Under the pieces are notes generated by a model. It was not told where the DNA came from and ran no database searches. It worked only from the letters and a program-made list of their open reading frames with translations. From Candidatus Nitrosopelagicus brevis (GTDB lineage Archaea > Thermoproteota > Nitrososphaeria > Nitrososphaerales > Nitrosopumilaceae): a stretch of 64,000 bases of DNA. Every line of letters starts with the position of its first letter. Within the stretch, counting starts at the first letter, position 1. Positions 1-64,000 of the stretch are shown one piece after another. The translations under genes were made by a program, and so were the position numbers. Where the stretch lies: the NCBI RefSeq assembly GCF_000812185.1, contig NZ_CP007026.1, positions 873,107 to 937,106 on the forward strand. The letters run 5' to 3'.

Positions 1-2
1 CA

Positions 3-503
3 GCCGCAGGTTACATTCCTGATGCAAGAGTTCAGGTTGACAATGCAAGATATTTTTCTCAAAGTAACAAATTGACTTATGATGAACCAGTAGACATTGA
101 AACAGTTGCAAAACATTTAGCAGATCAAAATCATCAATTTACACAATATTCAGGTGTTAGACCATTTGGTGTTGCGTTAATTATTGCAGGAATAGATAGA
201 AAAGGAGTTAATGTTTACGTTATTGATCCTAGCGGAACCTACAACTCTTATTCTGCAATAGCAATTGGAACTGGTTCAGACGAGGTAAATGAATTCCTAG
301 AGAAGAACTACAAAGAAGGATTAACAATTGATGAGGCTGCATCATTAGCAATTGCTGCAATCAATCTCAAGAGCGAGGAAAAATCCGGCATAGAGCACAT
401 AAAGATGTCAAAGATACTATCAGAAGGAAAAATGATAGAGAAAATTTCTACTGAAGACCTAAAGAAGTTTGACGAGGCTGCAAAAGGCAAATTTGTCAAA
501 TAG
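3..503 (+). CDS. psmA: Proteasome alpha subunit (C-terminal part)
   Basis: Open from the window edge, so the N-terminus (gate and H0 helix) is missing; about 166 residues remain. The alpha subunit forms the outer rings of the archaeal 20S proteasome and gates substrate entry in the cytoplasm. Visible family features are the segment D-A-R-V-Q-V-D followed by N-A-R near the start, the R-P-F-G-V-A-L-I-I-A-G strand and the V-Y-V-I-D-P-S-G-T turn, which match alpha-type rather than processed beta-type subunits. A short Lys-rich tail closes the protein. The next gene starts 50 bases downstream on the same strand. Identification is firm; only completeness is lacking. Confidence 0.93.
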   Translation, partial: AAGYIPDARVQVDNARYFSQSNKLTYDEPVDIETVAKHLADQNHQFTQYSGVRPFGVALIIAGIDRKGVNVYVIDPSGTYNSYSAIAIGTGSDEVNEFLEKNYKEGLTIDEAASLAIAAINLKSEEKSGIEHIKMSKILSEGKMIEKISTEDLKKFDEAAKGKFVK

Positions 504-508
504 AACGA

Positions 509-522
509 AATTCTTAAGAATT
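509..522. repeat. 14-bp perfect palindrome after psmA
   Basis: The sequence AATTCTTAAGAATT lies 5 bases after the proteasome stop codon and is a perfect palindrome. It could be an operator half-site, a weak RNA hairpin without a loop, or chance in AT-rich DNA. No function can be assigned. Confidence 0.3.
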
Positions 523-553
523 GAATTATTAGAGCAATGATTTTGATTTAGAT

Positions 554-1243
554 ATGGGTTTAGGCAGTTATTGGGGAGAAGTAATAGACGTACTTCGAGA
601 AATCATACCAGTTTATGACAAAGTAAATTCATTCATTTCCCTAGGAAAAGATGTTGAACATAGAAACAGAGCAATCAAAGGTAGAGTAAAGAAAGGAGAT
701 AAAATTCTAGATGCAGGTTCTGGATTTGGGAACATGTCAAAAACTGCAGCAAAGATTGTTGATAATGATTTGAAAATAATTCTTTATGATCCACTTGTAC
801 CAATGTTAAAAAATACAGACAGACTGTTTGATAGAAAAATAGACTCTGCTTGTGGTGTTTTTGAACATGTTCCATTTCAAGATAAAGAATTTGACGCAGT
901 ACTGTCAGGATATTCATTACGCGATGCAATTAGCTTGAAAACTGCAATTTCTGAAATGCATAGAGTTCTAAAAGAAGACGGCAAGTGGGTCATAGTTGAT
1001 TTGGGAAAACCAGACGAACCGTTTTTTAGATTTGGTGTAACATTTTATCTCAGAATGATTTTACCGGTAATAGCACTGATAGCAGGAGGAAGACTTGGAT
1101 TAAAGTTTGGTACATTGTACGGAACATACAAGCTTTGGCCACAAAATAAGAAATTGGAATCCATGTTACTTGAGAAATTTTCAAGAGTGGAATTTGAAAA
1201 AGACCTTATGGGCGGAGCTATTATGGTTGCTGCATACAAATGA
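554..1243 (+). CDS. UbiE/MenG-like class I SAM methyltransferase
   Basis: A 229-residue SAM-dependent methyltransferase. The N-terminal P-V-Y-D-K-V-N-S-F-I-S-L-G element resembles the start of UbiE/MenG (the Y-D-x-x-N pattern), followed by motif I, L-D-A-G-S-G-F-G-N-M, near residues 51-60 and the post-I acidic residue in L-Y-D-P. A hydrophobic stretch near residues 165-180 (L-P-V-I-A-L-I-A-G-G) suggests membrane contact, as expected for a methylase of a lipid quinone or other prenyl substrate. A quinone-methylating role is an inference from family resemblance. The stop codon overlaps the ATG of the transporter downstream by four bases (ATGA), so the two are probably translated together. Confidence 0.75.
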   Translation: MGLGSYWGEVIDVLREIIPVYDKVNSFISLGKDVEHRNRAIKGRVKKGDKILDAGSGFGNMSKTAAKIVDNDLKIILYDPLVPMLKNTDRLFDRKIDSACGVFEHVPFQDKEFDAVLSGYSLRDAISLKTAISEMHRVLKEDGKWVIVDLGKPDEPFFRFGVTFYLRMILPVIALIAGGRLGLKFGTLYGTYKLWPQNKKLESMLLEKFSRVEFEKDLMGGAIMVAAYK

Positions 1244-2397
1244 ATAATAGATTAATTCTAGTTTACATAACCGGCATTTTAATTGGAATCTCATATGGGC
1301 TTCAAGGTCCTTTGTTACCAGTTTTTGCAAAAAATGTAATTGGTGCATCATATGCAGATTTAGGAGCAATAGGATTTGCAAATTTTATTCCATACATGTT
1401 CTTTCCATTATTTGTCGGAATTTTATTAAACCGTTTCAACAATGCACATTTGCTTTCGTTAGGAATTGGAATAAATTCAATATCAGTATACTTACTTTCA
1501 ATTTCACAATCAGTTCCAGAAATTATGGGCTATAGAGTACTTACAGGAGTAGCGCATGCATTTTTTTGGCCACCATGTGAAGCAATTATTTCAAATGTAA
1601 GTAAAGGAAAAACACGGGTAAGAAACATTGCAACGTTTACTGGATTTTTTACAACAGGATTTATGATTGGACCACTAATCGGCTCAGTGATATTAGAAAA
1701 CTATGATGAAAATTATAGATTCATTTTTGAAATTGCAACTTACATATTAGTAGCATCAATTGTTTCAGCCATCGGTCTATCTAGAAATAGACCAATTGTA
1801 AAAAGTGAAAAATTCTCATTTTCTTCAATCAAAGAGATAATAAAATTTCCACATGTCATCATGATGCTCATTTATTGTACTGCATCATTTGGCATAATTT
1901 TGAGCATTTATCCTGCTTTTTTGAACGACAGGGCCATGACTCCAGTCAATATTGAAATTTTATTTTTCATTTTTGGTTTATCGCGAATAATAACTCTCAT
2001 TATGGCAAGCAAGTTGGCGAAAAATACAAGTCTCACATTGATTCTGGCGACTTTTTCTATAGCTGCAGGACTAGGACTATCATTCTTCGTAGAAAGCATT
2101 GTTGAATTTGCAATTGCAATAACATTATTGGGATTTGGATTCAGTATTTTCTTCCCACTAACATTAGAAATTGTTTTGAGTAAAACAAGGAAAGAGATTT
2201 CCGGTACTATGATTGGAGCATATGAAACAGTGTTTGGAATAGGATGGGCTAGTGGTCCAGTAATTGCAGGAGTAATATCACAATTCTTTGGAAATGAAAC
2301 ACCGTACCTAGTATTCTTTGTAATAGGAATTGGTGTTGCAATACTTTCCATATCAAAAAGAAGAATGCTTGAGCCTAACAAAAATACAAATCTTTAA
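1240..2397 (+). CDS. Major facilitator superfamily transporter
   Basis: A 385-residue, very hydrophobic protein with the alternating helices and short loops of a 12-helix MFS permease. A conserved-looking stretch G-Y-R-V-L-T-G-V-A-H-A-F-F-W-P-P at about residues 93-108 corresponds to the region of TM4, with G-F-F-T-T-G-F-M-I-G-P-L-I-G following in TM5. A charged central loop (residues about 185-200) separates two six-helix halves. The start ATG overlaps the methyltransferase stop. Substrate cannot be read from sequence; possibilities include drug or metabolite export. Confidence 0.85.
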   Translation: MNNRLILVYITGILIGISYGLQGPLLPVFAKNVIGASYADLGAIGFANFIPYMFFPLFVGILLNRFNNAHLLSLGIGINSISVYLLSISQSVPEIMGYRVLTGVAHAFFWPPCEAIISNVSKGKTRVRNIATFTGFFTTGFMIGPLIGSVILENYDENYRFIFEIATYILVASIVSAIGLSRNRPIVKSEKFSFSSIKEIIKFPHVIMMLIYCTASFGIILSIYPAFLNDRAMTPVNIEILFFIFGLSRIITLIMASKLAKNTSLTLILATFSIAAGLGLSFFVESIVEFAIAITLLGFGFSIFFPLTLEIVLSKTRKEISGTMIGAYETVFGIGWASGPVIAGVISQFFGNETPYLVFFVIGIGVAILSISKRRMLEPNKNTNL

Positions 2398-2421
2398 TTT
2401 TAAAACAAAATATTGAGAGAC

Positions 2422-2778
2422 ATGGAATATTTCCTAAATATTATGGGAAGTGAATGGATGATAATCATTTTCGTTGCATTAATTCTATTATTTGGAACGA
2501 ACAAACTTCCTGAAGCCGGAAAAAAGATTGGAAAAATGGTAGGCGAATATAACAAAGCAAAAACAGAAATGCAAAATCAAATTAATGATATGACAAAAGC
2601 TGAACCGGAAAACCCTACAATTGAGGGGCCAGTTCAAACAGAGAGACAAAAATTAGAAAGAATGGCACAAACATTGAGAATTAACACGGAGAATAAATCA
2701 GATATAGAATTAAAAAATGCTATTGATGCAAGGTTTGGACCCAAAGAAAATAGTTCAGAGAATAAATTTACGAATTAG
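2422..2778 (+). CDS. tatA: Twin-arginine translocase subunit TatA/TatB family
   Basis: A 118-residue protein with the standard TatA plan: one N-terminal membrane helix (W-M-I-I-I-F-V-A-L-I-L-L-F-G), the hinge T-N-K-L-P-E-A-G-K-K-I-G with its conserved Leu-Pro, then an amphipathic helix and a charged disordered tail. TatA oligomers form the pathway for folded proteins carrying an RR signal. I chose the ATG at 2422; a TTG nine bases upstream is in frame. No tatC is present in this window. The 3' end overlaps the 3' end of the convergent DNA methyltransferase by 11 bases. Confidence 0.88.
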   Translation: MEYFLNIMGSEWMIIIFVALILLFGTNKLPEAGKKIGKMVGEYNKAKTEMQNQINDMTKAEPENPTIEGPVQTERQKLERMAQTLRINTENKSDIELKNAIDARFGPKENSSENKFTN

Positions 2779-3550
2779 ATTTTTCATTTAATCGGTACAC
2801 ATTTTTCCGTAATCTTTTTTGTGCAAATTTATAATATTCCTTAACAATTTCAAATCCGCAAAAACGTCTATCTAACATTTTTCCAACTACTGCAACTTGT
2901 CCAGAACCAAGGAATGGATCAAATACGATATCATTTTTTTTACTAGAATACATTAGAATTTTTTTGATGATTTCAGCAGGCAATTTTGTAGGAGTTTTAT
3001 CCTCTCCAGTCCAATATTCACGTTTAATTTCCCAAACATCTTCTTTGTCATGATAATGTAGGCTGTGACCATCCTCACTTTTTTCATTTTTTCCATATCT
3101 TGAAAAAGGGTAAAATTTTCTTTTTTTAGGATTTTTACAAACAAAAAGACAATGGTAATGTGAAGTTACAAATTTATTTTTTGTTACAACACCAAACTGA
3201 TATTTCCAAATTATGTGATTGATTACAGTTAAACCAACATCATCGATTGCAATCAAAATATCTTTAAGATTATTCCAGCCAGAAAATATGTACATACTTC
3301 CAGATTCTTTTAGTATACGATTTGCTTCAGAAATCCAATCATAACTAAACTGGGAATAATTTTCAGGTAAGATTTCATTATATCCTTCAATTACTCGAGA
3401 ACTTTTTCTATTGTAATTTGCTTTTTTGGCTTTAAAATCAATAGCAAATGGAGGATCTGTAATTATTAGATCGATTTTATTTTTATCAATTAACTTCATT
3501 CCATCAAGACAGTTTTTGTTATAGATTTTATTGAAATCAATTTTTTTCAT
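2768..3550 (-). CDS. Beta-class DNA (N4-cytosine or N6-adenine) methyltransferase
   Basis: A 260-residue site-specific DNA methyltransferase. The catalytic motif T-D-P-P-F lies near residues 32-36 and the SAM-binding motif F-D-P-F-L-G-S-G-Q near residues 211-219; this order (motif IV before motif I) defines the beta class. The D-P-P-F form fits N6-adenine or N4-cytosine methylation. No restriction endonuclease or specificity subunit is next to it, so it looks like an orphan methylase, perhaps for regulation, repair or self-marking. Recognition sequence unknown. Convergent with tatA, with overlapping tails. Confidence 0.85.
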   Translation of the reverse strand: MKKIDFNKIYNKNCLDGMKLIDKNKIDLIITDPPFAIDFKAKKANYNRKSSRVIEGYNEILPENYSQFSYDWISEANRILKESGSMYIFSGWNNLKDILIAIDDVGLTVINHIIWKYQFGVVTKNKFVTSHYHCLFVCKNPKKRKFYPFSRYGKNEKSEDGHSLHYHDKEDVWEIKREYWTGEDKTPTKLPAEIIKKILMYSSKKNDIVFDPFLGSGQVAVVGKMLDRRFCGFEIVKEYYKFAQKRLRKNVYRLNEKSNS

Positions 3551-3619
3551 TAATTATTTTTCTATTCATGATTACTTAAAATTTCATAAAAAGAAAAATT
3601 GTAATGTTTTCCACTACAA

Positions 3620-3814
3620 TTAACGATAAGGGATTTTTGCTTTTTTCTTGTTTACTGCTGTAAGTTCTTCTTTTAGATGTTTTTTAAGAAGATTTTCATG
3701 TTCTTTTTTATGCTTCCAGTATGCATTGAGACATGCTTGTCTAGTTTTTGCACGATTCAAAGCATTTGTGAATTTTTTATGGCTTTTAGCCACATCGGAT
3801 GTATAACCTGCCAT
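3620..3814 (-). CDS. Small basic protein of unknown function
   Basis: A 64-residue, Lys-rich, probably helical protein (K-S-H-K-K-F-T-N-A-L-N-R-A-K in the middle, K-K-K-A-K-I-P-Y-R at the end). It has a proper ATG and stands alone between genes, about 70 bases upstream of the DNA methyltransferase on the same strand. Its amino-acid make-up is protein-like rather than random, with few hydrophobics and regular spacing of charged residues; nucleic-acid binding is a guess. No family recognised. Confidence 0.55.
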   Translation of the reverse strand: MAGYTSDVAKSHKKFTNALNRAKTRQACLNAYWKHKKEHENLLKKHLKEELTAVNKKKAKIPYR

Positions 3815-3909
3815 ACTCCAGATCCAGCCGCATTATAGTTAACCTTTTTTGTTTTCATGGAATAGTGCCAAAGAATAATACTATTACATAGTGATTTCAA
3901 ACAAGGGTC

Positions 3910-4743
3910 ATGGAAAAGGTTGCAGTTGTCACAGGTAGTTCTAGTGGAATTGGATTTGAAACATCTCTAGCATTAGCAAGAGAAGGATATGTCACATACG
4001 CAACCATGAGAGATGTAAAAAAGGCCGACGATATACAGAGAATTACAGATGAAGAAAATCTTCCATTGAAAGTAATAGAATTAGATGTTGATAATGACGA
4101 ATCTGCCGGAAATGCAATAGATACAATCATTCAGGAAAAAGGTAGAATCGATGTACTAGTCAATAATGCAGGATGGGGCATATGGGGAACGGGTGAAGAT
4201 GTTTCAATTGAGGAATTTAGGGAACAGTTTGAGACGAACTTTTTTTCAATTGTAAGATTGATTCAGAAAGTTGCGCCTACAATGAGAAAACAGGGTTCAG
4301 GAGATATTGTGAATATTAGTTCAGTAGCAGGAAGAATTGGTTTTCCAGTATCAACTGCATATATCAGTTCAAAATTTGCTTTAGAAGGTTTTTCAGAATC
4401 TTTAAGGTATGAACTTCAACCGTTTGGAATCAATGTGATAATAATAGAGCCAGGAGTCATCAAAACAAACTTTTTTGATTCAATGAGAACTGCAAAAAAA
4501 GCAGATAATGATGATACTTACAAAGATATCACATCAAAAGTAATTTCAGGTGTAGAAATGATGGCAGAGATGGGAACTCCGCCAAAAGAAGTTGCAAATG
4601 CCATAATTAATTCAATAAAAGAAGAAAATCCTTTACCAAGATACGTTGTAGGTAATGATGCGGCAATGTTCTTGGAGGCAAAAAAAATGAAAACAGATAT
4701 TGAGTTTGAGAATTATCTGAAAAAGGAACTATACGGGGAATAA
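3910..4743 (+). CDS. Short-chain dehydrogenase/reductase (SDR)
   Basis: A 277-residue classical SDR oxidoreductase. The Rossmann glycine motif T-G-S-S-S-G-I-G is at residues 8-15, N-N-A-G-W-G near 85-90, a catalytic Ser in N-I-S-S-V-A-G and the catalytic pair Y-I-S-S-K near 156-160. After the catalytic Lys comes F-A-L-E-G-F-S-E-S-L-R, typical of the family. The cofactor is NAD(P)H; the substrate is not predictable. It sits alone, with a short 5' region, upstream of topoisomerase IB. Confidence 0.88.
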   Translation: MEKVAVVTGSSSGIGFETSLALAREGYVTYATMRDVKKADDIQRITDEENLPLKVIELDVDNDESAGNAIDTIIQEKGRIDVLVNNAGWGIWGTGEDVSIEEFREQFETNFFSIVRLIQKVAPTMRKQGSGDIVNISSVAGRIGFPVSTAYISSKFALEGFSESLRYELQPFGINVIIIEPGVIKTNFFDSMRTAKKADNDDTYKDITSKVISGVEMMAEMGTPPKEVANAIINSIKEENPLPRYVVGNDAAMFLEAKKMKTDIEFENYLKKELYGE

Positions 4744-4808
4744 TTCAAGGTTAGAATATATACGCCAGATACCGATTTTTGTCAAAGTCCGAAGGATTGT
4801 GAATTATA

Positions 4809-6479
4809 ATGAAATGGAAAAAACTAGAACATAATGGAATACTTTTTCCGCCAGATTTTGAAACCAAAAAAATAAAGATTAAGATCAAAGGAGAAAGTGT
4901 TGATTTAGACATAAATCAAGAAGAGATGATCTATCAATGGGCTAAAAAGAAAGACACACCGTATGCACTAGACAAAGTTTTTCAGAAAAATTTTGTTGCA
5001 GATTTTGCAAAAACATTTGGTAAAAAATATAAAAAATTAGAATTAGATGATATTGATTTTAAAAATGCGTTCAATTTAGTTGATAAAGAAAAAGATGCAA
5101 AGGAACTCCTTACAAAAGAAGAGAAAAAGGCACTTGCTGCAAAGCGTAAAGAATTGAGAGAAGAGATGAAAGTGAAATTTGGTACAGGAAAAATGGATGG
5201 GAATGAAGTTGAAATTGCAAACTATATGGCTGAACCACCAGGAATTTTCATTGGAAGAGGGGAACACCCCTTACGAGGAAAATGGAAACCAAAAGTCACA
5301 TCGAAGGATGTCACATTAAATTTAGGCAAAGAAGCAAAGGTGCCAGTTGGAAATTGGGGCAAAATTGTTCATGATCAAGAATCAATGTGGATGGCTAGTT
5401 GGACAGATTTTCTAACACAAAAAAGAAAATATGTATGGTTAGCAGATACTGCAGGAATTAAACAAGATAGAGATAAGGCAAAATACGATAAGGCAAAGAT
5501 GCTAGCAAAAGAAATTGAAACTATAAAAAATAAAATTGTAAAAGATATGCAGAGTAAGGATCCTAAGGTAAGACGAATATCTACAGTATGCTGGTTAATT
5601 TATCGAACAGCAATGAGAGTTGGAGATGAAAAAGATCCTGATGAAGCAGATACAGTAGGTGCAACCACACTAAGAAAAGAACATGTAACATTAACATCAG
5701 ATGCAATAAAATTTGATTTTCTTGGAAAAGATAGTGTACGATGGCAAGAAACAGTTCCAGCTATTGGAAATGATAAGCAGTTTCATGAGAATCTTAAAGA
5801 GTTAACTGCAAAAATTAAAGCAACTGATGAAATATTTGGAAACTTAACATCTAGAGATGTAAATGAATACTACAAGACGGTAGTAAAAGGATTAACTGCT
5901 AAAGTTTTTAGAACATTCAGTGCTTCAACAGTTGTTTCAAAATATCTTAATGAAAATGGAGATGTGAAAAAAGGTTCACAAATGGAAAAGCTATATCATG
6001 CAAAACTGGCTAATCTTGAAGCTGCAATCATGTGTAACCATAAGAGAACCATTCCAAAGACATTTGAACAATCTCTTCAAAAAAAGCGTGATACACTCAA
6101 AACAGCAGAAAAAGCAACACCATGGAAGAAAAATGAGGAAGTATTGAAAAAGGCTGAATCAACAAAGACTAAGACCGATGCACAAGAGAAGAAAAAAAAA
6201 GAGAGAATTACAAAAATTAAAGGAATGATAAAAAAATCAAAGGCAAAACAAAAAGAAAGGGTTGAGAAATTAAGATTACAATTAGACCTTACAGAGAAAA
6301 CTAGGGATTATAACCTCGGTACATCTCTACGAAACTACATCGACCCACGGATTTTCAAATCATGGACTGATGAGGTAACAGCAGATTGGGAAAAACTCTA
6401 CACCGCGGCTCTGCAGAAAAAATTCCTCTGGGTAAAATCAGAGAATGAATCGTGGCAAAACGTCTCAAAACATTATTGA
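4809..6479 (+). CDS. Eukaryotic-type DNA topoisomerase IB
   Basis: A 556-residue type IB topoisomerase, which relaxes supercoils through a 3'-phosphotyrosine intermediate. The N-terminal core starts with W-K-K-L-E-H-N-G-I-L-F-P-P, as in eukaryotic Top1. Catalytic elements visible are the first Arg in R-T-A-M-R-V-G-D-E-K, the second Arg in F-R-T-F-S-A-S, the His in C-N-H-K-R-T-I-P-K-T-F-E, a coiled-coil linker rich in Lys/Glu (about residues 425-490), and the nucleophilic Tyr near residue 510 in N-Y-I-D-P-R. All are present, so it should be active. Family knowledge: topoisomerase IB is a hallmark of Thaumarchaeota and absent from most other archaea. Confidence 0.95.
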   Translation: MKWKKLEHNGILFPPDFETKKIKIKIKGESVDLDINQEEMIYQWAKKKDTPYALDKVFQKNFVADFAKTFGKKYKKLELDDIDFKNAFNLVDKEKDAKELLTKEEKKALAAKRKELREEMKVKFGTGKMDGNEVEIANYMAEPPGIFIGRGEHPLRGKWKPKVTSKDVTLNLGKEAKVPVGNWGKIVHDQESMWMASWTDFLTQKRKYVWLADTAGIKQDRDKAKYDKAKMLAKEIETIKNKIVKDMQSKDPKVRRISTVCWLIYRTAMRVGDEKDPDEADTVGATTLRKEHVTLTSDAIKFDFLGKDSVRWQETVPAIGNDKQFHENLKELTAKIKATDEIFGNLTSRDVNEYYKTVVKGLTAKVFRTFSASTVVSKYLNENGDVKKGSQMEKLYHAKLANLEAAIMCNHKRTIPKTFEQSLQKKRDTLKTAEKATPWKKNEEVLKKAESTKTKTDAQEKKKKERITKIKGMIKKSKAKQKERVEKLRLQLDLTEKTRDYNLGTSLRNYIDPRIFKSWTDEVTADWEKLYTAALQKKFLWVKSENESWQNVSKHY

Positions 6480-6487
6480 TTTTAACA

Positions 6488-6493
6488 TTTAAG
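6488..6493 (+). promoter_or_regulatory. Putative box A of tRNA-Met
   Basis: TTTAAG lies about 27 bases before the first base of the tRNA, the normal distance for an archaeal TATA/box A element. Supported by position only. Confidence 0.4.
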
Positions 6494-6519
6494 TGCCATA
6501 TACTTGGATGAAAATTCGT

Positions 6520-6635
6520 GCCGGGGTAGCTCAGCCTGGTTAGAGTGCCAGTTCGAATGGTAAACTCTAACGGTTCTTCCATAGAAGGCAATACTCATAA
6601 TCTGGAGGTCGTGGGTTCGAAACCCACCCCCGGCA
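6520..6635 (+). tRNA. tRNA-Met(CAT) with intron at 6552-6592
   Basis: The acceptor stem GCCGGGG (6520-6526) pairs with CCCCGGC (6628-6634); A73 is at 6635 and CCA is not encoded. The D arm is GCTC/GAGT and the T arm GTGGG-TTCGAAA-CCCAC. The mature anticodon arm is CCAGA-CTCATAA-TCTGG, giving anticodon CAT. A 41-base intron separates position 30 (G6551) from position 31 (A6593). A bulge-helix-bulge can be drawn: TGCC 6546-6549 pairs with GGCA 6587-6590, with cuts in AG/T and AT/A. The A1-U72 pair and triple G-C anticodon stem of archaeal initiators are absent, so it is elongator Met or, less likely, tRNA-Ile2 (modified C34). Confidence 0.88.
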
Positions 6636-6651
6636 TTACAGTATTTTTGTA

Positions 6652-7473
6652 CTAAGAAAATTTTGTGAATATGTAGGGAGTTTCAGTTGTTTGATTAAAG
6701 CTCCATGCAGTAGGTAAGGAATTTGATTTAATTATTTCAAGACCACTCTCATCAATCAGTTTTTTCCAACCACCATCTCTTGTATCATTAAATGAATATT
6801 TTTCAGAATAACTTCCAGTCAAAACCATGCATGATTTTTCTTTTAGGCTGTTATCTAAGTTTGAAATAATTTTGCTTGCCAACACATCGCCCCCCATTTG
6901 TGGCAATCCGCCAATAAAAAATGCAGGTTGAGTCAGACCCAGAGAATTATAATCAAATTTTACTGCATCGGAACAAATTGGATTAAAATTTGCCATTATC
7001 TTTTTTGAAATATTATTTTGCAAGTCAACTAACATGTCGTCAATTTCAATTCCATATACATTCAATCCTAAAACTTTTCCACAATATGCAATTCTACCGT
7101 CACCAGAGCCAATGTCTAGAATTTCCTTATAGTTTAACATTTTAGCCATTGAAGTTATTATGTAAGCAGTTAGCATCCAAGTTGGAGAAAATGGCTGTGT
7201 GCTAGATTCATGGCCAATACTGTTTAACCAATATTTGTTTATGTCACCCTCGTACACCATGCAGTTAACATCATTAATTTTTGTTTCAAATTTATCATAG
7301 TAAATGGAATTATTTTGTAAAAAGATATGTAGAGAATCAAGATCGTTTTGAGGAATAGGAAAATCATCTGATTCATCCAGTGGCATTATTTCTTGAACAT
7401 GACTAGTTCCACAATAAACACGTCTGAATTCTTGTTTTAGACTGATAAGATTCTTTGAGATATTTTCAATCAT
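6652..7473 (-). CDS. Class I SAM-dependent methyltransferase-like protein
   Basis: A 273-residue protein with a SAM-binding motif I, I-L-D-I-G-S-G-D-G-R, in the middle, followed by Y-G-I-E-I-D-D (acidic post-I residue). The region P-T-W-M-L-T-A-Y-I-I-T-S upstream of motif I and the G-G-L-P-Q-M-G-G stretch after motif IV are unusual. Substrate is not evident. I chose the ATG at 7473 because it overlaps the stop of the upstream gene as ATGATTGA; an alternative in-frame start 30 bases upstream would overlap that gene by 38 bases. The overlap implies coupled translation with the coiled-coil protein. Confidence 0.65.
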   Translation of the reverse strand: MIENISKNLISLKQEFRRVYCGTSHVQEIMPLDESDDFPIPQNDLDSLHIFLQNNSIYYDKFETKINDVNCMVYEGDINKYWLNSIGHESSTQPFSPTWMLTAYIITSMAKMLNYKEILDIGSGDGRIAYCGKVLGLNVYGIEIDDMLVDLQNNISKKIMANFNPICSDAVKFDYNSLGLTQPAFFIGGLPQMGGDVLASKIISNLDNSLKEKSCMVLTGSYSEKYSFNDTRDGGWKKLIDESGLEIIKSNSLPTAWSFNQTTETPYIFTKFS

Positions 7474-7909
7474 CTTTGATTCCAGAATCATATTGTTTAA
7501 CAAATTCTTTTGTACTCATTAACTCACGTAATTCTTTGTATAATCGTGCCTCATTTTCAATAATTTCTTTAGTTTTTGCTTCAGAATTTTGGCCAAGTAG
7601 TTTAAGATCATTAGTGGATTTTTGAATTGAATTTACCAACTGAGAAAGTATTACTGGATGGAGTGATTTTGAGAAATTTTCATACACATATTTTTGAATT
7701 TTGTTAATTTTTTCGAGATGTGTTTGTTGTTTAGATTCCGAGATATCCTGTGTGAGTTTTTTGGACAAGGTTTCAACCATTGTTGCCTGAAAATAGAGAC
7801 TCACTATGTCAGGAATCATTTTTTCGGAGTTTTTTGGCATAGAGTCTATTATCTTCTGAAATTTTTCAAATTCAGAATCAAGAAGTTTTAATGAGTTTGC
7901 CACATCCAT
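7466..7909 (-). CDS. Helical/coiled-coil protein of unknown function
   Basis: A 147-residue soluble protein rich in Lys, Glu, Gln and Ser with heptad-like hydrophobic spacing across nearly its whole length (for example S-L-K-L-L-D-S-E-F-E-K-F-Q-K-I-I). It has no Cys and no recognised motif. It is the first gene of a two-gene unit with the methyltransferase-like gene; the eight-base overlap suggests the products work together, possibly as partner or adaptor. Function unknown. Confidence 0.6.
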   Translation of the reverse strand: MDVANSLKLLDSEFEKFQKIIDSMPKNSEKMIPDIVSLYFQATMVETLSKKLTQDISESKQQTHLEKINKIQKYVYENFSKSLHPVILSQLVNSIQKSTNDLKLLGQNSEAKTKEIIENEARLYKELRELMSTKEFVKQYDSGIKDD

Positions 7910-8005
7910 ATTTAGGATGAATTGTGTGTATTTTTATTTCATTCACACACTATTGTACGTGATTGTTCTATAATGGATTAAATAATTGAAAAATATGATT
8001 TTCAT

Positions 8006-9040
8006 ATGACAAAAAAAGTTGCAATAATGAAAGGCGACGGAATCGGGCCTGAAATTGTTGATGCAATGACAGGCATACTGAAAGAATGCAATTTACAATC
8101 AGAAATGGTATTTTGTGATGCAGGTTCAGAACAATGGGAAAAAAATGGTAGCAAAGATGCATCATACATCCCAGAATCAACTATGACCACACTTGAAGAA
8201 GTTGATGCATGCTTTAAAGGACCAACAACTACAATTCCAAAGCCAGGAGCACCAAGGAGTGTCGCGGTAACATTAAGACAAAAATTTGAGTTATTTGCAA
8301 ATATTAGACCTGTTAAAACTTTCAAGAGATTAACACCAAACAGAAATGTAGATTTTGTATGTTTTAGAGAAGCAACTGAGGGCTTGTACACGGGAGTAGA
8401 GACACAACTTAATGAGGATACAGCAATTGCAATTAGAAAAATTTCAAGAAAAGGATGTTCAAGATTTATGGATTCTGCACTTGATTGGGCAAAAAAATAC
8501 GAGTTAAACAAAGTTGTGGCAATCACAAAACGAAATATTTTGAAAAAAACTGATGGATTATTTTTTGAAGAAGTAGAGAAATCAGTAAAGAGTTTTCCAA
8601 ATATGGAGCTTCAAGAAATTTACATAGACAATATGGCTCAGCAATTAGTCATAAATCCAGAACAGTTTAACAATTCAGTTTTAGTCAGTACAAACCTATT
8701 CATGGATATAATTTCAGAACTTGCATCTGGAATTGTAGGTTCCATCGGTCTCATCTATTCATCAAATATGGGAAAAGATTATGCCATGTTTGAGGCTGCA
8801 CACGGAAGTGCACCATCATTCAAGGGACAAAATAAAGTTAATCCAACTGCGACAGTACTTGCAGGTGCATGGATGGCAGATTATTTAGGTGAAAGAGACA
8901 TTAGAGATGCAATTTTTTCAGCAACTGATCAAATAATTAATGAAGGAAAATATGTAACATTTGATATTGGCGGAGAAGCCACTACAACACAAATGTCAGA
9001 AAAAATTTCAGAACTTGCAAAAGCAAATTTAAGAAAGTAA
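8006..9040 (+). CDS. NAD(P)-dependent isocitrate/isopropylmalate dehydrogenase family
   Basis: A 344-residue beta-decarboxylating dehydrogenase. The start K-G-D-G-I-G-P-E-I, the substrate-binding set R-x-x-x-x-L-F-A-N-I-R-P, the R-E-A-T-E-G-L-Y-T-G loop, a catalytic Lys/Asp region (N-I-L-K-K-T-D-G-L-F), and F-E-A-A-H-G-S-A-P near the C-terminus are all present. The E-G-L-Y-T-G loop is closer to NAD-dependent isocitrate or homoisocitrate-type enzymes than to a typical LeuB, but the substrate (isocitrate, 3-isopropylmalate) cannot be fixed by eye. In an autotroph it could supply 2-oxoglutarate or leucine. Its end overlaps the end of the convergent HemK-like gene by 12 bases. Confidence 0.85.
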   Translation: MTKKVAIMKGDGIGPEIVDAMTGILKECNLQSEMVFCDAGSEQWEKNGSKDASYIPESTMTTLEEVDACFKGPTTTIPKPGAPRSVAVTLRQKFELFANIRPVKTFKRLTPNRNVDFVCFREATEGLYTGVETQLNEDTAIAIRKISRKGCSRFMDSALDWAKKYELNKVVAITKRNILKKTDGLFFEEVEKSVKSFPNMELQEIYIDNMAQQLVINPEQFNNSVLVSTNLFMDIISELASGIVGSIGLIYSSNMGKDYAMFEAAHGSAPSFKGQNKVNPTATVLAGAWMADYLGERDIRDAIFSATDQIINEGKYVTFDIGGEATTTQMSEKISELAKANLRK

Positions 9041-9586
9041 GTGTTTTACTTCTACAATAATCAGTTCTTCAAAAAATAATTTTTTTTTATCAATTATTTT
9101 TGCTTGAAAACCTTTGGAGTTTACAAAATTAACTAATCCCATATAATCAGATAATGATGACGTTACAAACAGGAATTTTCCATTCTTGTCTAAATGAGGC
9201 AATGCTGAAGAGATAATTTCCAATGGGATTTCCAATCCATCTTTTCCACCATCAGTTGCAACATCAATAATTTCATCAGTTGCGAGATAAGGAAGATTGC
9301 AAATGATGAGATCAAATTGTAAATTCAATGCATCAGCAGAATGACAACATATGGCATTTTGAGTTTTATAATTTTGTGTACAAAGGGTGTTGAAACTAAT
9401 ATCAGTTCCAACAACTAACTGGAAATTTGAGTTTAGAATGTCAGTCAGATAGCCAGAACCGCATCCTATGTCTAATGCAGATTTACCGCGAAGATCCTTT
9501 AGCCTATCTGCAAGAAAGAATGTATCTTCAGCAGGAAGGTATTGTTCAGATTTTTTTAATTTTTTTTGCAAATTTGATAATTTCAT
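9029..9586 (-). CDS. HemK/PrmC-like N5-glutamine methyltransferase
   Basis: A 185-residue methyltransferase with Y-L-P-A-E-D-T-F-F-L-A-D at residues 16-27, motif I L-D-I-G-C-G-S-G-Y-L, and a catalytic N-L-P-Y. The P-x-E-D-T-F element and lack of an N-terminal helical domain point to the archaeal/eukaryotic Mtq2 type, which methylates the GGQ glutamine of the release factor; N-L-P-Y in place of N-P-P-Y is a mild deviation also seen in adenine methylases. The start lies 41 bases inside the upstream ksgA end. It is the last gene of the eL21-RpoF-DUF655-KsgA cluster, which supports a translation role. Confidence 0.8.
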   Translation of the reverse strand: MKLSNLQKKLKKSEQYLPAEDTFFLADRLKDLRGKSALDIGCGSGYLTDILNSNFQLVVGTDISFNTLCTQNYKTQNAICCHSADALNLQFDLIICNLPYLATDEIIDVATDGGKDGLEIPLEIISSALPHLDKNGKFLFVTSSLSDYMGLVNFVNSKGFQAKIIDKKKLFFEELIIVEVKHLLS

Positions 9587-10250
9587 TATTGTTCATCTCT
9601 TCTAATCTCTGATCAGATTTTATTTCTAATCCCAATTTCTTTCCTATATTTTGAAGTTTTTTCCTTCTAAATGAGAACATGAGATTAACAGACTGGATTA
9701 ATTCTTTTGAAAATGTATTTTTTCTTGAAAATGACATTATAGCAGAATCAATTTTTGGCTTTGGAGTAAAATTTTCTTTTCCAATTTTTTTGAGAATTTT
9801 CATTTCAAATCCAGACTGAGCCAAGACAGAAATTGCCTTTCTTTCATTACCTTCAGCTAGTAGTTTTTTTGCAAAATCATATTGGACCATGACTATTCCA
9901 TGCTGAAATTTTTCCATGAGCATCCATTGTATGGCATTTTTACTTTCAGAATATGGCAAATTAGAGACAAAAATATCAAATTTTTCGTGTTGTTTAAAGC
10001 CGTCACCATGAATAATTTTGAGATTTTTGATTTTAGAAAATTTTACTTTTGATTCCTCATAAAGTTTAACATCTTTTTCAACAGAAATTACATTTTTTGA
10101 TTTTTCACAAAGAAATGGAGTAAGAATTCCTTTTCCAATTCCAATTTCATAAACTATGTTATTTTTTGATATCTTTGCCGAATCAACAATGAATTTTGCA
10201 ATTAATTTTGAATTAAGAAAATTTTGTCCTAATTTTTTTCGAATACTCAT
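9546..10250 (-). CDS. ksgA: 16S rRNA adenine dimethyltransferase KsgA/Dim1
   Basis: A 234-residue enzyme that dimethylates two adjacent adenines in the last helix of 16S rRNA during small-subunit maturation. The N-terminal K-K-L-G-Q-N-F-L, motif I Y-E-I-G-I-G-K-G-I-L, the acidic V-E-K-D, and the catalytic S-N-L-P-Y-S are all visible, and F-x-P-x-P-K-I-D-S-A is characteristic of the family. It starts four bases within the DUF655 stop region and is followed by the HemK-like gene. The length is short of the bacterial enzyme because the C-terminal domain is compact, which is normal for archaea. Confidence 0.94.
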   Translation of the reverse strand: MSIRKKLGQNFLNSKLIAKFIVDSAKISKNNIVYEIGIGKGILTPFLCEKSKNVISVEKDVKLYEESKVKFSKIKNLKIIHGDGFKQHEKFDIFVSNLPYSESKNAIQWMLMEKFQHGIVMVQYDFAKKLLAEGNERKAISVLAQSGFEMKILKKIGKENFTPKPKIDSAIMSFSRKNTFSKELIQSVNLMFSFRRKKLQNIGKKLGLEIKSDQRLEEMNNNEIIKFAKKIKKI

Positions 10251-10822
10251 TTTTTGACAAATAATCTAAACTGAGTTTCACCAGAAATTTCTTCAATAAT
10301 TCTTTTTGATAAATGATTAACAGGTTCTTTAATTCCTGCACGAGATTCTAAATCCTCATAATTTTCAAACTTTTTTTTGTTAATTTCATCAATTATGACT
10401 TTGAGATATGTTTTACCAATTCCAGGAATCAATTCAAGCGAGTGTTTGCGTGGGGTTAATGGTTGTGCATTATTGATATAATTTACAAATCTGATTTCAT
10501 TGTTTGTGACAATTGTAGATACAACATTAGTTAATTCGGTTTGGGCAGAATCAGATATTTGCTCATAATCTAACTTACCCAATACAGATTGAACTTTTGT
10601 TCGTCCTTCTTTTCCAATGTAAATTTTTTCACCTATTTCAAATTCTGATTCATCTAAACCAAGAACTTCAAGTAATGTTAAACGTTCTTCACCTAGAGCT
10701 GTTACAATTACACCTTCTCGGCCTCTAACAGTTTTTGACCTACCTCGTGTTGAAAAATCTAACACATATGCATATTCTTCATATTTTCGTGATTGGGTAG
10801 TTCCCCTTTCCAAAAAAATCAC
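10247..10822 (-). CDS. DUF655 RNA-binding-like protein
   Basis: A 191-residue protein with the DUF655 pattern: an OB-like N-terminal part (Y-E-E-Y-A-Y-V-L-D-F) and a helix-hairpin-helix near residues 130-145 (L-E-L-I-P-G-I-G-K-T-Y). The family is archaeal and found beside eL21, RpoF and KsgA, so a role in RNA or ribosome metabolism is inferred. The start is GTG; a TTG nine bases later is also possible. It lies eight bases after rpoF and overlaps ksgA by four bases. Confidence 0.85.
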   Translation of the reverse strand: MIFLERGTTQSRKYEEYAYVLDFSTRGRSKTVRGREGVIVTALGEERLTLLEVLGLDESEFEIGEKIYIGKEGRTKVQSVLGKLDYEQISDSAQTELTNVVSTIVTNNEIRFVNYINNAQPLTPRKHSLELIPGIGKTYLKVIIDEINKKKFENYEDLESRAGIKEPVNHLSKRIIEEISGETQFRLFVKK

Positions 10823-10830
10823 CTAATTAT

Positions 10831-11157
10831 CTAACTATTGTCCTTGATAATTTTAAGAATTTTTTCTAAAGTTTCAGTCAGAATTAATTTTTTCCATCCA
10901 AATGTAAAAGAACGTAATTCAGACATTGTTTGTGGACAAATGTTAATCAGTTCAACAGCTTCTTCTTCAGTAATATTGCAATCTTTAACTAATTGTTGTT
11001 TCATTTTTTTTGCTGAACTTGCCTCCAATGTTGAGACTTTGGAAACATAATCAAAAGTCCATCTTTGAATTTGGTCCATATTTTCAGGATCTTGATTCTT
11101 CAACAATTCTTTTACTTCAGATAGTGAAACTGCTTGTTTCTTTTTTACTTCTTCCAT
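10831..11157 (-). CDS. rpoF: RNA polymerase subunit Rpo4 (RpoF)
   Basis: A 108-residue Rpb4 homologue which, with Rpo7, forms the stalk of archaeal RNA polymerase that binds the transcript and helps open promoters. The helical HRDC-like region shows T-F-D-Y-V-S-K-V-S and the ending E-A-V-E-L-I-N-I-C-P-Q-T-M-S-E-L-R-S, a typical Rpo4 signature. I prefer the ATG one base after the eL21 stop; a GTG nine bases upstream is in frame. The neighbours eL21 and DUF655 are its usual archaeal partners. Confidence 0.9.
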   Translation of the reverse strand: MEEVKKKQAVSLSEVKELLKNQDPENMDQIQRWTFDYVSKVSTLEASSAKKMKQQLVKDCNITEEEAVELINICPQTMSELRSFTFGWKKLILTETLEKILKIIKDNS

Positions 11158-11158
11158 T

Positions 11159-11458
11159 TTATACACCGAATGGTTTGATATGGTCTAATCTAGTGATTAA
11201 AGTTTTTGATTTTTCACCTAATTTTACATCTAAAACTACATGTCGTCTACCTACTTCAGTGACAAGTCCCACTTTTCCGTGATAACGTCTGTGTGGCAGT
11301 CCTTTGTGTTGTGATGAGTCAATTTGGACTAGTGCCCTATCACCAACGTTGTACTCTCTTAGTAAGAAAGATACTCCACGAGGACCTTTTTTTGTCATTA
11401 CTGATCTAGATTTATGCTTAAATCCGTGTGAACGACCAGATGTCTTTTTAGTTGCCAT
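11159..11458 (-). CDS. rpl21e: Ribosomal protein eL21
   Basis: A 99-residue basic large-subunit protein. The family signature is visible: S-H-G-F-K-H-K-S-R near the start, Y-N-V-G-D-R-A-L-V-Q-I-D-S-S and the block G-L-P-H-R-R-Y-H-G-K-V-G-L-V. It leads the operon to rpoF, DUF655, ksgA and the HemK-like gene. Upstream, a TTAAAATAAGG-like stretch could be the promoter. Confidence 0.95.
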   Translation of the reverse strand: MATKKTSGRSHGFKHKSRSVMTKKGPRGVSFLLREYNVGDRALVQIDSSQHKGLPHRRYHGKVGLVTEVGRRHVVLDVKLGEKSKTLITRLDHIKPFGV

Positions 11459-11553
11459 ATTAAAAAAATCACTTGTTTGCCCTTATTTTAAGACTAGTAT
11501 GAAATTTGGCAGAAATTTGTATTAAAGAAATGAAAAGAGGAGGGGAAATGAGA

Positions 11554-12678
11554 CTATTTCAAATCAGTTGAGTCAGAATCTACTGGTTCTGCGCTAACTT
11601 CAGGAGTTTCTGGAGCTTCTTTAGGCTCAGAATCTACTGGTTCTGCGCTAACTTCAGGAGTTTCTGGAGCTTCTTTAGGCTCAGATTTCTTTGTAGTCTT
11701 CTTTTTCTTTGTTGTATCTTCTGGGTCTATTACACCGGCTTCGCCTAGTGCAAAGATAACATCCATTTCAGGATGATGTGGACTATCGACCATTCTTGCA
11801 ATTCTCTTTTTACCTGATTTTTTCAAGTAGACACGGTATGTGCTTGTGTGTGCAACTACATTACCTCCAACAGGTTTTGTTGGGTCACCAAACATCTGGT
11901 CAGGAGAAGACATTACTTGGTTTGTTGCAATTGCAGCAACGTTATAGGTTTCAGCCAATCTAACTAACAAATGAACGAATTTGTTTAGTTTTTGTTGACG
12001 TGTTGCAAGAGTACCTCTTCCAAGGTATTCAGATCTAAATAGACCAACTGCAGAATCTGCTACTATTAGTTGTATGTTGTGTTCTTTGATTAAAGTACTG
12101 GCTTCCTCAAGAATAAGAATTTGATGAGAACTGTTGTATGCTCTTGCAACAATAATGTTGTCAAGAACTTTCTCAGGATCCATTCCATTTGCTTGTGCAA
12201 TTGAAACTATTCTTTCAGGTCTAAAGGTATTTTCACTATCGATGTATAATACACCACCTTCAAGACCGCCTTCTTGTTTGGATTTTTGGACTTGTACACA
12301 CATTGTGTGACAGAACTGTGTTTTACCACATCCAAATTCACCATAGACTTCAGTTAGTGCCTGAGTTTCGATACCACCAGCAAATAGTGTATCTAGAGCT
12401 TCAGTTGCAGTGGTAATTTTACCAATGGTCTGTCTCTTTTTGTATAACTCGTTTGCGCTAACAAAATCCTTCTGAATTAATCCACCTTCAACTAAACCTT
12501 CTCTTGCCTTTTCAACAAGCTTGCCTGCAGTATCAATATCCATACTTGTTAGTTCGGCTATTTCTACAGGACCACGAACCACTAGATCCATAATATTATG
12601 AATTCCAGCGTCATTTAGTTTTCGGGTTGTTACTGGACCAACTCCAGCCAGACTTTCCAAAGTTATTTCTTCAGTCAT
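11554..12678 (-). CDS. radA: DNA recombinase RadA
   Basis: A 374-residue RecA/Rad51 family strand-exchange protein. An N-terminal helix-hairpin-helix (L-A-G-V-G-P-V-T-T-R-K-L) is followed by the linker and ATPase core with Walker A G-E-F-G-C-G-K-T at residues 113-120 and Walker B L-I-V-A-D-S. The motif R-Q-Q-K-L-N and the L2-like M-F-G-D-P-T-K-P-V-G-G-N are present. The C-terminus is unusual: after a Lys-rich run it carries two perfect 18-residue copies of a Pro/Glu-rich unit. The core looks complete and active; the tail is an added extension. Confidence 0.96.
   Translation of the reverse strand: MTEEITLESLAGVGPVTTRKLNDAGIHNIMDLVVRGPVEIAELTSMDIDTAGKLVEKAREGLVEGGLIQKDFVSANELYKKRQTIGKITTATEALDTLFAGGIETQALTEVYGEFGCGKTQFCHTMCVQVQKSKQEGGLEGGVLYIDSENTFRPERIVSIAQANGMDPEKVLDNIIVARAYNSSHQILILEEASTLIKEHNIQLIVADSAVGLFRSEYLGRGTLATRQQKLNKFVHLLVRLAETYNVAAIATNQVMSSPDQMFGDPTKPVGGNVVAHTSTYRVYLKKSGKKRIARMVDSPHHPEMDVIFALGEAGVIDPEDTTKKKKTTKKSEPKEAPETPEVSAEPVDSEPKEAPETPEVSAEPVDSDSTDLK
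11573..11680 (-). repeat. Two perfect 54-base tandem repeats in radA
   Basis: Two identical copies (11573-11626 and 11627-11680) encode the unit E-P-K-E-A-P-E-T-P-E-V-S-A-E-P-V-D-S in frame at the RadA C-terminus. Identity at the DNA level points to a recent duplication. Confidence 0.95.
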
Positions 12679-12698
12679 ACTGTAAGGTACGGTACCAG

Positions 12699-12708
12699 TA
12701 CTTTATAA
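12699..12708 (-). promoter_or_regulatory. Putative radA promoter (box A)
   Basis: On the minus strand a TTATAAAG element lies about 22-30 bases before the radA ATG, so the transcript would be nearly leaderless. Between it and the ATG are three GTAC words including a GGTACC palindrome. Confidence 0.45.
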
Positions 12709-12754
12709 CCATTTTGTTTTATAAGATTTAGATTTTGAATCAATAAACTAAGGT

Positions 12755-12958
12755 CTAACGACGTCTTCTTCTTTGTGCACTTGCTTTATTTTGACCTGGC
12801 ATTTTTCCACCAAGACCAATTTCTGCTAGCACGAATCTTTTTCTAAAATTACTTTTATTTCGTAATTTTGAGTTTGTTCCAACGATCTTTCTTCCTTCTA
12901 CTTTAGGAGTTTGACCTCTTACTTTACCTGCTTTGGTAAGCGAACCGTGTGTTGCCAT
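12755..12958 (-). CDS. rps30e: Ribosomal protein eS30
   Basis: A 67-residue, strongly basic small-subunit protein. The N-terminal H-G-S-L-T-K-A-G-K-V-R-G-Q-T-P-K-V is the diagnostic eS30 block, and the middle R-K-R-F-V matches the family. It ends in a run of five arginines. The C-terminal part (G-L-G-G-K-M-P-G-Q-N-K) is longer than in many archaea. It sits between the radical SAM gene and radA on the same strand. Confidence 0.9.
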   Translation of the reverse strand: MATHGSLTKAGKVRGQTPKVEGRKIVGTNSKLRNKSNFRKRFVLAEIGLGGKMPGQNKASAQRRRRR

Positions 12959-12997
12959 AGATTTATGCTAAAATTTAGGAATTTATGTATTTGGGAA

Positions 12998-14734
12998 TTA
13001 CCAATATTCAGCCTTGATTTTCTCAATTACACGCTCATGTTCTCTACCTTTTCTTCGTGCATATCTTTCCATTGCGCCTAATGGAACACCGCCTAAGGAA
13101 CGTGCAAGTCCATTAAATGCAGTAGCCTTGAGTTTTCCTGCTGCACCATGTTTTCCAGTCCTAGTCATGAATTTTTGAATTCCATACTTGAAATTGTGTT
13201 GCCAAGTCTTGTACATGACACCTAATTGTGTTGGGTCATTATCCTGTCCCATATCATAAAATTCAGATTTTTCTAATAATCCAATTGGAACAAATGTTAA
13301 AGGAGTAGCAGTAAACATTGCTTCTGGTTGTTCTCTTTCTAATTCACTGATTAATCTGATAGTCTCCCAGCCATCTTCAGGTTGTTCATCGTTATCTAAA
13401 CCCATAATCAAAGTAAATGCCGGAATCCAATAATTTTCATTTAGAGTTTTTACACCTTCTTTTACAACCCAATGCCATTCATCAGGACTATATGGTGCAA
13501 GTTTTCTATCAGCATATTTTTCAATTAATCTTGTACTGCCTGTTTCAAATCCACATTGAATTCCAGTAAGATTATCAGGACCAGCTCTTGTAATTTTGGA
13601 AAGACTTGGAACAAGACGTTCATCGGCAATTGCTCCTGAAAGGGTTCCATGTGTAGGATTAGTATGCTTTACACCTGTAGACATTATTGCTTTGAACAAA
13701 TCTTCTAATGCATCTCTGTTTGGTTCCATATTTTTTGCAGTTCGTATATCCATTCCATAAACAAAGATATCATCACTATGAATCCATGCCCTATCCATTC
13801 CACCTTTTTTGATGTTAACTTCAATCTCTTTTTTTACTTTTTCAGGAGAATAATATCTTAAAGAACGAAGTGTTACATCACAGAATTTACATCCACGACC
13901 ACAACCACGCATTACTTCAACCATGCCATGCATACTTGGTTCTGTAATTTCTGGAATCTCATCTAGTTCTGGTCTATCCCAGAAATTAACAAATCTTCCA
14001 TGGTGTGTTTTGTCACCACGCTTGAATTCTTTAATGTCAACTTTGAAGTCTTTTCGTTTTCTAAATGGATCCATGTTTTCAAATTGTCCATCAATCAAAT
14101 AATCGAAAAATCTACCAGCATGTCCATCTATTTCAGGTGCAATTCCGCCCATCTCACCTTCAAGAACTGCATACAAACCATATTCTTCAATTTTTTCAGG
14201 CGCATAGTTGTATTGCCAAGTACCAGAAGCACCAGCAATAACTTTAGCATGACTTCCATTCTTTTTCTTTGCTGCATTAATTCTTCTATGTAAATCTGCA
14301 TTGTAAAATTCATCATATGATGTTTGTTTTCGTCCAAAGGTAAAGGTCATTGTTACAGGTCCCATTCCAAGAGGATCCATTTCGTATGTTCCAACAACTT
14401 CGGTTTCAGGACCAATGAATTTTTCAATATGATTTGGATGAGCCACAACTACATCTTTTCGAGCATATCCATCACGTAGTAATCCAGCTTCAACTTTTCG
14501 TAATCCATATGGAGCAAATTTGGCAACACCATTAACATCAGGAGACCAATTACAAATGAAATCAAACAATACTTTTGGAGTAACTTGATTTTTTAGAATT
14601 TTATACCAGAAACTGTTTTTATCACGATTAGGATCAATTGCAGGAGCACACCCAAAGAATGTTGCGAGAGAAATACCTCGATATGGAGACATCAAAGTTC
14701 TGTCTGCAGTGAGAACTACTTTTGGAGTCGCCAT
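12998..14734 (-). CDS. Radical SAM protein, B12-binding-like N-terminus
   Basis: A 578-residue radical SAM enzyme. The [4Fe-4S] motif C-G-R-G-C-K-F-C (Cys 278, 282, 285) is followed by the R-S-L-R-Y-Y-S-P-E-K pattern of the larger MiaB/B12-radical-SAM-like families. The first 250 residues resemble a Rossmann or cobalamin-domain-like fold without a clear D-x-H-x-x-G. G-I-Q-C-G-F-E-T-G-S and T-L-I-M-G-L-D-N-D fit the usual TIM-barrel strands. The reaction is unknown; a modification of a small molecule or protein is possible. Upstream and downstream genes are ribosomal or recombination genes and do not hint at a pathway. Confidence 0.8.
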   Translation of the reverse strand: MATPKVVLTADRTLMSPYRGISLATFFGCAPAIDPNRDKNSFWYKILKNQVTPKVLFDFICNWSPDVNGVAKFAPYGLRKVEAGLLRDGYARKDVVVAHPNHIEKFIGPETEVVGTYEMDPLGMGPVTMTFTFGRKQTSYDEFYNADLHRRINAAKKKNGSHAKVIAGASGTWQYNYAPEKIEEYGLYAVLEGEMGGIAPEIDGHAGRFFDYLIDGQFENMDPFRKRKDFKVDIKEFKRGDKTHHGRFVNFWDRPELDEIPEITEPSMHGMVEVMRGCGRGCKFCDVTLRSLRYYSPEKVKKEIEVNIKKGGMDRAWIHSDDIFVYGMDIRTAKNMEPNRDALEDLFKAIMSTGVKHTNPTHGTLSGAIADERLVPSLSKITRAGPDNLTGIQCGFETGSTRLIEKYADRKLAPYSPDEWHWVVKEGVKTLNENYWIPAFTLIMGLDNDEQPEDGWETIRLISELEREQPEAMFTATPLTFVPIGLLEKSEFYDMGQDNDPTQLGVMYKTWQHNFKYGIQKFMTRTGKHGAAGKLKATAFNGLARSLGGVPLGAMERYARRKGREHERVIEKIKAEYW

Positions 14735-14791
14735 TTTTTACCTATACGGCTTGAAAAATCATTTATTTTAAACCTTGCTTGAGTTCTATCG

Positions 14792-15610
14792 TTATATTTC
14801 TTCTAAAATTCCAGATTTTGTTCTATGAGAGTGACCAAATTCAGATTTTTGGGATAAATGATCTCCATCGAATACAGTTCCATCTCTACATGCAAGATCA
14901 TCATTTACACAACAACTTCCGCATATGCCGACACCACATTTCATCATTCGTTCCAGACTTGCTTGAACAAAAATTCCTTTTTTATTAGCCATTTGGACAG
15001 TTTTGTACATCATTAATTCAGGACCACACGTGTAGATAGCATCATAAGAATTTTTTTCCAGGAGGTTTTCCAGGATATCGGTAACATAGCCTTTTTCACC
15101 ATAGCTTCCATCTTCGGTAACAGGGATTATTTCATGAGAATTATGTTCTAGTAATTTTTTTGCAGTTTCTTCAAAAAATACTTCGTTTTTAGTTTGTGAC
15201 CCCATCAAGACAGTGATGTGATTTGAGGGATTTGAGAATTTGATTAATCTCATCAAAGGAACTAAACCAGTTCCACCCCCAATTAGGAGAATTTTTCCAT
15301 TTTTAATTTCAAAGGCATTTCCGTATGGGCCACGCACCCCAATTTGTTGACCCACAGAAAGATTGTATAATGCAGTGGAAGATTCACCACGTTTTCTAAC
15401 TGTCAATGCAGCTTGATCATTTTCAGCAGATACCATTACACTCATTGGAAGTTCGTTTACACCAGGAATCCAAATCATTGCAAATTGGCCAGGCAAAACA
15501 TTTGCAAGTAGAGAATCTTTGAAATACAAAGTTCGTACGGTAGGAGTTTCATCAATAATTTTTTCGATGACACAAATGTGCGGATGATTATTGTCTCTTT
15601 GCTTTTCCAA
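14792..15610 (-). CDS. pyrK: Dihydroorotate dehydrogenase electron-transfer subunit PyrK
   Basis: A 272-residue FAD/[2Fe-2S] protein of the ferredoxin-reductase type that accepts electrons from PyrD in class 1B dihydroorotate dehydrogenase. Seen: FAD domain (P-G-Q-F-A-M-I-W), the NAD-binding G-G-G-T-G-L-V-P-L, and a C-terminal cysteine cluster C-G-V-G-I-C-G-S-C followed by a fourth Cys in L-A-C-R-D-G, the standard [2Fe-2S] pattern. It overlaps pyrD by 23 bases, so both are co-translated in pyrimidine synthesis. Confidence 0.93.
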   Translation of the reverse strand: MEKQRDNNHPHICVIEKIIDETPTVRTLYFKDSLLANVLPGQFAMIWIPGVNELPMSVMVSAENDQAALTVRKRGESSTALYNLSVGQQIGVRGPYGNAFEIKNGKILLIGGGTGLVPLMRLIKFSNPSNHITVLMGSQTKNEVFFEETAKKLLEHNSHEIIPVTEDGSYGEKGYVTDILENLLEKNSYDAIYTCGPELMMYKTVQMANKKGIFVQASLERMMKCGVGICGSCCVNDDLACRDGTVFDGDHLSQKSEFGHSHRTKSGILEEI

Positions 15611-16499
15611 TCATTTCACCTATTGTTGCATAACCCTTTCTTTCCATATATTTTTGAATGCCAGAATTAATTTCACTAAATGTTTCAACCCAGTGATCAC
15701 CCATAACACTTCCAAATTGTACCACAGAAGAACCTGCCAAAATAAATTCAACTGCATCCTCCCAATTTGAGATTCCACCACATCCCATTATCGGAATGTC
15801 AAACTTTGATGCAATTTCATAAACACATCTTAGAGCAATTGGTTTGATTGGAGTGCCAGATAGTCCACCAATCTTATTGCTGAGAATTGGCATCTGTGTT
15901 TCAACATCTATTGCCATTGCTCTAACTGTATTAATTGCAGTAATTGCATCAACACCTGCAGATACAGCAGCATCAACAGTTGCAAGATAATCAGATTTTC
16001 CTAGACCTACTTTGGCGACAATAGGTGAATTTGTAATAGATTTGACTTTTTTAATAATTTTTGAAACAAGTTCAATATCATCACCGACTTCTAGTCCAAC
16101 TTTGGCAACATGGGGGCATGAAAGATTTAGTTCATATGCTGCAACTTTACAATTTTCAAATTTTTTTATCATATATTCAAAATCATCCTCAACAGAGCCA
16201 ACAAGACTCACAACTATTGGGACATTATCATTTGATTCAATCATTTTTGCAAAAGTTTCTGCACCAGGATTTGATAATCCAACTGCATTTATCCACCCTC
16301 CACCTTTCACACTGAAAATAGTTGGGTTCGGATATCCTTCCCAAGGCTCTTTACTCAATGATTTTGTTACAACTGCACCAGCGCCTGCATCATGTAATCT
16401 ATTGAAAACATCCAAAGAAATACCAAGAATTCCAGATGCTAAGACGGTGGGGCGTTTTAGTGTTAGTGAACCAAGAGTGGTTTCCAGACTAGAGTCCAT
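15588..16499 (-). CDS. pyrD: Dihydroorotate dehydrogenase class 1B, catalytic subunit
   Basis: A 303-residue FMN enzyme that oxidises dihydroorotate to orotate. It has the N-terminal substrate loop N-A-V-G-L-S-N-P-G, and the catalytic base in E-L-N-L-S-C-P-H is Cys, the class 1B trait. The phosphate-binding G-C-G-G-I and V-Q-F-G-S-V region are near the end. Presence of pyrK directly downstream confirms the heterodimeric type that passes electrons to NAD. Confidence 0.95.
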   Translation of the reverse strand: MDSSLETTLGSLTLKRPTVLASGILGISLDVFNRLHDAGAGAVVTKSLSKEPWEGYPNPTIFSVKGGGWINAVGLSNPGAETFAKMIESNDNVPIVVSLVGSVEDDFEYMIKKFENCKVAAYELNLSCPHVAKVGLEVGDDIELVSKIIKKVKSITNSPIVAKVGLGKSDYLATVDAAVSAGVDAITAINTVRAMAIDVETQMPILSNKIGGLSGTPIKPIALRCVYEIASKFDIPIMGCGGISNWEDAVEFILAGSSVVQFGSVMGDHWVETFSEINSGIQKYMERKGYATIGEMIGKAKRQ

Positions 16500-16583
16500 C
16501 TGAAGAAGATTATTGGAAATGGCTTATAACAGTTGGTTTAGGATATGTAGATTTTTTAATGAGGATTAGATTGGTATGATATT

Positions 16584-17819
16584 ATGCTGTCAGTTATACT
16601 TACTGAATTAGGAATTGCTGTTTTTGAGGAACAGAAATGTATCAAAACATTTCCTTTTTCAGAACCTGCAGAGGATTATGTTTTTGTAAAGAAAGCAAAA
16701 TCTAGATTAAGTGATTTAACCAGATTTTTACACGAAAAAGATATTGATGTTTTGGTAAACGATGTAGGATTACAAGATCTACTCAAGAAAAAATCAATTG
16801 AATCACAATTAATGAATGAAGTTAAATTAGAAGATATTCAATTAACAAAACCACAAATTTTGGTTGATGCAGGATTAGCAGAAAACCATGACGATGCAAT
16901 TCAAAAATTAAGAGAATTTGCAATTAGTTTATCATCATCAAAAGTTACAGAGGTTTCATCTAGTCCAGATCTACATATTATTCAAAGTATCAATACATTA
17001 GATGATACTGACAAAATTATCAATGGAATGAGTTCAAGATTAAGAGAATGGTATGGACTACATTTTCCAGAACTGGATAACATCATTGATAGTATAAACG
17101 GTTATGCGCAAATTGTAGTTGCAGGAAAAAGAGAAAATATCACAGACGATGTATTTGTAAATGCAGGATTTCCTGATTCTAAAGTTCAAATGCTTTCATT
17201 AGTAAAAGAAAAGAGTCGAGGAGGAGACATTACAGAAAAAAATCTCGAGATAGTACAAAACTTAGCTAAAAATATTTTAGAATTATTTGATTTGAGAAAT
17301 GAATTAGAAAAACAAGTTGATGAACAGATGAATGAAGTTGCTCCTAACTTGTCCGCAGTTTTAGGAACAACAGTGGGTGCAAGAATTTTAGCCAAAGCAG
17401 GAAGTCTTCAAAAAATGGCAACTATGCCTGCAAGTACAATTCAAGTTCTTGGTGCAGAAAAGGCATTATTCCGTGCATTAAAAACCGGTTCAAATCCACC
17501 AAAACATGGCATACTATTCCAACATGCAGTAGTACATGCAGCTCCTAGATGGCAAAGAGGTAAGATTGCAAGAGCCATAGCAGCAAAGGCAGCAATAGCA
17601 TCAAGAGTGGATGTTCATGGTTCAGGTTTGAATAAAACACTACTAGAAAAATTAAATATTAGAGTCAAGGAAATTGAAGAAAAATATTCCAAACCAGTGA
17701 AAAGACCTCAACCACAAGAACAACAAAGAGGAAATTTCCATAAGAGCAAAGAATCTAAACAAAAGAGAAGAGGAGATAGATTCAAGAATAGAAAACGAAA
17801 GAATTTTGGAAGAAGATAG
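16584..17819 (+). CDS. nop5: C/D box RNP core protein Nop5
   Basis: A 411-residue Nop56/58 homologue that bridges L7Ae-bound guide RNA and fibrillarin for 2'-O-methylation of rRNA and tRNA. An N-terminal fibrillarin-binding domain precedes a coiled coil and the NOP domain, whose hallmark block G-T-T-V-G-A-R-I-L-A-K-A-G-S-L occurs near residues 260-275, with G-A-E-K-A-L-F-R-A-L following. The tail is a long Lys/Arg stretch (R-R-G-D-R-F-K-N-R-K). The fibrillarin gene overlaps its end. Confidence 0.94.
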   Translation: MLSVILTELGIAVFEEQKCIKTFPFSEPAEDYVFVKKAKSRLSDLTRFLHEKDIDVLVNDVGLQDLLKKKSIESQLMNEVKLEDIQLTKPQILVDAGLAENHDDAIQKLREFAISLSSSKVTEVSSSPDLHIIQSINTLDDTDKIINGMSSRLREWYGLHFPELDNIIDSINGYAQIVVAGKRENITDDVFVNAGFPDSKVQMLSLVKEKSRGGDITEKNLEIVQNLAKNILELFDLRNELEKQVDEQMNEVAPNLSAVLGTTVGARILAKAGSLQKMATMPASTIQVLGAEKALFRALKTGSNPPKHGILFQHAVVHAAPRWQRGKIARAIAAKAAIASRVDVHGSGLNKTLLEKLNIRVKEIEEKYSKPVKRPQPQEQQRGNFHKSKESKQKRRGDRFKNRKRKNFGRR

Positions 17820-18477
17820 AAACTATTTCTGGTTTAATCTGGATGGAGAAAGAAAACTCTTTACAGAAAATTTTTCTCCCGGAAAACAAGTTTACAAGGA
17901 AAAATTATTAGATAAAAAAGGCGTGGAATATCGAAATTGGGAACCATTTCGAAGCAAATTAGCAGCCTGCATAATGAATGGATTAGAAGAATTTCCATTT
18001 GAGGAAAAATCAAGTGTTCTATACTTGGGTGTATCTACTGGAACAACAATAAGTCATATTTCAGATATTGTAGGTCCAAAAGGAATTATTTTTGGCGTGG
18101 AACATTCCAGCAGAGTGGCAAGAGATTTTCTTGATAGAGTTGCAATTTATAGAAAAAATATTGTTCCAATTATTCAAGATGCAAAAAAACCTGATCAATA
18201 TTTTTCAGTATTTAGTAAAGTGGATGTAGTTTATGTGGATATTGCACAACCAGACCAAACAAAAATTGCAATTGCAAATTGTAAAATGTATCTTAAAAAG
18301 AAAGGAATGCTATTTCTTGTAATTAAATCAAGAAGTATAGATGTAACAAAAGAACCAAATCAAATTATTAATGAAGAAATTAAAAAATTGCAAAGTGATT
18401 TTGAAATATTACAAAGAATTGATTTGAAACCTTTTGATAAAGATCATGCAATGATTATTGCCAGATCATTAGATTAG
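17806..18477 (+). CDS. flpA: Fibrillarin-like rRNA/tRNA 2'-O-methyltransferase
   Basis: A 223-residue fibrillarin, the catalytic SAM methyltransferase of C/D box RNPs. Motif I reads Y-L-G-V-S-T-G-T-T-I-S-H, with E-H-S-S-R after it and D-V-V-Y-V-D-I-A-Q-P-D downstream, as in archaeal fibrillarins. The start is TTG at 17806, overlapping nop5 by 14 bases; no ATG is in frame before residue 50, so this start is likely. The pair with nop5 is the standard archaeal arrangement. Confidence 0.93.
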   Translation: MEEDRNYFWFNLDGERKLFTENFSPGKQVYKEKLLDKKGVEYRNWEPFRSKLAACIMNGLEEFPFEEKSSVLYLGVSTGTTISHISDIVGPKGIIFGVEHSSRVARDFLDRVAIYRKNIVPIIQDAKKPDQYFSVFSKVDVVYVDIAQPDQTKIAIANCKMYLKKKGMLFLVIKSRSIDVTKEPNQIINEEIKKLQSDFEILQRIDLKPFDKDHAMIIARSLD

Positions 18478-19089
18478 ACCAAGTATTTTTTGAACAGGTT
18501 TCCAACTTTTACGAATTGAAGTAGGAAGAGATTTTTTTGATGAAACAACTTTCTTGACATAATTTACACTTTTTTTATCTGAAGGATATCCACTTCCAAG
18601 ATTTGCAGTCTTGTTTAAACGCATGATAGAACGATCTCTTGAAACTTTGGCAATTATTGATGCAGCAGAGACAACAACAAATCTAGAATCAGCATAATGA
18701 TATGATTTCACCTTGGATTTTTTAGACAAGTCAGAAATCTCACGACCAAATCTAGCAGCATTTACATCGCAAGAATCAACGTATGATAGATCAGGATTAA
18801 GATTAGATATCACTTCGGCCATTTTTTTTGCTTCTAAATGATTCAAGTTATGTTCAAAAACATACTTGTCAATGGTTCGTGGAGGAATTCGAATTACATG
18901 GTAATCGTCAACAAGTTTTACAATTTCTTTATACAATAATTCACGCTTTTTAGGACTAAGTTTTTTGGAGTCACGAACGCCGAGTTTACGAAGTTTAGGT
19001 ATATTTTTTTTCTCAATACTAATTCCAGCAATAACCATAGGTCCAATCATGGATCCTCTACCAGCATCATCTACACCACATATTTTCAC
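18469..19089 (-). CDS. rnhB: Ribonuclease HII
   Basis: A 206-residue enzyme that cleaves RNA in RNA/DNA hybrids and at single ribonucleotides. The N-terminal motif reads V-D-D-A-G-R-G-S where most relatives have D-E-A-G-R-G; the second catalytic residue is therefore Asp rather than Glu. Other signatures are present: S-Y-V-D-S-C-D-V, S-A-A-S-I-I-A-K-V-S-R-D and G-S-G-Y-P-S-D. Its end overlaps the end of the convergent fibrillarin gene by nine bases. Confidence 0.92.
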   Translation of the reverse strand: MKICGVDDAGRGSMIGPMVIAGISIEKKNIPKLRKLGVRDSKKLSPKKRELLYKEIVKLVDDYHVIRIPPRTIDKYVFEHNLNHLEAKKMAEVISNLNPDLSYVDSCDVNAARFGREISDLSKKSKVKSYHYADSRFVVVSAASIIAKVSRDRSIMRLNKTANLGSGYPSDKKSVNYVKKVVSSKKSLPTSIRKSWKPVQKILGLI

Positions 19090-19149
19090 AAATTTTGACT
19101 TGTATACACGTATTAGAATATAGGGGATTTAATTTCATAGACGACAAGA

Positions 19150-20286
19150 ATGAATGAAGAGATTATTGAAATCACAGAAGGCAGCACAAAGTTATTTGTT
19201 CCAAAAGGATCTATGACCGAGAAGGTTCCACCAAAAGAACCTGCTTTTTTCAATCCTCGAGCAAGTTTGAGTAGAGATTTATCAATAATTGCATGTTCGG
19301 CATTTTGGAAAGATTATAAATTTCCAAAAATTTTCTTTGATGGATTATCAGGATTAGGTGCAAGAGGGTTAAGAATTGCAAATGAGATTAGTGAAGTTGA
19401 GAAAGTTATTGTAAATGATGTCAATCCTAATGCATTGGATATTGCTTTAAGATCAGCAAAGATAAATAATTTAGAAAATTTTGAGATTTCTGAAAATGAG
19501 ACATGTAGGTTTCTTAGTTCTCATTCAAGAATGAATGAACGTGCATCAATTGTAGATATAGATCCATTTGGATCACCGTCAAAATACATTGATTGTGCGA
19601 TTAGAGCAACTATGCATAGCGGAATGTTAGCACTTACTGCTACTGATCTTCAGGTGTTACATGGATTATTCAATAAAGCTGCAAAAAGGAGATACTATGG
19701 AACACCAGTTAAAACAGAATTTAGCAACGAGATTGCAATTAGACTAATTTTAGGATGTGTAAGTTTTGTTGCTGGAAGACTAGATATTTCATTTCAACCT
19801 CTTTTTGTGGATCATGACATGCATTACTATAGAACATACATGAAAATTTTGAATACTCCTGAAAAAGAAGAGAAAATTGGATACATAATTTTTTGCAGAA
19901 GTTGTAAAGACCGTTATACAGAAATCACTAGGCAGGATAAATGTAGAAAGTGCGGTCATGAAACCGAAATAGCAGGTCCTCTATGGATAGGAAAATTATT
20001 TGAAAAAGAGTTTATACAAAAAATGAAAAATGTGAAAAATGATCTAATAGTAAATAAAAAATGTGACAGAATTATTGAAAGAGCAGAAGAAGAGGCTGAA
20101 CTTCCAGCAACATATTATACGTTAGATGAGATTGCATCAATGATCAAGTCTGCGCCATTGAAATTGAATGAAGCAATTGAAAGGTTAAGAGCACAGGGAT
20201 ACAAAGCATCAATGACATCATTGAATCCTGGGGGATTTAGAACAGATTGTGAAATAGATAAAATTACTCAGATTTTTCAGAATTAA
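19150..20286 (+). CDS. trm1: tRNA (guanine26-N2)-dimethyltransferase Trm1
   Basis: A 378-residue enzyme that makes N2,N2-dimethylguanosine at position 26 of tRNA. Visible motifs: F-F-N-P-R-A-S-L-S-R-D-L near residues 31-42, G-L-S-G-L-G-A-R-G-L-R (motif I region), the catalytic D-I-D-P-F-G-S-P, and a zinc-like Cys set C-R-S-C and C-R-K-C-G in the C-terminal half. Domain order and length match archaeal Trm1. The 3' end overlaps the convergent rlmE gene by 23 bases. Confidence 0.95.
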   Translation: MNEEIIEITEGSTKLFVPKGSMTEKVPPKEPAFFNPRASLSRDLSIIACSAFWKDYKFPKIFFDGLSGLGARGLRIANEISEVEKVIVNDVNPNALDIALRSAKINNLENFEISENETCRFLSSHSRMNERASIVDIDPFGSPSKYIDCAIRATMHSGMLALTATDLQVLHGLFNKAAKRRYYGTPVKTEFSNEIAIRLILGCVSFVAGRLDISFQPLFVDHDMHYYRTYMKILNTPEKEEKIGYIIFCRSCKDRYTEITRQDKCRKCGHETEIAGPLWIGKLFEKEFIQKMKNVKNDLIVNKKCDRIIERAEEEAELPATYYTLDEIASMIKSAPLKLNEAIERLRAQGYKASMTSLNPGGFRTDCEIDKITQIFQN

Positions 20287-20872
20287 GATATCCCATACAA
20301 ATACAATATAATTCACTACTGGATTTTCTACTTGCTTTTGGTTTTAGCAATTTAGTTTTGATGAATTTTTTCTTGACGAACTCATAAAATTCAGCTGAAT
20401 ATTCGCCATCAAACACCTTGAACAAAGCATTTCCCTTGTTAGATAGAGTTTTTTCCATCAATTTTTCTGCCGTATAATTCAGAGATATCTGTACAGCATG
20501 ATCAACAGACCAATTTCCAGATACATTTGGGGATAAATCACAAATTACTGAATCAATCTTTCTATTGAAAAATGACATTATTTCTTCAAGTATATCCGGA
20601 TCTTCAATATTGCCACGGATTATTTCAACACCTGGAAGATCTTCAACAAATGATAAATCAATTCCTAAAACTTTACCCTGATTACCTGAAATTTGACGAG
20701 CGACTTGTAGCCATCCACCAGGAGCACATCCCAAATCTAAAACATAAGAACCGGGACCGATAATGCGATATGATTTGTTAATTTCTTTTAATTTGTAAGA
20801 AGCCCGACTTCGATAACCTTGTTCATGAGCAAGTTTTCGATAATGATCTTTTTTAGCATCGATTAGTTTCAT
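20264..20872 (-). CDS. rlmE: 23S rRNA 2'-O-methyltransferase RlmE (FtsJ)
   Basis: A 202-residue FtsJ-type methyltransferase. It has Y-R-S-R-A-S-Y-K-L-K-E with the first catalytic Lys, motif I L-D-L-G-C-A-P-G-G-W, the catalytic Asp in V-I-C-D-L-S-P-N, and the second Lys in F-K-V-F-D-G-E, completing the K-D-K-E set. In archaea the target may be rRNA or a tRNA position; the family cannot separate these. ATG overlaps the stop of the upstream TFE-beta-like gene (ATGA). Confidence 0.92.
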   Translation of the reverse strand: MKLIDAKKDHYRKLAHEQGYRSRASYKLKEINKSYRIIGPGSYVLDLGCAPGGWLQVARQISGNQGKVLGIDLSFVEDLPGVEIIRGNIEDPDILEEIMSFFNRKIDSVICDLSPNVSGNWSVDHAVQISLNYTAEKLMEKTLSNKGNALFKVFDGEYSAEFYEFVKKKFIKTKLLKPKASRKSSSELYCICMGYLNSEKSE

Positions 20873-21669
20873 TTCTTTTTCTTGAATTCAACTGCAACCC
20901 AGTTTTCAATTAGTTGACAATGAAGAGGACTAGGTTCAGGATATGCATTTTCAAAGTCACATTTTTGTTCTACAGGACAAGTTAAGCACGGAGAATCAAT
21001 TAATGATTCCAATTTAATCGGTGCTTGTTCAATAATTAATTTGTAAGTCCATCTTCCTTTTTGTAATATTTTTTCACGAGAAATTAAACCACGTCTTTCT
21101 AATCTAAGTGCAAGTCTTGAACCATCCCTACTATTTAGCTTTAATTTTTTCCATAATTCACTTTGTAGTACTCCTTTATCCTCAAATTCAGCAATTATTT
21201 CACAAACTTTGTTTGTGAGTTTATCCATATCCATTTTTTCGATTTGGAAGTTTCGTATTTGTTCATCAGAAAATTGTTCTTCCAGATCATCTTCAGGAGT
21301 TCTCTCTGCAGCTTCCTTTGCAGCTTTTGCTTCAGCTTCTTCTTTTTCTTTAGCAGCTTTTGCATCTTTTTTTGCTTGTGCTATCTGAGCTTTCGTTAAT
21401 TTTTTTGGTTTTTCTGCTTTAGGTTTGGCAGATTTCTTTTCTGCTTTAGGTTTGGCAGCTTTCTTTTCTGCTTTAGGTTTGGCAGCTTTCTTTTCTGCTT
21501 TAGGTTTGGCAGCTTTCTTTTCTGCTTTAGGTTTGGCAGCTTTCTTTTCTGCTTTAGGTTTGGCAGCTTTCTTTTTTGATTTTTTCTGATTTTCTAATTG
21601 TGCACGTAATTCAGCTAGCTCTTTTTTTATTTGACTTGCAGTTTCAGGATCAATTTCTTTTTTCGACAT
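20869..21669 (-). CDS. RPC34/TFE-beta-like transcription factor with Lys-rich repeats
   Basis: A 266-residue protein with three parts. The N-terminus (about residues 35-88 from the ATG chosen) holds six 9-residue Lys/Ala/Pro units, A-A-K-P-K-A-E-K-K, then a charged helix. The middle is winged-helix-like (Q-S-E-L-W-K-K-L-K-L-N-S-R-D-G-S-R-L-A). The C-terminus has the pattern C-L-T-C-P-V-x4-C and S-P-L-H-C-x5-W (Cys 228, 231, 237, 251), matching the cubane [4Fe-4S] site of human RPC39/RPC34 and archaeal TFE-beta. Established knowledge: thaumarchaeal and crenarchaeal RPC34 orthologues are described and TFE-beta stabilises open complexes. The repeats are peculiar. In-frame TTG and GTG lie 12-15 bases upstream. 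Confidence 0.8.
   Translation of the reverse strand: MSKKEIDPETASQIKKELAELRAQLENQKKSKKKAAKPKAEKKAAKPKAEKKAAKPKAEKKAAKPKAEKKAAKPKAEKKSAKPKAEKPKKLTKAQIAQAKKDAKAAKEKEEAEAKAAKEAAERTPEDDLEEQFSDEQIRNFQIEKMDMDKLTNKVCEIIAEFEDKGVLQSELWKKLKLNSRDGSRLALRLERRGLISREKILQKGRWTYKLIIEQAPIKLESLIDSPCLTCPVEQKCDFENAYPEPSPLHCQLIENWVAVEFKKKK
21406..21567 (-). repeat. Six 27-base tandem repeats in the TFE-beta-like gene
   Basis: Six in-frame units of 27 bases, each encoding A-A-K-P-K-A-E-K-K (last unit starts with Ser and ends with Pro). The DNA of the middle copies is nearly identical. The array lengthens the N-terminus by 54 residues and adds net positive charge. Confidence 0.9.
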
Positions 21670-21689
21670 TTTATTTTTCACCAATTAGA

Positions 21690-22163
21690 TTATTTTACAC
21701 GTAATGTTTCATCCATACTTATACTATCAGTATATTTTTCATTAAAGATTTCAACATGAATTTCATAAGTTCCAGATTTAGTAATTAATTCTGAATAATT
21801 TTCATCCACTGGAAGAGTGTTATTATTTTGAATAAAGCATTGTTTTAAGAATCCACTTTGGGTTAAAACTTGTTTTTCAGAGGAAGATGTATCATAAATT
21901 GTGATATATAGATCGCCACAATTAAAATCTGGATTTGAGAGTTTTATACTAAATTCAATGTTAGAATTTTGTACAATTTCATTACTGAATCCGGTTAAAG
22001 TAATTTCACTTTTTGAACTGGATGTATGTCCATCGCCGCCAAATTGTAAAAAGTTTAATTCTCGATCAGGACTGCTTAATGTTTCAGCCATTACTGCAGT
22101 TCCTAACGATACAGAAAGTACGATAGGTAGAACATAGACTACAAGGGCAGAAGGTTTAACCAA
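21690..22163 (-). CDS. Secreted or membrane-anchored protein, unknown
   Basis: A 157-residue protein with an N-terminal hydrophobic signal (A-L-V-V-Y-V-L-P-I-V-L-S-V-S-L-G) followed by an Ala-rich end (V-M-A-E-T) that looks like a cleavage site. The rest is strand-rich with two Cys (C-G-D-L-Y, K-Q-C-F) that could form a disulphide outside the cell, and a beta-sandwich-like pattern. Function unknown. The start appears to be TTG at 22163. The gene lies 20 bases upstream of the TFE-beta-like gene. Confidence 0.65.
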   Translation of the reverse strand: MVKPSALVVYVLPIVLSVSLGTAVMAETLSSPDRELNFLQFGGDGHTSSSKSEITLTGFSNEIVQNSNIEFSIKLSNPDFNCGDLYITIYDTSSSEKQVLTQSGFLKQCFIQNNNTLPVDENYSELITKSGTYEIHVEIFNEKYTDSISMDETLRVK

Positions 22164-22253
22164 GATGTTACAAGTTCAATTCCCACGTATATCAAATTTG
22201 TCATATTTTTTGGGGCCGATTATGTTTATTTTAGGAGTGAATTTTTAGATATT

Positions 22254-22370
22254 ATGACAAAAAAGGAATGTAAAGATGGAGAATGTAGAGTTGACATTCC
22301 AGACTTAAGCGTAGAAGATGACACAGAGAAAAAAGTGGACAAAAAGGATTCGTCAAAACGTCTAAGATAA
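22254..22370 (+). CDS. 38-residue small protein with paired cysteines
   Basis: ATG-started small gene of 38 codons. The N-terminus carries C-K-D-G-E-C (Cys 6 and 11), the rest is Asp/Lys-rich and ends K-R-L-R. A TTTATTTTA stretch about 25 bases upstream could be a promoter. It is alone in a 250-base gap and stops 42 bases before the OLD-like gene. Metal or nucleic-acid binding is a guess. It may be real because the codon use looks like the neighbours, but it could be spurious. Confidence 0.4.
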   Translation: MTKKECKDGECRVDIPDLSVEDDTEKKVDKKDSSKRLR

Positions 22371-22412
22371 TTTGGTCATTTGAGTTAAATTCTAGCGAAC
22401 GATAATTTTTTT

Positions 22413-24497
22413 GTGCGATTAAGGAAGTTTAGAGCTCGTGCCTATCGTTGTATCCACGATTCAGGTGAAATTAGAGTAGGAGACCTTGCAGCTTTTGTTG
22501 GCCGAAATGAGAGTGGAAAAACTACAATTTTACAAGCATTAACTTTACTTAACAAAGACCAACCAGTCTCAGACCTTGACTTGTGTGATGAAATGACAGA
22601 AGACTTGAAACAAGAGGTTAGGTTAGCTGAGGGAGAATTTGATTTGAATCATAATGAAATTAGATTGATTAAAGAAACATTTCCATCAATTCCAGAAATA
22701 AAAAAAATTAAGATTTTTAGAACTAACAAAAATCCAATACCGCAGTATGATTTTGGAGATGTTGAAATTAGCGAAGCTGAAAATAGTGGACTTAACTCAT
22801 GGGAAAATTTTAGAGAAAAATTTCTTTCTTTTTTGGATACTATACCAAATCATGTACAGATTAAACTAGATACAGGATTTTTTCAGGGTCAAGCACCTGA
22901 AACTGAAGAGATGTTTAGAAATGAAATGGCTGAATTTGGAAATAATTTACAGGTATTAGCTGCAGATGAACCACAGGTTATTGAGGAATGGAATAAAATT
23001 TCTGATGAAAATGATTCTAATTTCCAAAGTTTACTTGTAGGAACTACAGAAAAAATGGCATTAGAGAATTTCATAGATTCTAATTTGCATCCAAGATTTG
23101 TGTATTTTTCAGATTACAAAAAAATCATTGGAAATGTAAATTTGAATGAATATAGAAAAGAAAGAACGAGTCCTAGCATAGAATTTTCAGAAGATGAATT
23201 TGATAAAGCAGATACAGTTGATAATTTGTTTTATTTAGCAGAGTTGGATGTTGAAGAATTAGAAGAGGCAAAGAATAGTCCTTCACAATTAATAAAATTG
23301 CTTAATACGTGTAGTAAAAGACTAACTGAGAAATTAAATCCTGCTTGGAAAGGAGATCCAATACATGTTGAATTAAGACTTAATCCAAATAATGTGATGA
23401 GTGTCGTCATATCAGATGTACATAAAGATGGAACAGTTACAAATACAGGACTCCTAAATAGACGAGCTGAAGGATTTAAGTGGACATTCTCATTTATCGT
23501 AAATTTTGCTGCAGAGACACAAAGAGCAGAATTAAAAGAAGCGATTTTGCTTTTAGACGAACCAGCAAGAAACTTACACCCTACACAGCAACGAGGAATT
23601 TCAGATTTATTAAAAAGTTTAGCAGGTTCAAACCAAGTGCTCTATGCAACACATTCACCTTACATGATTTTTGATTATGCACCAGGTAATCTCTTGGTAG
23701 TTGAGTTAGACAAAAAGAAGCATTTGAGTAGAATTTATTATGATTATTGGAATGCAGATGATCTCACATTAACACCAATTCTTTACGGTTTGTCAAGAGG
23801 TCTGGTAGAATCAATTTTAGATAGACAAATAGGATATAATTCTAGACCTATTATTGTTGTAGAAACTATTGCAGACACAATGTATCTTAATGCATTTGAT
23901 AAATTTTTAGAAGACCCAAACATCTCGATGAATCCTCTGAATATAGTAGCAGCATACAATAAAAATTCAGTTTTACCATTATCAATTTTCTATAGAAACC
24001 ATGGATACAATACATTTGTACTATTAGACAATACTGAAGAATCAAAAGAAATTTCAGCTCAACTTATTGCTAATGAATTTTCAAAAACTCAAACAATTTT
24101 CTTTGAAGAAAAAACAAAAGCTCTCCAATCAATTGAAGACTATATGATTACAGAGGATTACCTTTATGCAGTAAACCAAACTTATGCAATTAAATTAAGA
24201 AAAGAAGGGTATGTCAATTTAACAGAACAGGACATACAATCCAGAAATAAGAGCGGAATTATTGAGAGCCTCAACTCAATCTGGGAAGAGCATAGAGAGG
24301 ACGGTTGGGAAGAATTTGATAGCGAAGAAGTGGCACGTTATATTTGTGAAAAAATTGCCATCGAAGAGGCAGATTTTCTTTCAGATAAAACTAAAGATAA
24401 GTTTAGATCACTTTACAGATTAATTGCTGAGAGAATCAGACAGCAACAAAATCTAATGGCAGGTCAAAATTCAGATAAGAAAAAGATGAGCGTTTAG
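22413..24497 (+). CDS. OLD-like AAA ATPase with C-terminal TOPRIM-like region
   Basis: A 694-residue protein with ABC-type/OLD architecture. Walker A G-R-N-E-S-G-K-T is at residues 30-37. Near residues 385-420 come the L-L-L-D-E-P Walker B and the T-H-S-P H-loop. The C-terminal part has V-V-V-E-T-I-A-D where a TOPRIM would have V-x-E-G-x-x-D, and L-L-D-N in place of D-x-D, so the nuclease site is degraded or divergent. OLD proteins are anti-phage or DNA-processing nucleases. GTG start. The gene stands alone; no partner helicase or Gaj-type gene is next to it. Confidence 0.8.
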   Translation: MRLRKFRARAYRCIHDSGEIRVGDLAAFVGRNESGKTTILQALTLLNKDQPVSDLDLCDEMTEDLKQEVRLAEGEFDLNHNEIRLIKETFPSIPEIKKIKIFRTNKNPIPQYDFGDVEISEAENSGLNSWENFREKFLSFLDTIPNHVQIKLDTGFFQGQAPETEEMFRNEMAEFGNNLQVLAADEPQVIEEWNKISDENDSNFQSLLVGTTEKMALENFIDSNLHPRFVYFSDYKKIIGNVNLNEYRKERTSPSIEFSEDEFDKADTVDNLFYLAELDVEELEEAKNSPSQLIKLLNTCSKRLTEKLNPAWKGDPIHVELRLNPNNVMSVVISDVHKDGTVTNTGLLNRRAEGFKWTFSFIVNFAAETQRAELKEAILLLDEPARNLHPTQQRGISDLLKSLAGSNQVLYATHSPYMIFDYAPGNLLVVELDKKKHLSRIYYDYWNADDLTLTPILYGLSRGLVESILDRQIGYNSRPIIVVETIADTMYLNAFDKFLEDPNISMNPLNIVAAYNKNSVLPLSIFYRNHGYNTFVLLDNTEESKEISAQLIANEFSKTQTIFFEEKTKALQSIEDYMITEDYLYAVNQTYAIKLRKEGYVNLTEQDIQSRNKSGIIESLNSIWEEHREDGWEEFDSEEVARYICEKIAIEEADFLSDKTKDKFRSLYRLIAERIRQQQNLMAGQNSDKKKMSV

Positions 24498-24946
24498 AAA
24501 TTATCGCCGTCTTCAAGATAGTTCTTTTTTGGTTTTCTAGGTCTAATTTTTAAAAGTCTGGCACCTACGATTATAATTGGAATTGATAGACCCATGGAAA
24601 TAAGAGGTACCATCTCAACAGAAGAATCTACCAAACTAGGTTTTAGATCTTCAATCATAGTAGATGCATAAGCCATTCCAAGCAATATGATTGCACCACT
24701 AAGAATTATTAACATTCCATTCAATCTAGAACCATATCGTTTTGACAAATGAAATGAAACACCCATCATTATTGTAGCAGGTGCGATACTAAGTGAAATA
24801 AATTGGTATAATTTTGGACCTGCTTCAAAACCAAATGAATCATTATCCGAAGGATCTATCATAAAATTAAATAAAGTTAAAACTTCTGCAACAAAGAAAA
24901 TAGATAATACTAAACCTGCAATTGCCATGTATTTTTCTAATGCCAT
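24494..24946 (-). CDS. Four-helix membrane protein, unknown
   Basis: A 150-residue membrane protein with about four hydrophobic segments: one at residues 8-28 (A-I-A-G-L-V-L-S-I-F-F-V), others around 50-65, 80-95 and 115-130. Loops are short and a Lys/Arg-rich tail follows the last helix, which would face the cytoplasm. No catalytic motif. Overlaps the convergent OLD-like gene by four bases. Confidence 0.65.
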   Translation of the reverse strand: MALEKYMAIAGLVLSIFFVAEVLTLFNFMIDPSDNDSFGFEAGPKLYQFISLSIAPATIMMGVSFHLSKRYGSRLNGMLIILSGAIILLGMAYASTMIEDLKPSLVDSSVEMVPLISMGLSIPIIIVGARLLKIRPRKPKKNYLEDGDNF

Positions 24947-24988
24947 AATAACAAATTTTTTTTTGATGTAATAAACTATAACTTAATT

Positions 24989-26005
24989 TTATAAAATTCC
25001 CACTAGTGCAGAAAGTTCTTTTCTGCATGCTGCGCCTAGTTCTTCAGCAGCCTTTTCAGGAGTTAATTCATTTAGAAATATTCCAAATCCAAGTTCCAAA
25101 CCAGACCAAGGAATGGTTTGAGGATATACTTCAACATGCCAATGAATCTGTTTACTATTTTTCTTTTCAGGAGATAGATGAAATGCAATATTAAATGAGA
25201 CATCCTTTATGGAATTTGATAGACCTCCTAACGTAGCTCTAAGGATTAAGGCTAAATCATTAATCTCTTTTTGGGAAATTTTTGAGAAACTAGTTGCATG
25301 TTTTTTTGGACATATCCAAAATTCATACGGATGAGATGGTGCCCAAGGAGATAATGCAATAAATCCTTCAGTCTGGAGTATTTGACGTGGTCCACCTGAT
25401 TCAGAGGTCACAAGTTGACTCATTGGATAAACACCTTTTTCATTTAAAATTCTATGAGAAGAATTTGCTTCTTCTTCAATTTTTGGAGGTATTGTTGAAA
25501 ATGACATCATGTGTAAATGTGGGTGTTGAACTTTTGTTCCAGAGTTTTTGCCACTGTCAGCATAGATTGCGACATATGCAACACCTTTTTGAGTATAAAG
25601 CCATCTAAGTCGATCTTGAACTACAGATAAAACATACCCCCATTGTTCAACATCTATTGTTGCCAAAGTTTTAGTTTCGTCAGGAGAAGCAATTATGTTG
25701 TAATGATAGCCATATGCAGGTTCACTATACAAAGGATGTTCAGAGTATGTATTTTCAGTTTCTATATCCACTGCAGGATTAATTGCAGGAACAACACGAA
25801 CTGTCCAATTTTTTACAGAATCACCTTCATCATCTTGCAATCGTTGAAGCATTCCATCCTTCAAAACCAAAGATAAGACAGAAGGATTAGTCATAGATTC
25901 GTTTCCAAGTTTGAAAGGATTTTTCTTTGATTTAGATGGCTTAGTTTTAGATTCGTTTACAATAACAAATCTTTCAGCTACATGATCTTTTCTTAAATTA
26001 CCCAC
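24989..26005 (-). CDS. GalT-like nucleotidyltransferase/hydrolase
   Basis: A 338-residue protein of the galactose-1-phosphate uridylyltransferase fold. Seen: the nucleotide region V-V-P-A-I-N-P-A near residue 70, the catalytic-site stretch Q-H-P-H-L-H at residues 160-165, and I-H-W-H-V-E-V-Y-P near residue 290. In GalT the triad is H-P-H-x-Q, while hydrolase branches of the HIT superfamily have H-x-H-x-H; here the third residue is His. The usual GalT zinc cysteines are missing. So the reaction could be transfer of a nucleotide or hydrolysis or phosphorolysis of a dinucleotide. Annotated as GalT-like without choosing. Confidence 0.75.
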   Translation of the reverse strand: MGNLRKDHVAERFVIVNESKTKPSKSKKNPFKLGNESMTNPSVLSLVLKDGMLQRLQDDEGDSVKNWTVRVVPAINPAVDIETENTYSEHPLYSEPAYGYHYNIIASPDETKTLATIDVEQWGYVLSVVQDRLRWLYTQKGVAYVAIYADSGKNSGTKVQHPHLHMMSFSTIPPKIEEEANSSHRILNEKGVYPMSQLVTSESGGPRQILQTEGFIALSPWAPSHPYEFWICPKKHATSFSKISQKEINDLALILRATLGGLSNSIKDVSFNIAFHLSPEKKNSKQIHWHVEVYPQTIPWSGLELGFGIFLNELTPEKAAEELGAACRKELSALVGIL

Positions 26006-26081
26006 TCAATACTGGAAAAAAAAATCATTAAAAAGTGTTGAAATGATCTATTCAAAAAATACTAGATTTTGAAGATTTAAA

Positions 26082-27392
26082 ATGAAGGCGCTTTGTCCAA
26101 AAATGTTGAGTGAAAATTCTCAGATCAAAATAGTGTATGTACTATTAGATGGTGTAGGCGATTTACCACATCCAGATATAGAAAATAAGACTCCTTTACA
26201 AGCAGCAAAAACTCCAAACATGGACAAGTTAGCAAAAAATGGTAAAATGGGCGAGGTCATTTCGGTAGGAAAAGGAATTGCTCCAGAGTCAGATATTGCA
26301 GTTTTCAATATGTTAGGATACAAATTTCATCACGCAGATTATGCAGGAAGAGGAGTTATTGAGGCAATTGGGACAGGGATGGATTTCAAAGATGGTGATT
26401 TAGCTTTACGAGGAAATTTTTCAACTTTAGACGAAAGAGATGTCATTATAGACAGAAGAGCAGGGCGACATATTGAAAGAGAAGATGCTTTAGCAGTATC
26501 TAGAGAAATTGAAGAAAAATTAAAATTTTCAAATCCACTTGCAAAAGTTGCAGTTACACCAACTATAGGACATAGAGTTATTGTTAGAATAAGAGATGAA
26601 CATCCATTATCTCCAAATATCACAAACACTGATCCAGCTTATTCCAGGGTAGATGGAATGGGCGTGGCAAAAGCTGTAGGGGATTTCCTAAAAATTGAAA
26701 GATGTTTACCTTTAGATGAAACTGATACTGCAAAATTATCTGCAGATTTAGTCAATGAGTTTACAGAAAAATCATTGCAAATTCTAAAAGATAGTGAAAC
26801 AAACAAAAAGAGGAATTCAAAAGGAAAAAAATTACTTAATAGTATTTTATTGAGAGATGCAGGAAACAAATATCCAAAAGTTGAGACAATTAATAAAAAA
26901 TATTCTATGAATTTTTCATGTATTGTCGATATGCCAGTTGAAATCGGCATATCAAATGTTCTTGAAATGAAGGCATACAGTGCAGGTGGCTTAACAGATT
27001 ATGAAGAAAAAGCAACTGTTGCTGCAAAGTCAATGGAGACAGAAAATGCAATTTATGTTCATTTGAAAGGACCAGATGAATTTGGCCATGATGGAGATGC
27101 AATTGGAAAAATGAAAAATATTGAAGAAATTGATGAAAGATTTTTTGGTACACTTTTGAAAAATATTGATACCAATAAAGTAGCAGTTATGATTTCAGCA
27201 GATCATGCAACTCCATGTATTAACAAAGGTCATAGTGATGATCCAGTTCCAGTACTAATTTCAGGAGATGGAATTACAAATGATGGTTCAGAAAGATTTA
27301 CTGAAGAATTTGCTAAAAAAGGTGAAATCGGATTATTGGAAGGCGCTCAAGTAGTTAGTAAAGCAATAGAGATTATTAAATCAGGAAACTAG
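26082..27392 (+). CDS. apgM: Archaeal cofactor-independent phosphoglycerate mutase
   Basis: A 436-residue alkaline-phosphatase-superfamily enzyme interconverting 2- and 3-phosphoglycerate. N-terminal metal ligands are in L-L-D-G-V-G-D; the phosphorylated Ser is in G-I-A-P-E-S-D-I-A; the later metal sites are in H-L-K-G-P-D-E-F-G-H-D-G and S-A-D-H-A-T-P. All expected motifs are present. In an autotrophic archaeon it connects 2-phosphoglycerate and hexose synthesis. A second in-frame ATG lies 21 bases downstream of the chosen start. The gene ends inside the 3' end of the convergent DUF309 gene. Confidence 0.93.
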   Translation: MKALCPKMLSENSQIKIVYVLLDGVGDLPHPDIENKTPLQAAKTPNMDKLAKNGKMGEVISVGKGIAPESDIAVFNMLGYKFHHADYAGRGVIEAIGTGMDFKDGDLALRGNFSTLDERDVIIDRRAGRHIEREDALAVSREIEEKLKFSNPLAKVAVTPTIGHRVIVRIRDEHPLSPNITNTDPAYSRVDGMGVAKAVGDFLKIERCLPLDETDTAKLSADLVNEFTEKSLQILKDSETNKKRNSKGKKLLNSILLRDAGNKYPKVETINKKYSMNFSCIVDMPVEIGISNVLEMKAYSAGGLTDYEEKATVAAKSMETENAIYVHLKGPDEFGHDGDAIGKMKNIEEIDERFFGTLLKNIDTNKVAVMISADHATPCINKGHSDDPVPVLISGDGITNDGSERFTEEFAKKGEIGLLEGAQVVSKAIEIIKSGN

Positions 27393-27939
27393 ACACAGAT
27401 TTCGAAGTTATCATTTCAGTAATAGTTTGTTTAATTTTATCAATGTCAATATCATAGTATTGACCATTTGAATTTTCTAATTTTTCTAATGCACGATTAA
27501 ATATACTAATACAAACTAAGTCTTCATCTTTTTGATAGTGAACTAATCCTGCTGCAACTAAAATTAGACCTTGAACCAAGAATTTTTCATTACCGTCACA
27601 GTTTTTCCAAACACCCTCAAGAATTTCATGGCATTCCCAAAATCGTTCATTATTGAAATAATCTATTCCCTCAGAAATTGCTTTTTCTTTTTCAACAATT
27701 TCTTCAACTACATGTTTTGCATGATCTAATGGACCAATTGATGATAATTTATCAATTAATTCGTCTAAATCAGATTTAGCTATTGTCGTATCTAATTCAA
27801 CATATTTTTTTGATACTCTGCAATCACGCAAAGTTAGATTCATTCCAGACGTAATAATCCTGGATTTTCGTAAAATGTCTTTTGCCATTTTTCTATTTAG
27901 ATCTGACGAATTTTTTAGATGAAGCATATAGCGTTCCAT
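27376..27939 (-). CDS. DUF309 family protein
   Basis: A 187-residue protein. The C-terminal half has the DUF309 signature: F-W-E-C-H-E-I-L-E-G-V-W, then F-L-V-Q-G-L-I-L-V-A-A-G-L-V-H. The N-terminal half (about 80 residues) has a mixed alpha/beta character with no match I can name. DUF309 proteins are small helical proteins of unknown function. The ATG sits 80 bases from the divergent rps24e gene. Confidence 0.8.
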   Translation of the reverse strand: MERYMLHLKNSSDLNRKMAKDILRKSRIITSGMNLTLRDCRVSKKYVELDTTIAKSDLDELIDKLSSIGPLDHAKHVVEEIVEKEKAISEGIDYFNNERFWECHEILEGVWKNCDGNEKFLVQGLILVAAGLVHYQKDEDLVCISIFNRALEKLENSNGQYYDIDIDKIKQTITEMITSKSVSSFLI

Positions 27940-27988
27940 GACTAGTAGAAATTAGAATTTCTTAAATTTCTTGTTAATCCATTGAAGA

Positions 27989-27996
27989 TTTATAAG
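27989..27996 (+). promoter_or_regulatory. Box A of rps24e-rps27ae
   Basis: TTTATAAG is an excellent match to the archaeal TATA box, and its centre is about 26 bases before the rps24e ATG, predicting an almost leaderless transcript. Confidence 0.6.
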
Positions 27997-28018
27997 AACT
28001 ATTCAGAGGTTTTGCTAT

Positions 28019-28456
28019 ATGTCAATGATTGAAACAGTGAGTGATATTGAAAATTCATTCCTCTCAAGAAGAGAAATTACTTGTAATTTTCAAGGTCTCG
28101 GTGGGAAACTAAAGAGAAAAGAAGCAGTAGATATGATTACAAAGGAATTCAACTTATCAGATAAGACAGTAATTGCAATCAATATGAAAAATCAAACAGG
28201 TAGACCAAATGTCACAGGTATGTTCTATGTTTATGATAATGAAGAATTAGCAAAGAAACAAGTTAATCCAACAATATTTGAAAGATTGGAAAGACAAGCA
28301 AAGAAAGATGCTGAAGCAGCACCTGCTGAAGAAGCAAAAGCTGAAGCACCTGCTGAAGAAGCAAAAGCTGAAGCACCTGCTGAAGAAGCAAAAGCTGAAG
28401 CACCTGCTGAAGAAGCAAAAGCTGAAGCACCTGCTGAAGAGGAGAAGAAAGAATAA
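28019..28456 (+). CDS. rps24e: Ribosomal protein eS24 with repeated acidic tail
   Basis: A 145-residue small-subunit protein. The core of about 95 residues shows the family elements R-R-E-I-T-C-N-F and [18 protein letters not shown]. It is then extended by five near-perfect 9-residue Ala/Pro/Glu/Lys units (residues 101-145), absent from typical eS24. The stop overlaps the ATG of rps27ae by one base. Confidence 0.92.
28319..28453 (+). repeat. Five 27-base tandem repeats in rps24e
   Basis: In-frame units of 27 bases, each encoding A-P-A-E-E-A-K-A-E; the last is degenerate (A-P-A-E-E-E-K-K-E). The DNA copies are nearly identical. Confidence 0.92.
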
Positions 28457-28641
28457 TGCCTGTAGAGAAAAAAGGTCACAAAGGATTCAGTCCTAAAGTA
28501 AGTCAGTATTACAAAGTAGATAATGACAAAGTATCAAGAGAAAGAAAAACATGTGTTAGATGTGGAAAGGGTGTCTTTATGTCAGAACATAAGAATAGAA
28601 GAACCTGTGGCAAATGTGGCGATACAGAATTTATTCAATAA
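28456..28641 (+). CDS. rps27ae: Ribosomal protein eS27-type zinc protein (S27ae)
   Basis: A 61-residue protein with a four-cysteine zinc ribbon, C-V-R-C-G near residues 36-40 and C-G-K-C-G in the last fifteen residues. It is fused to ubiquitin in eukaryotes but free in archaea. The basic N-terminus and the tail D-T-E-F-I-Q match the archaeal family. Directly coupled to rps24e. Its end overlaps the end of the convergent HExxH gene. Confidence 0.93.
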
Positions 28642-29339
28642 AGTTTTTTTCTTCGTAATTTAGAATTTTTCGTTTTAATAATTTCAAGTTGTTGTAGTAA
28701 CAATTCATCTAGTTTTATGTTAGATAATTGTGTAGCATTCAATTTTACAGTGTTAGTGTCTAATGAAATTTTAGATACAGGTAATTTTTCTTCAATCCAA
28801 AATTTGATTACTTTATCTTCTAACTTATAATCACGAAATCCAGAAGGAAATCTTTTTGTTATATGTGAGATCAAGGTATTATCATTGAAAACACTTCTAG
28901 GCTCAAGTAGTCTAGTATTATCAGAATAAACATTTTCAAATAAATTACTTGAAATTTCATCAGAAATCAATTCATTATTTGACAGTCGTGTCATTAATTC
29001 GAGATAGTGAAGAAATTCATGAGCTAGAATTGCATGAATAGTTCCTTTTAGGCCAAAAGCAACTAGGGGAGCAGATATCTGTATTACTACATGAATTGAA
29101 TTTTTTACAACTAATGGGATAGTTCTAGCATACAAAATTCCTATATCGAGAGAGGTTGTATTTCCAGAAACAATTATCGAGGGCTCTACGTATGCAATAG
29201 GAAATTTTACTGATGATGCTTTTTCAATTCTTTGAATTCCATCAGATACAAGAGAAAATCTTTTTTGAATTAATTCATACATTGTTTTTGGTATGATATC
29301 ATTTTGAAAAGATTTTGAGACTTTTTCTAAAGGATTCAT
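28635..29339 (-). CDS. Putative metalloprotease-like protein (HExxH)
   Basis: A 234-residue protein with a zincin motif, A-H-E-F-L-H at residues 106-111, in a short hydrophobic helix, and a third-ligand candidate Glu about 20 residues downstream (N-E-L-I-S-D-E-I-S). The rest is strand- and helix-rich with no signal peptide. The zinc-peptidase role is inferred from the motif alone and it could be an inactive relative. It lies downstream of pus10 on the same strand, 40 bases away, so it may be cotranscribed. Confidence 0.6.
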
Positions 29340-29379
29340 AGTTAAATTAAAAAAATTAGTATAAAAAAGCTTGATTTGT

Positions 29380-30522
29380 TTAGAGAATTATGTTTTTGAA
29401 ATCAAGGCTTTTACACCTACATTGATTATCTAATAATTCAGACACATTGGGTGTAATCTCAGAGTTTTGAATGAATGATTTGATTGGTATTCCGCCATCT
29501 AACAATAAATCTAAGCGGAATGAGGTTTTTCCTAATTTTTTATAACTTATTTTGTAGATTCGTTTTTGGGTATTTTTTTTATTTTTCCCAGCATCATGGA
29601 TTTCAGAGTTTTTCAAAATATCCAATTTTTGTAATTGAGTTATGGAGATTGATTTTTTTGTATCGATAATTATTGAAACTTTAGATTTAAACGCAATTGA
29701 TCCTTTAGGTGGTATTGGAATTTTTTTTAATTCTGATAATGAAATATCTTCTAATTTCAAAGATTTACGTAATATCCTATTTCGTCTTTTTGGATTTAGT
29801 ATTTTTGCAAAAAATGGCCTGCCATCACCAAGAACTAAACTAGATTGATCCTCACCACCAATCCAATTAATTTTAACCTGATTTCCATCAAATTTTTTTA
29901 TTAAGAAATTAGAGATGTTACTTTCCACACTCTCTAAAGTTTCCAATCCATCAAAATTACAATTATGACAACCAATTCCATTACAACTTTTGCATAAAAC
30001 TTGTTTTTGAGGTAATTTTCTGATTTTTTTATTATATCTACCATAAACAAAAAGAGGTTTTGTTCGAATAGTACAAGATTCATCCTTGAAATTCGCTTGT
30101 ATGAATAAATCAGGATTATCTACAATTCTTTTAGATTTTGTTCGTCGAGATAATTTTTTTATAATTTCAGCAGAAACTCCAAATTTAATATTTTCAATTC
30201 CTTTGAGTTTAAATTTTGATTTTATCAAATCATCTCTTTCAAGAAATGAATTTTTTAAAATTATCCCAAGATTGAATGTTTTAAAATCAACATCATCAGA
30301 TTTTTCATAAATATTTGATAACATAAGATCAAGATTTTCAAAGAGGTTTTTACATATGTAGCATTTTGTGGTAGATGTTTTTTTGTATTTTATGAGATAT
30401 TTTTTTCCAAGTGATTTAGATGAAGGTTTTCCAACTAGCTTTGAGATTAAACGTCCCGTACAATACTCACAAAGATTATAATTTTTTAAAATTTTAGAAA
30501 TTGTAACAGAATGTGATTTCAC
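29380..30522 (-). CDS. pus10: tRNA pseudouridine synthase Pus10
   Basis: A 380-residue enzyme that makes pseudouridine 54 and 55 in archaeal tRNA. The N-terminal zinc site is made by C-E-Y-C and C-Y-I-C pairs; a THUMP-like region follows; C-K-S-C-N-G-I-G-C-H-N-C is a second Cys cluster; the catalytic Asp is in G-G-E-D-Q-S-S and is followed by L-G-D-G-R-P-F, the Pus10 hallmark. The C-terminal domain ends with a Cys pair. The start ATG is 56 bases from the divergent next gene. Confidence 0.9.
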   Translation of the reverse strand: MKSHSVTISKILKNYNLCEYCTGRLISKLVGKPSSKSLGKKYLIKYKKTSTTKCYICKNLFENLDLMLSNIYEKSDDVDFKTFNLGIILKNSFLERDDLIKSKFKLKGIENIKFGVSAEIIKKLSRRTKSKRIVDNPDLFIQANFKDESCTIRTKPLFVYGRYNKKIRKLPQKQVLCKSCNGIGCHNCNFDGLETLESVESNISNFLIKKFDGNQVKINWIGGEDQSSLVLGDGRPFFAKILNPKRRNRILRKSLKLEDISLSELKKIPIPPKGSIAFKSKVSIIIDTKKSISITQLQKLDILKNSEIHDAGKNKKNTQKRIYKISYKKLGKTSFRLDLLLDGGIPIKSFIQNSEITPNVSELLDNQCRCKSLDFKNIIL

Positions 30523-30578
30523 ATAGTTAGATAAGTAATTGATTTAATGAGTATTTATCATCCAGATTAGCATTAAAT

Positions 30579-31154
30579 ATGAGATTTTTTGAAGATGGTT
30601 TAATGGAATATGAAACCCGATATCCAAAAACAGTTTTGTGCCAAGACGATAAAGATGACAAAATTCATGTTGATAAAATGACTGGAGTAGAAGAATTGCA
30701 TTTGATTGTTAAAGAGAGTGCAGAAAAAATGCGAAAAATTCTATTTGATGAAGGATTTACTACAGTAAAATTTGAACATAAACAACCACTCCAAATTGGA
30801 GATGGATTATCATTGAAATTAAAAAAACCATGGGAAATGCATGTTAGATTATTTTCTAATACAGAAAATAGTATTTCAATTCAAGGTGAAGTAGAGATAT
30901 CAAGAGATTATTTACAACATTTGTTCAGTCAACGCACTGCAGTAATTTATGAGATTGAATCAATTTTAAAGAAAAACGGAATAAAATATGATATTTTGAA
31001 TAAAAGAATTAGTAAATATGTTAACAAAGTTTTGGATGAATACAAGATAAAATTAGTTACTCCAGATATTCCAGTTTTTGCATGGAAACCAATGCTGTTT
31101 ATGATTGGAACTGTAGGCGCAATGTATTTGTGGAAATATTTGCATACACTTTGA
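30579..31154 (+). CDS. Tail-anchored protein of unknown function
   Basis: A 191-residue protein. The first 160 residues are soluble, helical and charged; the last 20 (F-M-I-G-T-V-G-A-M-Y-L-W-K-Y) form one hydrophobic segment, so it is probably a tail-anchored membrane protein. There is no signal peptide or catalytic motif. A second ATG at residue 9 is equally plausible. Divergent from pus10 and 32 bases upstream of the next unknown gene on the same strand. Confidence 0.6.
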   Translation: MRFFEDGLMEYETRYPKTVLCQDDKDDKIHVDKMTGVEELHLIVKESAEKMRKILFDEGFTTVKFEHKQPLQIGDGLSLKLKKPWEMHVRLFSNTENSISIQGEVEISRDYLQHLFSQRTAVIYEIESILKKNGIKYDILNKRISKYVNKVLDEYKIKLVTPDIPVFAWKPMLFMIGTVGAMYLWKYLHTL

Positions 31155-31186
31155 AGCTTTAATTATTAATCAGAAGAATACAGTTC

Positions 31187-31726
31187 GTGTCAGATCAAAT
31201 AAAACCATTATTCATGAAACATTATGGTATCTCTCCATGGGAAATTAATGTGATTACAAGCATTTTGGATAAAAGATTTCAAACAGAAGATGAAGAAATT
31301 GAAAATACATATGAAGAAAAATTTGTTAGTCACTTAGAAATATCGTTTCCATATTCATTTAATGATGAATTTTTCAAATGGTTTGATTATAAAGAATGGG
31401 ATAGACTAAAAGGAGTTTTTAAAGAAATGAAACGAAGGAGAGGAGATGGAAAAGCAATTAGAATTAACCTAAATTTTTCAGGACAACCAGACATTAATTT
31501 TGTTATTGAATCAGATGAGAGTCAGTGGTTTAAGATGGAAGTTGAAAAAATAGATTTTGTTGTTGAATTATTACCATATCATTTAGATGAAAAAAATATT
31601 CCAAAGGATGTGAAAAGTGTAATTTATAATTTTGATCAAGAAGCTGCCAGATGGAGATTAAATACAGTATTTACAAGTGAGAAGAAATTTGTAAATTCTA
31701 AAAATGGTTGGAAATTATCTACTTAA
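31187..31726 (+). CDS. Unknown soluble protein
   Basis: A 179-residue acidic protein with many aromatic residues (F-F-K-W-F-D-Y-K-E-W near residue 65). GTG start; no other in-frame ATG precedes residue 10. Predicted mixed alpha/beta, no Cys, no membrane helix. The gene follows the tail-anchored protein by 32 bases and its end overlaps the end of the convergent unknown gene by eight bases. Function unknown. Confidence 0.6.
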   Translation: MSDQIKPLFMKHYGISPWEINVITSILDKRFQTEDEEIENTYEEKFVSHLEISFPYSFNDEFFKWFDYKEWDRLKGVFKEMKRRRGDGKAIRINLNFSGQPDINFVIESDESQWFKMEVEKIDFVVELLPYHLDEKNIPKDVKSVIYNFDQEAARWRLNTVFTSEKKFVNSKNGWKLST

Positions 31727-32153
31727 TTTCTTTTTCAAGCGGTTCAACTAATCCATGTAGTTCTTTATATTTTGATTCAATGAAATCTAGCGATTCATCT
31801 AGTTTCTTGGATTTTCCATATTTGTAACGAACTAATTCACGATGATGCCAAAAATTTTTTCCTTCTTCTACAGAAATAGTTGTAAAATAATCAGTTCCCT
31901 TCAGATTATCAGGTAATTTCATTGGATATGGAAAAAGAAATTCAGTGATAAACCATTCATCACCATCAGGATAATCATTACCAGTTTCGACATCAAAGAA
32001 GATATGAAGTAGATTAGATTGCATCAGACCATCAGTAGATATTTCAGGATGTTTTACATTTGATTTCTTAAAATCAAGTTTTGTCAATTCGGGAATAAAA
32101 AATTCATTAATAATTGATTTTCTAAATATTCTATTTACCTCAGTTATATTCAA
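31719..32153 (-). CDS. Unknown soluble protein
   Basis: A 144-residue protein with a pattern of strands and helices, containing D-V-E-T-G-N-D-Y-P-D-G-D-E-W and a His-His pair in F-W-H-H-R-E. No family I know. It is 47 bases from the KorB stop, on the same strand. Function unknown. Confidence 0.55.
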   Translation of the reverse strand: MNITEVNRIFRKSIINEFFIPELTKLDFKKSNVKHPEISTDGLMQSNLLHIFFDVETGNDYPDGDEWFITEFLFPYPMKLPDNLKGTDYFTTISVEEGKNFWHHRELVRYKYGKSKKLDESLDFIESKYKELHGLVEPLEKEIK

Positions 32154-32200
32154 TAGTTGTAAAATAGAAAAAACTGTCTAATAATCATTTGTCAATATGA

Positions 32201-33166
32201 CTAGACTTTGTATGAATCAAGTATATGATTAATTTTGGTTATAGGAGCATTATTTTTTGAAATATTTTGTAACGCCGAAGGATTTTCTATATAATTCGGA
32301 ATTTTATCAATTAATCTTCTAGTATATGGAGTGATTAGTTCATTTTTATAAAATATTCCAGTTGGTATTTTTGTATCCCATTCAAGTGATTTTACAATTG
32401 CCTGTGTTTTTTTCTGATTTAATTCAGTTTCATCACTATAATGTACAACAGGATCATAATCGGTATCTTCTAATTTGTAAATACGTGGCATTGGCTTGTT
32501 GGTAGTTTCATCAACTCTATCTGCACCATTAAACCAATCTCTTGTATTGATGTCATTATATGTTGGACAAGGTTGTAAAACATCTACAAATGCTAAACCT
32601 TTGTGATTAATTGCGGCAATGATTATATCTTTTAGATGACGTATATCATAAGAGTAGGCTCTTGCTGTAAAAGTAAAACCACTAGCAATTGCAAGTCCAA
32701 TTGGATTAACATTATAATTTGTATTCGGAGTAGGTAAGGACTTGGTTTTTTCACCTAATTTTAGAGTAGGTGATGCTTGCCCCTTAGTCAATCCATATAC
32801 AGCATTATCAAATATGATGTATGTCATGTCCACGTTACGTCTACCAGCTGCAACAAAATGACCTGCACCGATTCCAAGCCCATCTCCATCACCACCAACG
32901 GCTATGATTTTCAAATTTGGGTTTGATATTTTTGCGCCTTGTGCAAAAGGTAAAACACGTCCATGCAAAGTATGAACACCAAATACATTGATGAAATGAG
33001 ATGTTTTTCCAGAACACCCAATACCAGAAAATATTGCAGTTTCATGACGAGGAATTTCCATTTCTGCCAGTGCCATTTGAATGGAATTTACAATTCCAAA
33101 ATCACCACATCCAGGACACCAGTCATTATGTACATCTGTTTTGTAATCTCCTACCTTAAGCGCCAT
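32201..33166 (-). CDS. korB: 2-oxoacid:ferredoxin oxidoreductase beta subunit
   Basis: A 321-residue thiamine-diphosphate subunit. It has W-C-P-G-C-G-D near residue 17, a third Cys in G-I-G-C-S-G, the TPP motif G-G-D-G-D-G-L-G-I-G-A-G-H and a fourth Cys in L-Q-P-C-P-T-Y, the four-Cys [4Fe-4S] set of two-subunit archaeal enzymes. It forms a complex with the gamma-alpha fused subunit to carboxylate or decarboxylate 2-oxoacids (2-oxoglutarate or pyruvate; substrate not resolved). Overlaps korA by 11 bases. Confidence 0.9.
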   Translation of the reverse strand: MALKVGDYKTDVHNDWCPGCGDFGIVNSIQMALAEMEIPRHETAIFSGIGCSGKTSHFINVFGVHTLHGRVLPFAQGAKISNPNLKIIAVGGDGDGLGIGAGHFVAAGRRNVDMTYIIFDNAVYGLTKGQASPTLKLGEKTKSLPTPNTNYNVNPIGLAIASGFTFTARAYSYDIRHLKDIIIAAINHKGLAFVDVLQPCPTYNDINTRDWFNGADRVDETTNKPMPRIYKLEDTDYDPVVHYSDETELNQKKTQAIVKSLEWDTKIPTGIFYKNELITPYTRRLIDKIPNYIENPSALQNISKNNAPITKINHILDSYKV

Positions 33167-35066
33167 ATGTTAAAACCTCTCTTTTTTCAGCATTATTATT
33201 TACAATTTTCTTTAATGTATCGTATAATTCAGTACATGTCATTGGTCTTCCTGTGTATTTTAGAATATAATAATCAGGATCTTTTTCTAAATTTTGTTTA
33301 ATTATTGACCCAAGCTGACCAGTGTAATTGGCCTCAACATCAATAATTGTTTTAGAATTAGAGAATGATTTTTTCAAAAGTTCTTTTGGGAATGGATGTA
33401 AAAGTTTTATTTCAACAAATCCAATGTTAATTCCTTCATTTTTCAACATATCAATTGCATCAAGAATTGGACCTTGAGTTGAACCCCAAGAAACAACACA
33501 AAATTCACCATCAGAATGTTTGACAATTTGTTCAGACTCAGGAATTTTTTCAAGAATGTAATCAAGACGAGACTGTCTTTTATCCATCATTTCTACACGA
33601 TTAACTGGATCCTCAGAAATATGACCTTCAACATCACTTTCATCTCCAGTATTCCAAAATATTCCATTTTCTAAACCTATTTTTGATCTTGGTGATAATC
33701 CATCGGCGGTATGGTCAAATCTTTTGTAAGCATTTGAAGGAGGTTCATCTAGTAGTTTTCCTCTATCAATATTGACTTTAGTTTCATCAAATCGTTGACA
33801 GGTAGTGACAGAACTAGCAATGAATTTATCCATCATATGTATAATAGGAACTTGAAAAACATCAGCGTAGTTAAACACATTAGCTGTATCATAAAAGCTA
33901 TCTGATACATTACCAGATGCATAAACAATTCTAGGAAATTCACCTACACCTGAATTAATGGCACATAGTAAATCATCTTGGCCATGACGGGTAGGTAAAC
34001 CAGTAGAAGGTCCACTTCTTTGATAAAATGTAATCACAACAGGAACTTCATTAATGCCTGCCCAACTCAAACATTCTATCATTAGTACAAAACCAGGTCC
34101 AGATGTACATGTTGCAGAACGTACGCCTGTTAATGATGAACCTATTGCCATACCTATTGCAGAGATTTCATCTTCAGTTTGAATAACAAGTGTTGAACCA
34201 GGACGATCTTCATTAATCTCAAGTATTTCGTTGGTTTCAAGAAAATTGCTTTCATCTGTTGCAGGCGTAATTGGATAATATGATTGAAATCTACATCCTG
34301 CAATTATTTTCCCAATGGATGTACCATAGTACCCTTGAACTAGAAGTGTATTTTCTTTAATCTCATTAATATTGAATTTTAAATCTGTACTTCCAAACTT
34401 TGCTGCAGCATAATTGTAAGCAAAATTTGCAGCAGATACATTCATGTCAGCGATTGCTTTTTTCTTTGAAAAAATTGAGTTTATAGATTCTGTTAATTTT
34501 TCTGTAGGAATCATTAACAATCCTAATGAAAGAGAGACTCCCAAAACATTGAACATACGAATCATAGTTTTAATTCGAGGATTTTCTATTTTTTCAGAAA
34601 GTTCAAACAAAAGACTACGGAAAGAAACAGAATGTATTGATGCACCTCTTTCAGATGCCAATTCCAAGATTCCTTTAATAGTATTCTCTTTGTTGTTAGA
34701 TTTTAAGAAACCTTCCATTCGTTCTTTAAAATCATTATCAAATGTAATAACATCTGAGACTTTGATATTTTCTAAAGTTGAATCGTAGATTATGATTCCA
34801 TTTTCTAGAACATCATTAGCATGACGAAATATAGTTTCAGCATCAAATGCAATTAACATGTTTGTACCTTTGATACTAGAACGAATTTGTTTGTCAGAAA
34901 CTCTAACTGCAAAATAACTATGTTCACCTTTTATGTTAGAATAGTACTCACGTTTTCCAAATATTTGATATCCCATTTTTGAGAAAACTTGAGAGAAAAT
35001 ATTAGCGGCAGTCTCAACACCACTACCTTGTGGTCCACCAATCATCCATGTAAAATCAGATACCAA
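33156..35066 (-). CDS. korA: 2-oxoacid:ferredoxin oxidoreductase gamma-alpha fused subunit
   Basis: A 636-residue protein. The gamma domain opens with D-F-T-W-M-I-G-G-P-Q-G-S-G-V; the alpha domain starts near residue 215 and carries the Y-P-I-T-P-A-T motif that binds the 2-oxoacid/CoA-side partner. Candidate starts: TTG at 35066, one base after the stop of the small Cys-rich gene, which I prefer as it leaves a typical N-terminus, or an in-frame ATG at 35087. It precedes korB in the operon. Confidence 0.85.
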   Translation of the reverse strand: MVSDFTWMIGGPQGSGVETAANIFSQVFSKMGYQIFGKREYYSNIKGEHSYFAVRVSDKQIRSSIKGTNMLIAFDAETIFRHANDVLENGIIIYDSTLENIKVSDVITFDNDFKERMEGFLKSNNKENTIKGILELASERGASIHSVSFRSLLFELSEKIENPRIKTMIRMFNVLGVSLSLGLLMIPTEKLTESINSIFSKKKAIADMNVSAANFAYNYAAAKFGSTDLKFNINEIKENTLLVQGYYGTSIGKIIAGCRFQSYYPITPATDESNFLETNEILEINEDRPGSTLVIQTEDEISAIGMAIGSSLTGVRSATCTSGPGFVLMIECLSWAGINEVPVVITFYQRSGPSTGLPTRHGQDDLLCAINSGVGEFPRIVYASGNVSDSFYDTANVFNYADVFQVPIIHMMDKFIASSVTTCQRFDETKVNIDRGKLLDEPPSNAYKRFDHTADGLSPRSKIGLENGIFWNTGDESDVEGHISEDPVNRVEMMDKRQSRLDYILEKIPESEQIVKHSDGEFCVVSWGSTQGPILDAIDMLKNEGINIGFVEIKLLHPFPKELLKKSFSNSKTIIDVEANYTGQLGSIIKQNLEKDPDYYILKYTGRPMTCTELYDTLKKIVNNNAEKREVLTYGA

Positions 35067-35067
35067 T

Positions 35068-35202
35068 TCATGCCCCCGTCGCTGCATCAAATAATGCACA
35101 TTCACATTTATCACGTTCACCACAATAAGGGCAAACACAGATACATTGTTCTATTGTTTTTGTACATTCAGAACAATTTAGAAAATCATCAGAAGAAGAC
35201 AA
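35068..35202 (-). CDS. 44-residue eight-cysteine small protein
   Basis: A TTG-started gene of 44 codons. Its eight cysteines are arranged C-x2-C, then C-x-C-x-C-x2-C, then C-x-C, at residues 10, 13, 20, 22, 24, 27, 33 and 35. It ends with A-L-F-D-A-A-T-G-A, and its TGA stop lies one base before the korA TTG, so it is the first gene of the kor operon. A small iron-sulphur or zinc protein that matures or feeds electrons to the oxidoreductase is an inference. An ATG just upstream (35209) opens only a six-codon peptide. Confidence 0.55.
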   Translation of the reverse strand: MSSSDDFLNCSECTKTIEQCICVCPYCGERDKCECALFDAATGA

Positions 35203-35221
35203 TAATCATAGTATGATTAAA

Positions 35222-35231
35222 TATTATAAAT
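35222..35231 (+). promoter_or_regulatory. TATA-like promoter of the 2-hydroxyacid dehydrogenase
   Basis: TATTATAAAT is centred about 23-25 bases before the ATG at 35249 and supports that start over the ATG at 35213 (leaderless transcript). Confidence 0.45.
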
Positions 35232-35248
35232 GGTTTGACCATACATTA

Positions 35249-36217
35249 ATGAAAAAACGTTTCAATGTGTTAGTTACAAGACGCCTACACACATCTGCAC
35301 TAGACGAATTAAAAAGAAAATGTAATGTGTCGCTGCATATAGGTAAAATTCCAATTCCAAAAAAAAATCTAATTGATAAAATCAAGAATATGGATGGCTT
35401 GGTTTGTCATCCATATGACACAATAGACAAAGAAGTCATTAAAAATTCAAAAAATCTCAAAGTAATCAGTACATTTAGCGTAGGTTTTGATCATATTGAT
35501 GTTAATTTTGCAAAATCACAAGGAATCAAAATTGGCTATACGCCTGAGGTTTTAACTAATGCCACAGCCGAGTTAACAATTGGATTAATTCTAGACGTGC
35601 TGAGAAGGATTTCTGAAGGAGATAGAATTATTCGAAATAAAAAATGGAATCAGATCTTCGGTGCATATGATTATACAGGTACGGAAGTATCAGGCAAGAC
35701 TATCGGAATTATAGGAATGGGAAGAATTGGAAGAGAAGTTGCAAGAAAGGCAAATGGTTTAGGTATGAATATAATTTATCATAATAGAAAACCGATATCA
35801 AAGAGAATTGAAAATATGTTAAAAGCAAAATATGTTTCAGAGAATATGCTCTACAAAAATAGTGATATAATTTCACTGCATGTTCCATACAATAACGATA
35901 CACACCATTTAATGAATTCAAAAATTTTTAAAAAAATGAAAAAAACTTCTTTTTTGATAAATACATCTAGAGGTAAAATTGTTAATGAAAAACAATTAGT
36001 TAATGCATTGATGAAAAAAGAAATTCAGGGTGCAGGAATGGATGTTTATGAATCAGAACCTGTTAAAAGAAACAGTCCATTATTAAAATTAGAAAATGTT
36101 GTTTTGGCACCACATGTTGGAAGCTCAACTAATGAAACAAGACAAAAAATGTCAGATATTACTGCAAGAAATTTGATTTTAGCACTAGAAGGAAAAAAAT
36201 TACTTTATTCAGTTTAG
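35249..36217 (+). CDS. D-isomer-specific 2-hydroxyacid dehydrogenase
   Basis: A 322-residue NAD(P) oxidoreductase, resembling glyoxylate/hydroxypyruvate reductases. Cofactor motif G-I-I-G-M-G-R-I-G-R-E; catalytic Arg in N-T-S-R-G-K-I-V, Glu in Y-E-S-E-P, and His in A-P-H-V-G-S-S. It reduces a 2-oxoacid to D-2-hydroxyacid; the substrate is not set by eye (glyoxylate, hydroxypyruvate or phosphoglycerate are possible). Start chosen by promoter spacing. Divergent from the kor operon; its stop overlaps the end of the next gene. Confidence 0.85.
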   Translation: MKKRFNVLVTRRLHTSALDELKRKCNVSLHIGKIPIPKKNLIDKIKNMDGLVCHPYDTIDKEVIKNSKNLKVISTFSVGFDHIDVNFAKSQGIKIGYTPEVLTNATAELTIGLILDVLRRISEGDRIIRNKKWNQIFGAYDYTGTEVSGKTIGIIGMGRIGREVARKANGLGMNIIYHNRKPISKRIENMLKAKYVSENMLYKNSDIISLHVPYNNDTHHLMNSKIFKKMKKTSFLINTSRGKIVNEKQLVNALMKKEIQGAGMDVYESEPVKRNSPLLKLENVVLAPHVGSSTNETRQKMSDITARNLILALEGKKLLYSV

Positions 36218-36480
36218 TCTAATTGAATTAAAACATCATCAGGATTGCCTTTAACACAATCAGTTCCAACAGCTTTTAGTTTTTGAAATTCAAGTGTACC
36301 TTCAGGGATTTTCCCTATTTTTTGTAATTCACCAATTTTTACAGTTACAACATCTTTGTGTTTTTCACATGTAATTCCAACCATGTAAGAATCATCATTA
36401 TGTACAATTTCCACTACATATTCTGGTGGATTAACACAATCACGTCCATTCTGTTTAACAGAACATCTATCTGGGAACAT
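36214..36480 (-). CDS. Small Cys/His protein, unknown
   Basis: An 88-residue protein. Cys 6 and Cys 15, then C-E-K-H near residue 38, could bind one zinc ion; the rest is a compact mixed alpha/beta fold. A fourth Cys lies near residue 74. Function unknown. It sits 24 bases after the FAD oxidoreductase ORF end on the same strand (minus) and may be read from its transcript. Confidence 0.55.
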   Translation of the reverse strand: MFPDRCSVKQNGRDCVNPPEYVVEIVHNDDSYMVGITCEKHKDVVTVKIGELQKIGKIPEGTLEFQKLKAVGTDCVKGNPDDVLIQLD

Positions 36481-36504
36481 AAAATTACCATTTTTGAAGG
36501 AATA

Positions 36505-37803
36505 TTAAATCTGTTCTATTATAGAATCAAAATTCCATAGCGTGTTTTTTTGAGAATTTGGTTTTTTTAAGATTCCTTTGTCCTGTAATTTTTTAATAAT
36601 TAAAGCAGAATAAGCAGGCGCACCAGTTGCACCAGGAGAATTGTAATTAACAATATGAAATGAATTATGACCTTCACGTTCCATTACATCAGAAATAAAA
36701 TTTCCATCTGGGGAAATAACGGGAGTACGTATTCCTGCAGTACCTTTTTTTGTAAAATAATCAGGTTTTAAGGATGGAATAAAATTCATGACACGTTGAA
36801 CCATTGCATCTTTTGAAATGGAACTTCTAAATTCATGACTGATTAACGATATGAAATCAGGATTAAGAAATAGTTTTTTTGCGCCACCAGTGAGAATTTC
36901 TCCTAGTTTTGATATAGTAGAGGGAATATCAGTTACAAAACCATCATATGTTTCAGGTGTTGGTACAGGCACAGCATTTGGACCAATTTCAGTAGTCCCA
37001 TTAGCACGTTTTATCCAATGAGGATCAAGGAATGGAAATTCAGGATGTCTAGCAACTGAATAGATGTTTGTTTTTACAATATCAGCATAACTGTTATGAG
37101 CTATCCAGTATTCTCCTCTAAAATGAAGATCAGAATATGATTCAAACAAGTCAAATTGTTTTGCAATATCTAACGAGTTTCCACCAGAGCAATTAATTAG
37201 ATAACTACATTCAATTGAAGAATTATCTGTAAAATTTACTTGAATTGCGTCATCATTTTTGATAAATGATTTTACACTTTTCTGAAAAAGGAATTCAGTT
37301 GAATTTTGTACAGATATTTTCTTTATTTCCTGTGTAAGTTTAGAATAATCAGTAGATACATCACTTTTGCAAAGTAACCCAGAAAAACATTCAACATTTT
37401 TTTCTTTTTGTTTTATTTCATTTGAGTCAAGTAATACAAGATTTTCTTCTAAAACACCATTTTCAATTCCCCATTTTTGGTATTTTTCTAATGTTTTATG
37501 CTGTGTTTCATTTAAAGCAACCTCAATTGTTCCTATTTCATTCCAAGGCGACATTGTATTTTCAGCAAGCGTTTTCCATAATTCATGTGAGCTTTGCGCA
37601 GATTTTGCAAAAATTTTTTTCTTTTCAGGGTTTAGATAAAACGGAGTATGAACAACGCCTGTATTTCTTCCACTAGTATGTTGAGCAACATTAGATTCTT
37701 TTTCAATAACACATACACTAGAGTCATAAAGATTTGAGATCCAATACGAAATTGTCGTACCTAAAATTCCTCCACCTAAAATTGCAATATCAAATTTTTT
37801 CAA
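36505..37803 (-). CDS. FAD-dependent oxidoreductase, L-2-hydroxyglutarate oxidase-like
   Basis: A 432-residue flavoprotein. The N-terminal FAD motif G-G-G-I-L-G-T-T-I is followed by E-K-E-S and then A-Q-H-T-S-G-R-N-T-G-V-V-H, the loop of LhgO/glycine-oxidase-like enzymes. It probably oxidises an alpha-hydroxy acid or amino acid and donates electrons to quinone or O2. The assignment to L-2-hydroxyglutarate is family inference. Adjacent to a 2-hydroxyacid dehydrogenase and 2-oxoacid oxidoreductase, which fits 2-oxoglutarate repair. Confidence 0.8.
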   Translation of the reverse strand: MKKFDIAILGGGILGTTISYWISNLYDSSVCVIEKESNVAQHTSGRNTGVVHTPFYLNPEKKKIFAKSAQSSHELWKTLAENTMSPWNEIGTIEVALNETQHKTLEKYQKWGIENGVLEENLVLLDSNEIKQKEKNVECFSGLLCKSDVSTDYSKLTQEIKKISVQNSTEFLFQKSVKSFIKNDDAIQVNFTDNSSIECSYLINCSGGNSLDIAKQFDLFESYSDLHFRGEYWIAHNSYADIVKTNIYSVARHPEFPFLDPHWIKRANGTTEIGPNAVPVPTPETYDGFVTDIPSTISKLGEILTGGAKKLFLNPDFISLISHEFRSSISKDAMVQRVMNFIPSLKPDYFTKKGTAGIRTPVISPDGNFISDVMEREGHNSFHIVNYNSPGATGAPAYSALIIKKLQDKGILKKPNSQKNTLWNFDSIIEQI

Positions 37804-37841
37804 TATATCATTTCACACGACCTACAATTTTAAATTAAAGA

Positions 37842-37942
37842 TGGCGCCGAGAGAGAGATTTGAACTCTCGATCCCTTGCGAGAACGTGCTTTATGGTTAA
37901 AGATTTCCAGGCACGCGCCCTACCAGGCTAGGCGACCTCGGC
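37842..37942 (-). tRNA. tRNA-Ser(GGA) with 14-base intron and encoded CCA
   Basis: Reading the minus strand from 37942: acceptor GCCGAGG pairs with TCTCGGC (one G-T), D arm GCCT/GGGC, anticodon arm CGTGC-CTGGAAA-GCACG with anticodon GGA, a long variable arm TCTC-GCAA-GGGA, and T arm GAGAG-TTCAAAT-CTCTC, then G73 and CCA. The 14-base intron (37891-37904, ATCTTTAACCATAA) follows A37, the canonical 37/38 place. The T/C-rich variable arm and long extra arm confirm Ser. Confidence 0.92.
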
Positions 37943-37974
37943 ATTAGCTTTCGCTAAATAATAATTTGATAGTG

Positions 37975-37982
37975 ATTATAAA
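37975..37982 (-). promoter_or_regulatory. Putative box A of tRNA-Ser
   Basis: TTTATAAT on the minus strand is about 33 bases from the 5' end of the tRNA, close to the expected distance with a short leader. Support is positional only. Confidence 0.4.
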
Positions 37983-37995
37983 AATGCATTATATT

Positions 37996-38442
37996 TTATT
38001 TGAAAACATGAATTATGACAATTTTTTCTATGATACTCCCATCAAGTGTAATTGCTTTTGATGTGATTTTGTATGTGCCTTCCAATATTTGATCACCATT
38101 ATTTTTTATTTGATCCCAGACAAAAGTTACATCTTCATGTGAATCTAGATTTGAGATTACTTGAGCTGCAGTAGGTGAAAAGATAGGAATGCTATCTAGC
38201 TGTTTTATGATTAGCCCATAGGAAGCATCAGGAAATTTTAGTTCATCTGTTCCTGAATTAACAATTGTAATAGAGATGGGTTCGCCTAACGTAAAGTTAG
38301 TTTTTTCTGTAACTATTGATAATGAGGTTCCATCGACATAGACTAATTGATCCTCGACACCATATTCATACAAAATAATTCCGAAAATTGGTCCAGAAAC
38401 AACACCAAGAATTATCGCAAAAAGTAAGCCTTTAGGAAACAA
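37996..38442 (-). CDS. Membrane-anchored protein with a beta-sandwich domain
   Basis: A 148-residue protein. An N-terminal hydrophobic segment (F-A-I-I-L-G-V-V-S-G-P-I-F-G-I-I) anchors or exports it; the rest is a strand-rich domain with G-E-P-I-S-I-T-I-V-N-S-G-T-D, typical of Ig/BsuPI-like sandwiches. No catalytic residue. It lies three bases after the cbf5 stop, so is probably the last gene of that unit. Role unknown. Confidence 0.65.
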   Translation of the reverse strand: MFPKGLLFAIILGVVSGPIFGIILYEYGVEDQLVYVDGTSLSIVTEKTNFTLGEPISITIVNSGTDELKFPDASYGLIIKQLDSIPIFSPTAAQVISNLDSHEDVTFVWDQIKNNGDQILEGTYKITSKAITLDGSIIEKIVIIHVFK

Positions 38443-38445
38443 TTT

Positions 38446-39441
38446 TTACTCTTTTGGAGGTGAACTTGTACGCCAATTTTTTGGGTAAGTGTTTGGTTTC
38501 ATGATTATTCTTTTTGTTTGAAATGCATATCCCTTCGTTTGTTCTTTAATTTCATTTTCAGATAGTAAAGATTCTGCCAATGCAACAATCTCACCTTTTT
38601 GAGAATAAATTCCAACTAGATCACCTTTTTCCAGATACTGAGATATTTGTAAGACGCCAGGTATTGCCAATTGTGCTCCATGACACATAGAATCTATTGC
38701 AGAATCACGAATGACTACTGATTTTATTTCACTAAGAGTTTCTTCAACAGGTCGAATAATTTTCAAGAGTTTTGAATCATCTTTATTTTCTTTCCATGTT
38801 GCATATGCATCAGCTAATTGATGCATAGTGACAAGATTATTTTCATTAAATTGATGAACACGTGAACGACGTAGTTCTATCATAGAACCACCTGGGCCAA
38901 GTAGTTCACCCATATCGTAGTATAATTTTCGAATGTATGTTCCTGCTTCACATAATATTCTTAACAAAACTAGGCGTTCTTTTTGTTCTAAAAGTTCTAA
39001 CTCATAGATGGTTCTGCTTCTAGTTTGTCTGACCACAGCAGAACGTTGTGGAGGTTTTTGAAAAATTTCACCACGAAATAATTCAAGAATTTGTTCTAGT
39101 TTTTCTTTAGATGGTAACGAATGTAATCTACCTAATGCATGATATTCTTTTGGTCCCATCAATAATACACCAAGAGCCTTTGTGCCTTCTCCCAAACCAA
39201 GAGGTAAAACGCCTGAAACTTGTGGATCAAGGGTTCCACTATGACCAGCTTTAGGAATTTCTAAAATTCTTTTTGCCCAAGCGACAACTTCATGACTTGT
39301 AGGTCCAGGAGGTTTATCAATCAAAATTAGGCCGTATTCAAGAAGCTGTTCAATTGTTCTTTTGTTGTAATATGTTCCATTTTCGGGATTAGTCATATCA
39401 TCATCTATTTTTACAAGATTCTCAAGTTGTTTTAGAGTCAA
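38446..39441 (-). CDS. cbf5: RNA-guided pseudouridine synthase Cbf5/TruB
   Basis: A 331-residue catalytic subunit of H/ACA RNPs, making pseudouridine in rRNA and tRNA. Catalytic Asp is in A-G-H-S-G-T-L-D-P-Q-V-S-G-V-L; conserved strands D-K-P-P-G-P-T-S and R-R-S-R-V-H-Q-F follow. The C-terminal part has a PUA domain (residues about 245-330). A long N-terminal strand is as in archaeal Cbf5. Overlaps cmk by four bases. Confidence 0.93.
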   Translation of the reverse strand: MTLKQLENLVKIDDDMTNPENGTYYNKRTIEQLLEYGLILIDKPPGPTSHEVVAWAKRILEIPKAGHSGTLDPQVSGVLPLGLGEGTKALGVLLMGPKEYHALGRLHSLPSKEKLEQILELFRGEIFQKPPQRSAVVRQTRSRTIYELELLEQKERLVLLRILCEAGTYIRKLYYDMGELLGPGGSMIELRRSRVHQFNENNLVTMHQLADAYATWKENKDDSKLLKIIRPVEETLSEIKSVVIRDSAIDSMCHGAQLAIPGVLQISQYLEKGDLVGIYSQKGEIVALAESLLSENEIKEQTKGYAFQTKRIIMKPNTYPKNWRTSSPPKE

Positions 39442-39998
39442 AGTAATTCTCTCACTGTTGTTTTAGCAATTTCTAATACTTGTTCTGCATTTATTCCATC
39501 AGTTTGAATAATTTTGTCAAAAACTGAAAGATCATCTCCAAATTCAAAGTTATAGAGATTTTTGTAGATTAATTTATTTTCATTAAATCTTTTGTTAACA
39601 ACTGCTAGTGCAGAGGATTCATCCAGATTATCACGATTCTGCATGCGTTTTGCACTATTTTCTACAGTTCCATCTAGCCATAATTTTATTCCACTGTCAA
39701 TTAACCAAGGAAGTGTATAACTGGTAATGACAACATTACCTTTTTCAAATAATTGGATTAATTTCTCATCAACTTTTTTATCAAATTCTGAATTTTCTTT
39801 TCTTTGATTAAGAAATTTCATTCCATCTTCAGTATCCCACCAATCATCACCGCTAGAAGAAAATCCTTGTTCACTCGCAAGTTCTTTTAAAATATCTCCA
39901 CCGCTTAGATAATTAAGATTAAATTCTTTTGCAAGTCCCTTGGCTACAGTTGTCTTTCCGATAGCAGGAGGACCAGACACTACGATGGATTTTGACAA
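39438..39998 (-). CDS. cmk: Cytidylate kinase, archaeal type
   Basis: A 186-residue NMP kinase. P-loop G-P-P-A-I-G-K-T-T-V near residues 9-18, the CMP region Y-L-S-G-G-D-I-L-K-E-L-A, and R-x-x-x-R-x-N-L lid residues identify it. Phosphorylates CMP and dCMP to supply CTP. It abuts the EMC3-like gene and overlaps cbf5, the usual archaeal order. Confidence 0.88.
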   Translation of the reverse strand: MSKSIVVSGPPAIGKTTVAKGLAKEFNLNYLSGGDILKELASEQGFSSSGDDWWDTEDGMKFLNQRKENSEFDKKVDEKLIQLFEKGNVVITSYTLPWLIDSGIKLWLDGTVENSAKRMQNRDNLDESSALAVVNKRFNENKLIYKNLYNFEFGDDLSVFDKIIQTDGINAEQVLEIAKTTVRELL

Positions 39999-40619
39999 TT
40001 ATCCTAAATCCATTTGTGTTTTAGTTAGTTTCATGATGAGCCCACTAAATGCAATTGATGATAGGAAGTACCAAGCCCACAAGTATAATGCATTTTCATC
40101 TTGACAATATGCACCTTCTTCTACTTTGATAGCAGTACATGTTAGTTCAAACCAATCACCTGGAATAACATTTAGTGGAATTGGAGATAATGCAACAGTG
40201 TATGAGAACAATTGTGGAAGTACAAAATAGAAAATTAACATTAAAGGAATAATTGTAATCATCATAGGTCGAATATTCATCTGCATCATTTCCATGTTCA
40301 TTTTATTCATGTAAGCCGATTTTTTATTTGCATTAGCAATTCTTGCTTGATCTTTTGATCTAAATGCAGCCATTCTCTCTTTTTGCCATGCTCTAACTTC
40401 TTTTGTGATTCTTCTTTGCTTAACCTGATCAACCATTTTTTTTCTTATTCCGGAGTTGATTACATTTAATGCAATTCCAAATCCAGCAACTGCTAACATT
40501 GATAGAATTGCACCTTTTATCATAGGATCGTCACTGCCAAGAGGACCTTCTCTCATTCCAAAGAAATCCATCTGAAGGAATACTGCGTCAATAAAGTTTA
40601 GTATGAAATTAAATTCCAT
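39999..40619 (-). CDS. EMC3/TMCO1-like (DUF106) membrane insertase homologue
   Basis: A 206-residue membrane protein with an N-terminal transmembrane segment (K-G-A-I-L-S-M-L-A-V-A-G-F), a positively charged cytoplasmic coiled coil (R-R-I-T-K-E-V-R-A-W-Q-K), and two C-terminal helices (M-M-I-T-I-I-P-L-M-L-I-F-Y-F-V-L-P and a final one). This matches archaeal Oxa1/YidC-family proteins. It is expected to assist membrane-protein insertion with SecY, which is two genes upstream. Confidence 0.85.
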   Translation of the reverse strand: MEFNFILNFIDAVFLQMDFFGMREGPLGSDDPMIKGAILSMLAVAGFGIALNVINSGIRKKMVDQVKQRRITKEVRAWQKERMAAFRSKDQARIANANKKSAYMNKMNMEMMQMNIRPMMITIIPLMLIFYFVLPQLFSYTVALSPIPLNVIPGDWFELTCTAIKVEEGAYCQDENALYLWAWYFLSSIAFSGLIMKLTKTQMDLG

Positions 40620-41213
40620 TTAAACACCCACACCTATTGCATCTATTACATTTTGTGCTGCTTCTTCAATTTTTCCTTCATTATTCAATATAACTTTCAA
40701 TGGAGATCCAGATAAGACCGAACAACTTGCAAGCATTGCATCTTGTACAGCTAGTTCCTTTTTTATTGCTTCGATTGAAATTTTGTCACGATTTCTACTA
40801 TCATCCTTCATCCTACGATTATAGATCTCTTCTGGGCGTGCAGATATTGCTATGAGATGTGTTGGTTCAAGAATTTGAATTACATGATAAGGAAGACCTG
40901 GATAGAATCCTTCATCAGTAGAGATGAATGCATGAGTATCAACAAAGACAACATCATCTGTTAATTCAGCAATTTTTTTTGCAGCCTGTTTTTGTAGTTC
41001 TTTTTGTTGTGAGACAGGTAAATGTCGTAGATTATCTCTATCAGAGACTTGATTGTTAGCAGCTTCATCCATCATTACAGTACCATAACTATGTACGCTA
41101 GCGCAGTGTTTTTGAGCATTAATTAATTCTACAATACGCGTAACTAGAGAAGTTTTTCCAACTCCTGGAATTCCAACTATTACTATTTTTTTACGTTCTA
41201 CCAAGTAAAGCAC
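40620..41213 (-). CDS. adkA: Archaeal adenylate kinase
   Basis: A 197-residue P-loop kinase (G-I-P-G-V-G-K-T-S-L near residues 15-24) of the archaeal trimeric type, converting ATP + AMP to 2 ADP. H-L-P-V-S-Q-Q-K-E-L-Q-K-Q-A-A-K and R-P-E-E-I-Y-N-R-R match the family. Start uncertain: a GTG that overlaps secY by 23 bases or a TTG nine bases later. It lies between secY and the EMC3-like gene. Confidence 0.88.
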   Translation of the reverse strand: MLYLVERKKIVIVGIPGVGKTSLVTRIVELINAQKHCASVHSYGTVMMDEAANNQVSDRDNLRHLPVSQQKELQKQAAKKIAELTDDVVFVDTHAFISTDEGFYPGLPYHVIQILEPTHLIAISARPEEIYNRRMKDDSRNRDKISIEAIKKELAVQDAMLASCSVLSGSPLKVILNNEGKIEEAAQNVIDAIGVGV

Positions 41214-42621
41214 CTAACCGTGGCATAACAACTTCCACCTGTTCTTTTACTAATTGGTTATAGTAATTAATTAGAATATCTACAGAGAGCAAAATTCCAA
41301 TTCCGGTACCAAATACTCCTAATACATCTGAAACGCCTGCAATTAATCCAAGAATTGCAGAACCGATTATTGTAACTGATGGGATGTATCTGTTAAGTAA
41401 TGTTTCAATTGGTTTGTTTGAACGTCTAAATCCAGGTACTTGAACATCTGCATCCAAAAGATTTTGTGCTGCTTTCTTTGGAGAAAGTCCACCTAATTCG
41501 ACCCATAATCTTCCAAAAACAATTACAATTGCGACCATAAATATGACATAACCAACTGCACGAAGCGGATCTTGTGCTGCAATGTCTAAACCTCTCGGAG
41601 GTGTAATGAAGTAAACAATTCCACCAGTAGGTGAAGACGGTGCAGTCGGGTCAAATTCTGCTAAAATATTCAGGAATACATTATTGTTCCGCGGGTTAAA
41701 TTGTGACCAAAACATTTGCCCAATGAAAACAGCATTGGCAGTTAACGCAGAAGCCAAAATTACAGGGATGTTTGAAACATACATCATTTTAATTGGATAA
41801 GTTGCTGCAAAGCCTCTATACTTTGTAGAAACAATTGGAATTTCCACCTTCATTCCTTGAGTATACACTAGTATTGCTAAAATTCCTGCAGTTAAGAACA
41901 AGCCAAATATGCTCGGCAGTTGATTAGACCTGAATATCGCATCCGCCACATCACCATACGCAGCCATCTGACCAATGAACGGAAATACACCAACCGCGCC
42001 ACCATCACCTGCAGGCATTGGACTAAACAGACTCCAAAGAATTTGTTGAGCAACTCCTGCCATGATAAATATACTAATTCCACTACCTAGACCCCATCCT
42101 TTTTGGATAGTCTCATCTAGGAACATTACAATTACAGACGCACCCATTAACTGCCCTATCAGTATGTACAGCACCGTGGGCTCTGTAATTCCGGGTCCAT
42201 AAACAGCAATAGCATATACAATTGATTCGGCTACAATTACAATGTAGGTTACAAGTTTTGTAGCAGTCTGAAATACACCACGTTCTGCAGGATTCTTGAA
42301 ATCAAACTTTAAGATATCAGAACCACGAAGCAATTGCATTAACAGACCACCTGTTACAATCGGACCAATTCCTAATTCAACAAGTGAACCTTGTGCAGAT
42401 GCAAAAATGACTCTAGCGAATGCTAAGAAATCAAATTCAGGTGCAGTTGCACCAAACAAAGGAGTTTGACCCATTACAAGGTAAATTACTAAACAACCTG
42501 AAGTCCATAGGATTTTCTGTTGTAAAGGAATTTTCTTTTTTGGTTTTGGAACCTGAGGTATGTAAGGTTCAGCCTTGGCTACAATTTTTCGTATAGTTTC
42601 AGTTAGTGTTCCTTCAGCCAT
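41191..42621 (-). CDS. secY: Preprotein translocase subunit SecY
   Basis: A 476-residue ten-helix channel protein. The plug region G-Q-T-P-L-F-G-A follows TM1, M-Q-L-L-R-G-S is a conserved TM2-TM3 loop, and the C-terminal cytoplasmic loop ends E-V-V-M-P-R-L-G-A-L-L-G. It forms the Sec translocon with SecE (54077) and possibly SecG. It overlaps rpl15 by eight bases and closes the ribosomal spc cluster in the archaeal order. Confidence 0.95.
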   Translation of the reverse strand: MAEGTLTETIRKIVAKAEPYIPQVPKPKKKIPLQQKILWTSGCLVIYLVMGQTPLFGATAPEFDFLAFARVIFASAQGSLVELGIGPIVTGGLLMQLLRGSDILKFDFKNPAERGVFQTATKLVTYIVIVAESIVYAIAVYGPGITEPTVLYILIGQLMGASVIVMFLDETIQKGWGLGSGISIFIMAGVAQQILWSLFSPMPAGDGGAVGVFPFIGQMAAYGDVADAIFRSNQLPSIFGLFLTAGILAILVYTQGMKVEIPIVSTKYRGFAATYPIKMMYVSNIPVILASALTANAVFIGQMFWSQFNPRNNNVFLNILAEFDPTAPSSPTGGIVYFITPPRGLDIAAQDPLRAVGYVIFMVAIVIVFGRLWVELGGLSPKKAAQNLLDADVQVPGFRRSNKPIETLLNRYIPSVTIIGSAILGLIAGVSDVLGVFGTGIGILLSVDILINYYNQLVKEQVEVVMPRLGALLGRT

Positions 42622-43093
42622 CGTTGTTTTCTACATCTTCAGTTTTTTCTTCAGTTTTTTCTTCAGTCTTTTGAACAGGAAGAATTACTTCACCACCTGC
42701 TTGTTTTATTTTTTCAATTGCAGAAGGTGTTGCGTTTTTTACTTTTATTGTATATGCAGTATTAGTTTGTCCTCCACCAAGTAATTTTTCAATCTCAAGT
42801 GATTCCAAATCTAAAACATTTTTAGAATTTTCGGATTTACCAGACTTTGCAAATAGATCATTCAAGTCTCTAATATTTATCCAAACTTTTGTAATGCTTG
42901 GATGTGGGGAATGAGTTCCTTCATGGCCAAAATGATCTTGATCTTCTTTAATTACAGTACTTGCTAAATGTTTGAGATGTCCAGAACGTCCAAGACCGCC
43001 TTTATGACCAAATGATCTGTGTTGTGCTACTTGACCCCATCCCATGTGTCGTCCGCCTCTAAGTCTTCTAGTTTTTCTTAATCTTGTTGCCAT
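42614..43093 (-). CDS. rpl15: Ribosomal protein uL15
   Basis: A 159-residue large-subunit protein with the basic, Gly-rich N-terminus (R-G-G-R-H-M-G-W-G) and the H-F-G-H-E-G-T-H-S-P-H-P stretch. The C-terminal tail is acidic with a duplicated E-E-K-T motif (E-E-K-T-E-E-K-T-E), more acid than usual. One base separates it from rpl30. Confidence 0.94.
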   Translation of the reverse strand: MATRLRKTRRLRGGRHMGWGQVAQHRSFGHKGGLGRSGHLKHLASTVIKEDQDHFGHEGTHSPHPSITKVWINIRDLNDLFAKSGKSENSKNVLDLESLEIEKLLGGGQTNTAYTIKVKNATPSAIEKIKQAGGEVILPVQKTEEKTEEKTEDVENNDG

Positions 43094-43094
43094 T

Positions 43095-43562
43095 TTACAT
43101 CATCCTCTTTACAATAACTAAAAGTTCTTTGTTGTGTCCTAAAACACCTTTTTGGCCATAGAGTTTTTTACAACTTCTTTTGAAGCCATGTCTTGGAGGA
43201 TTCAATGCAAACCAAGGTTTTAGAGGTTTTAATTTTGTGAGAGAAGTTTTGCCCTCTGCTAAAGCAGAAGCCAATTCATCTACAGATTTGTATCCTAATG
43301 CGGTAATATCTTCAGGTGTGATTTTCTTATAGCCAGATTTTCGGGCTTTTTTATCTAAAAGTTCTTTTGCAGTTTCTACATCAAGTTCTTGCCAAGCCAC
43401 ATAATGTTGAACTTTTCTTAACATTCCAATAGTGTTATCTATTTCAGGAATAATTACAGCACGATGTTTCTTTTCTAGTTTTAATAAATTCATTGTAGTT
43501 GTAGCCCAATAAGGTACATCAGCGGTTCCACTAATTCTTACAACAAGATATGCTTTAGACAT
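43095..43562 (-). CDS. rpl30: Ribosomal protein uL30
   Basis: A 155-residue protein; N-terminal strand Y-L-V-V-R-I-S-G-T-A-D, L-R-L-E-K-K-H-R equivalent L-L-K-L-E-K-K-H-R, and an archaeal C-terminal extension ending in P-P-R-H-G-F-K-R-S. Seven bases after rps5 and one before rpl15, in the spc order. Confidence 0.94.
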   Translation of the reverse strand: MSKAYLVVRISGTADVPYWATTTMNLLKLEKKHRAVIIPEIDNTIGMLRKVQHYVAWQELDVETAKELLDKKARKSGYKKITPEDITALGYKSVDELASALAEGKTSLTKLKPLKPWFALNPPRHGFKRSCKKLYGQKGVLGHNKELLVIVKRMM

Positions 43563-43569
43563 TCAACAA

Positions 43570-44325
43570 TCACCCTTGACTCCATGTCTGTTTTAGACAT
43601 GCAAGTAATGCTTTTGATGTTGAGGCCATTGTTGCAGTAGAGCCACTTGTATGTGTCCATGCATCTTTTACACCTGCAAGTTTTAGTAGATTACGAATTT
43701 TTCCGCCAGCAACTAATCCCAATCCTTTTGGACCAGGTAGAATTTCAATTGTTACACTTCCAGATTTTCCTTTAACAGTGAATGGTACAGAATGTTTTCG
43801 ATCACATCTGCATTCCCAACTTCCACAACCAAGGTTGACTGGAACTACGTTTAGAAATGCTGCGTTGTTTGCTTTTTCAATTGCAATTCTCATTTGTTTT
43901 GATTTACCAAGACCAATTCCAAGCCAACCATTTTGATTTCCTGCTGCAACAAGAGCTTTGAATCTAGTTGATTGACCGTTAGGAGTCATCTTTTGAATTA
44001 ATCCAACATCAATAACTTCAGTTTTTAAATCAGGTAATAATTTTTTAACAATTCCAGATTCGAGTATGCGATAACCTTTTTCATAAATCTCTTCCATTGA
44101 TGTAATTTCACCAGATGCAACTTTTCTTCCTAGAATTGTTTTTGGTTCCCAAACTTCTACAACAGGTTCACGTCTTGGTCTTCTTGGTCGGTCACCTTGA
44201 CGACCACCTCTACCTCCAGGTCCTCCAGGTCTACCTTGTTGACCAGGTCTACCGCCAGGTCCTCCAGGTCTAGATTGTTGTTGTTGCTGTTGTGGAGTTT
44301 TTTTAACAGTTTTTTCAATACTCAT
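43570..44325 (-). CDS. rps5: Ribosomal protein uS5 with low-complexity N-terminal extension
   Basis: A 251-residue protein. The conserved core begins near residue 70 (G-I-V-K-K-L-L-P-D-L, then the G-L-G-K-S-K-Q-M-R and L-G-C-G-S-W-E-C blocks) and has V-A-G-G-K-I-R-N-L-L. The first 55 residues are made of Gln and Gly/Pro/Arg (G-G-P-G-G-R-P-G-Q-Q-G-R and similar), which are disordered and RNA-binding-like. It shares one base with rpl18. Confidence 0.94.
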   Translation of the reverse strand: MSIEKTVKKTPQQQQQQSRPGGPGGRPGQQGRPGGPGGRGGRQGDRPRRPRREPVVEVWEPKTILGRKVASGEITSMEEIYEKGYRILESGIVKKLLPDLKTEVIDVGLIQKMTPNGQSTRFKALVAAGNQNGWLGIGLGKSKQMRIAIEKANNAAFLNVVPVNLGCGSWECRCDRKHSVPFTVKGKSGSVTIEILPGPKGLGLVAGGKIRNLLKLAGVKDAWTHTSGSTATMASTSKALLACLKQTWSQG

Positions 44326-44810
44326 TATGCTTTGACCTCACTATCAATTTTTGATTTAACACTTGAAATATCATTTTTAACTTTAAGATGTTCACCGTTA
44401 ATTCTTTCATCAGCTGGAAATGATTCTTCATCAGCTGGAACTTTCACACCTGCATCGATTACTCCTTTTAATGCTGCAGCCATTCTGTCAGTGTATCTTC
44501 TAGTACCACTATACAAAATTGCGTCAGTTACGCCATTTGATAATGCTTTTTTTCCAGCCATGTAACCGGTCAAATATGATGCAGGAATATTTTTTCGAGA
44601 ACCTTTCCATCCATCTTTAAGGAGAAATCGAGAATGGGCAGATGCTAGAACTTTGTCCCCTTTAATTTCAGGCTTGACAATTTGGACTTGAGTATTTTCA
44701 TTTGTAACATTGACTGTAATGAAATCACGCTTTCCCATAAGCATAATTTTTCGTTTCCGATAGTTAGTTTTCTCACTACGAATTCTTTGCAATATCTTCG
44801 AATATGCCAT
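44325..44810 (-). CDS. rpl18: Ribosomal protein uL18
   Basis: A 161-residue 5S rRNA-binding protein. R-I-R-S-E-K-T-N-Y-R-K-R near the start, Y-L-T-G-Y-M-A-G-K-K-A and the G-V-I-D-A-G-V-K block are typical. Ends with a Lys/Asp/Ser tail. First of the visible spc-cluster genes. Confidence 0.93.
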   Translation of the reverse strand: MAYSKILQRIRSEKTNYRKRKIMLMGKRDFITVNVTNENTQVQIVKPEIKGDKVLASAHSRFLLKDGWKGSRKNIPASYLTGYMAGKKALSNGVTDAILYSGTRRYTDRMAAALKGVIDAGVKVPADEESFPADERINGEHLKVKNDISSVKSKIDSEVKA

Positions 44811-44846
44811 CTATAGAGGAAAAACTTGAGATTGGTATTATAAACC

Positions 44847-45767
44847 TTAGACGCCAAGAAGGTGAACTAACAATGCTTTTTGGACATGTAAACGATTTTC
44901 AGCTTCATCCCAAACAACAGATTGAGAACCATCAATGACATCAGAGGTTACTTCTTGATCACGTTTTGCAGGGAGACAATGCATGAAGATGGCATCCTTT
45001 TTGGCCTTATTCATTAAAGCTTGGTTGACCTGGAATTTTGGAAGGAATTTTTTGACGCGATCAGAATTAGTGTTATGAATTGAAACAAATGTATCAGTCA
45101 TGACAACATCTGCATCTTGTACTGCTGCTGCAGGATTGTCAGAAACTTCTAGAATTTCTGCATCTTTACCAATTTTAATAACATCAAATTCAGGTTCATA
45201 GCCATCAGGAATTGCAACAGAGAGTTGTATCTTTAGTTTTGCACATCCTAATATCAAAGAGTTACAAACATTATTTCCATCTCCTATCCAAGCAATTTTT
45301 ATTTTCTTTAGATTTTTTTTATGTTCTTTAATTGTCATAAGATCTGCAAGTATTTGACATGGATGATATGAATCAGATAATCCATTAATTACAGGTATAG
45401 AAGAATTCCTTGCAAAAGTTTCTAGAGATTTATGATCATAAACACGAGCCATTACTACATTCACATAACGAGAAAGTGTCCTTGCGGTATCAGCAATAGA
45501 TTCACCACGAGATAATTGAAGATCATTTGGAGATAATGTAAGTGCATGACCTCCAAGTTGGAACATTCCTGTTTCAAAACTTACACGTGTTCGAGTAGAA
45601 GGTTTTTCAAATATCATTGCTAAAGTTTTATTTTGTAAAAGCGGTTTTTCTTTTCCTTTTTTTAGTTCTTTTTTCAAGTCTATTGCTAAATCAATTATAT
45701 TATTAATTTCCTTGGACTCTAATTCATCTAATGTGAGTATATCGACATTATGCGGTTTTTTAGTCAT
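44847..45767 (-). CDS. argF: Ornithine carbamoyltransferase
   Basis: A 306-residue transcarbamylase joining carbamoyl phosphate and ornithine into citrulline. The carbamoyl-phosphate motif S-T-R-T-R, H-P-C-Q-I-L-A-D, the ornithine loop D-S/M-G region (D-V-V-M-T-D-T-F-V-S), and H-C-L-P-A-K-R (catalytic Cys) are present. All key residues seen. Lies 39 bases after the ftsY stop on the same strand; it may be independently transcribed. Confidence 0.95.
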   Translation of the reverse strand: MTKKPHNVDILTLDELESKEINNIIDLAIDLKKELKKGKEKPLLQNKTLAMIFEKPSTRTRVSFETGMFQLGGHALTLSPNDLQLSRGESIADTARTLSRYVNVVMARVYDHKSLETFARNSSIPVINGLSDSYHPCQILADLMTIKEHKKNLKKIKIAWIGDGNNVCNSLILGCAKLKIQLSVAIPDGYEPEFDVIKIGKDAEILEVSDNPAAAVQDADVVMTDTFVSIHNTNSDRVKKFLPKFQVNQALMNKAKKDAIFMHCLPAKRDQEVTSDVIDGSQSVVWDEAENRLHVQKALLVHLLGV

Positions 45768-45806
45768 AGATTACAGAATAGAATATGTTTCTTATAGTTT
45801 TGTAAA

Positions 45807-47183
45807 CTATGGTTTTGGTCTTCCATCTTGAATCCATTTTCTAATTTGATTAGCTAATTTCTTTGCTTCATTATCAGTTTCTGGTGGAGGAACATCATAC
45901 AAATCAGCATAGTTGTTGATGTCATCAGTTTCAATTCCCTCAAATGGATCCGCATCGTCTTCTGGTTCGGGTTCTGATTCTGGTTCTTCAACAACTGGTT
46001 CAGGTTCTGGTTCCGGTTCCGGTTCGGGTTCTTCAACAACTGGTTCGGGTTTTGGTTCTGGTTCTGGTTCTGGAACAAATGGTTCTGGTTCTGGTTCTGG
46101 TTCCGGTTCTGGTTCTGGTTCTGGTTCTTCAACAACTGGTTCGGGTTTTGGTTCTGGTTCTTCAACAACTGGTTCAGGTTCTGGTTCTGGTTCCGGTTCT
46201 GGTTCTGGTTCGGGTTCTTCAACAACTGGTTCAGGTTCCGGTTTTTTAATTTCAGATAATGATGGAACATCAATATCAGTAGATTCAAAAACATTTTCAA
46301 GAAAAGTTTTCTTACTGAATTTTACAATATCATCATATTCTTGTCCTACACCAACGTAGATAATTGGAGATGATGTAACTTTTACAATTGATAATGCTGC
46401 ACCACCTCTAGCATCAGCATCACTTTTAGTTAAAATTGAACAATCAAATTTTACTTGTTTATGAAATTCACGTGCTTGATTGACAGTATCATTTCCTGCA
46501 AGTGAATCACCAACAAATATTTTCATGTCAGGATTTACAACTTTAGTAATCTTTGCAATTTGTTCCATCAGATTAGAACTTGTCTGCATTCGTCCTGCAG
46601 TGTCAACCAAAACACAATCTACTTTATGAGATTGGGCATAAAGAACAGCATCTTTTGCAACAGCTGCAGGATCTGAACCATAATTTTGTGCAATAATTTT
46701 TAGATTTAGTCTGTTTGTGTGTTCACGAAGTTGTTCAATGGCACCAGCACGATATGTGTCAGCAGCTGCAATAACAACAGAAAATTTCTCATTTTTTAAC
46801 ATATTTGCAACTTTAGCTAATGATGTTGTTTTTCCAGTACCATTAATGCCAACAAATACTATGATAAATGGCTGATTTGATGATTTTTTTTCGTTAATTC
46901 TATCTTTCAAGTCAATTTGACCTGCATTATCAAAAGTTTCACTAATGAATTCAATTAGACTTTGTTTGACAAAATTTTGAATATTTTTCTTTTCAACTCT
47001 AGAACCGATTATTTTTTCTTTGAGACTGTCTTTAATGGAATCTATTACTTCTGTTGCCACATCAGATTCAAGTAGATTAATCTCCAATTCAAATAAAACA
47101 TCTTCAATGTCTTTTTCATTAAGATCTTTTTCGCTAAATCCAGTAGATGCATTAGAAAATGCTTTTTTTAGATTATCAAACAT
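45807..47183 (-). CDS. ftsY: Signal recognition particle receptor FtsY with EP-rich C-terminal region
   Basis: A 458-residue SRP receptor GTPase. NG core: N domain to residue 100, P-loop G-I-N-G-T-G-K-T (112-119), D-T-A-G-R (194-198), T-K-S-D (252-255). Usual FtsY has an acidic domain at its N-terminus; here the core begins near residue 1, and instead a Glu/Pro-rich array covers residues 313-408, followed by a 50-residue tail with a basic amphipathic end ([10 protein letters not shown]). The core should be active in cotranslational targeting. It follows prefoldin by four bases. Confidence 0.93.
45960..46247 (-). repeat. Glu-Pro repeat array in ftsY
   Basis: Codes for about 96 residues of alternating Glu-Pro dipeptides broken by V-V-E-E-P, K-P and F-V. 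Six-base GGTTCT/GGTTCC units repeat many times in DNA. Replication slippage at this site is likely. Confidence 0.9.
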
Positions 47184-47187
47184 ATTG

Positions 47188-47607
47188 TTACGATTGAGGT
47201 TGTGATTGTTGCATGATTTGTTGCATCTGTTGTTTTCCTTGTTCTAGATTTGCTGCAATTTGTTGTCTTTGTGAGTTTGTTTCTTGTAATGCAACTTCTA
47301 ATTCTTTAATCTTTGATTCTAAATAACTAAGGGCAGAATCATGATCTTTTTCTATTGCAACACCTGCACCGACATTAACTACAATTTTTTCATTTGGAAT
47401 GTGTTTTGTTTTGATAAAAGTACCCATTCCAACCGGAACTAGACTTTCAGAATCAGGATTTGCTTTAATTTCTTGAATTGATTTTATTGCAGAATCCGCA
47501 TCACGAATTATGTTTTTTATAGAATTTTCTTTTTGTGATAATTCTGTATACATATTTTCAAGCATTTGCATCTGTTGTAACATCTGTTGGGCTTGCTCTT
47601 CGCTCAT
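47188..47607 (-). CDS. pfdA: Prefoldin alpha subunit
   Basis: A 139-residue chaperone with coiled coils at both ends and a beta core ([20 protein letters not shown]), the prefoldin alpha arrangement. The hexamer holds nascent proteins for thermosome folding. Glutamine-rich ends are typical. Cotranscribed with ftsY in archaea. Confidence 0.9.
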
Positions 47608-47674
47608 GACTTTGAGATACGTACACTGTATAAAAATTAGAGTTTTTAGAAATAAAAGAAAAAAGAAAAGAGAA

Positions 47675-48295
47675 TTACTTTGCTTTTGAGAATCGATCGT
47701 TTACTTCATCCCAATTGATGACATTCCACCAAGCAGCTATGTAATCAGGTCTTTTGTTTTGATACTTGAGATAGTATGCATGTTCCCAAACATCTAGTCC
47801 TAATAACGGAACTAAACCTTCAGTTCTTGGACTAGTTTGGTTTGGCATTGCCTTGTATTCGACTTTGCCAGAATTTGGATTGTATACAAGCCAACCCCAT
47901 CCGCTTCCTTGAATTGGAGCTGTTTTACTAGAGAATAATTCTTTAAACTCTGCAAAAGATCCAAAGGAATCGTTTATGGCATCAGCAATTGCACCAGTTG
48001 GTTCACCACCACCGTTTTGTTTCATACTGTTCCAAAACAGTTTATGGTTATCGTATCCTCCACCATTAAAGTTAATGGCACCCTTAACATCGTCAGGGAC
48101 TTGATTGATGTTTGACAAAATTTCTTCTATGTCCTTGTCTTGTAATTCAGGACTTAGTTTTTCCAATGCACCATTCATACCATCAGTATATTTTTGGTGA
48201 TGTTTTGAATGATGAATTTCCATTGTTTGTGCATCAATATGAGGCTCTAGTGCATCATATGCATATGGCATCTCAGGAAGTGTATATTTTCCCAT
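47675..48295 (-). CDS. sodA: Fe/Mn superoxide dismutase
   Basis: A 206-residue metal enzyme that removes superoxide. Metal ligands are the first His in the H-H-S-K-H-H-Q-K-Y region, a His in the N-H-K-L-F-W helix, and D-V-W-E-H-A-Y near the end. W-G-W-L-V-Y and Q-G-S-G-W surround the active site. Iron or manganese cannot be told by eye. Relevant to an aerobic lifestyle. The gene is divergent from the protease gene. Confidence 0.94.
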   Translation of the reverse strand: MGKYTLPEMPYAYDALEPHIDAQTMEIHHSKHHQKYTDGMNGALEKLSPELQDKDIEEILSNINQVPDDVKGAINFNGGGYDNHKLFWNSMKQNGGGEPTGAIADAINDSFGSFAEFKELFSSKTAPIQGSGWGWLVYNPNSGKVEYKAMPNQTSPRTEGLVPLLGLDVWEHAYYLKYQNKRPDYIAAWWNVINWDEVNDRFSKAK

Positions 48296-48367
48296 AATGG
48301 TGGATAATATGGAAGTAATTTATTGCTTTTCTAAAGGAATTATTACTAATCAAAAATTATAACATAT

Positions 48368-50404
48368 ATGAGAAATTTTTTATTTTTTACATTACTGTTA
48401 GGTGGTCTCTTTTCTTTTGTAATTGTAAATTTTATCACTTTGGATGAGAATTCTGAATTATTTTTAGATAATAGCGGACCATACATAGGTGCAGAATTTC
48501 CAAAAGAGTTGGGTTTTACAGGAAAGGGCATAAAGATTGGAGTCATTGATACAGGGATTAACCTAAGTCATCCAGATTTTTTTAATCAAGATGAAACATC
48601 TAGATTTTTGAAAGGATATGATTTTGTAGATAACGATACAGTTCCACAAGACACAAACGGACATGGGACACAAGTAACAGGGATAATTGCAGCTGATGGA
48701 CAACTAAAAGGAATCGCACCTATGGCAGAAATTTTTTCATATAGAGTTTCATCAGATGGGGAATCAGTTCCGTCAAATTTGATAATTAAAGCCATCAACC
48801 AAGCAGTTGAAGATAGAGTGGACATCATTAACATCAGCTTAGGAGTTAACATGACTCATAACAAAATCGATGAGGCGGTAAATAATGCAATTAAACAAGG
48901 AATTGTGGTTGTTGCTGCTGCAGGAAATAGCGGTCCTGACAAGAGTACTATTGGAAGTCCAGCAAAAAATCCCAATGCAATCACTGTAGGAGCTACTTAC
49001 AATAACCGTGATTCAAGCATGGTTTCAACACTAGAGGTTGAAGATACACAATTCCAAGTTTTACCAATGTTAGGAACAGATACAATTTCAGATCCAATAT
49101 CAGCTGAAATTGTATTTGGAAAATATAGTAGAGAAAATGATTTTGATGGAATAGATGTTAGAGGTAAGATAGTTTTGGCAGAAAGAGGTGGAGAAGCACC
49201 AGATGAAATTGTTTTTTTCTCAGATAAAGAAATTTTTGCATCAAATAATGGCGCAAAAGGATTAATCGTATACAATAATCAACCTGGAATATTTTTTGGA
49301 GAATTAATTCATGAATATGTAAGTGAAGATTACTATCCAACAATACCTACAGTTTCAATGACGAGAGAAGAAGGATTGGAATTAAAAAAAATTCTTGAGA
49401 GTGAAACATCAGGAACACTTAACGTGTTTAATCATCCAGATTTTCTTGCAACATTTAGTTCAAGAGGACCAGTTTCTCCATTTTATCTAAAACCAGATCT
49501 AGTTGCACCAGGAGTTTTTGTAAATACAACTTCATTAAAGAATTTCTATAATATTACAAGCGGAACAAGTTATGCCGCTCCACATGTTTCAGGAGCAATT
49601 GCATTGTTATTAGAAAAGAATCCAAATTTCACACCTCATGAAATTAAATCCATACTAGTTACAACTTCAGATATCATCACAGACGAATACAAAAAAGAAT
49701 TTGAATTTGATGCCGGCGGAGCAGGAAGAATTGATTTGAAAAAAGCATTTAATTCAGAATTGATATTTGAACCACCAAAGTTGATTTTTAATCTATCTGA
49801 GCACAAGACATTAGAAGAAAATGAAATTAAGATTAGTTCATTATATGGAAATATCAATATTCAAAAAGTAGAATTTTCAGATATAGAAAATGTTGAGTTT
49901 GATTACGAGATAAGAGATTCAGCATTATACATAACTTCAAAATTAATTGAAAATGAGTTAGGTGATTTCGAAACTAGAGCATTCATTACAAACAATGACA
50001 TAATGTATCAGATTCCAATAATTGTTCGAGTTAGTGAAGCATCAATAGTTATTTCGGAATCTGAAAATGAATTATCTTTTCAAGTGAAACGACCATTAGA
50101 TTGGGATTATGCAAAAATAACAGTTACCAATAGTGAGACATTTGAAGAACGTAGTATTTCCATAACACCAAACAAAATTGAAAGTTTGAAACTTTATGAT
50201 CCAGGAACATATTGGATTGAAGCAAATGTGAAAAGCTCTGAGGATACGTTTGATGTGTATGAGTTTTATGAAATCAAAAAGGACTTGAGTGAAGAAAAAC
50301 CAATTCTAGAAAATTCAGAATTACCAGAAAGAGCATTGATAATTTTAGGAATTATTTTTAGTATAGTTGTACTTGTTGGATTAAAACTTAGAAAGAATTA
50401 CTGA
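48368..50404 (+). CDS. Subtilisin-like serine protease (S8), membrane-anchored
   Basis: A 678-residue secreted protease. Signal peptide near residues 1-22, catalytic Asp in G-V-I-D-T-G-I-N, His in G-H-G-T-Q-V-T-G, Asn in A-A-G-N-S-G-P and Ser in [15 protein letters not shown] insertion lies about residues 240-345. After the catalytic domain is a beta-rich region, and one membrane helix ([14 protein letters not shown]) with a Lys/Arg tail ends the protein. It should act at the cell surface, with peptides as substrate. Confidence 0.92.
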
Positions 50405-51990
50405 ATTTGAGGTCCGGCATTTTTAATTTCTGGAGAAGCATCTTTGAATTTTGTAAAGTTTTCACCAAACATTTGTGCTAATTTCTTTGCAGACAAATCG
50501 TAGGAATCCTTGTCAATCCATGTATTTTTTGGGTCTAAAACATCAGAAGGCACACCTGGACATTCAGTAGGAACATCAAGATTGAAGGTGTCATCATGTC
50601 TGAATTTTATCAAGTCAAATTTTCCGGTCAAGGCAGCAGTTACCATTGCACGACTGTATTTTATGCTGATTCTTTTTCCAACGCCGTATGGACCACCAGA
50701 CCATCCAGTGTTAATTAGATAAACAACGGTATTGTGTTCAAGTATTTTTTCACCTAACATTTTTGCATATACAGATGCAGGACGAGGCATAAATGGTGAG
50801 CCAAAACATGCAGAGAATGTTGCTTTTGGTTCTTTAATTCCACGTTCGGTACCAGCAAGTTTACTTGTGTAACCTGACATGAAATGAAACATTGCACTTT
50901 CTTTTGTTAATTTTGAAACAGGTGGAAGTACACCTAATGCATCTGCTGTTAAAAATATTATAACTTTAGGATGACCACCAATACTTGGAATTACAGCTCC
51001 TGGAATGTAATCCAAAGGATAAGCTGCACGAGTGTTTTCAGTTAAACTTCCATCATCAAAGTCTGGCTTCAAAGTATCTTTGTTTACAACAACATTTTCA
51101 AGAACTGCTCCAGATTTTATGGCATTCCAAATTTGTGGTTCAGCATCCTCGTTAAGATTAATACATTTTGCATAACAACCACCTTCAAAATTAAAAACAC
51201 CATTTTGAGACCAACCATGTTCGTCATCTCCAATTAACATACGTTCAGGATCTGCAGACAAACTTGTTTTTCCAGTACCAGATAGACCAAAGAATAATGC
51301 GGTATCACCTTCTTTTCCAATATTTGCAGAACAATGCATTGGAAAAACATCTTTCTTTGGCATCAAATAATTCATTACAGCAAACATGGATTTTTTCATT
51401 TCACCTGCATAATTGGTTCCTCCAATCAATACAATTTTTTTCGATAGATTAATCAAAATGAAAATATTTGTTCTTGTTCCATCAATTTCAGGAATTGTTT
51501 CAAAATCGTTCAAACATACAATTGTAAAGTCCGGGTCGTGAGATTCTAGCTCTTCATTTGATGGTCTTACAAACAATTGTCTGCAAAAGAGATTTTGCCA
51601 TGCGTGATCATTGACTACACGAATCGCCAATCGATTTTCTTTGTCAGCACCTACAAATCCATCAAAAATGTAAAGATCTTTACCTTCAGCATGTTTTTTC
51701 ATTTTTTCAAATACAGAATTGAATTTTTCAGTTGGGAATTGTCTATTTACATCACCCCAATCAATAGTTTCATGAGTTTCATCATCATAGATTATGTAAC
51801 GGTCTTGAGGAGAACGACCAGTATATTTTCCAGTTTTTACAGATAATGAGCCAGTAGAGGTCAACATACCTTCATTTGTTTCAATAGACTGCTCAACTAG
51901 TTTTTCAACAGGTAAATTTCGATGAATTGAGTGTGGTGTAATTCCAAATGCTGTCAATTGATCATGTACTTTTGAGCTTGTGTTAGACAT
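50398..51990 (-). CDS. pckA: Phosphoenolpyruvate carboxykinase (ATP)
   Basis: A 530-residue enzyme interconverting oxaloacetate + ATP with PEP + CO2. Kinase motif 1a [13 protein letters not shown], the metal-binding I-G-D-D-E-H-G-W, and the R-x-x-Y region near residue 70 (S-P-Q-D-R-Y) are present. I chose ATG at 51990, preceded by a GGAGA ribosome site at good distance; a TTG six codons earlier is in frame. Supplies PEP in an autotrophic gluconeogenic pathway. Convergent end overlap with the protease of seven bases. Confidence 0.95.
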
Positions 51991-52121
51991 ATCAGAAATT
52001 CTCCTCAATACTATGTTTAGTCAAGGTTTTTTGGGAAAAATTGAATATTATTATCTCTTTCTCAGATCCAATAATCTGAAACTTAGATACGTATTTATGT
52101 TAAATTTCAAGGTTTAACTCT

Positions 52122-52520
52122 ATGCCAATCAATAAAGAAAAACTCCAAGCAAGAGAAGAAGCTAGAGTTAGTAGACCGGAATTTATTCGTCCGGAGAGCT
52201 GGAGATACGTCAGATTGGAAAGTGGTTGGAGAAAACCAAAAGGAATGGATAACCATCAAAGAAAACAGAAAAGCCGTGGTCGTCCGGGACTAGTTAAAGT
52301 GGGATATGGTACACCAAAAATTGCACTCGGATTGCACCCATCAGGTTATACAGATAATTTAGTACATAATGCAAATGATTTAGAAAATCTTAATCCAAAA
52401 GAAGACGGAATTAGATTTGGTCATAGTGTAGGGGCAAAAAAGAGAAGAGAAATTATGAAAATTGCATTAGAAAAGAAATTCAAAGTGTTTAACGCAAGAG
52501 TGAGTCAAAATGCCAGTTAA
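52122..52520 (+). CDS. rpl32e: Ribosomal protein eL32
   Basis: A 132-residue basic large-subunit protein with W-R-K-P-K-G-M-D-N and G-Y-G-T-P-K in the conserved middle (residues 44-70), followed by the H-P-S-G-Y motif. The end overlaps rpl19e by 11 bases. In archaea this pair usually belongs to the spc operon between uL6 and uL18; here it has been separated and placed elsewhere. Confidence 0.94.
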   Translation: MPINKEKLQAREEARVSRPEFIRPESWRYVRLESGWRKPKGMDNHQRKQKSRGRPGLVKVGYGTPKIALGLHPSGYTDNLVHNANDLENLNPKEDGIRFGHSVGAKKRREIMKIALEKKFKVFNARVSQNAS

Positions 52521-52965
52521 TCTTAAATCAAAAAAGAGACTTGCCTCAAGAATTGTAGGTGTCGGTGTCAATCGTATAAGATTAGATAATGATCACTTGG
52601 ATGATGTTGCAGATGCAATTACAAGAGATGACATTAGAAGTTTAATCACTGCAAATACAATTACAATCAAATCCTTTACAGGTACATCTCATGGAAGAGC
52701 TCAAGCAAAGAGAATTCAAAAAGCAAAAAGAGGTACAAAACAAGGTTCTAAAAAAGGAAGAAAAGGTGCACGAGTTGGTAAAAAGACTGTATATGTTAAC
52801 AAAGTTCGTGCCTTGAGATATCTTCTCAAAATATCAAAAGATAGAAAGGAGATTACAAACGAATCATTCAAATCAATTTATAAAAAAATTGGTGGTAACA
52901 CAATAAGAAACAAAGCACATTTGAGAACCGTTATTGCAGAAGAAATTACTGCACAAAAATCTTAG
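52510..52965 (+). CDS. rpl19e: Ribosomal protein eL19
   Basis: A 151-residue protein. L-K-S-K-K-R-L-A-S at the start, and the family block G-S-K-K-G-R-K-G-A-R (residues 78-87), identify it. Rich in Lys/Arg. Its end overlaps the convergent ogt gene by four bases. Confidence 0.94.
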   Translation: MPVNLKSKKRLASRIVGVGVNRIRLDNDHLDDVADAITRDDIRSLITANTITIKSFTGTSHGRAQAKRIQKAKRGTKQGSKKGRKGARVGKKTVYVNKVRALRYLLKISKDRKEITNESFKSIYKKIGGNTIRNKAHLRTVIAEEITAQKS

Positions 52966-53261
52966 AAACGAAATAGATTTTTTTTAAAATCAGATATTTT
53001 ATCATTATTAATTTTTAATCCTTCTTTTGACAACATGTGTTTTTTTCTTTCAGAGCCATATGCATATCCACCAATTGTTCCATCAGATTTTACAACACGA
53101 TGGCATGGAACTATAACAGGAAATGGATTTTTTTTCATTATTTGTCCTACAACTCTTTGCCCATTTTTTAGATTAACCGCTTTTGCAAGATCACCATATG
53201 TAGTTACATGACCTGAAGGAACTTCTAACAATTTGCGATAAATTTTTTCTTCTATTTTCAA
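52962..53261 (-). CDS. ogt: Methylated-DNA-protein cysteine methyltransferase (Ogt)
   Basis: A 99-residue protein containing only the C-terminal, active domain. Catalytic P-C-H-R-V is at residues 52-56 and the DNA-binding helix-turn-helix (V-T-T-Y-G-D-L-A) precedes it; R-V-V-G is the Arg finger. It removes alkyl groups from O6-guanine. Cys is present so it is not an alkyltransferase-like decoy. The start overlaps the dtdA stop (ATGA). Confidence 0.9.
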   Translation of the reverse strand: MKIEEKIYRKLLEVPSGHVTTYGDLAKAVNLKNGQRVVGQIMKKNPFPVIVPCHRVVKSDGTIGGYAYGSERKKHMLSKEGLKINNDKISDFKKNLFRF

Positions 53262-54034
53262 ATTTTTATAACCTCTAATTTTGTAGTTGAAAGAAGATCA
53301 ATCAAAGTTTGTTTTTGTTTGCCTAGACTTTTCCAATCAAGTAAAGCAGCTTCTGCCCCATTATTTTGAGTAATAATATGTTCGAAAAGATCAGGATTGA
53401 GAAATTCCAATGCGTGTTTTGGCATAACAGTTCCTAAAGCATATTTTCCAAAAAGTAATTCTTTTGTGAATTTTTCAGAATAATGGGTACCTCCAAAACA
53501 AATTGCAAAAGGATGTGAATCCGATGGTTTTTCAAGCGTTTCTAGGACAAGTTGCGCTACAGATGAACAGAGTTGTTCATCATTCCATTGTAGATCAGTA
53601 GTACCGATTTCTACAAAAATTGACGGTTTTTTTAGATGAGTAGGTCCATGATGTGTGGCTTCTATAGTTATTTCAAAATCTGAAAAAGATTCACGATTCT
53701 CCCATAGTGTTTTCAGGTATTTTTTTTGCAGATTAGGATATGGTATGGCCAATTCTTTTGCATTACCACCAAATTTAGCTTCATTGAAATTTCCAGTACT
53801 GTGACACGTCAGAGCAAGAGTTCCAGATTCAGCTGCATGTTTTGATAAGAAAACAAACCCATCATAATCATATTGTTCATCTAACCAATCTGCAGAAATA
53901 GCAGGAGTGTCAATTTCAATTAAATCAAAGTTTTTGCCACGATACATATCACCATCTTTTTCCATATTTTGAGAGATATGCTTAGCCATATTGTGACCAG
54001 CAGCGTCATTTTTGAATGCAACTAGTAAATCCAT
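53258..54034 (-). CDS. dtdA: D-aminoacyl-tRNA deacylase DtdA
   Basis: A 258-residue archaeal/plant GEK1-type deacylase which recycles tRNAs mischarged with D-amino acids. Conserved D-G-F-V-F-L-S-K-H-A-A-E-S-G, T-H-H-G-P-T (metal-binding) and F-G-G-T-H-Y are visible. I used the ATG at 54034; a GTG 21 bases upstream is in frame. Co-oriented and overlapping with ogt. Confidence 0.92.
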   Translation of the reverse strand: MDLLVAFKNDAAGHNMAKHISQNMEKDGDMYRGKNFDLIEIDTPAISADWLDEQYDYDGFVFLSKHAAESGTLALTCHSTGNFNEAKFGGNAKELAIPYPNLQKKYLKTLWENRESFSDFEITIEATHHGPTHLKKPSIFVEIGTTDLQWNDEQLCSSVAQLVLETLEKPSDSHPFAICFGGTHYSEKFTKELLFGKYALGTVMPKHALEFLNPDLFEHIITQNNGAEAALLDWKSLGKQKQTLIDLLSTTKLEVIKI

Positions 54035-54076
54035 GAATAAAAGATATATTGACACTTTATTATTTTTCTTTATAAT

Positions 54077-54259
54077 TTGAACCCTAAACTTTACTTCAAA
54101 AATATAGTTAATACTATAAAATTAACGAAAAAATCCGATAAGGAGGTCTACAAACAGCACCTCAGATTGGTCCTATTTGGCTTTGCCACAGTAGGATTAC
54201 TAGGATTTGGAATTCAATTCATCTTTGCAACAATTTCACCAGGAATGGTATTCAAATAG
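54077..54259 (+). CDS. secE: Preprotein translocase subunit SecE/Sec61 gamma
   Basis: A 60-residue single-span protein. The amphipathic cytoplasmic part (V-Y-K-Q-H-L-R-L-V) precedes one membrane helix (L-F-G-F-A-T-V-G-L-L-G-F-G-I-Q-F-I). It clamps SecY. TTG start; no in-frame ATG exists before the C-terminus. It precedes spt5 and rpl11 as in most archaea. Confidence 0.85.
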   Translation: MNPKLYFKNIVNTIKLTKKSDKEVYKQHLRLVLFGFATVGLLGFGIQFIFATISPGMVFK

Positions 54260-54268
54260 AGAGAGAAA

Positions 54269-54724
54269 ATGTCTGAAGTTACTGAATCCCACTTATTTGC
54301 ACTCAGAACTACCGGAGGTCAAGAAAAGGTCGTTTTGAGACAACTAGAAGCAAAAATGAGAAGCGGTGAATTAGATGTTCAATCCGTTCTGATTGTTGAT
54401 AATCTAAAAGGATATGTTGTGATTGAAGCAAATGATCCTCAAGTCATGTTCATGGCAACACAAGGATTACGACATGTAAAAGGACAATTAAGAGGAGAAC
54501 TAGAATTTAGTGAAATTGAAAATTATCTCATAAAGAAATCTACAGTTTCAGAGTTAGCAGTCGATGGAACAGTTGAAGTTATTGGTGGTCCATTCAAAGG
54601 AATGAAGGCTACAATTACAAGAGTTGATCACGATAAAGAAGAAGCTACAGTAATTTTGTTGGATGCGCCATATCAATTACCAGTAACAGTAGATGCAAAC
54701 TATCTAAAACCGGTTGCATCATAG
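54269..54724 (+). CDS. spt5: Transcription elongation factor Spt5 (NusG)
   Basis: A 151-residue protein. The NGN domain (residues 1-85: F-A-L-R-T-T-G-G-Q-E, L-I-V-D-N-L-K-G-Y-V) is followed by a KOW domain with V-I-G-G-P-F-K-G-M-K-A near residues 105-115. It binds RNA polymerase and raises processivity. It is nine bases after secE and 36 before rpl11. Confidence 0.94.
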   Translation: MSEVTESHLFALRTTGGQEKVVLRQLEAKMRSGELDVQSVLIVDNLKGYVVIEANDPQVMFMATQGLRHVKGQLRGELEFSEIENYLIKKSTVSELAVDGTVEVIGGPFKGMKATITRVDHDKEEATVILLDAPYQLPVTVDANYLKPVAS

Positions 54725-54760
54725 GAAGGAATAAATCATTAAAAAAGAGACGAATTTTAA

Positions 54761-55246
54761 ATGGGCGACAAACAATCAATTTCAGCACAGGTAACAGGAG
54801 GAGAAGCTTCTGCAGGTCCTCCACTAGGTCCAGCACTTGGTCCACTAGGAGTAAACATCATGGAAGTTATCAACAAGATTAATGAGAAAACAGGTGACTT
54901 CAAAGGAATGAAAGTTCCAGTAACAGTTAGCGTTGATACAGATACAAAAGAATGGGATATCGAAGTTGGAATTCCATCAGCTTCAGCACTCATACTAAAA
55001 GAAGCAAACATTACAAAAGGAACAGGTACAGCTGGTACAGAATGGGTTGCAGACATTGGAATGGATGCAGTAGTTAAAGTTGCAAACGTTAAACTTGAAA
55101 CATCATATGCATCTGAAATAAAATCAGTTGCAAAACAAATAATCGGCACATGTCAATGCCTAGGAATCAAAGTAGAAGGTAAAACACCAAAAGAAATTAC
55201 CGTTGAAGTAAATGACGGCAAATGGGACGAAAAATTAACTAACTAG
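54761..55246 (+). CDS. rpl11: Ribosomal protein uL11
   Basis: A 161-residue protein. Conserved P-P-L-G-P-A-L-G-P-L-G-V-N at residues 20-32 and the C-terminal rRNA-binding domain (I-I-G-T-C-Q-C-L-G-I) are clear. It forms part of the stalk base. Three-gene unit with secE and spt5; its end overlaps the convergent lrp gene by eight bases. Confidence 0.96.
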   Translation: MGDKQSISAQVTGGEASAGPPLGPALGPLGVNIMEVINKINEKTGDFKGMKVPVTVSVDTDTKEWDIEVGIPSASALILKEANITKGTGTAGTEWVADIGMDAVVKVANVKLETSYASEIKSVAKQIIGTCQCLGIKVEGKTPKEITVEVNDGKWDEKLTN

Positions 55247-55694
55247 ATAGATACGTCGGAGACTTTTCAGTTCTTTCTAATTCAACAAATGTTTCAGTAT
55301 TCTGAATTCCATCAATTTTTCCAATTTTATCCACCACAATACTGTGTAATTGTTCCAAGTCTTCGGCCAATGCACCAACCATAAGGTCAAACCTTCCAGT
55401 AACCTCAATAATTCTATCAATTTCTGGAATTTCTAGTAAATTTTCATGAATTTCTGTTTTAAATTTAGGATCTCTGTTAATTCCAACATATGCTTTAACT
55501 CCAAAACCTAACTGAGATTCATCAATATCTATAGTGAACTTCTTTATCATCTTCTTTTTTATCAGTCGCTTTATTCGACTATACAAAACAGATGCATTGA
55601 TGTTTAGTTTTTTTGCTAAAAGCGGAATAGAAATACTTCCATCTTTTTTTAGTTCAGATAATAATTTGAGATCTAAATCATCTACCTTAGCCAT
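55239..55694 (-). CDS. Lrp/AsnC-family transcriptional regulator
   Basis: A 151-residue regulator with an N-terminal helix-turn-helix (D-L-D-L-K-L-L-S-E-L-K-K-D, L-N-I-N-A-S-V-L-Y-S-R-I-K-R) and a C-terminal RAM ligand domain (G-V-K-A-Y-V-G-I-N-R-D, V-T-G-R-F-D-L-M-V-G). The ATG is close to a 12-bp inverted repeat in the 158-base gap shared with uL1, so it may control itself and the ribosomal operon. Confidence 0.9.
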   Translation of the reverse strand: MAKVDDLDLKLLSELKKDGSISIPLLAKKLNINASVLYSRIKRLIKKKMIKKFTIDIDESQLGFGVKAYVGINRDPKFKTEIHENLLEIPEIDRIIEVTGRFDLMVGALAEDLEQLHSIVVDKIGKIDGIQNTETFVELERTEKSPTYLSS

Positions 55695-55707
55695 TTCTTA
55701 AAATAAG

Positions 55708-55766
55708 TAAATTTTAGTAGTAAATGTAAGTTTTGCCGGAATAAAGCAGAATTTTACTAAAATTTA
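55708..55766. promoter_or_regulatory. Inverted repeat, candidate Lrp operator
   Basis: TAAATTTTAGTA at 55708-55719 and TACTAAAATTTA at 55755-55766 are perfect 12-base inverted arms separated by 35 bases. A third copy of the core AATTTTAG lies at about 55781. The site is 14 bases upstream of the lrp ATG and about 90 from rpl1, a position expected for regulator binding; the binding itself is inference. Confidence 0.5.
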
Positions 55767-55852
55767 GAAAAAGATACGTCAATTTTAGAAAAATGATGTA
55801 ATCGGGAATAATTACTCTAAACGATAATAAGTGAGAGATTAAGGTTTTTGAC

Positions 55853-56509
55853 ATGGTAAACGAGTCTGAAATAGTTACTTTAATTCAAGAAGCAAAGAAA
55901 AGTGAAAAAGAACGCAAGTTCAAAGAATCACTAGAACTTTACATCACTCTAAAAGACATAGATGTGAAAAAAGGATTTGCATTTAATGAGGTAATTCAAC
56001 TTCCAAATCAAATGTCAAAGCCAGCTGCAGTTTGTGTAATGGCATCAGGAGACATGGGTCTAAAAGCAAAGGATGCAAAAGCAGATGAGGTTTTAGATAA
56101 TGATGGCGTAAATAAATTAGCAGAAGATAAAAGAGCAACTAGAAAATTAATCAACAAATATGATTTCTTTTTAGCAGATACAAAACTAATGCCTGTAGTA
56201 GGTAAATCATTAGGACAACTCTTAGGACCTAGAGGTAAAATGCCAACACCTGTTCCATTTAATGCACCTATAGATGCATTCCTAAGTAGATTCAAAACAT
56301 CAATTAGAGTTAGAGTAAAAAATTCACTTTCAATTTCATGTAAAGTTGGAGATACTGAAATGGATGAACATCACGTTGCTGCAAATGCAATGGCAGTGAT
56401 TAACAATCTGAGAGGTAAATTTCCAAATGGAGATAAAAACATTAGAAAATATATGATAAAAACAACAATGGGAAAAGCAGCAAAACTAGAACATAAGGTG
56501 ACAAAATAA
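55853..56509 (+). CDS. rpl1: Ribosomal protein uL1
   Basis: A 218-residue stalk-base protein. G-K-S-L-G-Q-L-L-G-P-R-G-K-M-P-T-P and V-G-D-T-E-M-D are the family signatures. In archaea uL1 is also an autogenous repressor of its own mRNA. One base separates it from rpl10. Confidence 0.95.
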   Translation: MVNESEIVTLIQEAKKSEKERKFKESLELYITLKDIDVKKGFAFNEVIQLPNQMSKPAAVCVMASGDMGLKAKDAKADEVLDNDGVNKLAEDKRATRKLINKYDFFLADTKLMPVVGKSLGQLLGPRGKMPTPVPFNAPIDAFLSRFKTSIRVRVKNSLSISCKVGDTEMDEHHVAANAMAVINNLRGKFPNGDKNIRKYMIKTTMGKAAKLEHKVTK

Positions 56510-56510
56510 A

Positions 56511-57377
56511 ATGCATGAGAATAGAACAACATACCCAAAAAAGAAAGCACAGATGTATCAACAACTACAAGAGCTTCCAAAAAAGTACAAAGTACTAGCA
56601 CTTGTAAGAATGGAAAAGGTCAGAGGTTCACAATTACTACCGTTAAGAAAAACACTTCAAGGTGAAGTTGAAATTGTTAGTATCAAAGATAAAGTAGCAA
56701 AACTAGCTTTTGCACAAGCAGGAATTACTGGTATAGATAAATTATCTGAAAAAATTACAGGTCAATGTGTTTTCATGTTTACAAACATGTCTCCATTCAA
56801 ACTTAACGTTCTATTAGGAAAGAACAAAGTTATGCTATTTGCAAGAGGAGGGGATACTGCAAGCATGGATGTTGTAATTCCACCAAAGAATACAGGAATT
56901 GCACCAGGACCAATGCTAACTGACTTTAAAGAAAACGGAATTGCTACTAAGATTGATCAAGGTACAATCTGGATTATGAAGGAAACTGTTCCAGTAAAAC
57001 AAGGAGAAGTAATTTCTGAAAAACTTGCCGGACTTTTAAGTAAACTAGACATTAAGGCGATAGAAGCAGGCATTGCTTTGAACGCTGCATTAGAAGAAGG
57101 ATTAGTCTATCAAGAAGAAGAGATGGTTATTGATGTTGAGAAATTCAGAAACGATTTGGCTCAAGCTCATCAAGAAGCAATCTCACTTTCAATTGAAGCA
57201 GCATATATCACTGCAGACAATATTGAACAAATCTTGGCAAAGGCAGCACAATCTGCACGTTCTGTTTCAACTGAAGCAGGATATCTAACAGAGGATACCA
57301 AAGAACAAGTGTTACAAAAAGCCCATGGTCAAGCACAGGGCGTAGCCTCAAAAGCAAAAGACTACACACCAGCATAA
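56511..57377 (+). CDS. rpl10: Ribosomal protein uL10 (P0)
   Basis: A 288-residue stalk protein. The N-terminal rRNA-binding domain (V-R-M-E-K-V-R-G-S-Q-L-L, T-N-M-S-P-F-K-L) is followed by a long helical spine. The C-terminus ends V-A-S-K-A-K-D-Y-T-P-A and does not show the acidic, L12-like hydrophobic tail common in archaeal P0, although helices for L12 docking seem present. It overlaps nothing; the TRIC-like gene converges on it. Confidence 0.92.
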   Translation: MHENRTTYPKKKAQMYQQLQELPKKYKVLALVRMEKVRGSQLLPLRKTLQGEVEIVSIKDKVAKLAFAQAGITGIDKLSEKITGQCVFMFTNMSPFKLNVLLGKNKVMLFARGGDTASMDVVIPPKNTGIAPGPMLTDFKENGIATKIDQGTIWIMKETVPVKQGEVISEKLAGLLSKLDIKAIEAGIALNAALEEGLVYQEEEMVIDVEKFRNDLAQAHQEAISLSIEAAYITADNIEQILAKAAQSARSVSTEAGYLTEDTKEQVLQKAHGQAQGVASKAKDYTPA

Positions 57378-57378
57378 A

Positions 57379-58014
57379 TTAACTACTTTTTACTTTAGGT
57401 AGATTCCAATTATACTTCATTGCAACCATTCTTAGTCCTGTAGCCAATAACAATCCAGAAATTGTTCCAGCGTAAACGTCATTTGTTACATATATCACCA
57501 AAAAGAATACCGAGGCGCCTAAGAAACTGGCCGAGGCATACAACTCTTTTACAAATACTATAGGGGTTTGACTAACAAACACATCACGAAGGATTCCTCC
57601 ACCAATTGCAGTAAGCATTCCAGATAATACAATTACAAGGAAGTTCATTCCAAACATGTTATAGGCAAAAGTAGCCCCAATTACAGTAAAAACTCCCAAT
57701 CCAATTGCGTCAAATTTTAGAAATACGTTCCAATGTTTTTTCATTTTTGAGTGTAATAGGAAGATTACGATGGCAGATACTACAGTAATTATCACATATG
57801 AAGGATCAATTAGGGAATTAGGTAGAGACTTTCCAAGAATTACATCACGTATTGTTCCCCCTGCAACACCAGTAATTGTTGCAAGAATTATTATTCCGAC
57901 AATGTCTGCCTTGTGCTCAATTGCCTTGAAAGCACCAGTTACGGCAAATGCCATTGTTCCAAATAGATCTAAAACATAAATGAAAAACTCAATTGACAAA
58001 GTTGAATCTGCCAA
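57379..58014 (-). CDS. TRIC-family (UPF0126) membrane channel
   Basis: A 211-residue membrane protein with about six to seven helices arranged as two similar halves, each containing a Gly-rich loop with Arg-Asp (G-V-A-G-G-T-I-R-D in the first, A-I-G-G-G-I-L-R-D in the second), the feature of trimeric intracellular cation channel homologues. Probably a cation channel. It separates rpl10 from rpl12. Confidence 0.88.
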   Translation of the reverse strand: MADSTLSIEFFIYVLDLFGTMAFAVTGAFKAIEHKADIVGIIILATITGVAGGTIRDVILGKSLPNSLIDPSYVIITVVSAIVIFLLHSKMKKHWNVFLKFDAIGLGVFTVIGATFAYNMFGMNFLVIVLSGMLTAIGGGILRDVFVSQTPIVFVKELYASASFLGASVFFLVIYVTNDVYAGTISGLLLATGLRMVAMKYNWNLPKVKSS

Positions 58015-58069
58015 GACAATTAGAATAAAAAATAGTCATTAATAACGTTGAGAAGATTTTGGACTTAGT

Positions 58070-58381
58070 TTAGCCGAATAGAGAGGATAAACCTTCCATT
58101 GCTGCTTCTTCCTGTTTTTCACTTGGTGGTTCTGCTTTCTTTTCTTTCTTTTCATCTCCACCTGCTGCTGCATCTGCTGCCGGTGCTGCTGCTGCGGCAA
58201 CTGCTACAGGTGCTGCTTTGATTGCATCTTCAATGTTAACATCAGCGAGTGATGCTACAAGTGCTTTAACTTGGGCTTCATTAACTTCAGCGCCAGTTGC
58301 TTTAACTACGCTAGTAACGTTTGCTTCGTTAACTTCTTTCTCTAGTTTGTGCAACATTAAAGCAGCGTAAACATATTCCAT
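58070..58381 (-). CDS. rpl12: Ribosomal protein L12 (P1-type)
   Basis: A 103-residue acidic stalk protein. Helical dimerisation domain (Y-V-Y-A-A-L-M-L-H-K), an Ala-rich hinge with Asp/Gly (A-A-A-A-P-A-A-D) and a C-terminal factor-recruiting tail, E-G-L-S-S-L-F-G. It lies on the opposite strand to uL1-uL10, unlike the usual single operon. Confidence 0.95.
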   Translation of the reverse strand: MEYVYAALMLHKLEKEVNEANVTSVVKATGAEVNEAQVKALVASLADVNIEDAIKAAPVAVAAAAAPAADAAAGGDEKKEKKAEPPSEKQEEAAMEGLSSLFG

Positions 58382-58428
58382 GTACGAAAAAGCCGTTAGG
58401 CATAATAAAAAGCTATCAAAAATTGTCT

Positions 58429-58944
58429 CTAGATCAGGATCTTTAGGCTTCTACATACAGAATAGAGGTTTTTCTTCAATTCTTTATCATAAAGATTCTC
58501 CATTTTCTGTTTTAGGATTCTTTTTGCGTGATCTTTGTCGGTTCCTTCTGGAAGAGATAATACATTATTGATTAATTCAGATAATGATTCTCTTACCCAG
58601 CCATCAAAGACGGTGAAAACCTTTTTTGAGATAAATTCAACTTTTTCAGAGCTAATGTCAATGACTTCGGTGAAATTTTCATATTCAATTCTATAGATTA
58701 ATGCAAAAATGCAGTTTTCAGAAGTAGGGGAAAGGAGAATTTCTTTCGATCTTGGACCGGCTTTTCCTTGAGAAACCTTGTTTTTTAATCCAACAGGATT
58801 AACAAAGAAACCGTTTACACCGATTTTGTTTCCATCAACCCCAGTAACAGTTCCAAATACAATATTATGATAATCACCATCGTCTTTTCTAGAAGTAAAT
58901 ACGTAATCACCTTCTTTTACTTCGCCTTTTTTTCTTCCGAACAT
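58429..58944 (-). CDS. Unknown conserved-looking protein
   Basis: A 171-residue soluble protein. The N-terminal part (residues 9-60) is strand-rich with K-E-G-D-Y-V-F-T-S and G-T-V-T-G-V-D-G-N, suggestive of an SH3/OB-like barrel; the rest is helical with a Lys/Glu end. One Cys near residue 80 and one near 165. Function unknown; upstream of rpl12 by 47 bases on the same strand. Confidence 0.6.
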   Translation of the reverse strand: MFGRKKGEVKEGDYVFTSRKDDGDYHNIVFGTVTGVDGNKIGVNGFFVNPVGLKNKVSQGKAGPRSKEILLSPTSENCIFALIYRIEYENFTEVIDISSEKVEFISKKVFTVFDGWVRESLSELINNVLSLPEGTDKDHAKRILKQKMENLYDKELKKNLYSVCRSLKILI

Positions 58945-59019
58945 AAAATGTTTCTACATTTTTCTATATTTAACGGTTGAATCGACAGTCCTTAATATCG
59001 GCACTAGGTCAAAAATTTA

Positions 59020-61713
59020 GTGAATAAAAAAGAGATTCTTGAGAAATTTTCAGCAGACCCACAGAGGTATTACAACGTAAATCTCTTCGAGGACCAGGGA
59101 TTTGAACGAAAATCATGTACTGTATGTAATAGATATTTCTGGACTTTAGATTCAGAAAGAAGTAATTGCCCAGAATGTTCTGATGATATGTATTCATTCA
59201 TCGGGGATCCGCCAACATCAAAGAGATTTGATTATACACAATCATGGAAAGAAGTTGAATCTTTTTTTGTCAAGAATAATCATACATCAATAAATCGTTA
59301 TCCAGTTGTTTGTAGATGGAGAGATGATCTTTATTTTACAATTGCATCAATTGTTGATTTTCAAAGAGTCATGGGAAGTAAAGTTGTATTTGAGTTTCCA
59401 GCAAACCCACTTGTTGTTCCACAAACATGTTTAAGATTCAAAGATTTAGAAAATGTCGGAGTAACTGGTAGACACTTTTCATCATTTTGTATGATTGGTC
59501 AACACAGTATTCCAAATGATAATGGTTATTGGAAAGATGAATGTGTTAATTTAGATTTTAATTTACTAACACAACAATTTGGAATTGATAAAAAAGAAAT
59601 TACATTTGTTGAAGACGTTTGGGAAGGAGGAGGTTCTTTTGGTTCGTCATTAGAATATTTTGTAAGAGGTTTAGAACTTGGTAATGCAGTGTTTACAGAA
59701 TTTCAGGGTGACCTTTCAGATTACAAAACACTTGATCAGAGAATTATCGATATGGGTGCAGGTCTAGAAAGATTTGCATGGATAACAATGGGAACACCTA
59801 CAGCATACGATTGCTGCTTTGGACCAATCACAAAAAAATTAATTGAGCAAGCAGGAATAGACACAAACTCCTCAGTACTTACCCCATATTTCACCGAAAT
59901 AGCAAAGAATTTGGAATTATACGAAGACTTGACACAAGTAAGGAAAAATGCCATCAAAACAACTGGATTGACAGATGAACAGATTAATCGTATTATTACC
60001 CCGCTAGAAGGAATTTACCTGATAATCGACCACATCAGAACGCTAATCTTTGCAATTTCAGATGGAGCACTTCCTAGTAATGTTGGAGGCGGATACAATC
60101 TTCGAATAATGTTGAGAAGAATTGTTTCAACTATGGACAGGTTGAAGCTGAAATTCGATTTGAATGAAATAATCGACATACAAATAGATTATTTGAAAAA
60201 TACCTATCCTGAATTAGAAAAAACTAGAGAGGATGTAAAAGAAATAATATCAATTGAAACAGGAAGATATGACAGTTCAAAGCAAAGAATGCAAAAAATT
60301 GTTAGTAAACTAAACAAAGAGCCAAAAGTTGAGGATTTGATTACACTTTACGAATCAGATGGGGTTACACCAGAATATCTTAAAGAAATGAAGGTAATAT
60401 CAGAGATTCCATCTTCATTTTATTCTAAACTTTCTGATTTACACCAATCAAAAAAACAAAAGGAACAAGTAAACTTACCATTGGAAGGAATCCCAGATAC
60501 AGAACTATTATTCTATAATGAAGATCCTAGAGAATTTGATGCAAAGGTTTTGAAATCATTTGAAAATTTTGTTGTTTTAGATAAAACAGCATTTTATGCA
60601 AGAGGAGGAGGTCAAGAACCAGATCATGGTAAAATTTCTGGTCAGGAAATAGTAGACATTACAAAACATGGAAACATTGTTGTTCATGAAATTAAAGGAG
60701 AAATTCCAAAAGAAGGAGATATAGTTTCTTGCGTAGTAGATGCAAAAAGACGTGATGGAATTACAAAAAATCATACAAGTACACACATCATCAATACTTC
60801 AGCAAGAAGTGTTCTAGGTTCGTGGGTATGGCAACACTCTGCATTCAAAGAAGAAGACCATGCAAGACTTGACATCACACATCATTCAGCATTAACTGAT
60901 GAGGATGTAACAAAAATTGAAGATGCAGCTAATTCCATTATTGAAAAAGCCATACCAGTGAAAATAGAAAATTTTGACCGTGGAACTGCAGAACAAAAAT
61001 ATGGATTTAGAATTTATCAAGGAGGAGTTGTGCCTGTCAAATCAGTTAGAATCGTGTCAATAGGCGATTTAGACATAGAAGCTTGTGGAGGAACACACGT
61101 AGCAAATACATCAGATGTAGAACAAATTAAGATTACAAGAACAAAAAGAATTCAAGATGGAGTTGTAAGAATTGAGTTTGTGTCAGGAGATGGCGCAAAA
61201 GAATTTGTGAAAAAGAGGGAACAAGATTCAGAAAATAAGGAGAAAGAAGAAAAGCTAAAAGAACAAGAAAAAGAAAAAAGACTAGAACAAAGACAAATTG
61301 CTAAAGAAAGAATTCCGATCATAGCTAAATCGCTATTAGAATGTAAACAAGGAACAACAACAATTGATGAAATTACAATTGAGTTAGCGGAATCTGGAAA
61401 AGCTAATTTTTGTTATTCGGACAGTAATAATTACGATGATGTTTTTCATATTGGATTAGGAGAAGTGTTATGCAAATCTGATCCTAAAATGGTTTATTGT
61501 GGATTATTTGAGCAAGGAGAGAAAATTAGAGCTATAGTTTATGCCGGAGATGAGATATCAAAAGAAAAGAGTGCAGGAGATATTGTAAAGAGTATTTCAC
61601 AGATTTTAGGTGGAGCAGGAGGAGGAAGTGCCAAATTTGCTCAAGGTGGAGGAACCGATAAATCAAAGAAAGAAGATGCAATTAAAAATGCGAAGTCCAT
61701 GATTATCGAATAG
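59020..61713 (+). CDS. alaS: Alanyl-tRNA synthetase
   Basis: An 897-residue class II enzyme of the archaeal type. It has an N-terminal Zn-like segment (C-T-V-C...C-P-E-C), the class II core, the editing domain with H-T-S-T-H and C-G-G-T-H, and a C-Ala domain with the Gly-rich G-G-A-G-G-G-S-A-K-F-A-Q-G-G-G ending. GTG start. It charges tRNA-Ala and edits Ser/Gly. Nine bases before leuS, forming a two-synthetase unit. Confidence 0.95.
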   Translation: MNKKEILEKFSADPQRYYNVNLFEDQGFERKSCTVCNRYFWTLDSERSNCPECSDDMYSFIGDPPTSKRFDYTQSWKEVESFFVKNNHTSINRYPVVCRWRDDLYFTIASIVDFQRVMGSKVVFEFPANPLVVPQTCLRFKDLENVGVTGRHFSSFCMIGQHSIPNDNGYWKDECVNLDFNLLTQQFGIDKKEITFVEDVWEGGGSFGSSLEYFVRGLELGNAVFTEFQGDLSDYKTLDQRIIDMGAGLERFAWITMGTPTAYDCCFGPITKKLIEQAGIDTNSSVLTPYFTEIAKNLELYEDLTQVRKNAIKTTGLTDEQINRIITPLEGIYLIIDHIRTLIFAISDGALPSNVGGGYNLRIMLRRIVSTMDRLKLKFDLNEIIDIQIDYLKNTYPELEKTREDVKEIISIETGRYDSSKQRMQKIVSKLNKEPKVEDLITLYESDGVTPEYLKEMKVISEIPSSFYSKLSDLHQSKKQKEQVNLPLEGIPDTELLFYNEDPREFDAKVLKSFENFVVLDKTAFYARGGGQEPDHGKISGQEIVDITKHGNIVVHEIKGEIPKEGDIVSCVVDAKRRDGITKNHTSTHIINTSARSVLGSWVWQHSAFKEEDHARLDITHHSALTDEDVTKIEDAANSIIEKAIPVKIENFDRGTAEQKYGFRIYQGGVVPVKSVRIVSIGDLDIEACGGTHVANTSDVEQIKITRTKRIQDGVVRIEFVSGDGAKEFVKKREQDSENKEKEEKLKEQEKEKRLEQRQIAKERIPIIAKSLLECKQGTTTIDEITIELAESGKANFCYSDSNNYDDVFHIGLGEVLCKSDPKMVYCGLFEQGEKIRAIVYAGDEISKEKSAGDIVKSISQILGGAGGGSAKFAQGGGTDKSKKEDAIKNAKSMIIE

Positions 61714-61722
61714 GTAAACAAG

Positions 61723-64000
61723 ATGGAAATAAACTGGAATCAACTAGACGTAAAATGGAGAACCAAATGGCACGAAGCCAAAGACTTTGAAACCAATCCT
61801 AATGAAAAACCGAAAAAATTCATTACAGTTGCATACCCATATCCAAACTCACCTCAACACATAGGGCATGGACGAACATACACACTAGCTGATGTCCATG
61901 CAAGATTTTACAGAATGAAAGGGTACAATGTATTATTTCCAATGGGATTTCATTATACTGGTACACCAGTTCTTGGAATGGCAAAAAGAATTGAAGCAGG
62001 AGAAAAAGAAATTCTTGATGGACTACGAAACATTTACCATGTTCCAGAAGATGTAATCAAAACATTTGTTGAACCAATTAAGATTGCAGACTATTTCCAT
62101 GAAGAGATAAAGTCTGGAATGATCGAAATGGGTTATTCCATTGACTGGAGACGAGAATTTACAACAATAGTTCCAGGCTATCAGAAATTTATTGAATGGC
62201 AAATTTCGACTTTACGAGACAATGATAGAATAATTCAAGGTTCCCATCCAGTCGGATGGTGTCCAGTTGATCAAAATCCAGTATCACAACACGATACAAT
62301 GGGCGATGTAGAACCAAAGATTAATGATGAAAATTATCTTGTCAAATTCAAACTAGATGAATATGTATTTCCAATTACAACATTAAGACCTGAAACACTC
62401 TTTGGTATTACAAATCTCTGGGTAAATCCAAATACCATATACAAAAAAATTAAGGCAGATGACGAAAAATGGATTGTTTCACAAGAATGTGCGGAAAAAT
62501 TGAAATTCTTTGGAAAAGAAATTACAATTGAAGGAGACATCAAAGGAACAGAAATTATAGGTAAATTTGCAAAAACACCACATACAGAACAAGAAATTCC
62601 AATTTTTGAAGCAGAGTTTGTTGAATCAGGAATGGGAACTGGTTTAGTAATGTCAGTGCCAGCACATGCACCTAAAGATTATCAAGCATTGATGGATTTA
62701 AAATCAAAAAATCATGAATTAGCATCTAAAATTGAACCAATACCAATCATAGTAACAGAAGGATATGGAAATATTCCTGCAAAAGATGTATGTGAAAGAT
62801 TAGGAGTTACTGATCAAGTAGATGCAAAGTTAGAAGAAGCAACAGAAGAATTGTATCTTAAGGAATTTGTTAATGGAAAATTAAATGAAAAATGTGGAGA
62901 TTTTGTTAATGAGAAGGTAGAATTTGGACGAAACAAAGTTAGAGATTGGTTAAAGGACAAAAATCAACTAGAGTCGTTTCCAACTTTGCAAAATGCTCCA
63001 ATTAGATGTCGCTGCGGATGTGAATGTGTTGTCAAAGTCTTGAACAACCAATGGTTTCTCAATTATGGAGATGAAGAATGGAAAAAGTTGGCAAGAAACT
63101 GTCTTGATGGCATGAATATTCTTCCAAACAAAATTAAAACAGAATTTCACGATGTGATTAATTGGCTACATGAGAGAGCATGTGCAAGACAACAGGGACT
63201 TGGAACAAAACTTCCATGGGATAAAGACTGGATTGTTGAATCATTATCAGATAGTGTGATTTACATGGCATACTATACCATATCACGATTTGTAAATGAT
63301 GAAACAGTAAAACCTGAGAATCTTACAAAAGAGTTCTTTGACTATCTTTTCTTAGATAAAGGAGATTTAGGAACAGTTGCAAGTTCAGCAAATCTTTCAG
63401 AAGATGTAATTAATACAATGAAAAAAGAGTTTCAATATTTCTATCCAGTAGACGCAAGACATTCTGGACGAGATTTGGTACAAAATCACTTGTCATTTTT
63501 TGTTTTGAATCATGCTGCAATATTTGAGGAAAAATTGTGGCCAAAGGAAATTGTTGTCAATGGCAGTGTCATGATGGACGGTGCTAAAATGTCTAAGAGT
63601 ATGGGAAATATCATTCCACTGCGTACTGCAATTCAGGATCATGGTGCAGATCCAATTAGATTAGCTATTATTTCATCAGCTGAGCTACTCCAAGATGCTG
63701 ACTTTAACATGGAATCAGTTTCAGGTATTAAAAATAAGTTAGAATCACTGTTGGACGAGTGTTCCACACTAAAAAAAGGAGAAATTGGTGATTTGCAAAC
63801 AGAAGATAAATGGATATTATCAAAAACACAAAGTAAAATTTCTGAAGTTACAGAAGCTGTAGAAAAAATGAGGTTGCGAGAAGCTCTACATGATATTTTA
63901 TTTACATTTGAGAGTGATTTGAGCTGGTATCAAAAAAGAGTTCAGGCTAAAAAAAGAGATGATGTTTCTGGAATTCTTCATCAGATAAATTCAGCTAGAG
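61723..64000 (+). CDS. leuS: Leucyl-tRNA synthetase (N-terminal part)
   Basis: ATG-started and open to the window edge (about 759 codons). Class I signature Y-P-Y-P-N-S-P-Q-H-I-G-H-G-R near residue 38-51 (HIGH) and A-K-M-S-K-S-M-G-N near residue 623 (KMSKS) are present. The editing domain (CP1) lies between, with the T-x-R-P-E-T motif. Archaeal/eukaryal type. The C-terminus is cut by the window. Confidence 0.95.
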   Translation, partial: MEINWNQLDVKWRTKWHEAKDFETNPNEKPKKFITVAYPYPNSPQHIGHGRTYTLADVHARFYRMKGYNVLFPMGFHYTGTPVLGMAKRIEAGEKEILDGLRNIYHVPEDVIKTFVEPIKIADYFHEEIKSGMIEMGYSIDWRREFTTIVPGYQKFIEWQISTLRDNDRIIQGSHPVGWCPVDQNPVSQHDTMGDVEPKINDENYLVKFKLDEYVFPITTLRPETLFGITNLWVNPNTIYKKIKADDEKWIVSQECAEKLKFFGKEITIEGDIKGTEIIGKFAKTPHTEQEIPIFEAEFVESGMGTGLVMSVPAHAPKDYQALMDLKSKNHELASKIEPIPIIVTEGYGNIPAKDVCERLGVTDQVDAKLEEATEELYLKEFVNGKLNEKCGDFVNEKVEFGRNKVRDWLKDKNQLESFPTLQNAPIRCRCGCECVVKVLNNQWFLNYGDEEWKKLARNCLDGMNILPNKIKTEFHDVINWLHERACARQQGLGTKLPWDKDWIVESLSDSVIYMAYYTISRFVNDETVKPENLTKEFFDYLFLDKGDLGTVASSANLSEDVINTMKKEFQYFYPVDARHSGRDLVQNHLSFFVLNHAAIFEEKLWPKEIVVNGSVMMDGAKMSKSMGNIIPLRTAIQDHGADPIRLAIISSAELLQDADFNMESVSGIKNKLESLLDECSTLKKGEIGDLQTEDKWILSKTQSKISEVTEAVEKMRLREALHDILFTFESDLSWYQKRVQAKKRDDVSGILHQINSAR

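Follow-up and report, generated by a model that had tools for sequence, protein, structure and literature searches.

An eight-cysteine microprotein gene ahead of korA is inherited together with one clade of archaeal 2-oxoacid:ferredoxin oxidoreductases

Introduction

Some multisubunit oxoacid oxidoreductases have a ferredoxin-like delta subunit (PorD/KorD). With low-potential electrons, the KorAB enzyme either feeds 2-oxoglutarate and related acids or drains them, and ammonia-oxidising archaea are aerobic, yet retain this commonly oxygen-sensitive enzyme type. Short genes ahead of enzyme operons can escape annotation.

Small cysteine-rich proteins are known from Haloferax, where nine of 14 assayed CPxCG proteins bound zinc and five did not, so that zinc, another metal or no metal at all is possible for a given member (PMC11241148). 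One of them, HVO_2753, binds one zinc instead of the expected two, with one of its two predicted sites occupied (PMC10716476). The protein described here shares the size range of this class (44 aa, limit <70 aa) and contains a CPYCG pair, while its first pair reads CxxCG in 68% of the homologues and CSECT in the window protein. A search of the available literature found no description of a small kor-linked protein of such kind, and no match for presumed Nitrosopumilus maritimus locus tags.

Results

The window, i.e., the whole 64,000-nucleotide stretch of DNA analysed, originates from an ammonia-oxidising archaeon resembling Nitrosopelagicus, whose complete genome comprises 1.23 Mb. The following features are relevant to the locus:

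35068..35202, (-) strand: gene of the 44-aa eight-cysteine protein, read from a TTG start to a TGA stop (35068-35070); based on codon-level selection, a 62-sequence alignment and homologues
35217..35230, (-) strand: TATA-like box TTTATAATATTTAA, 14 to about 24 nt ahead of the TTG
33156..35066, (-) strand: korA, 2-oxoacid:ferredoxin oxidoreductase alpha subunit, 636 aa; NF041170 with 849 bits (cut-off 800); conserved start junction
32201..33166, (-) strand: korB, beta subunit; NF041171 with 434 bits (cut-off 423); four cluster-ligand cysteines C17, C20, C51 and C200
35213..36217, (+) strand: D-2-hydroxyacid dehydrogenase-like gene (PF02826/PF00389), divergent neighbour outside the unit

The small protein, MSSSDDFLNCSECTKTIEQCICVCPYCGERDKCECALFDAATGA, carries its eight cysteines in the pattern C-x2-C, C-x-C-x-C-x2-C, C-x-C, and the 44-codon frame with TTG start proposed by an earlier sequence-only reading was confirmed. 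As at least eight cysteines within 44 codons are also seen in eight other short frames of the window, cysteine richness alone is non-significant. Conservation of the frame is more informative. Among thirteen same-genus sequences, pN/pS amounts to 0.118 in the small frame, whereas the two alternative frames give 1.79 and 0.98, and pairwise differences are distributed as 213/142/858 over the three codon positions, position 3 thus accounting for 858 of 1213. Within 62 divergent aligned sequences all eight cysteines, whose conservation the sequence-only reading had named as support, are invariant together with G28 and G43, and P25, T42 and G44 are conserved to at least 90%. The resulting consensus is C-x2-C-(G)-(N)-x-I-(E/D)-x-C-x-C-x-C-P-Y-C-G-E-x3-C-x-C-(C/A)-...-A-T-G-G. 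The occurrence of further Cys-rich chance frames in the window could speak for a non-gene, either a chance ORF or a leader whose translation merely couples korA. We give this next to no credence, considering the phylum-wide amino acid conservation, the pN/pS of 0.12, and the orphan and NifU-fused copies that sit outside any leader role (see below). It is near certain that 35068-35202(-) is a genuine gene under purifying selection and linked to korAB.

In terms of architecture, the protein consists of two CxxC-x5/6-CxC units followed by a C-terminal DAATG(A/G) tail. A weak similarity of the two units outside the cysteines (p 0.016 with the more favourable of two gap placements) is suggestive of an internal duplication. 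The window protein is acidic (pI 4.1, net charge -5) and a basic patch is absent.

Both the TTG start and the near-identical TATA-like box are retained in 16 of 16 Nitrosopelagicus members examined, which fits a leaderless mRNA; archaeal promoter spacing suggests a transcript beginning at or near the TTG. A scan for bacterial-type promoters did not rise above shuffle level, and no Rfam match to an RNA element was found at the leader of the small gene.

korA and korB exceed the curated cut-offs of the archaeal two-subunit enzyme (NF041170/NF041171, Sulfolobus type), and they contain the TPP domains and the four KorB cluster cysteines. The TTG start of korA (35064-35066) lies one base past the TGA of the small gene, as had been noticed before. 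Of 15 further Nitrosopelagicus sequences, 13 share the one-base gap, there to a korA ATG, and two have a gap of two bases. Based on this conserved stop-N-ATG/TTG junction, and on the stops that interrupt the upstream-extended korA frame in many relatives, korA was assigned as 636 aa and not as the 660-aa frame. Initiation of korA upstream through the small frame, an alternative raised in the sequence-only reading, is thereby excluded as a general rule. The arrangement is best explained by a three-gene operon of small gene, korA and korB, with the small gene being the first.

The kor operon is flanked by a DAO-family gene, possibly a 2-hydroxyglutarate oxidase (36505-37803, (-) strand). Together with the D-2-hydroxyacid dehydrogenase-like gene, this neighbour hints at 2-oxoglutarate chemistry. 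Beside the DAO-family gene there is an 88-aa frame with several cysteines (36214-36480, (-) strand) that has no Pfam or NCBIfam match.

Of 400 genomes of the order searched in the proposed tBLASTn comparison of relatives, 301 gave a match to the small protein. A profile search extended this distribution by full-length copies in further families of the phylum (f25, f27, f47, f79 and f81), and the gene is present in one member of another order within the class. In most loci examined it is found directly 5' of korA on the same strand with korB next, and this same-strand placement recurs across many families of the phylum. The spacing to korA amounts to 1-2 nt in the genus of the window and mostly to 14-114 nt elsewhere. 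Two matches considered for viral carriage were both unrelated, one being a contig end among apparent phage genes and the other a stretch inside a long frame.

Phylogenetic analysis of 88 KorA proteins placed the carriers within one clade of 67 rows (SH-aLRT 94), leaving 21 rows outside. The small gene is found in 62 of the 67 rows and in none of the 21, and its presence and absence on the korA tree require four changes versus 22.6 in shuffles. The small gene is thus inherited together with one korA clade. This also holds within single genomes and families. Of the two korA copies in genome G414, only the in-clade copy carries the small gene. In family f10 it accompanies the korA of G072, which groups with f9/f79, and is missing in G010 and G044, whose korA forms a separate branch; in f13 it accompanies the korA of G067, which groups with f25, and is missing in G013 and G037, where the best match to korA is a distant one. 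Four incomplete genomes without korA are without the small gene as well. Within the clade, an adjacent small gene is missing in G010, G044 and the g15 genomes, which are reduced to 0.8 Mb; it is also missing next to korA in G246, which has it at a distance of 6 kb. The g15 members are Nitrosopumilaceae (L311, L312 and L313) that kept korA and lost the small gene; in them, korA is now preceded by a DAO-type gene similar to the one at 36505-37803 of the window. The korA genes of f42 (probably Sulfolobaceae) have no small gene upstream.

Copies apart from korA were observed as well. Clade-type korA is absent from f47, which gave a partial match of 445 bits; there, the small gene occurs as an orphan beside PTH2 and TruD, and Cys13 is lost in one of three genomes. 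Nitrosopumilaceae possess orphan paralogues of two types away from korA (L253-L255, L257-L259, L264 and L265; L256, L260-L263 and L266). One type combines a PHCHC-like motif with an FDAATGG-like tail, the other is tail-less, and in L257 and L264 both are found within 1.5 kb of each other. Considering these paralogues and the tail of the one type, the fold or tail of the small protein may have other partners.

In the two f12 genomes G012 and G026, the small protein forms the C-terminal half of a single frame with a NifU domain at its N-terminus (PF01106, E 6.4e-7 and 2.7e-8; CxxC intact):

L268, 3844-4200: NifU-small protein fusion frame, overlapping or abutting korA
L301, 1240-1617: NifU-small protein fusion frame, overlapping or abutting korA

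The fused NifU is the sole NifU domain in each of the two genomes, and the fusion was seen in one genus only. NifU is otherwise absent from 18 of 21 genomes tested, including that of the window. As a consequence of the fusion, the small protein and NifU probably act in the same process.

Across the compared groups, every row retains the KorB ligands C17, C20 and C200, and C51 is retained except in one f25 group. In this f25 sub-clade (L231, L232, L234, L235, L236, L243 and L245) the third [4Fe-4S] ligand is changed from Cys to Asn (GIGC to GIGN/GVGN); in these enzymes, the cluster must either have a different ligation or be altered. The sub-clade still carries the small eight-cysteine gene.

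The small protein is unannotated in that it is without a match in Pfam, NCBIfam and PDB: no Pfam or NCBIfam family was retrieved at E<=1, and the best PDB sequence hit, RNA polymerase subunit P at E 1.1, represents a chance-level knuckle similarity. AlphaFold models of the window protein and an f25 homologue (62- and 48-sequence alignments) reached a pLDDT of 63 and 65 with no usable fold, and Foldseek with the window-protein model gave nothing below E 6. Examination of clade-specific KorA/KorB residues as a contact surface yielded scattered positions only, which are mostly kept where the small gene is lost. Several known identities were rejected. The Fer4-type CxxCxxCxxxCP motifs of a PorD- or ferredoxin-like protein are absent, with no Pfam family at E<=1; two CxxCG knuckles with a rubredoxin profile were not found, there being no rubredoxin match in Pfam, NCBIfam or PDB. 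A ubiquitin-like or ThiS/MoaD-type protein is discounted since the window protein ends in GA instead of the C-terminal GG; TGA or TGE forms the C-terminus of the window protein and of several relatives, and 44 aa are too short for a beta-grasp.

Discussion

One possible function is electron transfer, with a rubredoxin-like mononuclear iron or Fe-S protein receiving the electrons of KorB and replacing the ferredoxin-like delta subunit. A ferredoxin-like acidity (pI about 4), the invariance of every cysteine, the operon place adjoining a redox enzyme and a ferredoxin gene alongside in some lineages agree with this. However, the CxxC-x6-CxC-x-CxxC-x5-CxC arrangement, which includes CPYCG, resembles a zinc knuckle and is matched by none of the ferredoxin or rubredoxin models, many archaea keep KorAB without the small protein, and lineages with an adjacent ferredoxin gene (a two-cluster ferredoxin encoded immediately ahead of it in members of f9, f10 and f20) retain the small gene too. 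We therefore regard electron transfer as unlikely.

A somewhat better, though still improbable, candidate is a purely structural zinc microprotein subunit, which would stabilise KorAB or shield it from oxygen and take no part in cluster assembly. The CxxCG/CPYCG motifs are those of zinc knuckles, the 1-2 nt coupling to korA in the genus of the window suggests matched production, and the gene is present in most genomes of an order holding aerobic ammonia oxidisers. The NifU fusion, in contrast, points toward Fe-S handling, and the f42 enzymes exist without the small gene.

The sequence-only reading had also considered a regulator of the divergent promoter. More generally, a zinc-ribbon regulator of transcription or translation, acting on the kor operon or the divergent gene, would be compatible with the leader position and with the regulatory deletion phenotypes of small zinc-finger-type proteins in Haloferax (PMC10716476). 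With 44 aa, its strong acidity and the missing basic patch, a DNA-binding regulator is unlikely, and the gene stays with korAB despite differing upstream genes and tracks korA across lineages; altogether, a regulatory role appears highly improbable.

In our view the chances are about even that the protein is an acidic CPxCG-type two-site metal microprotein working with KorAB, either in cluster assembly and protection or as an accessory subunit. In this cytosolic microprotein the eight invariant cysteines would be grouped into two Cys4 metal sites, the probable ligand sets being C10/C13/C20/C22 and C24/C27/C33/C35, and the conserved ATGG tail or the acidic face may dock on KorAB. Most likely, it would help to insert, keep or protect the [4Fe-4S] cluster of KorB; alternatively, it could serve as a small accessory metallosubunit of the enzyme. 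This explanation is based on the in-frame purifying selection, the invariant residues, the linkage to and co-inheritance with korA, the NifU fusion and the ferredoxin neighbour in some lineages, as well as the loss of Cys13 in the orphan f47 copy, where clade-type korA is absent. Against a partnership stands that KorAB dispenses with the small gene in f42, in G010 and G044, and in the 0.8-Mb g15 genomes.

Overall, the sequence-only reading was partly supported. Of the metal/Fe-S partner or maturation factor which it proposed, the association with the enzyme is borne out by operon position, co-inheritance and the NifU fusion, while metal and role are deduced; the breadth of the distribution and the conserved C-terminal ATGG tail had escaped it. 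Because the small gene sits just before korA and is co-inherited with the enzyme, a third component that has escaped recognition probably assists the “two-subunit” 2-oxoacid:ferredoxin oxidoreductase in ammonia-oxidising archaea and related organisms. The further-reaching proposal, that this one archaeal KorAB clade is a three-component system in which a dedicated eight-cysteine metallo-microprotein builds or maintains the Fe-S centre in organisms that lack NifU, is tentative and falls slightly short of an even chance. A dedicated and deeply conserved partner would change the purification and assay of KorAB, as the recombinant enzyme alone may be incomplete, and would provide a testable function for an otherwise unassigned protein family.

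Compared with known systems, the PorD/KorD delta subunit is likewise small, Cys-rich and encoded alongside oxidoreductase genes; the small protein differs by having neither a ferredoxin motif nor a Pfam match, and by a cysteine spacing that deviates from 2x[4Fe-4S] ferredoxins. The small protein is fused to the NifU/Nfu C-terminal Fe-S scaffold domain (PF01106) in G012 and G026 but is not a NifU domain in its own right, and most checked carriers are without a NifU match. The f42 versions of the two-subunit enzyme lack the upstream gene, unlike the window. The Haloferax volcanii C(P)XCG microproteins HVO_2753 and HVO_0758 (PMC10716476, PMC11241148) are alike in being stand-alone proteins of <70 aa with CPxCG-type cysteine pairs, and two sites are predicted for HVO_2753 as for the small protein. 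A PDB search with the profile of the small protein missed the structure of HVO_2753 at E<=10. In contrast to the haloarchaeal proteins, the second half of each unit is CxC and not CxxCG, and the gene is tied to korAB and encodes an ATGG tail. Among the systems compared, these haloarchaeal CPxCG microproteins are the closest in kind.
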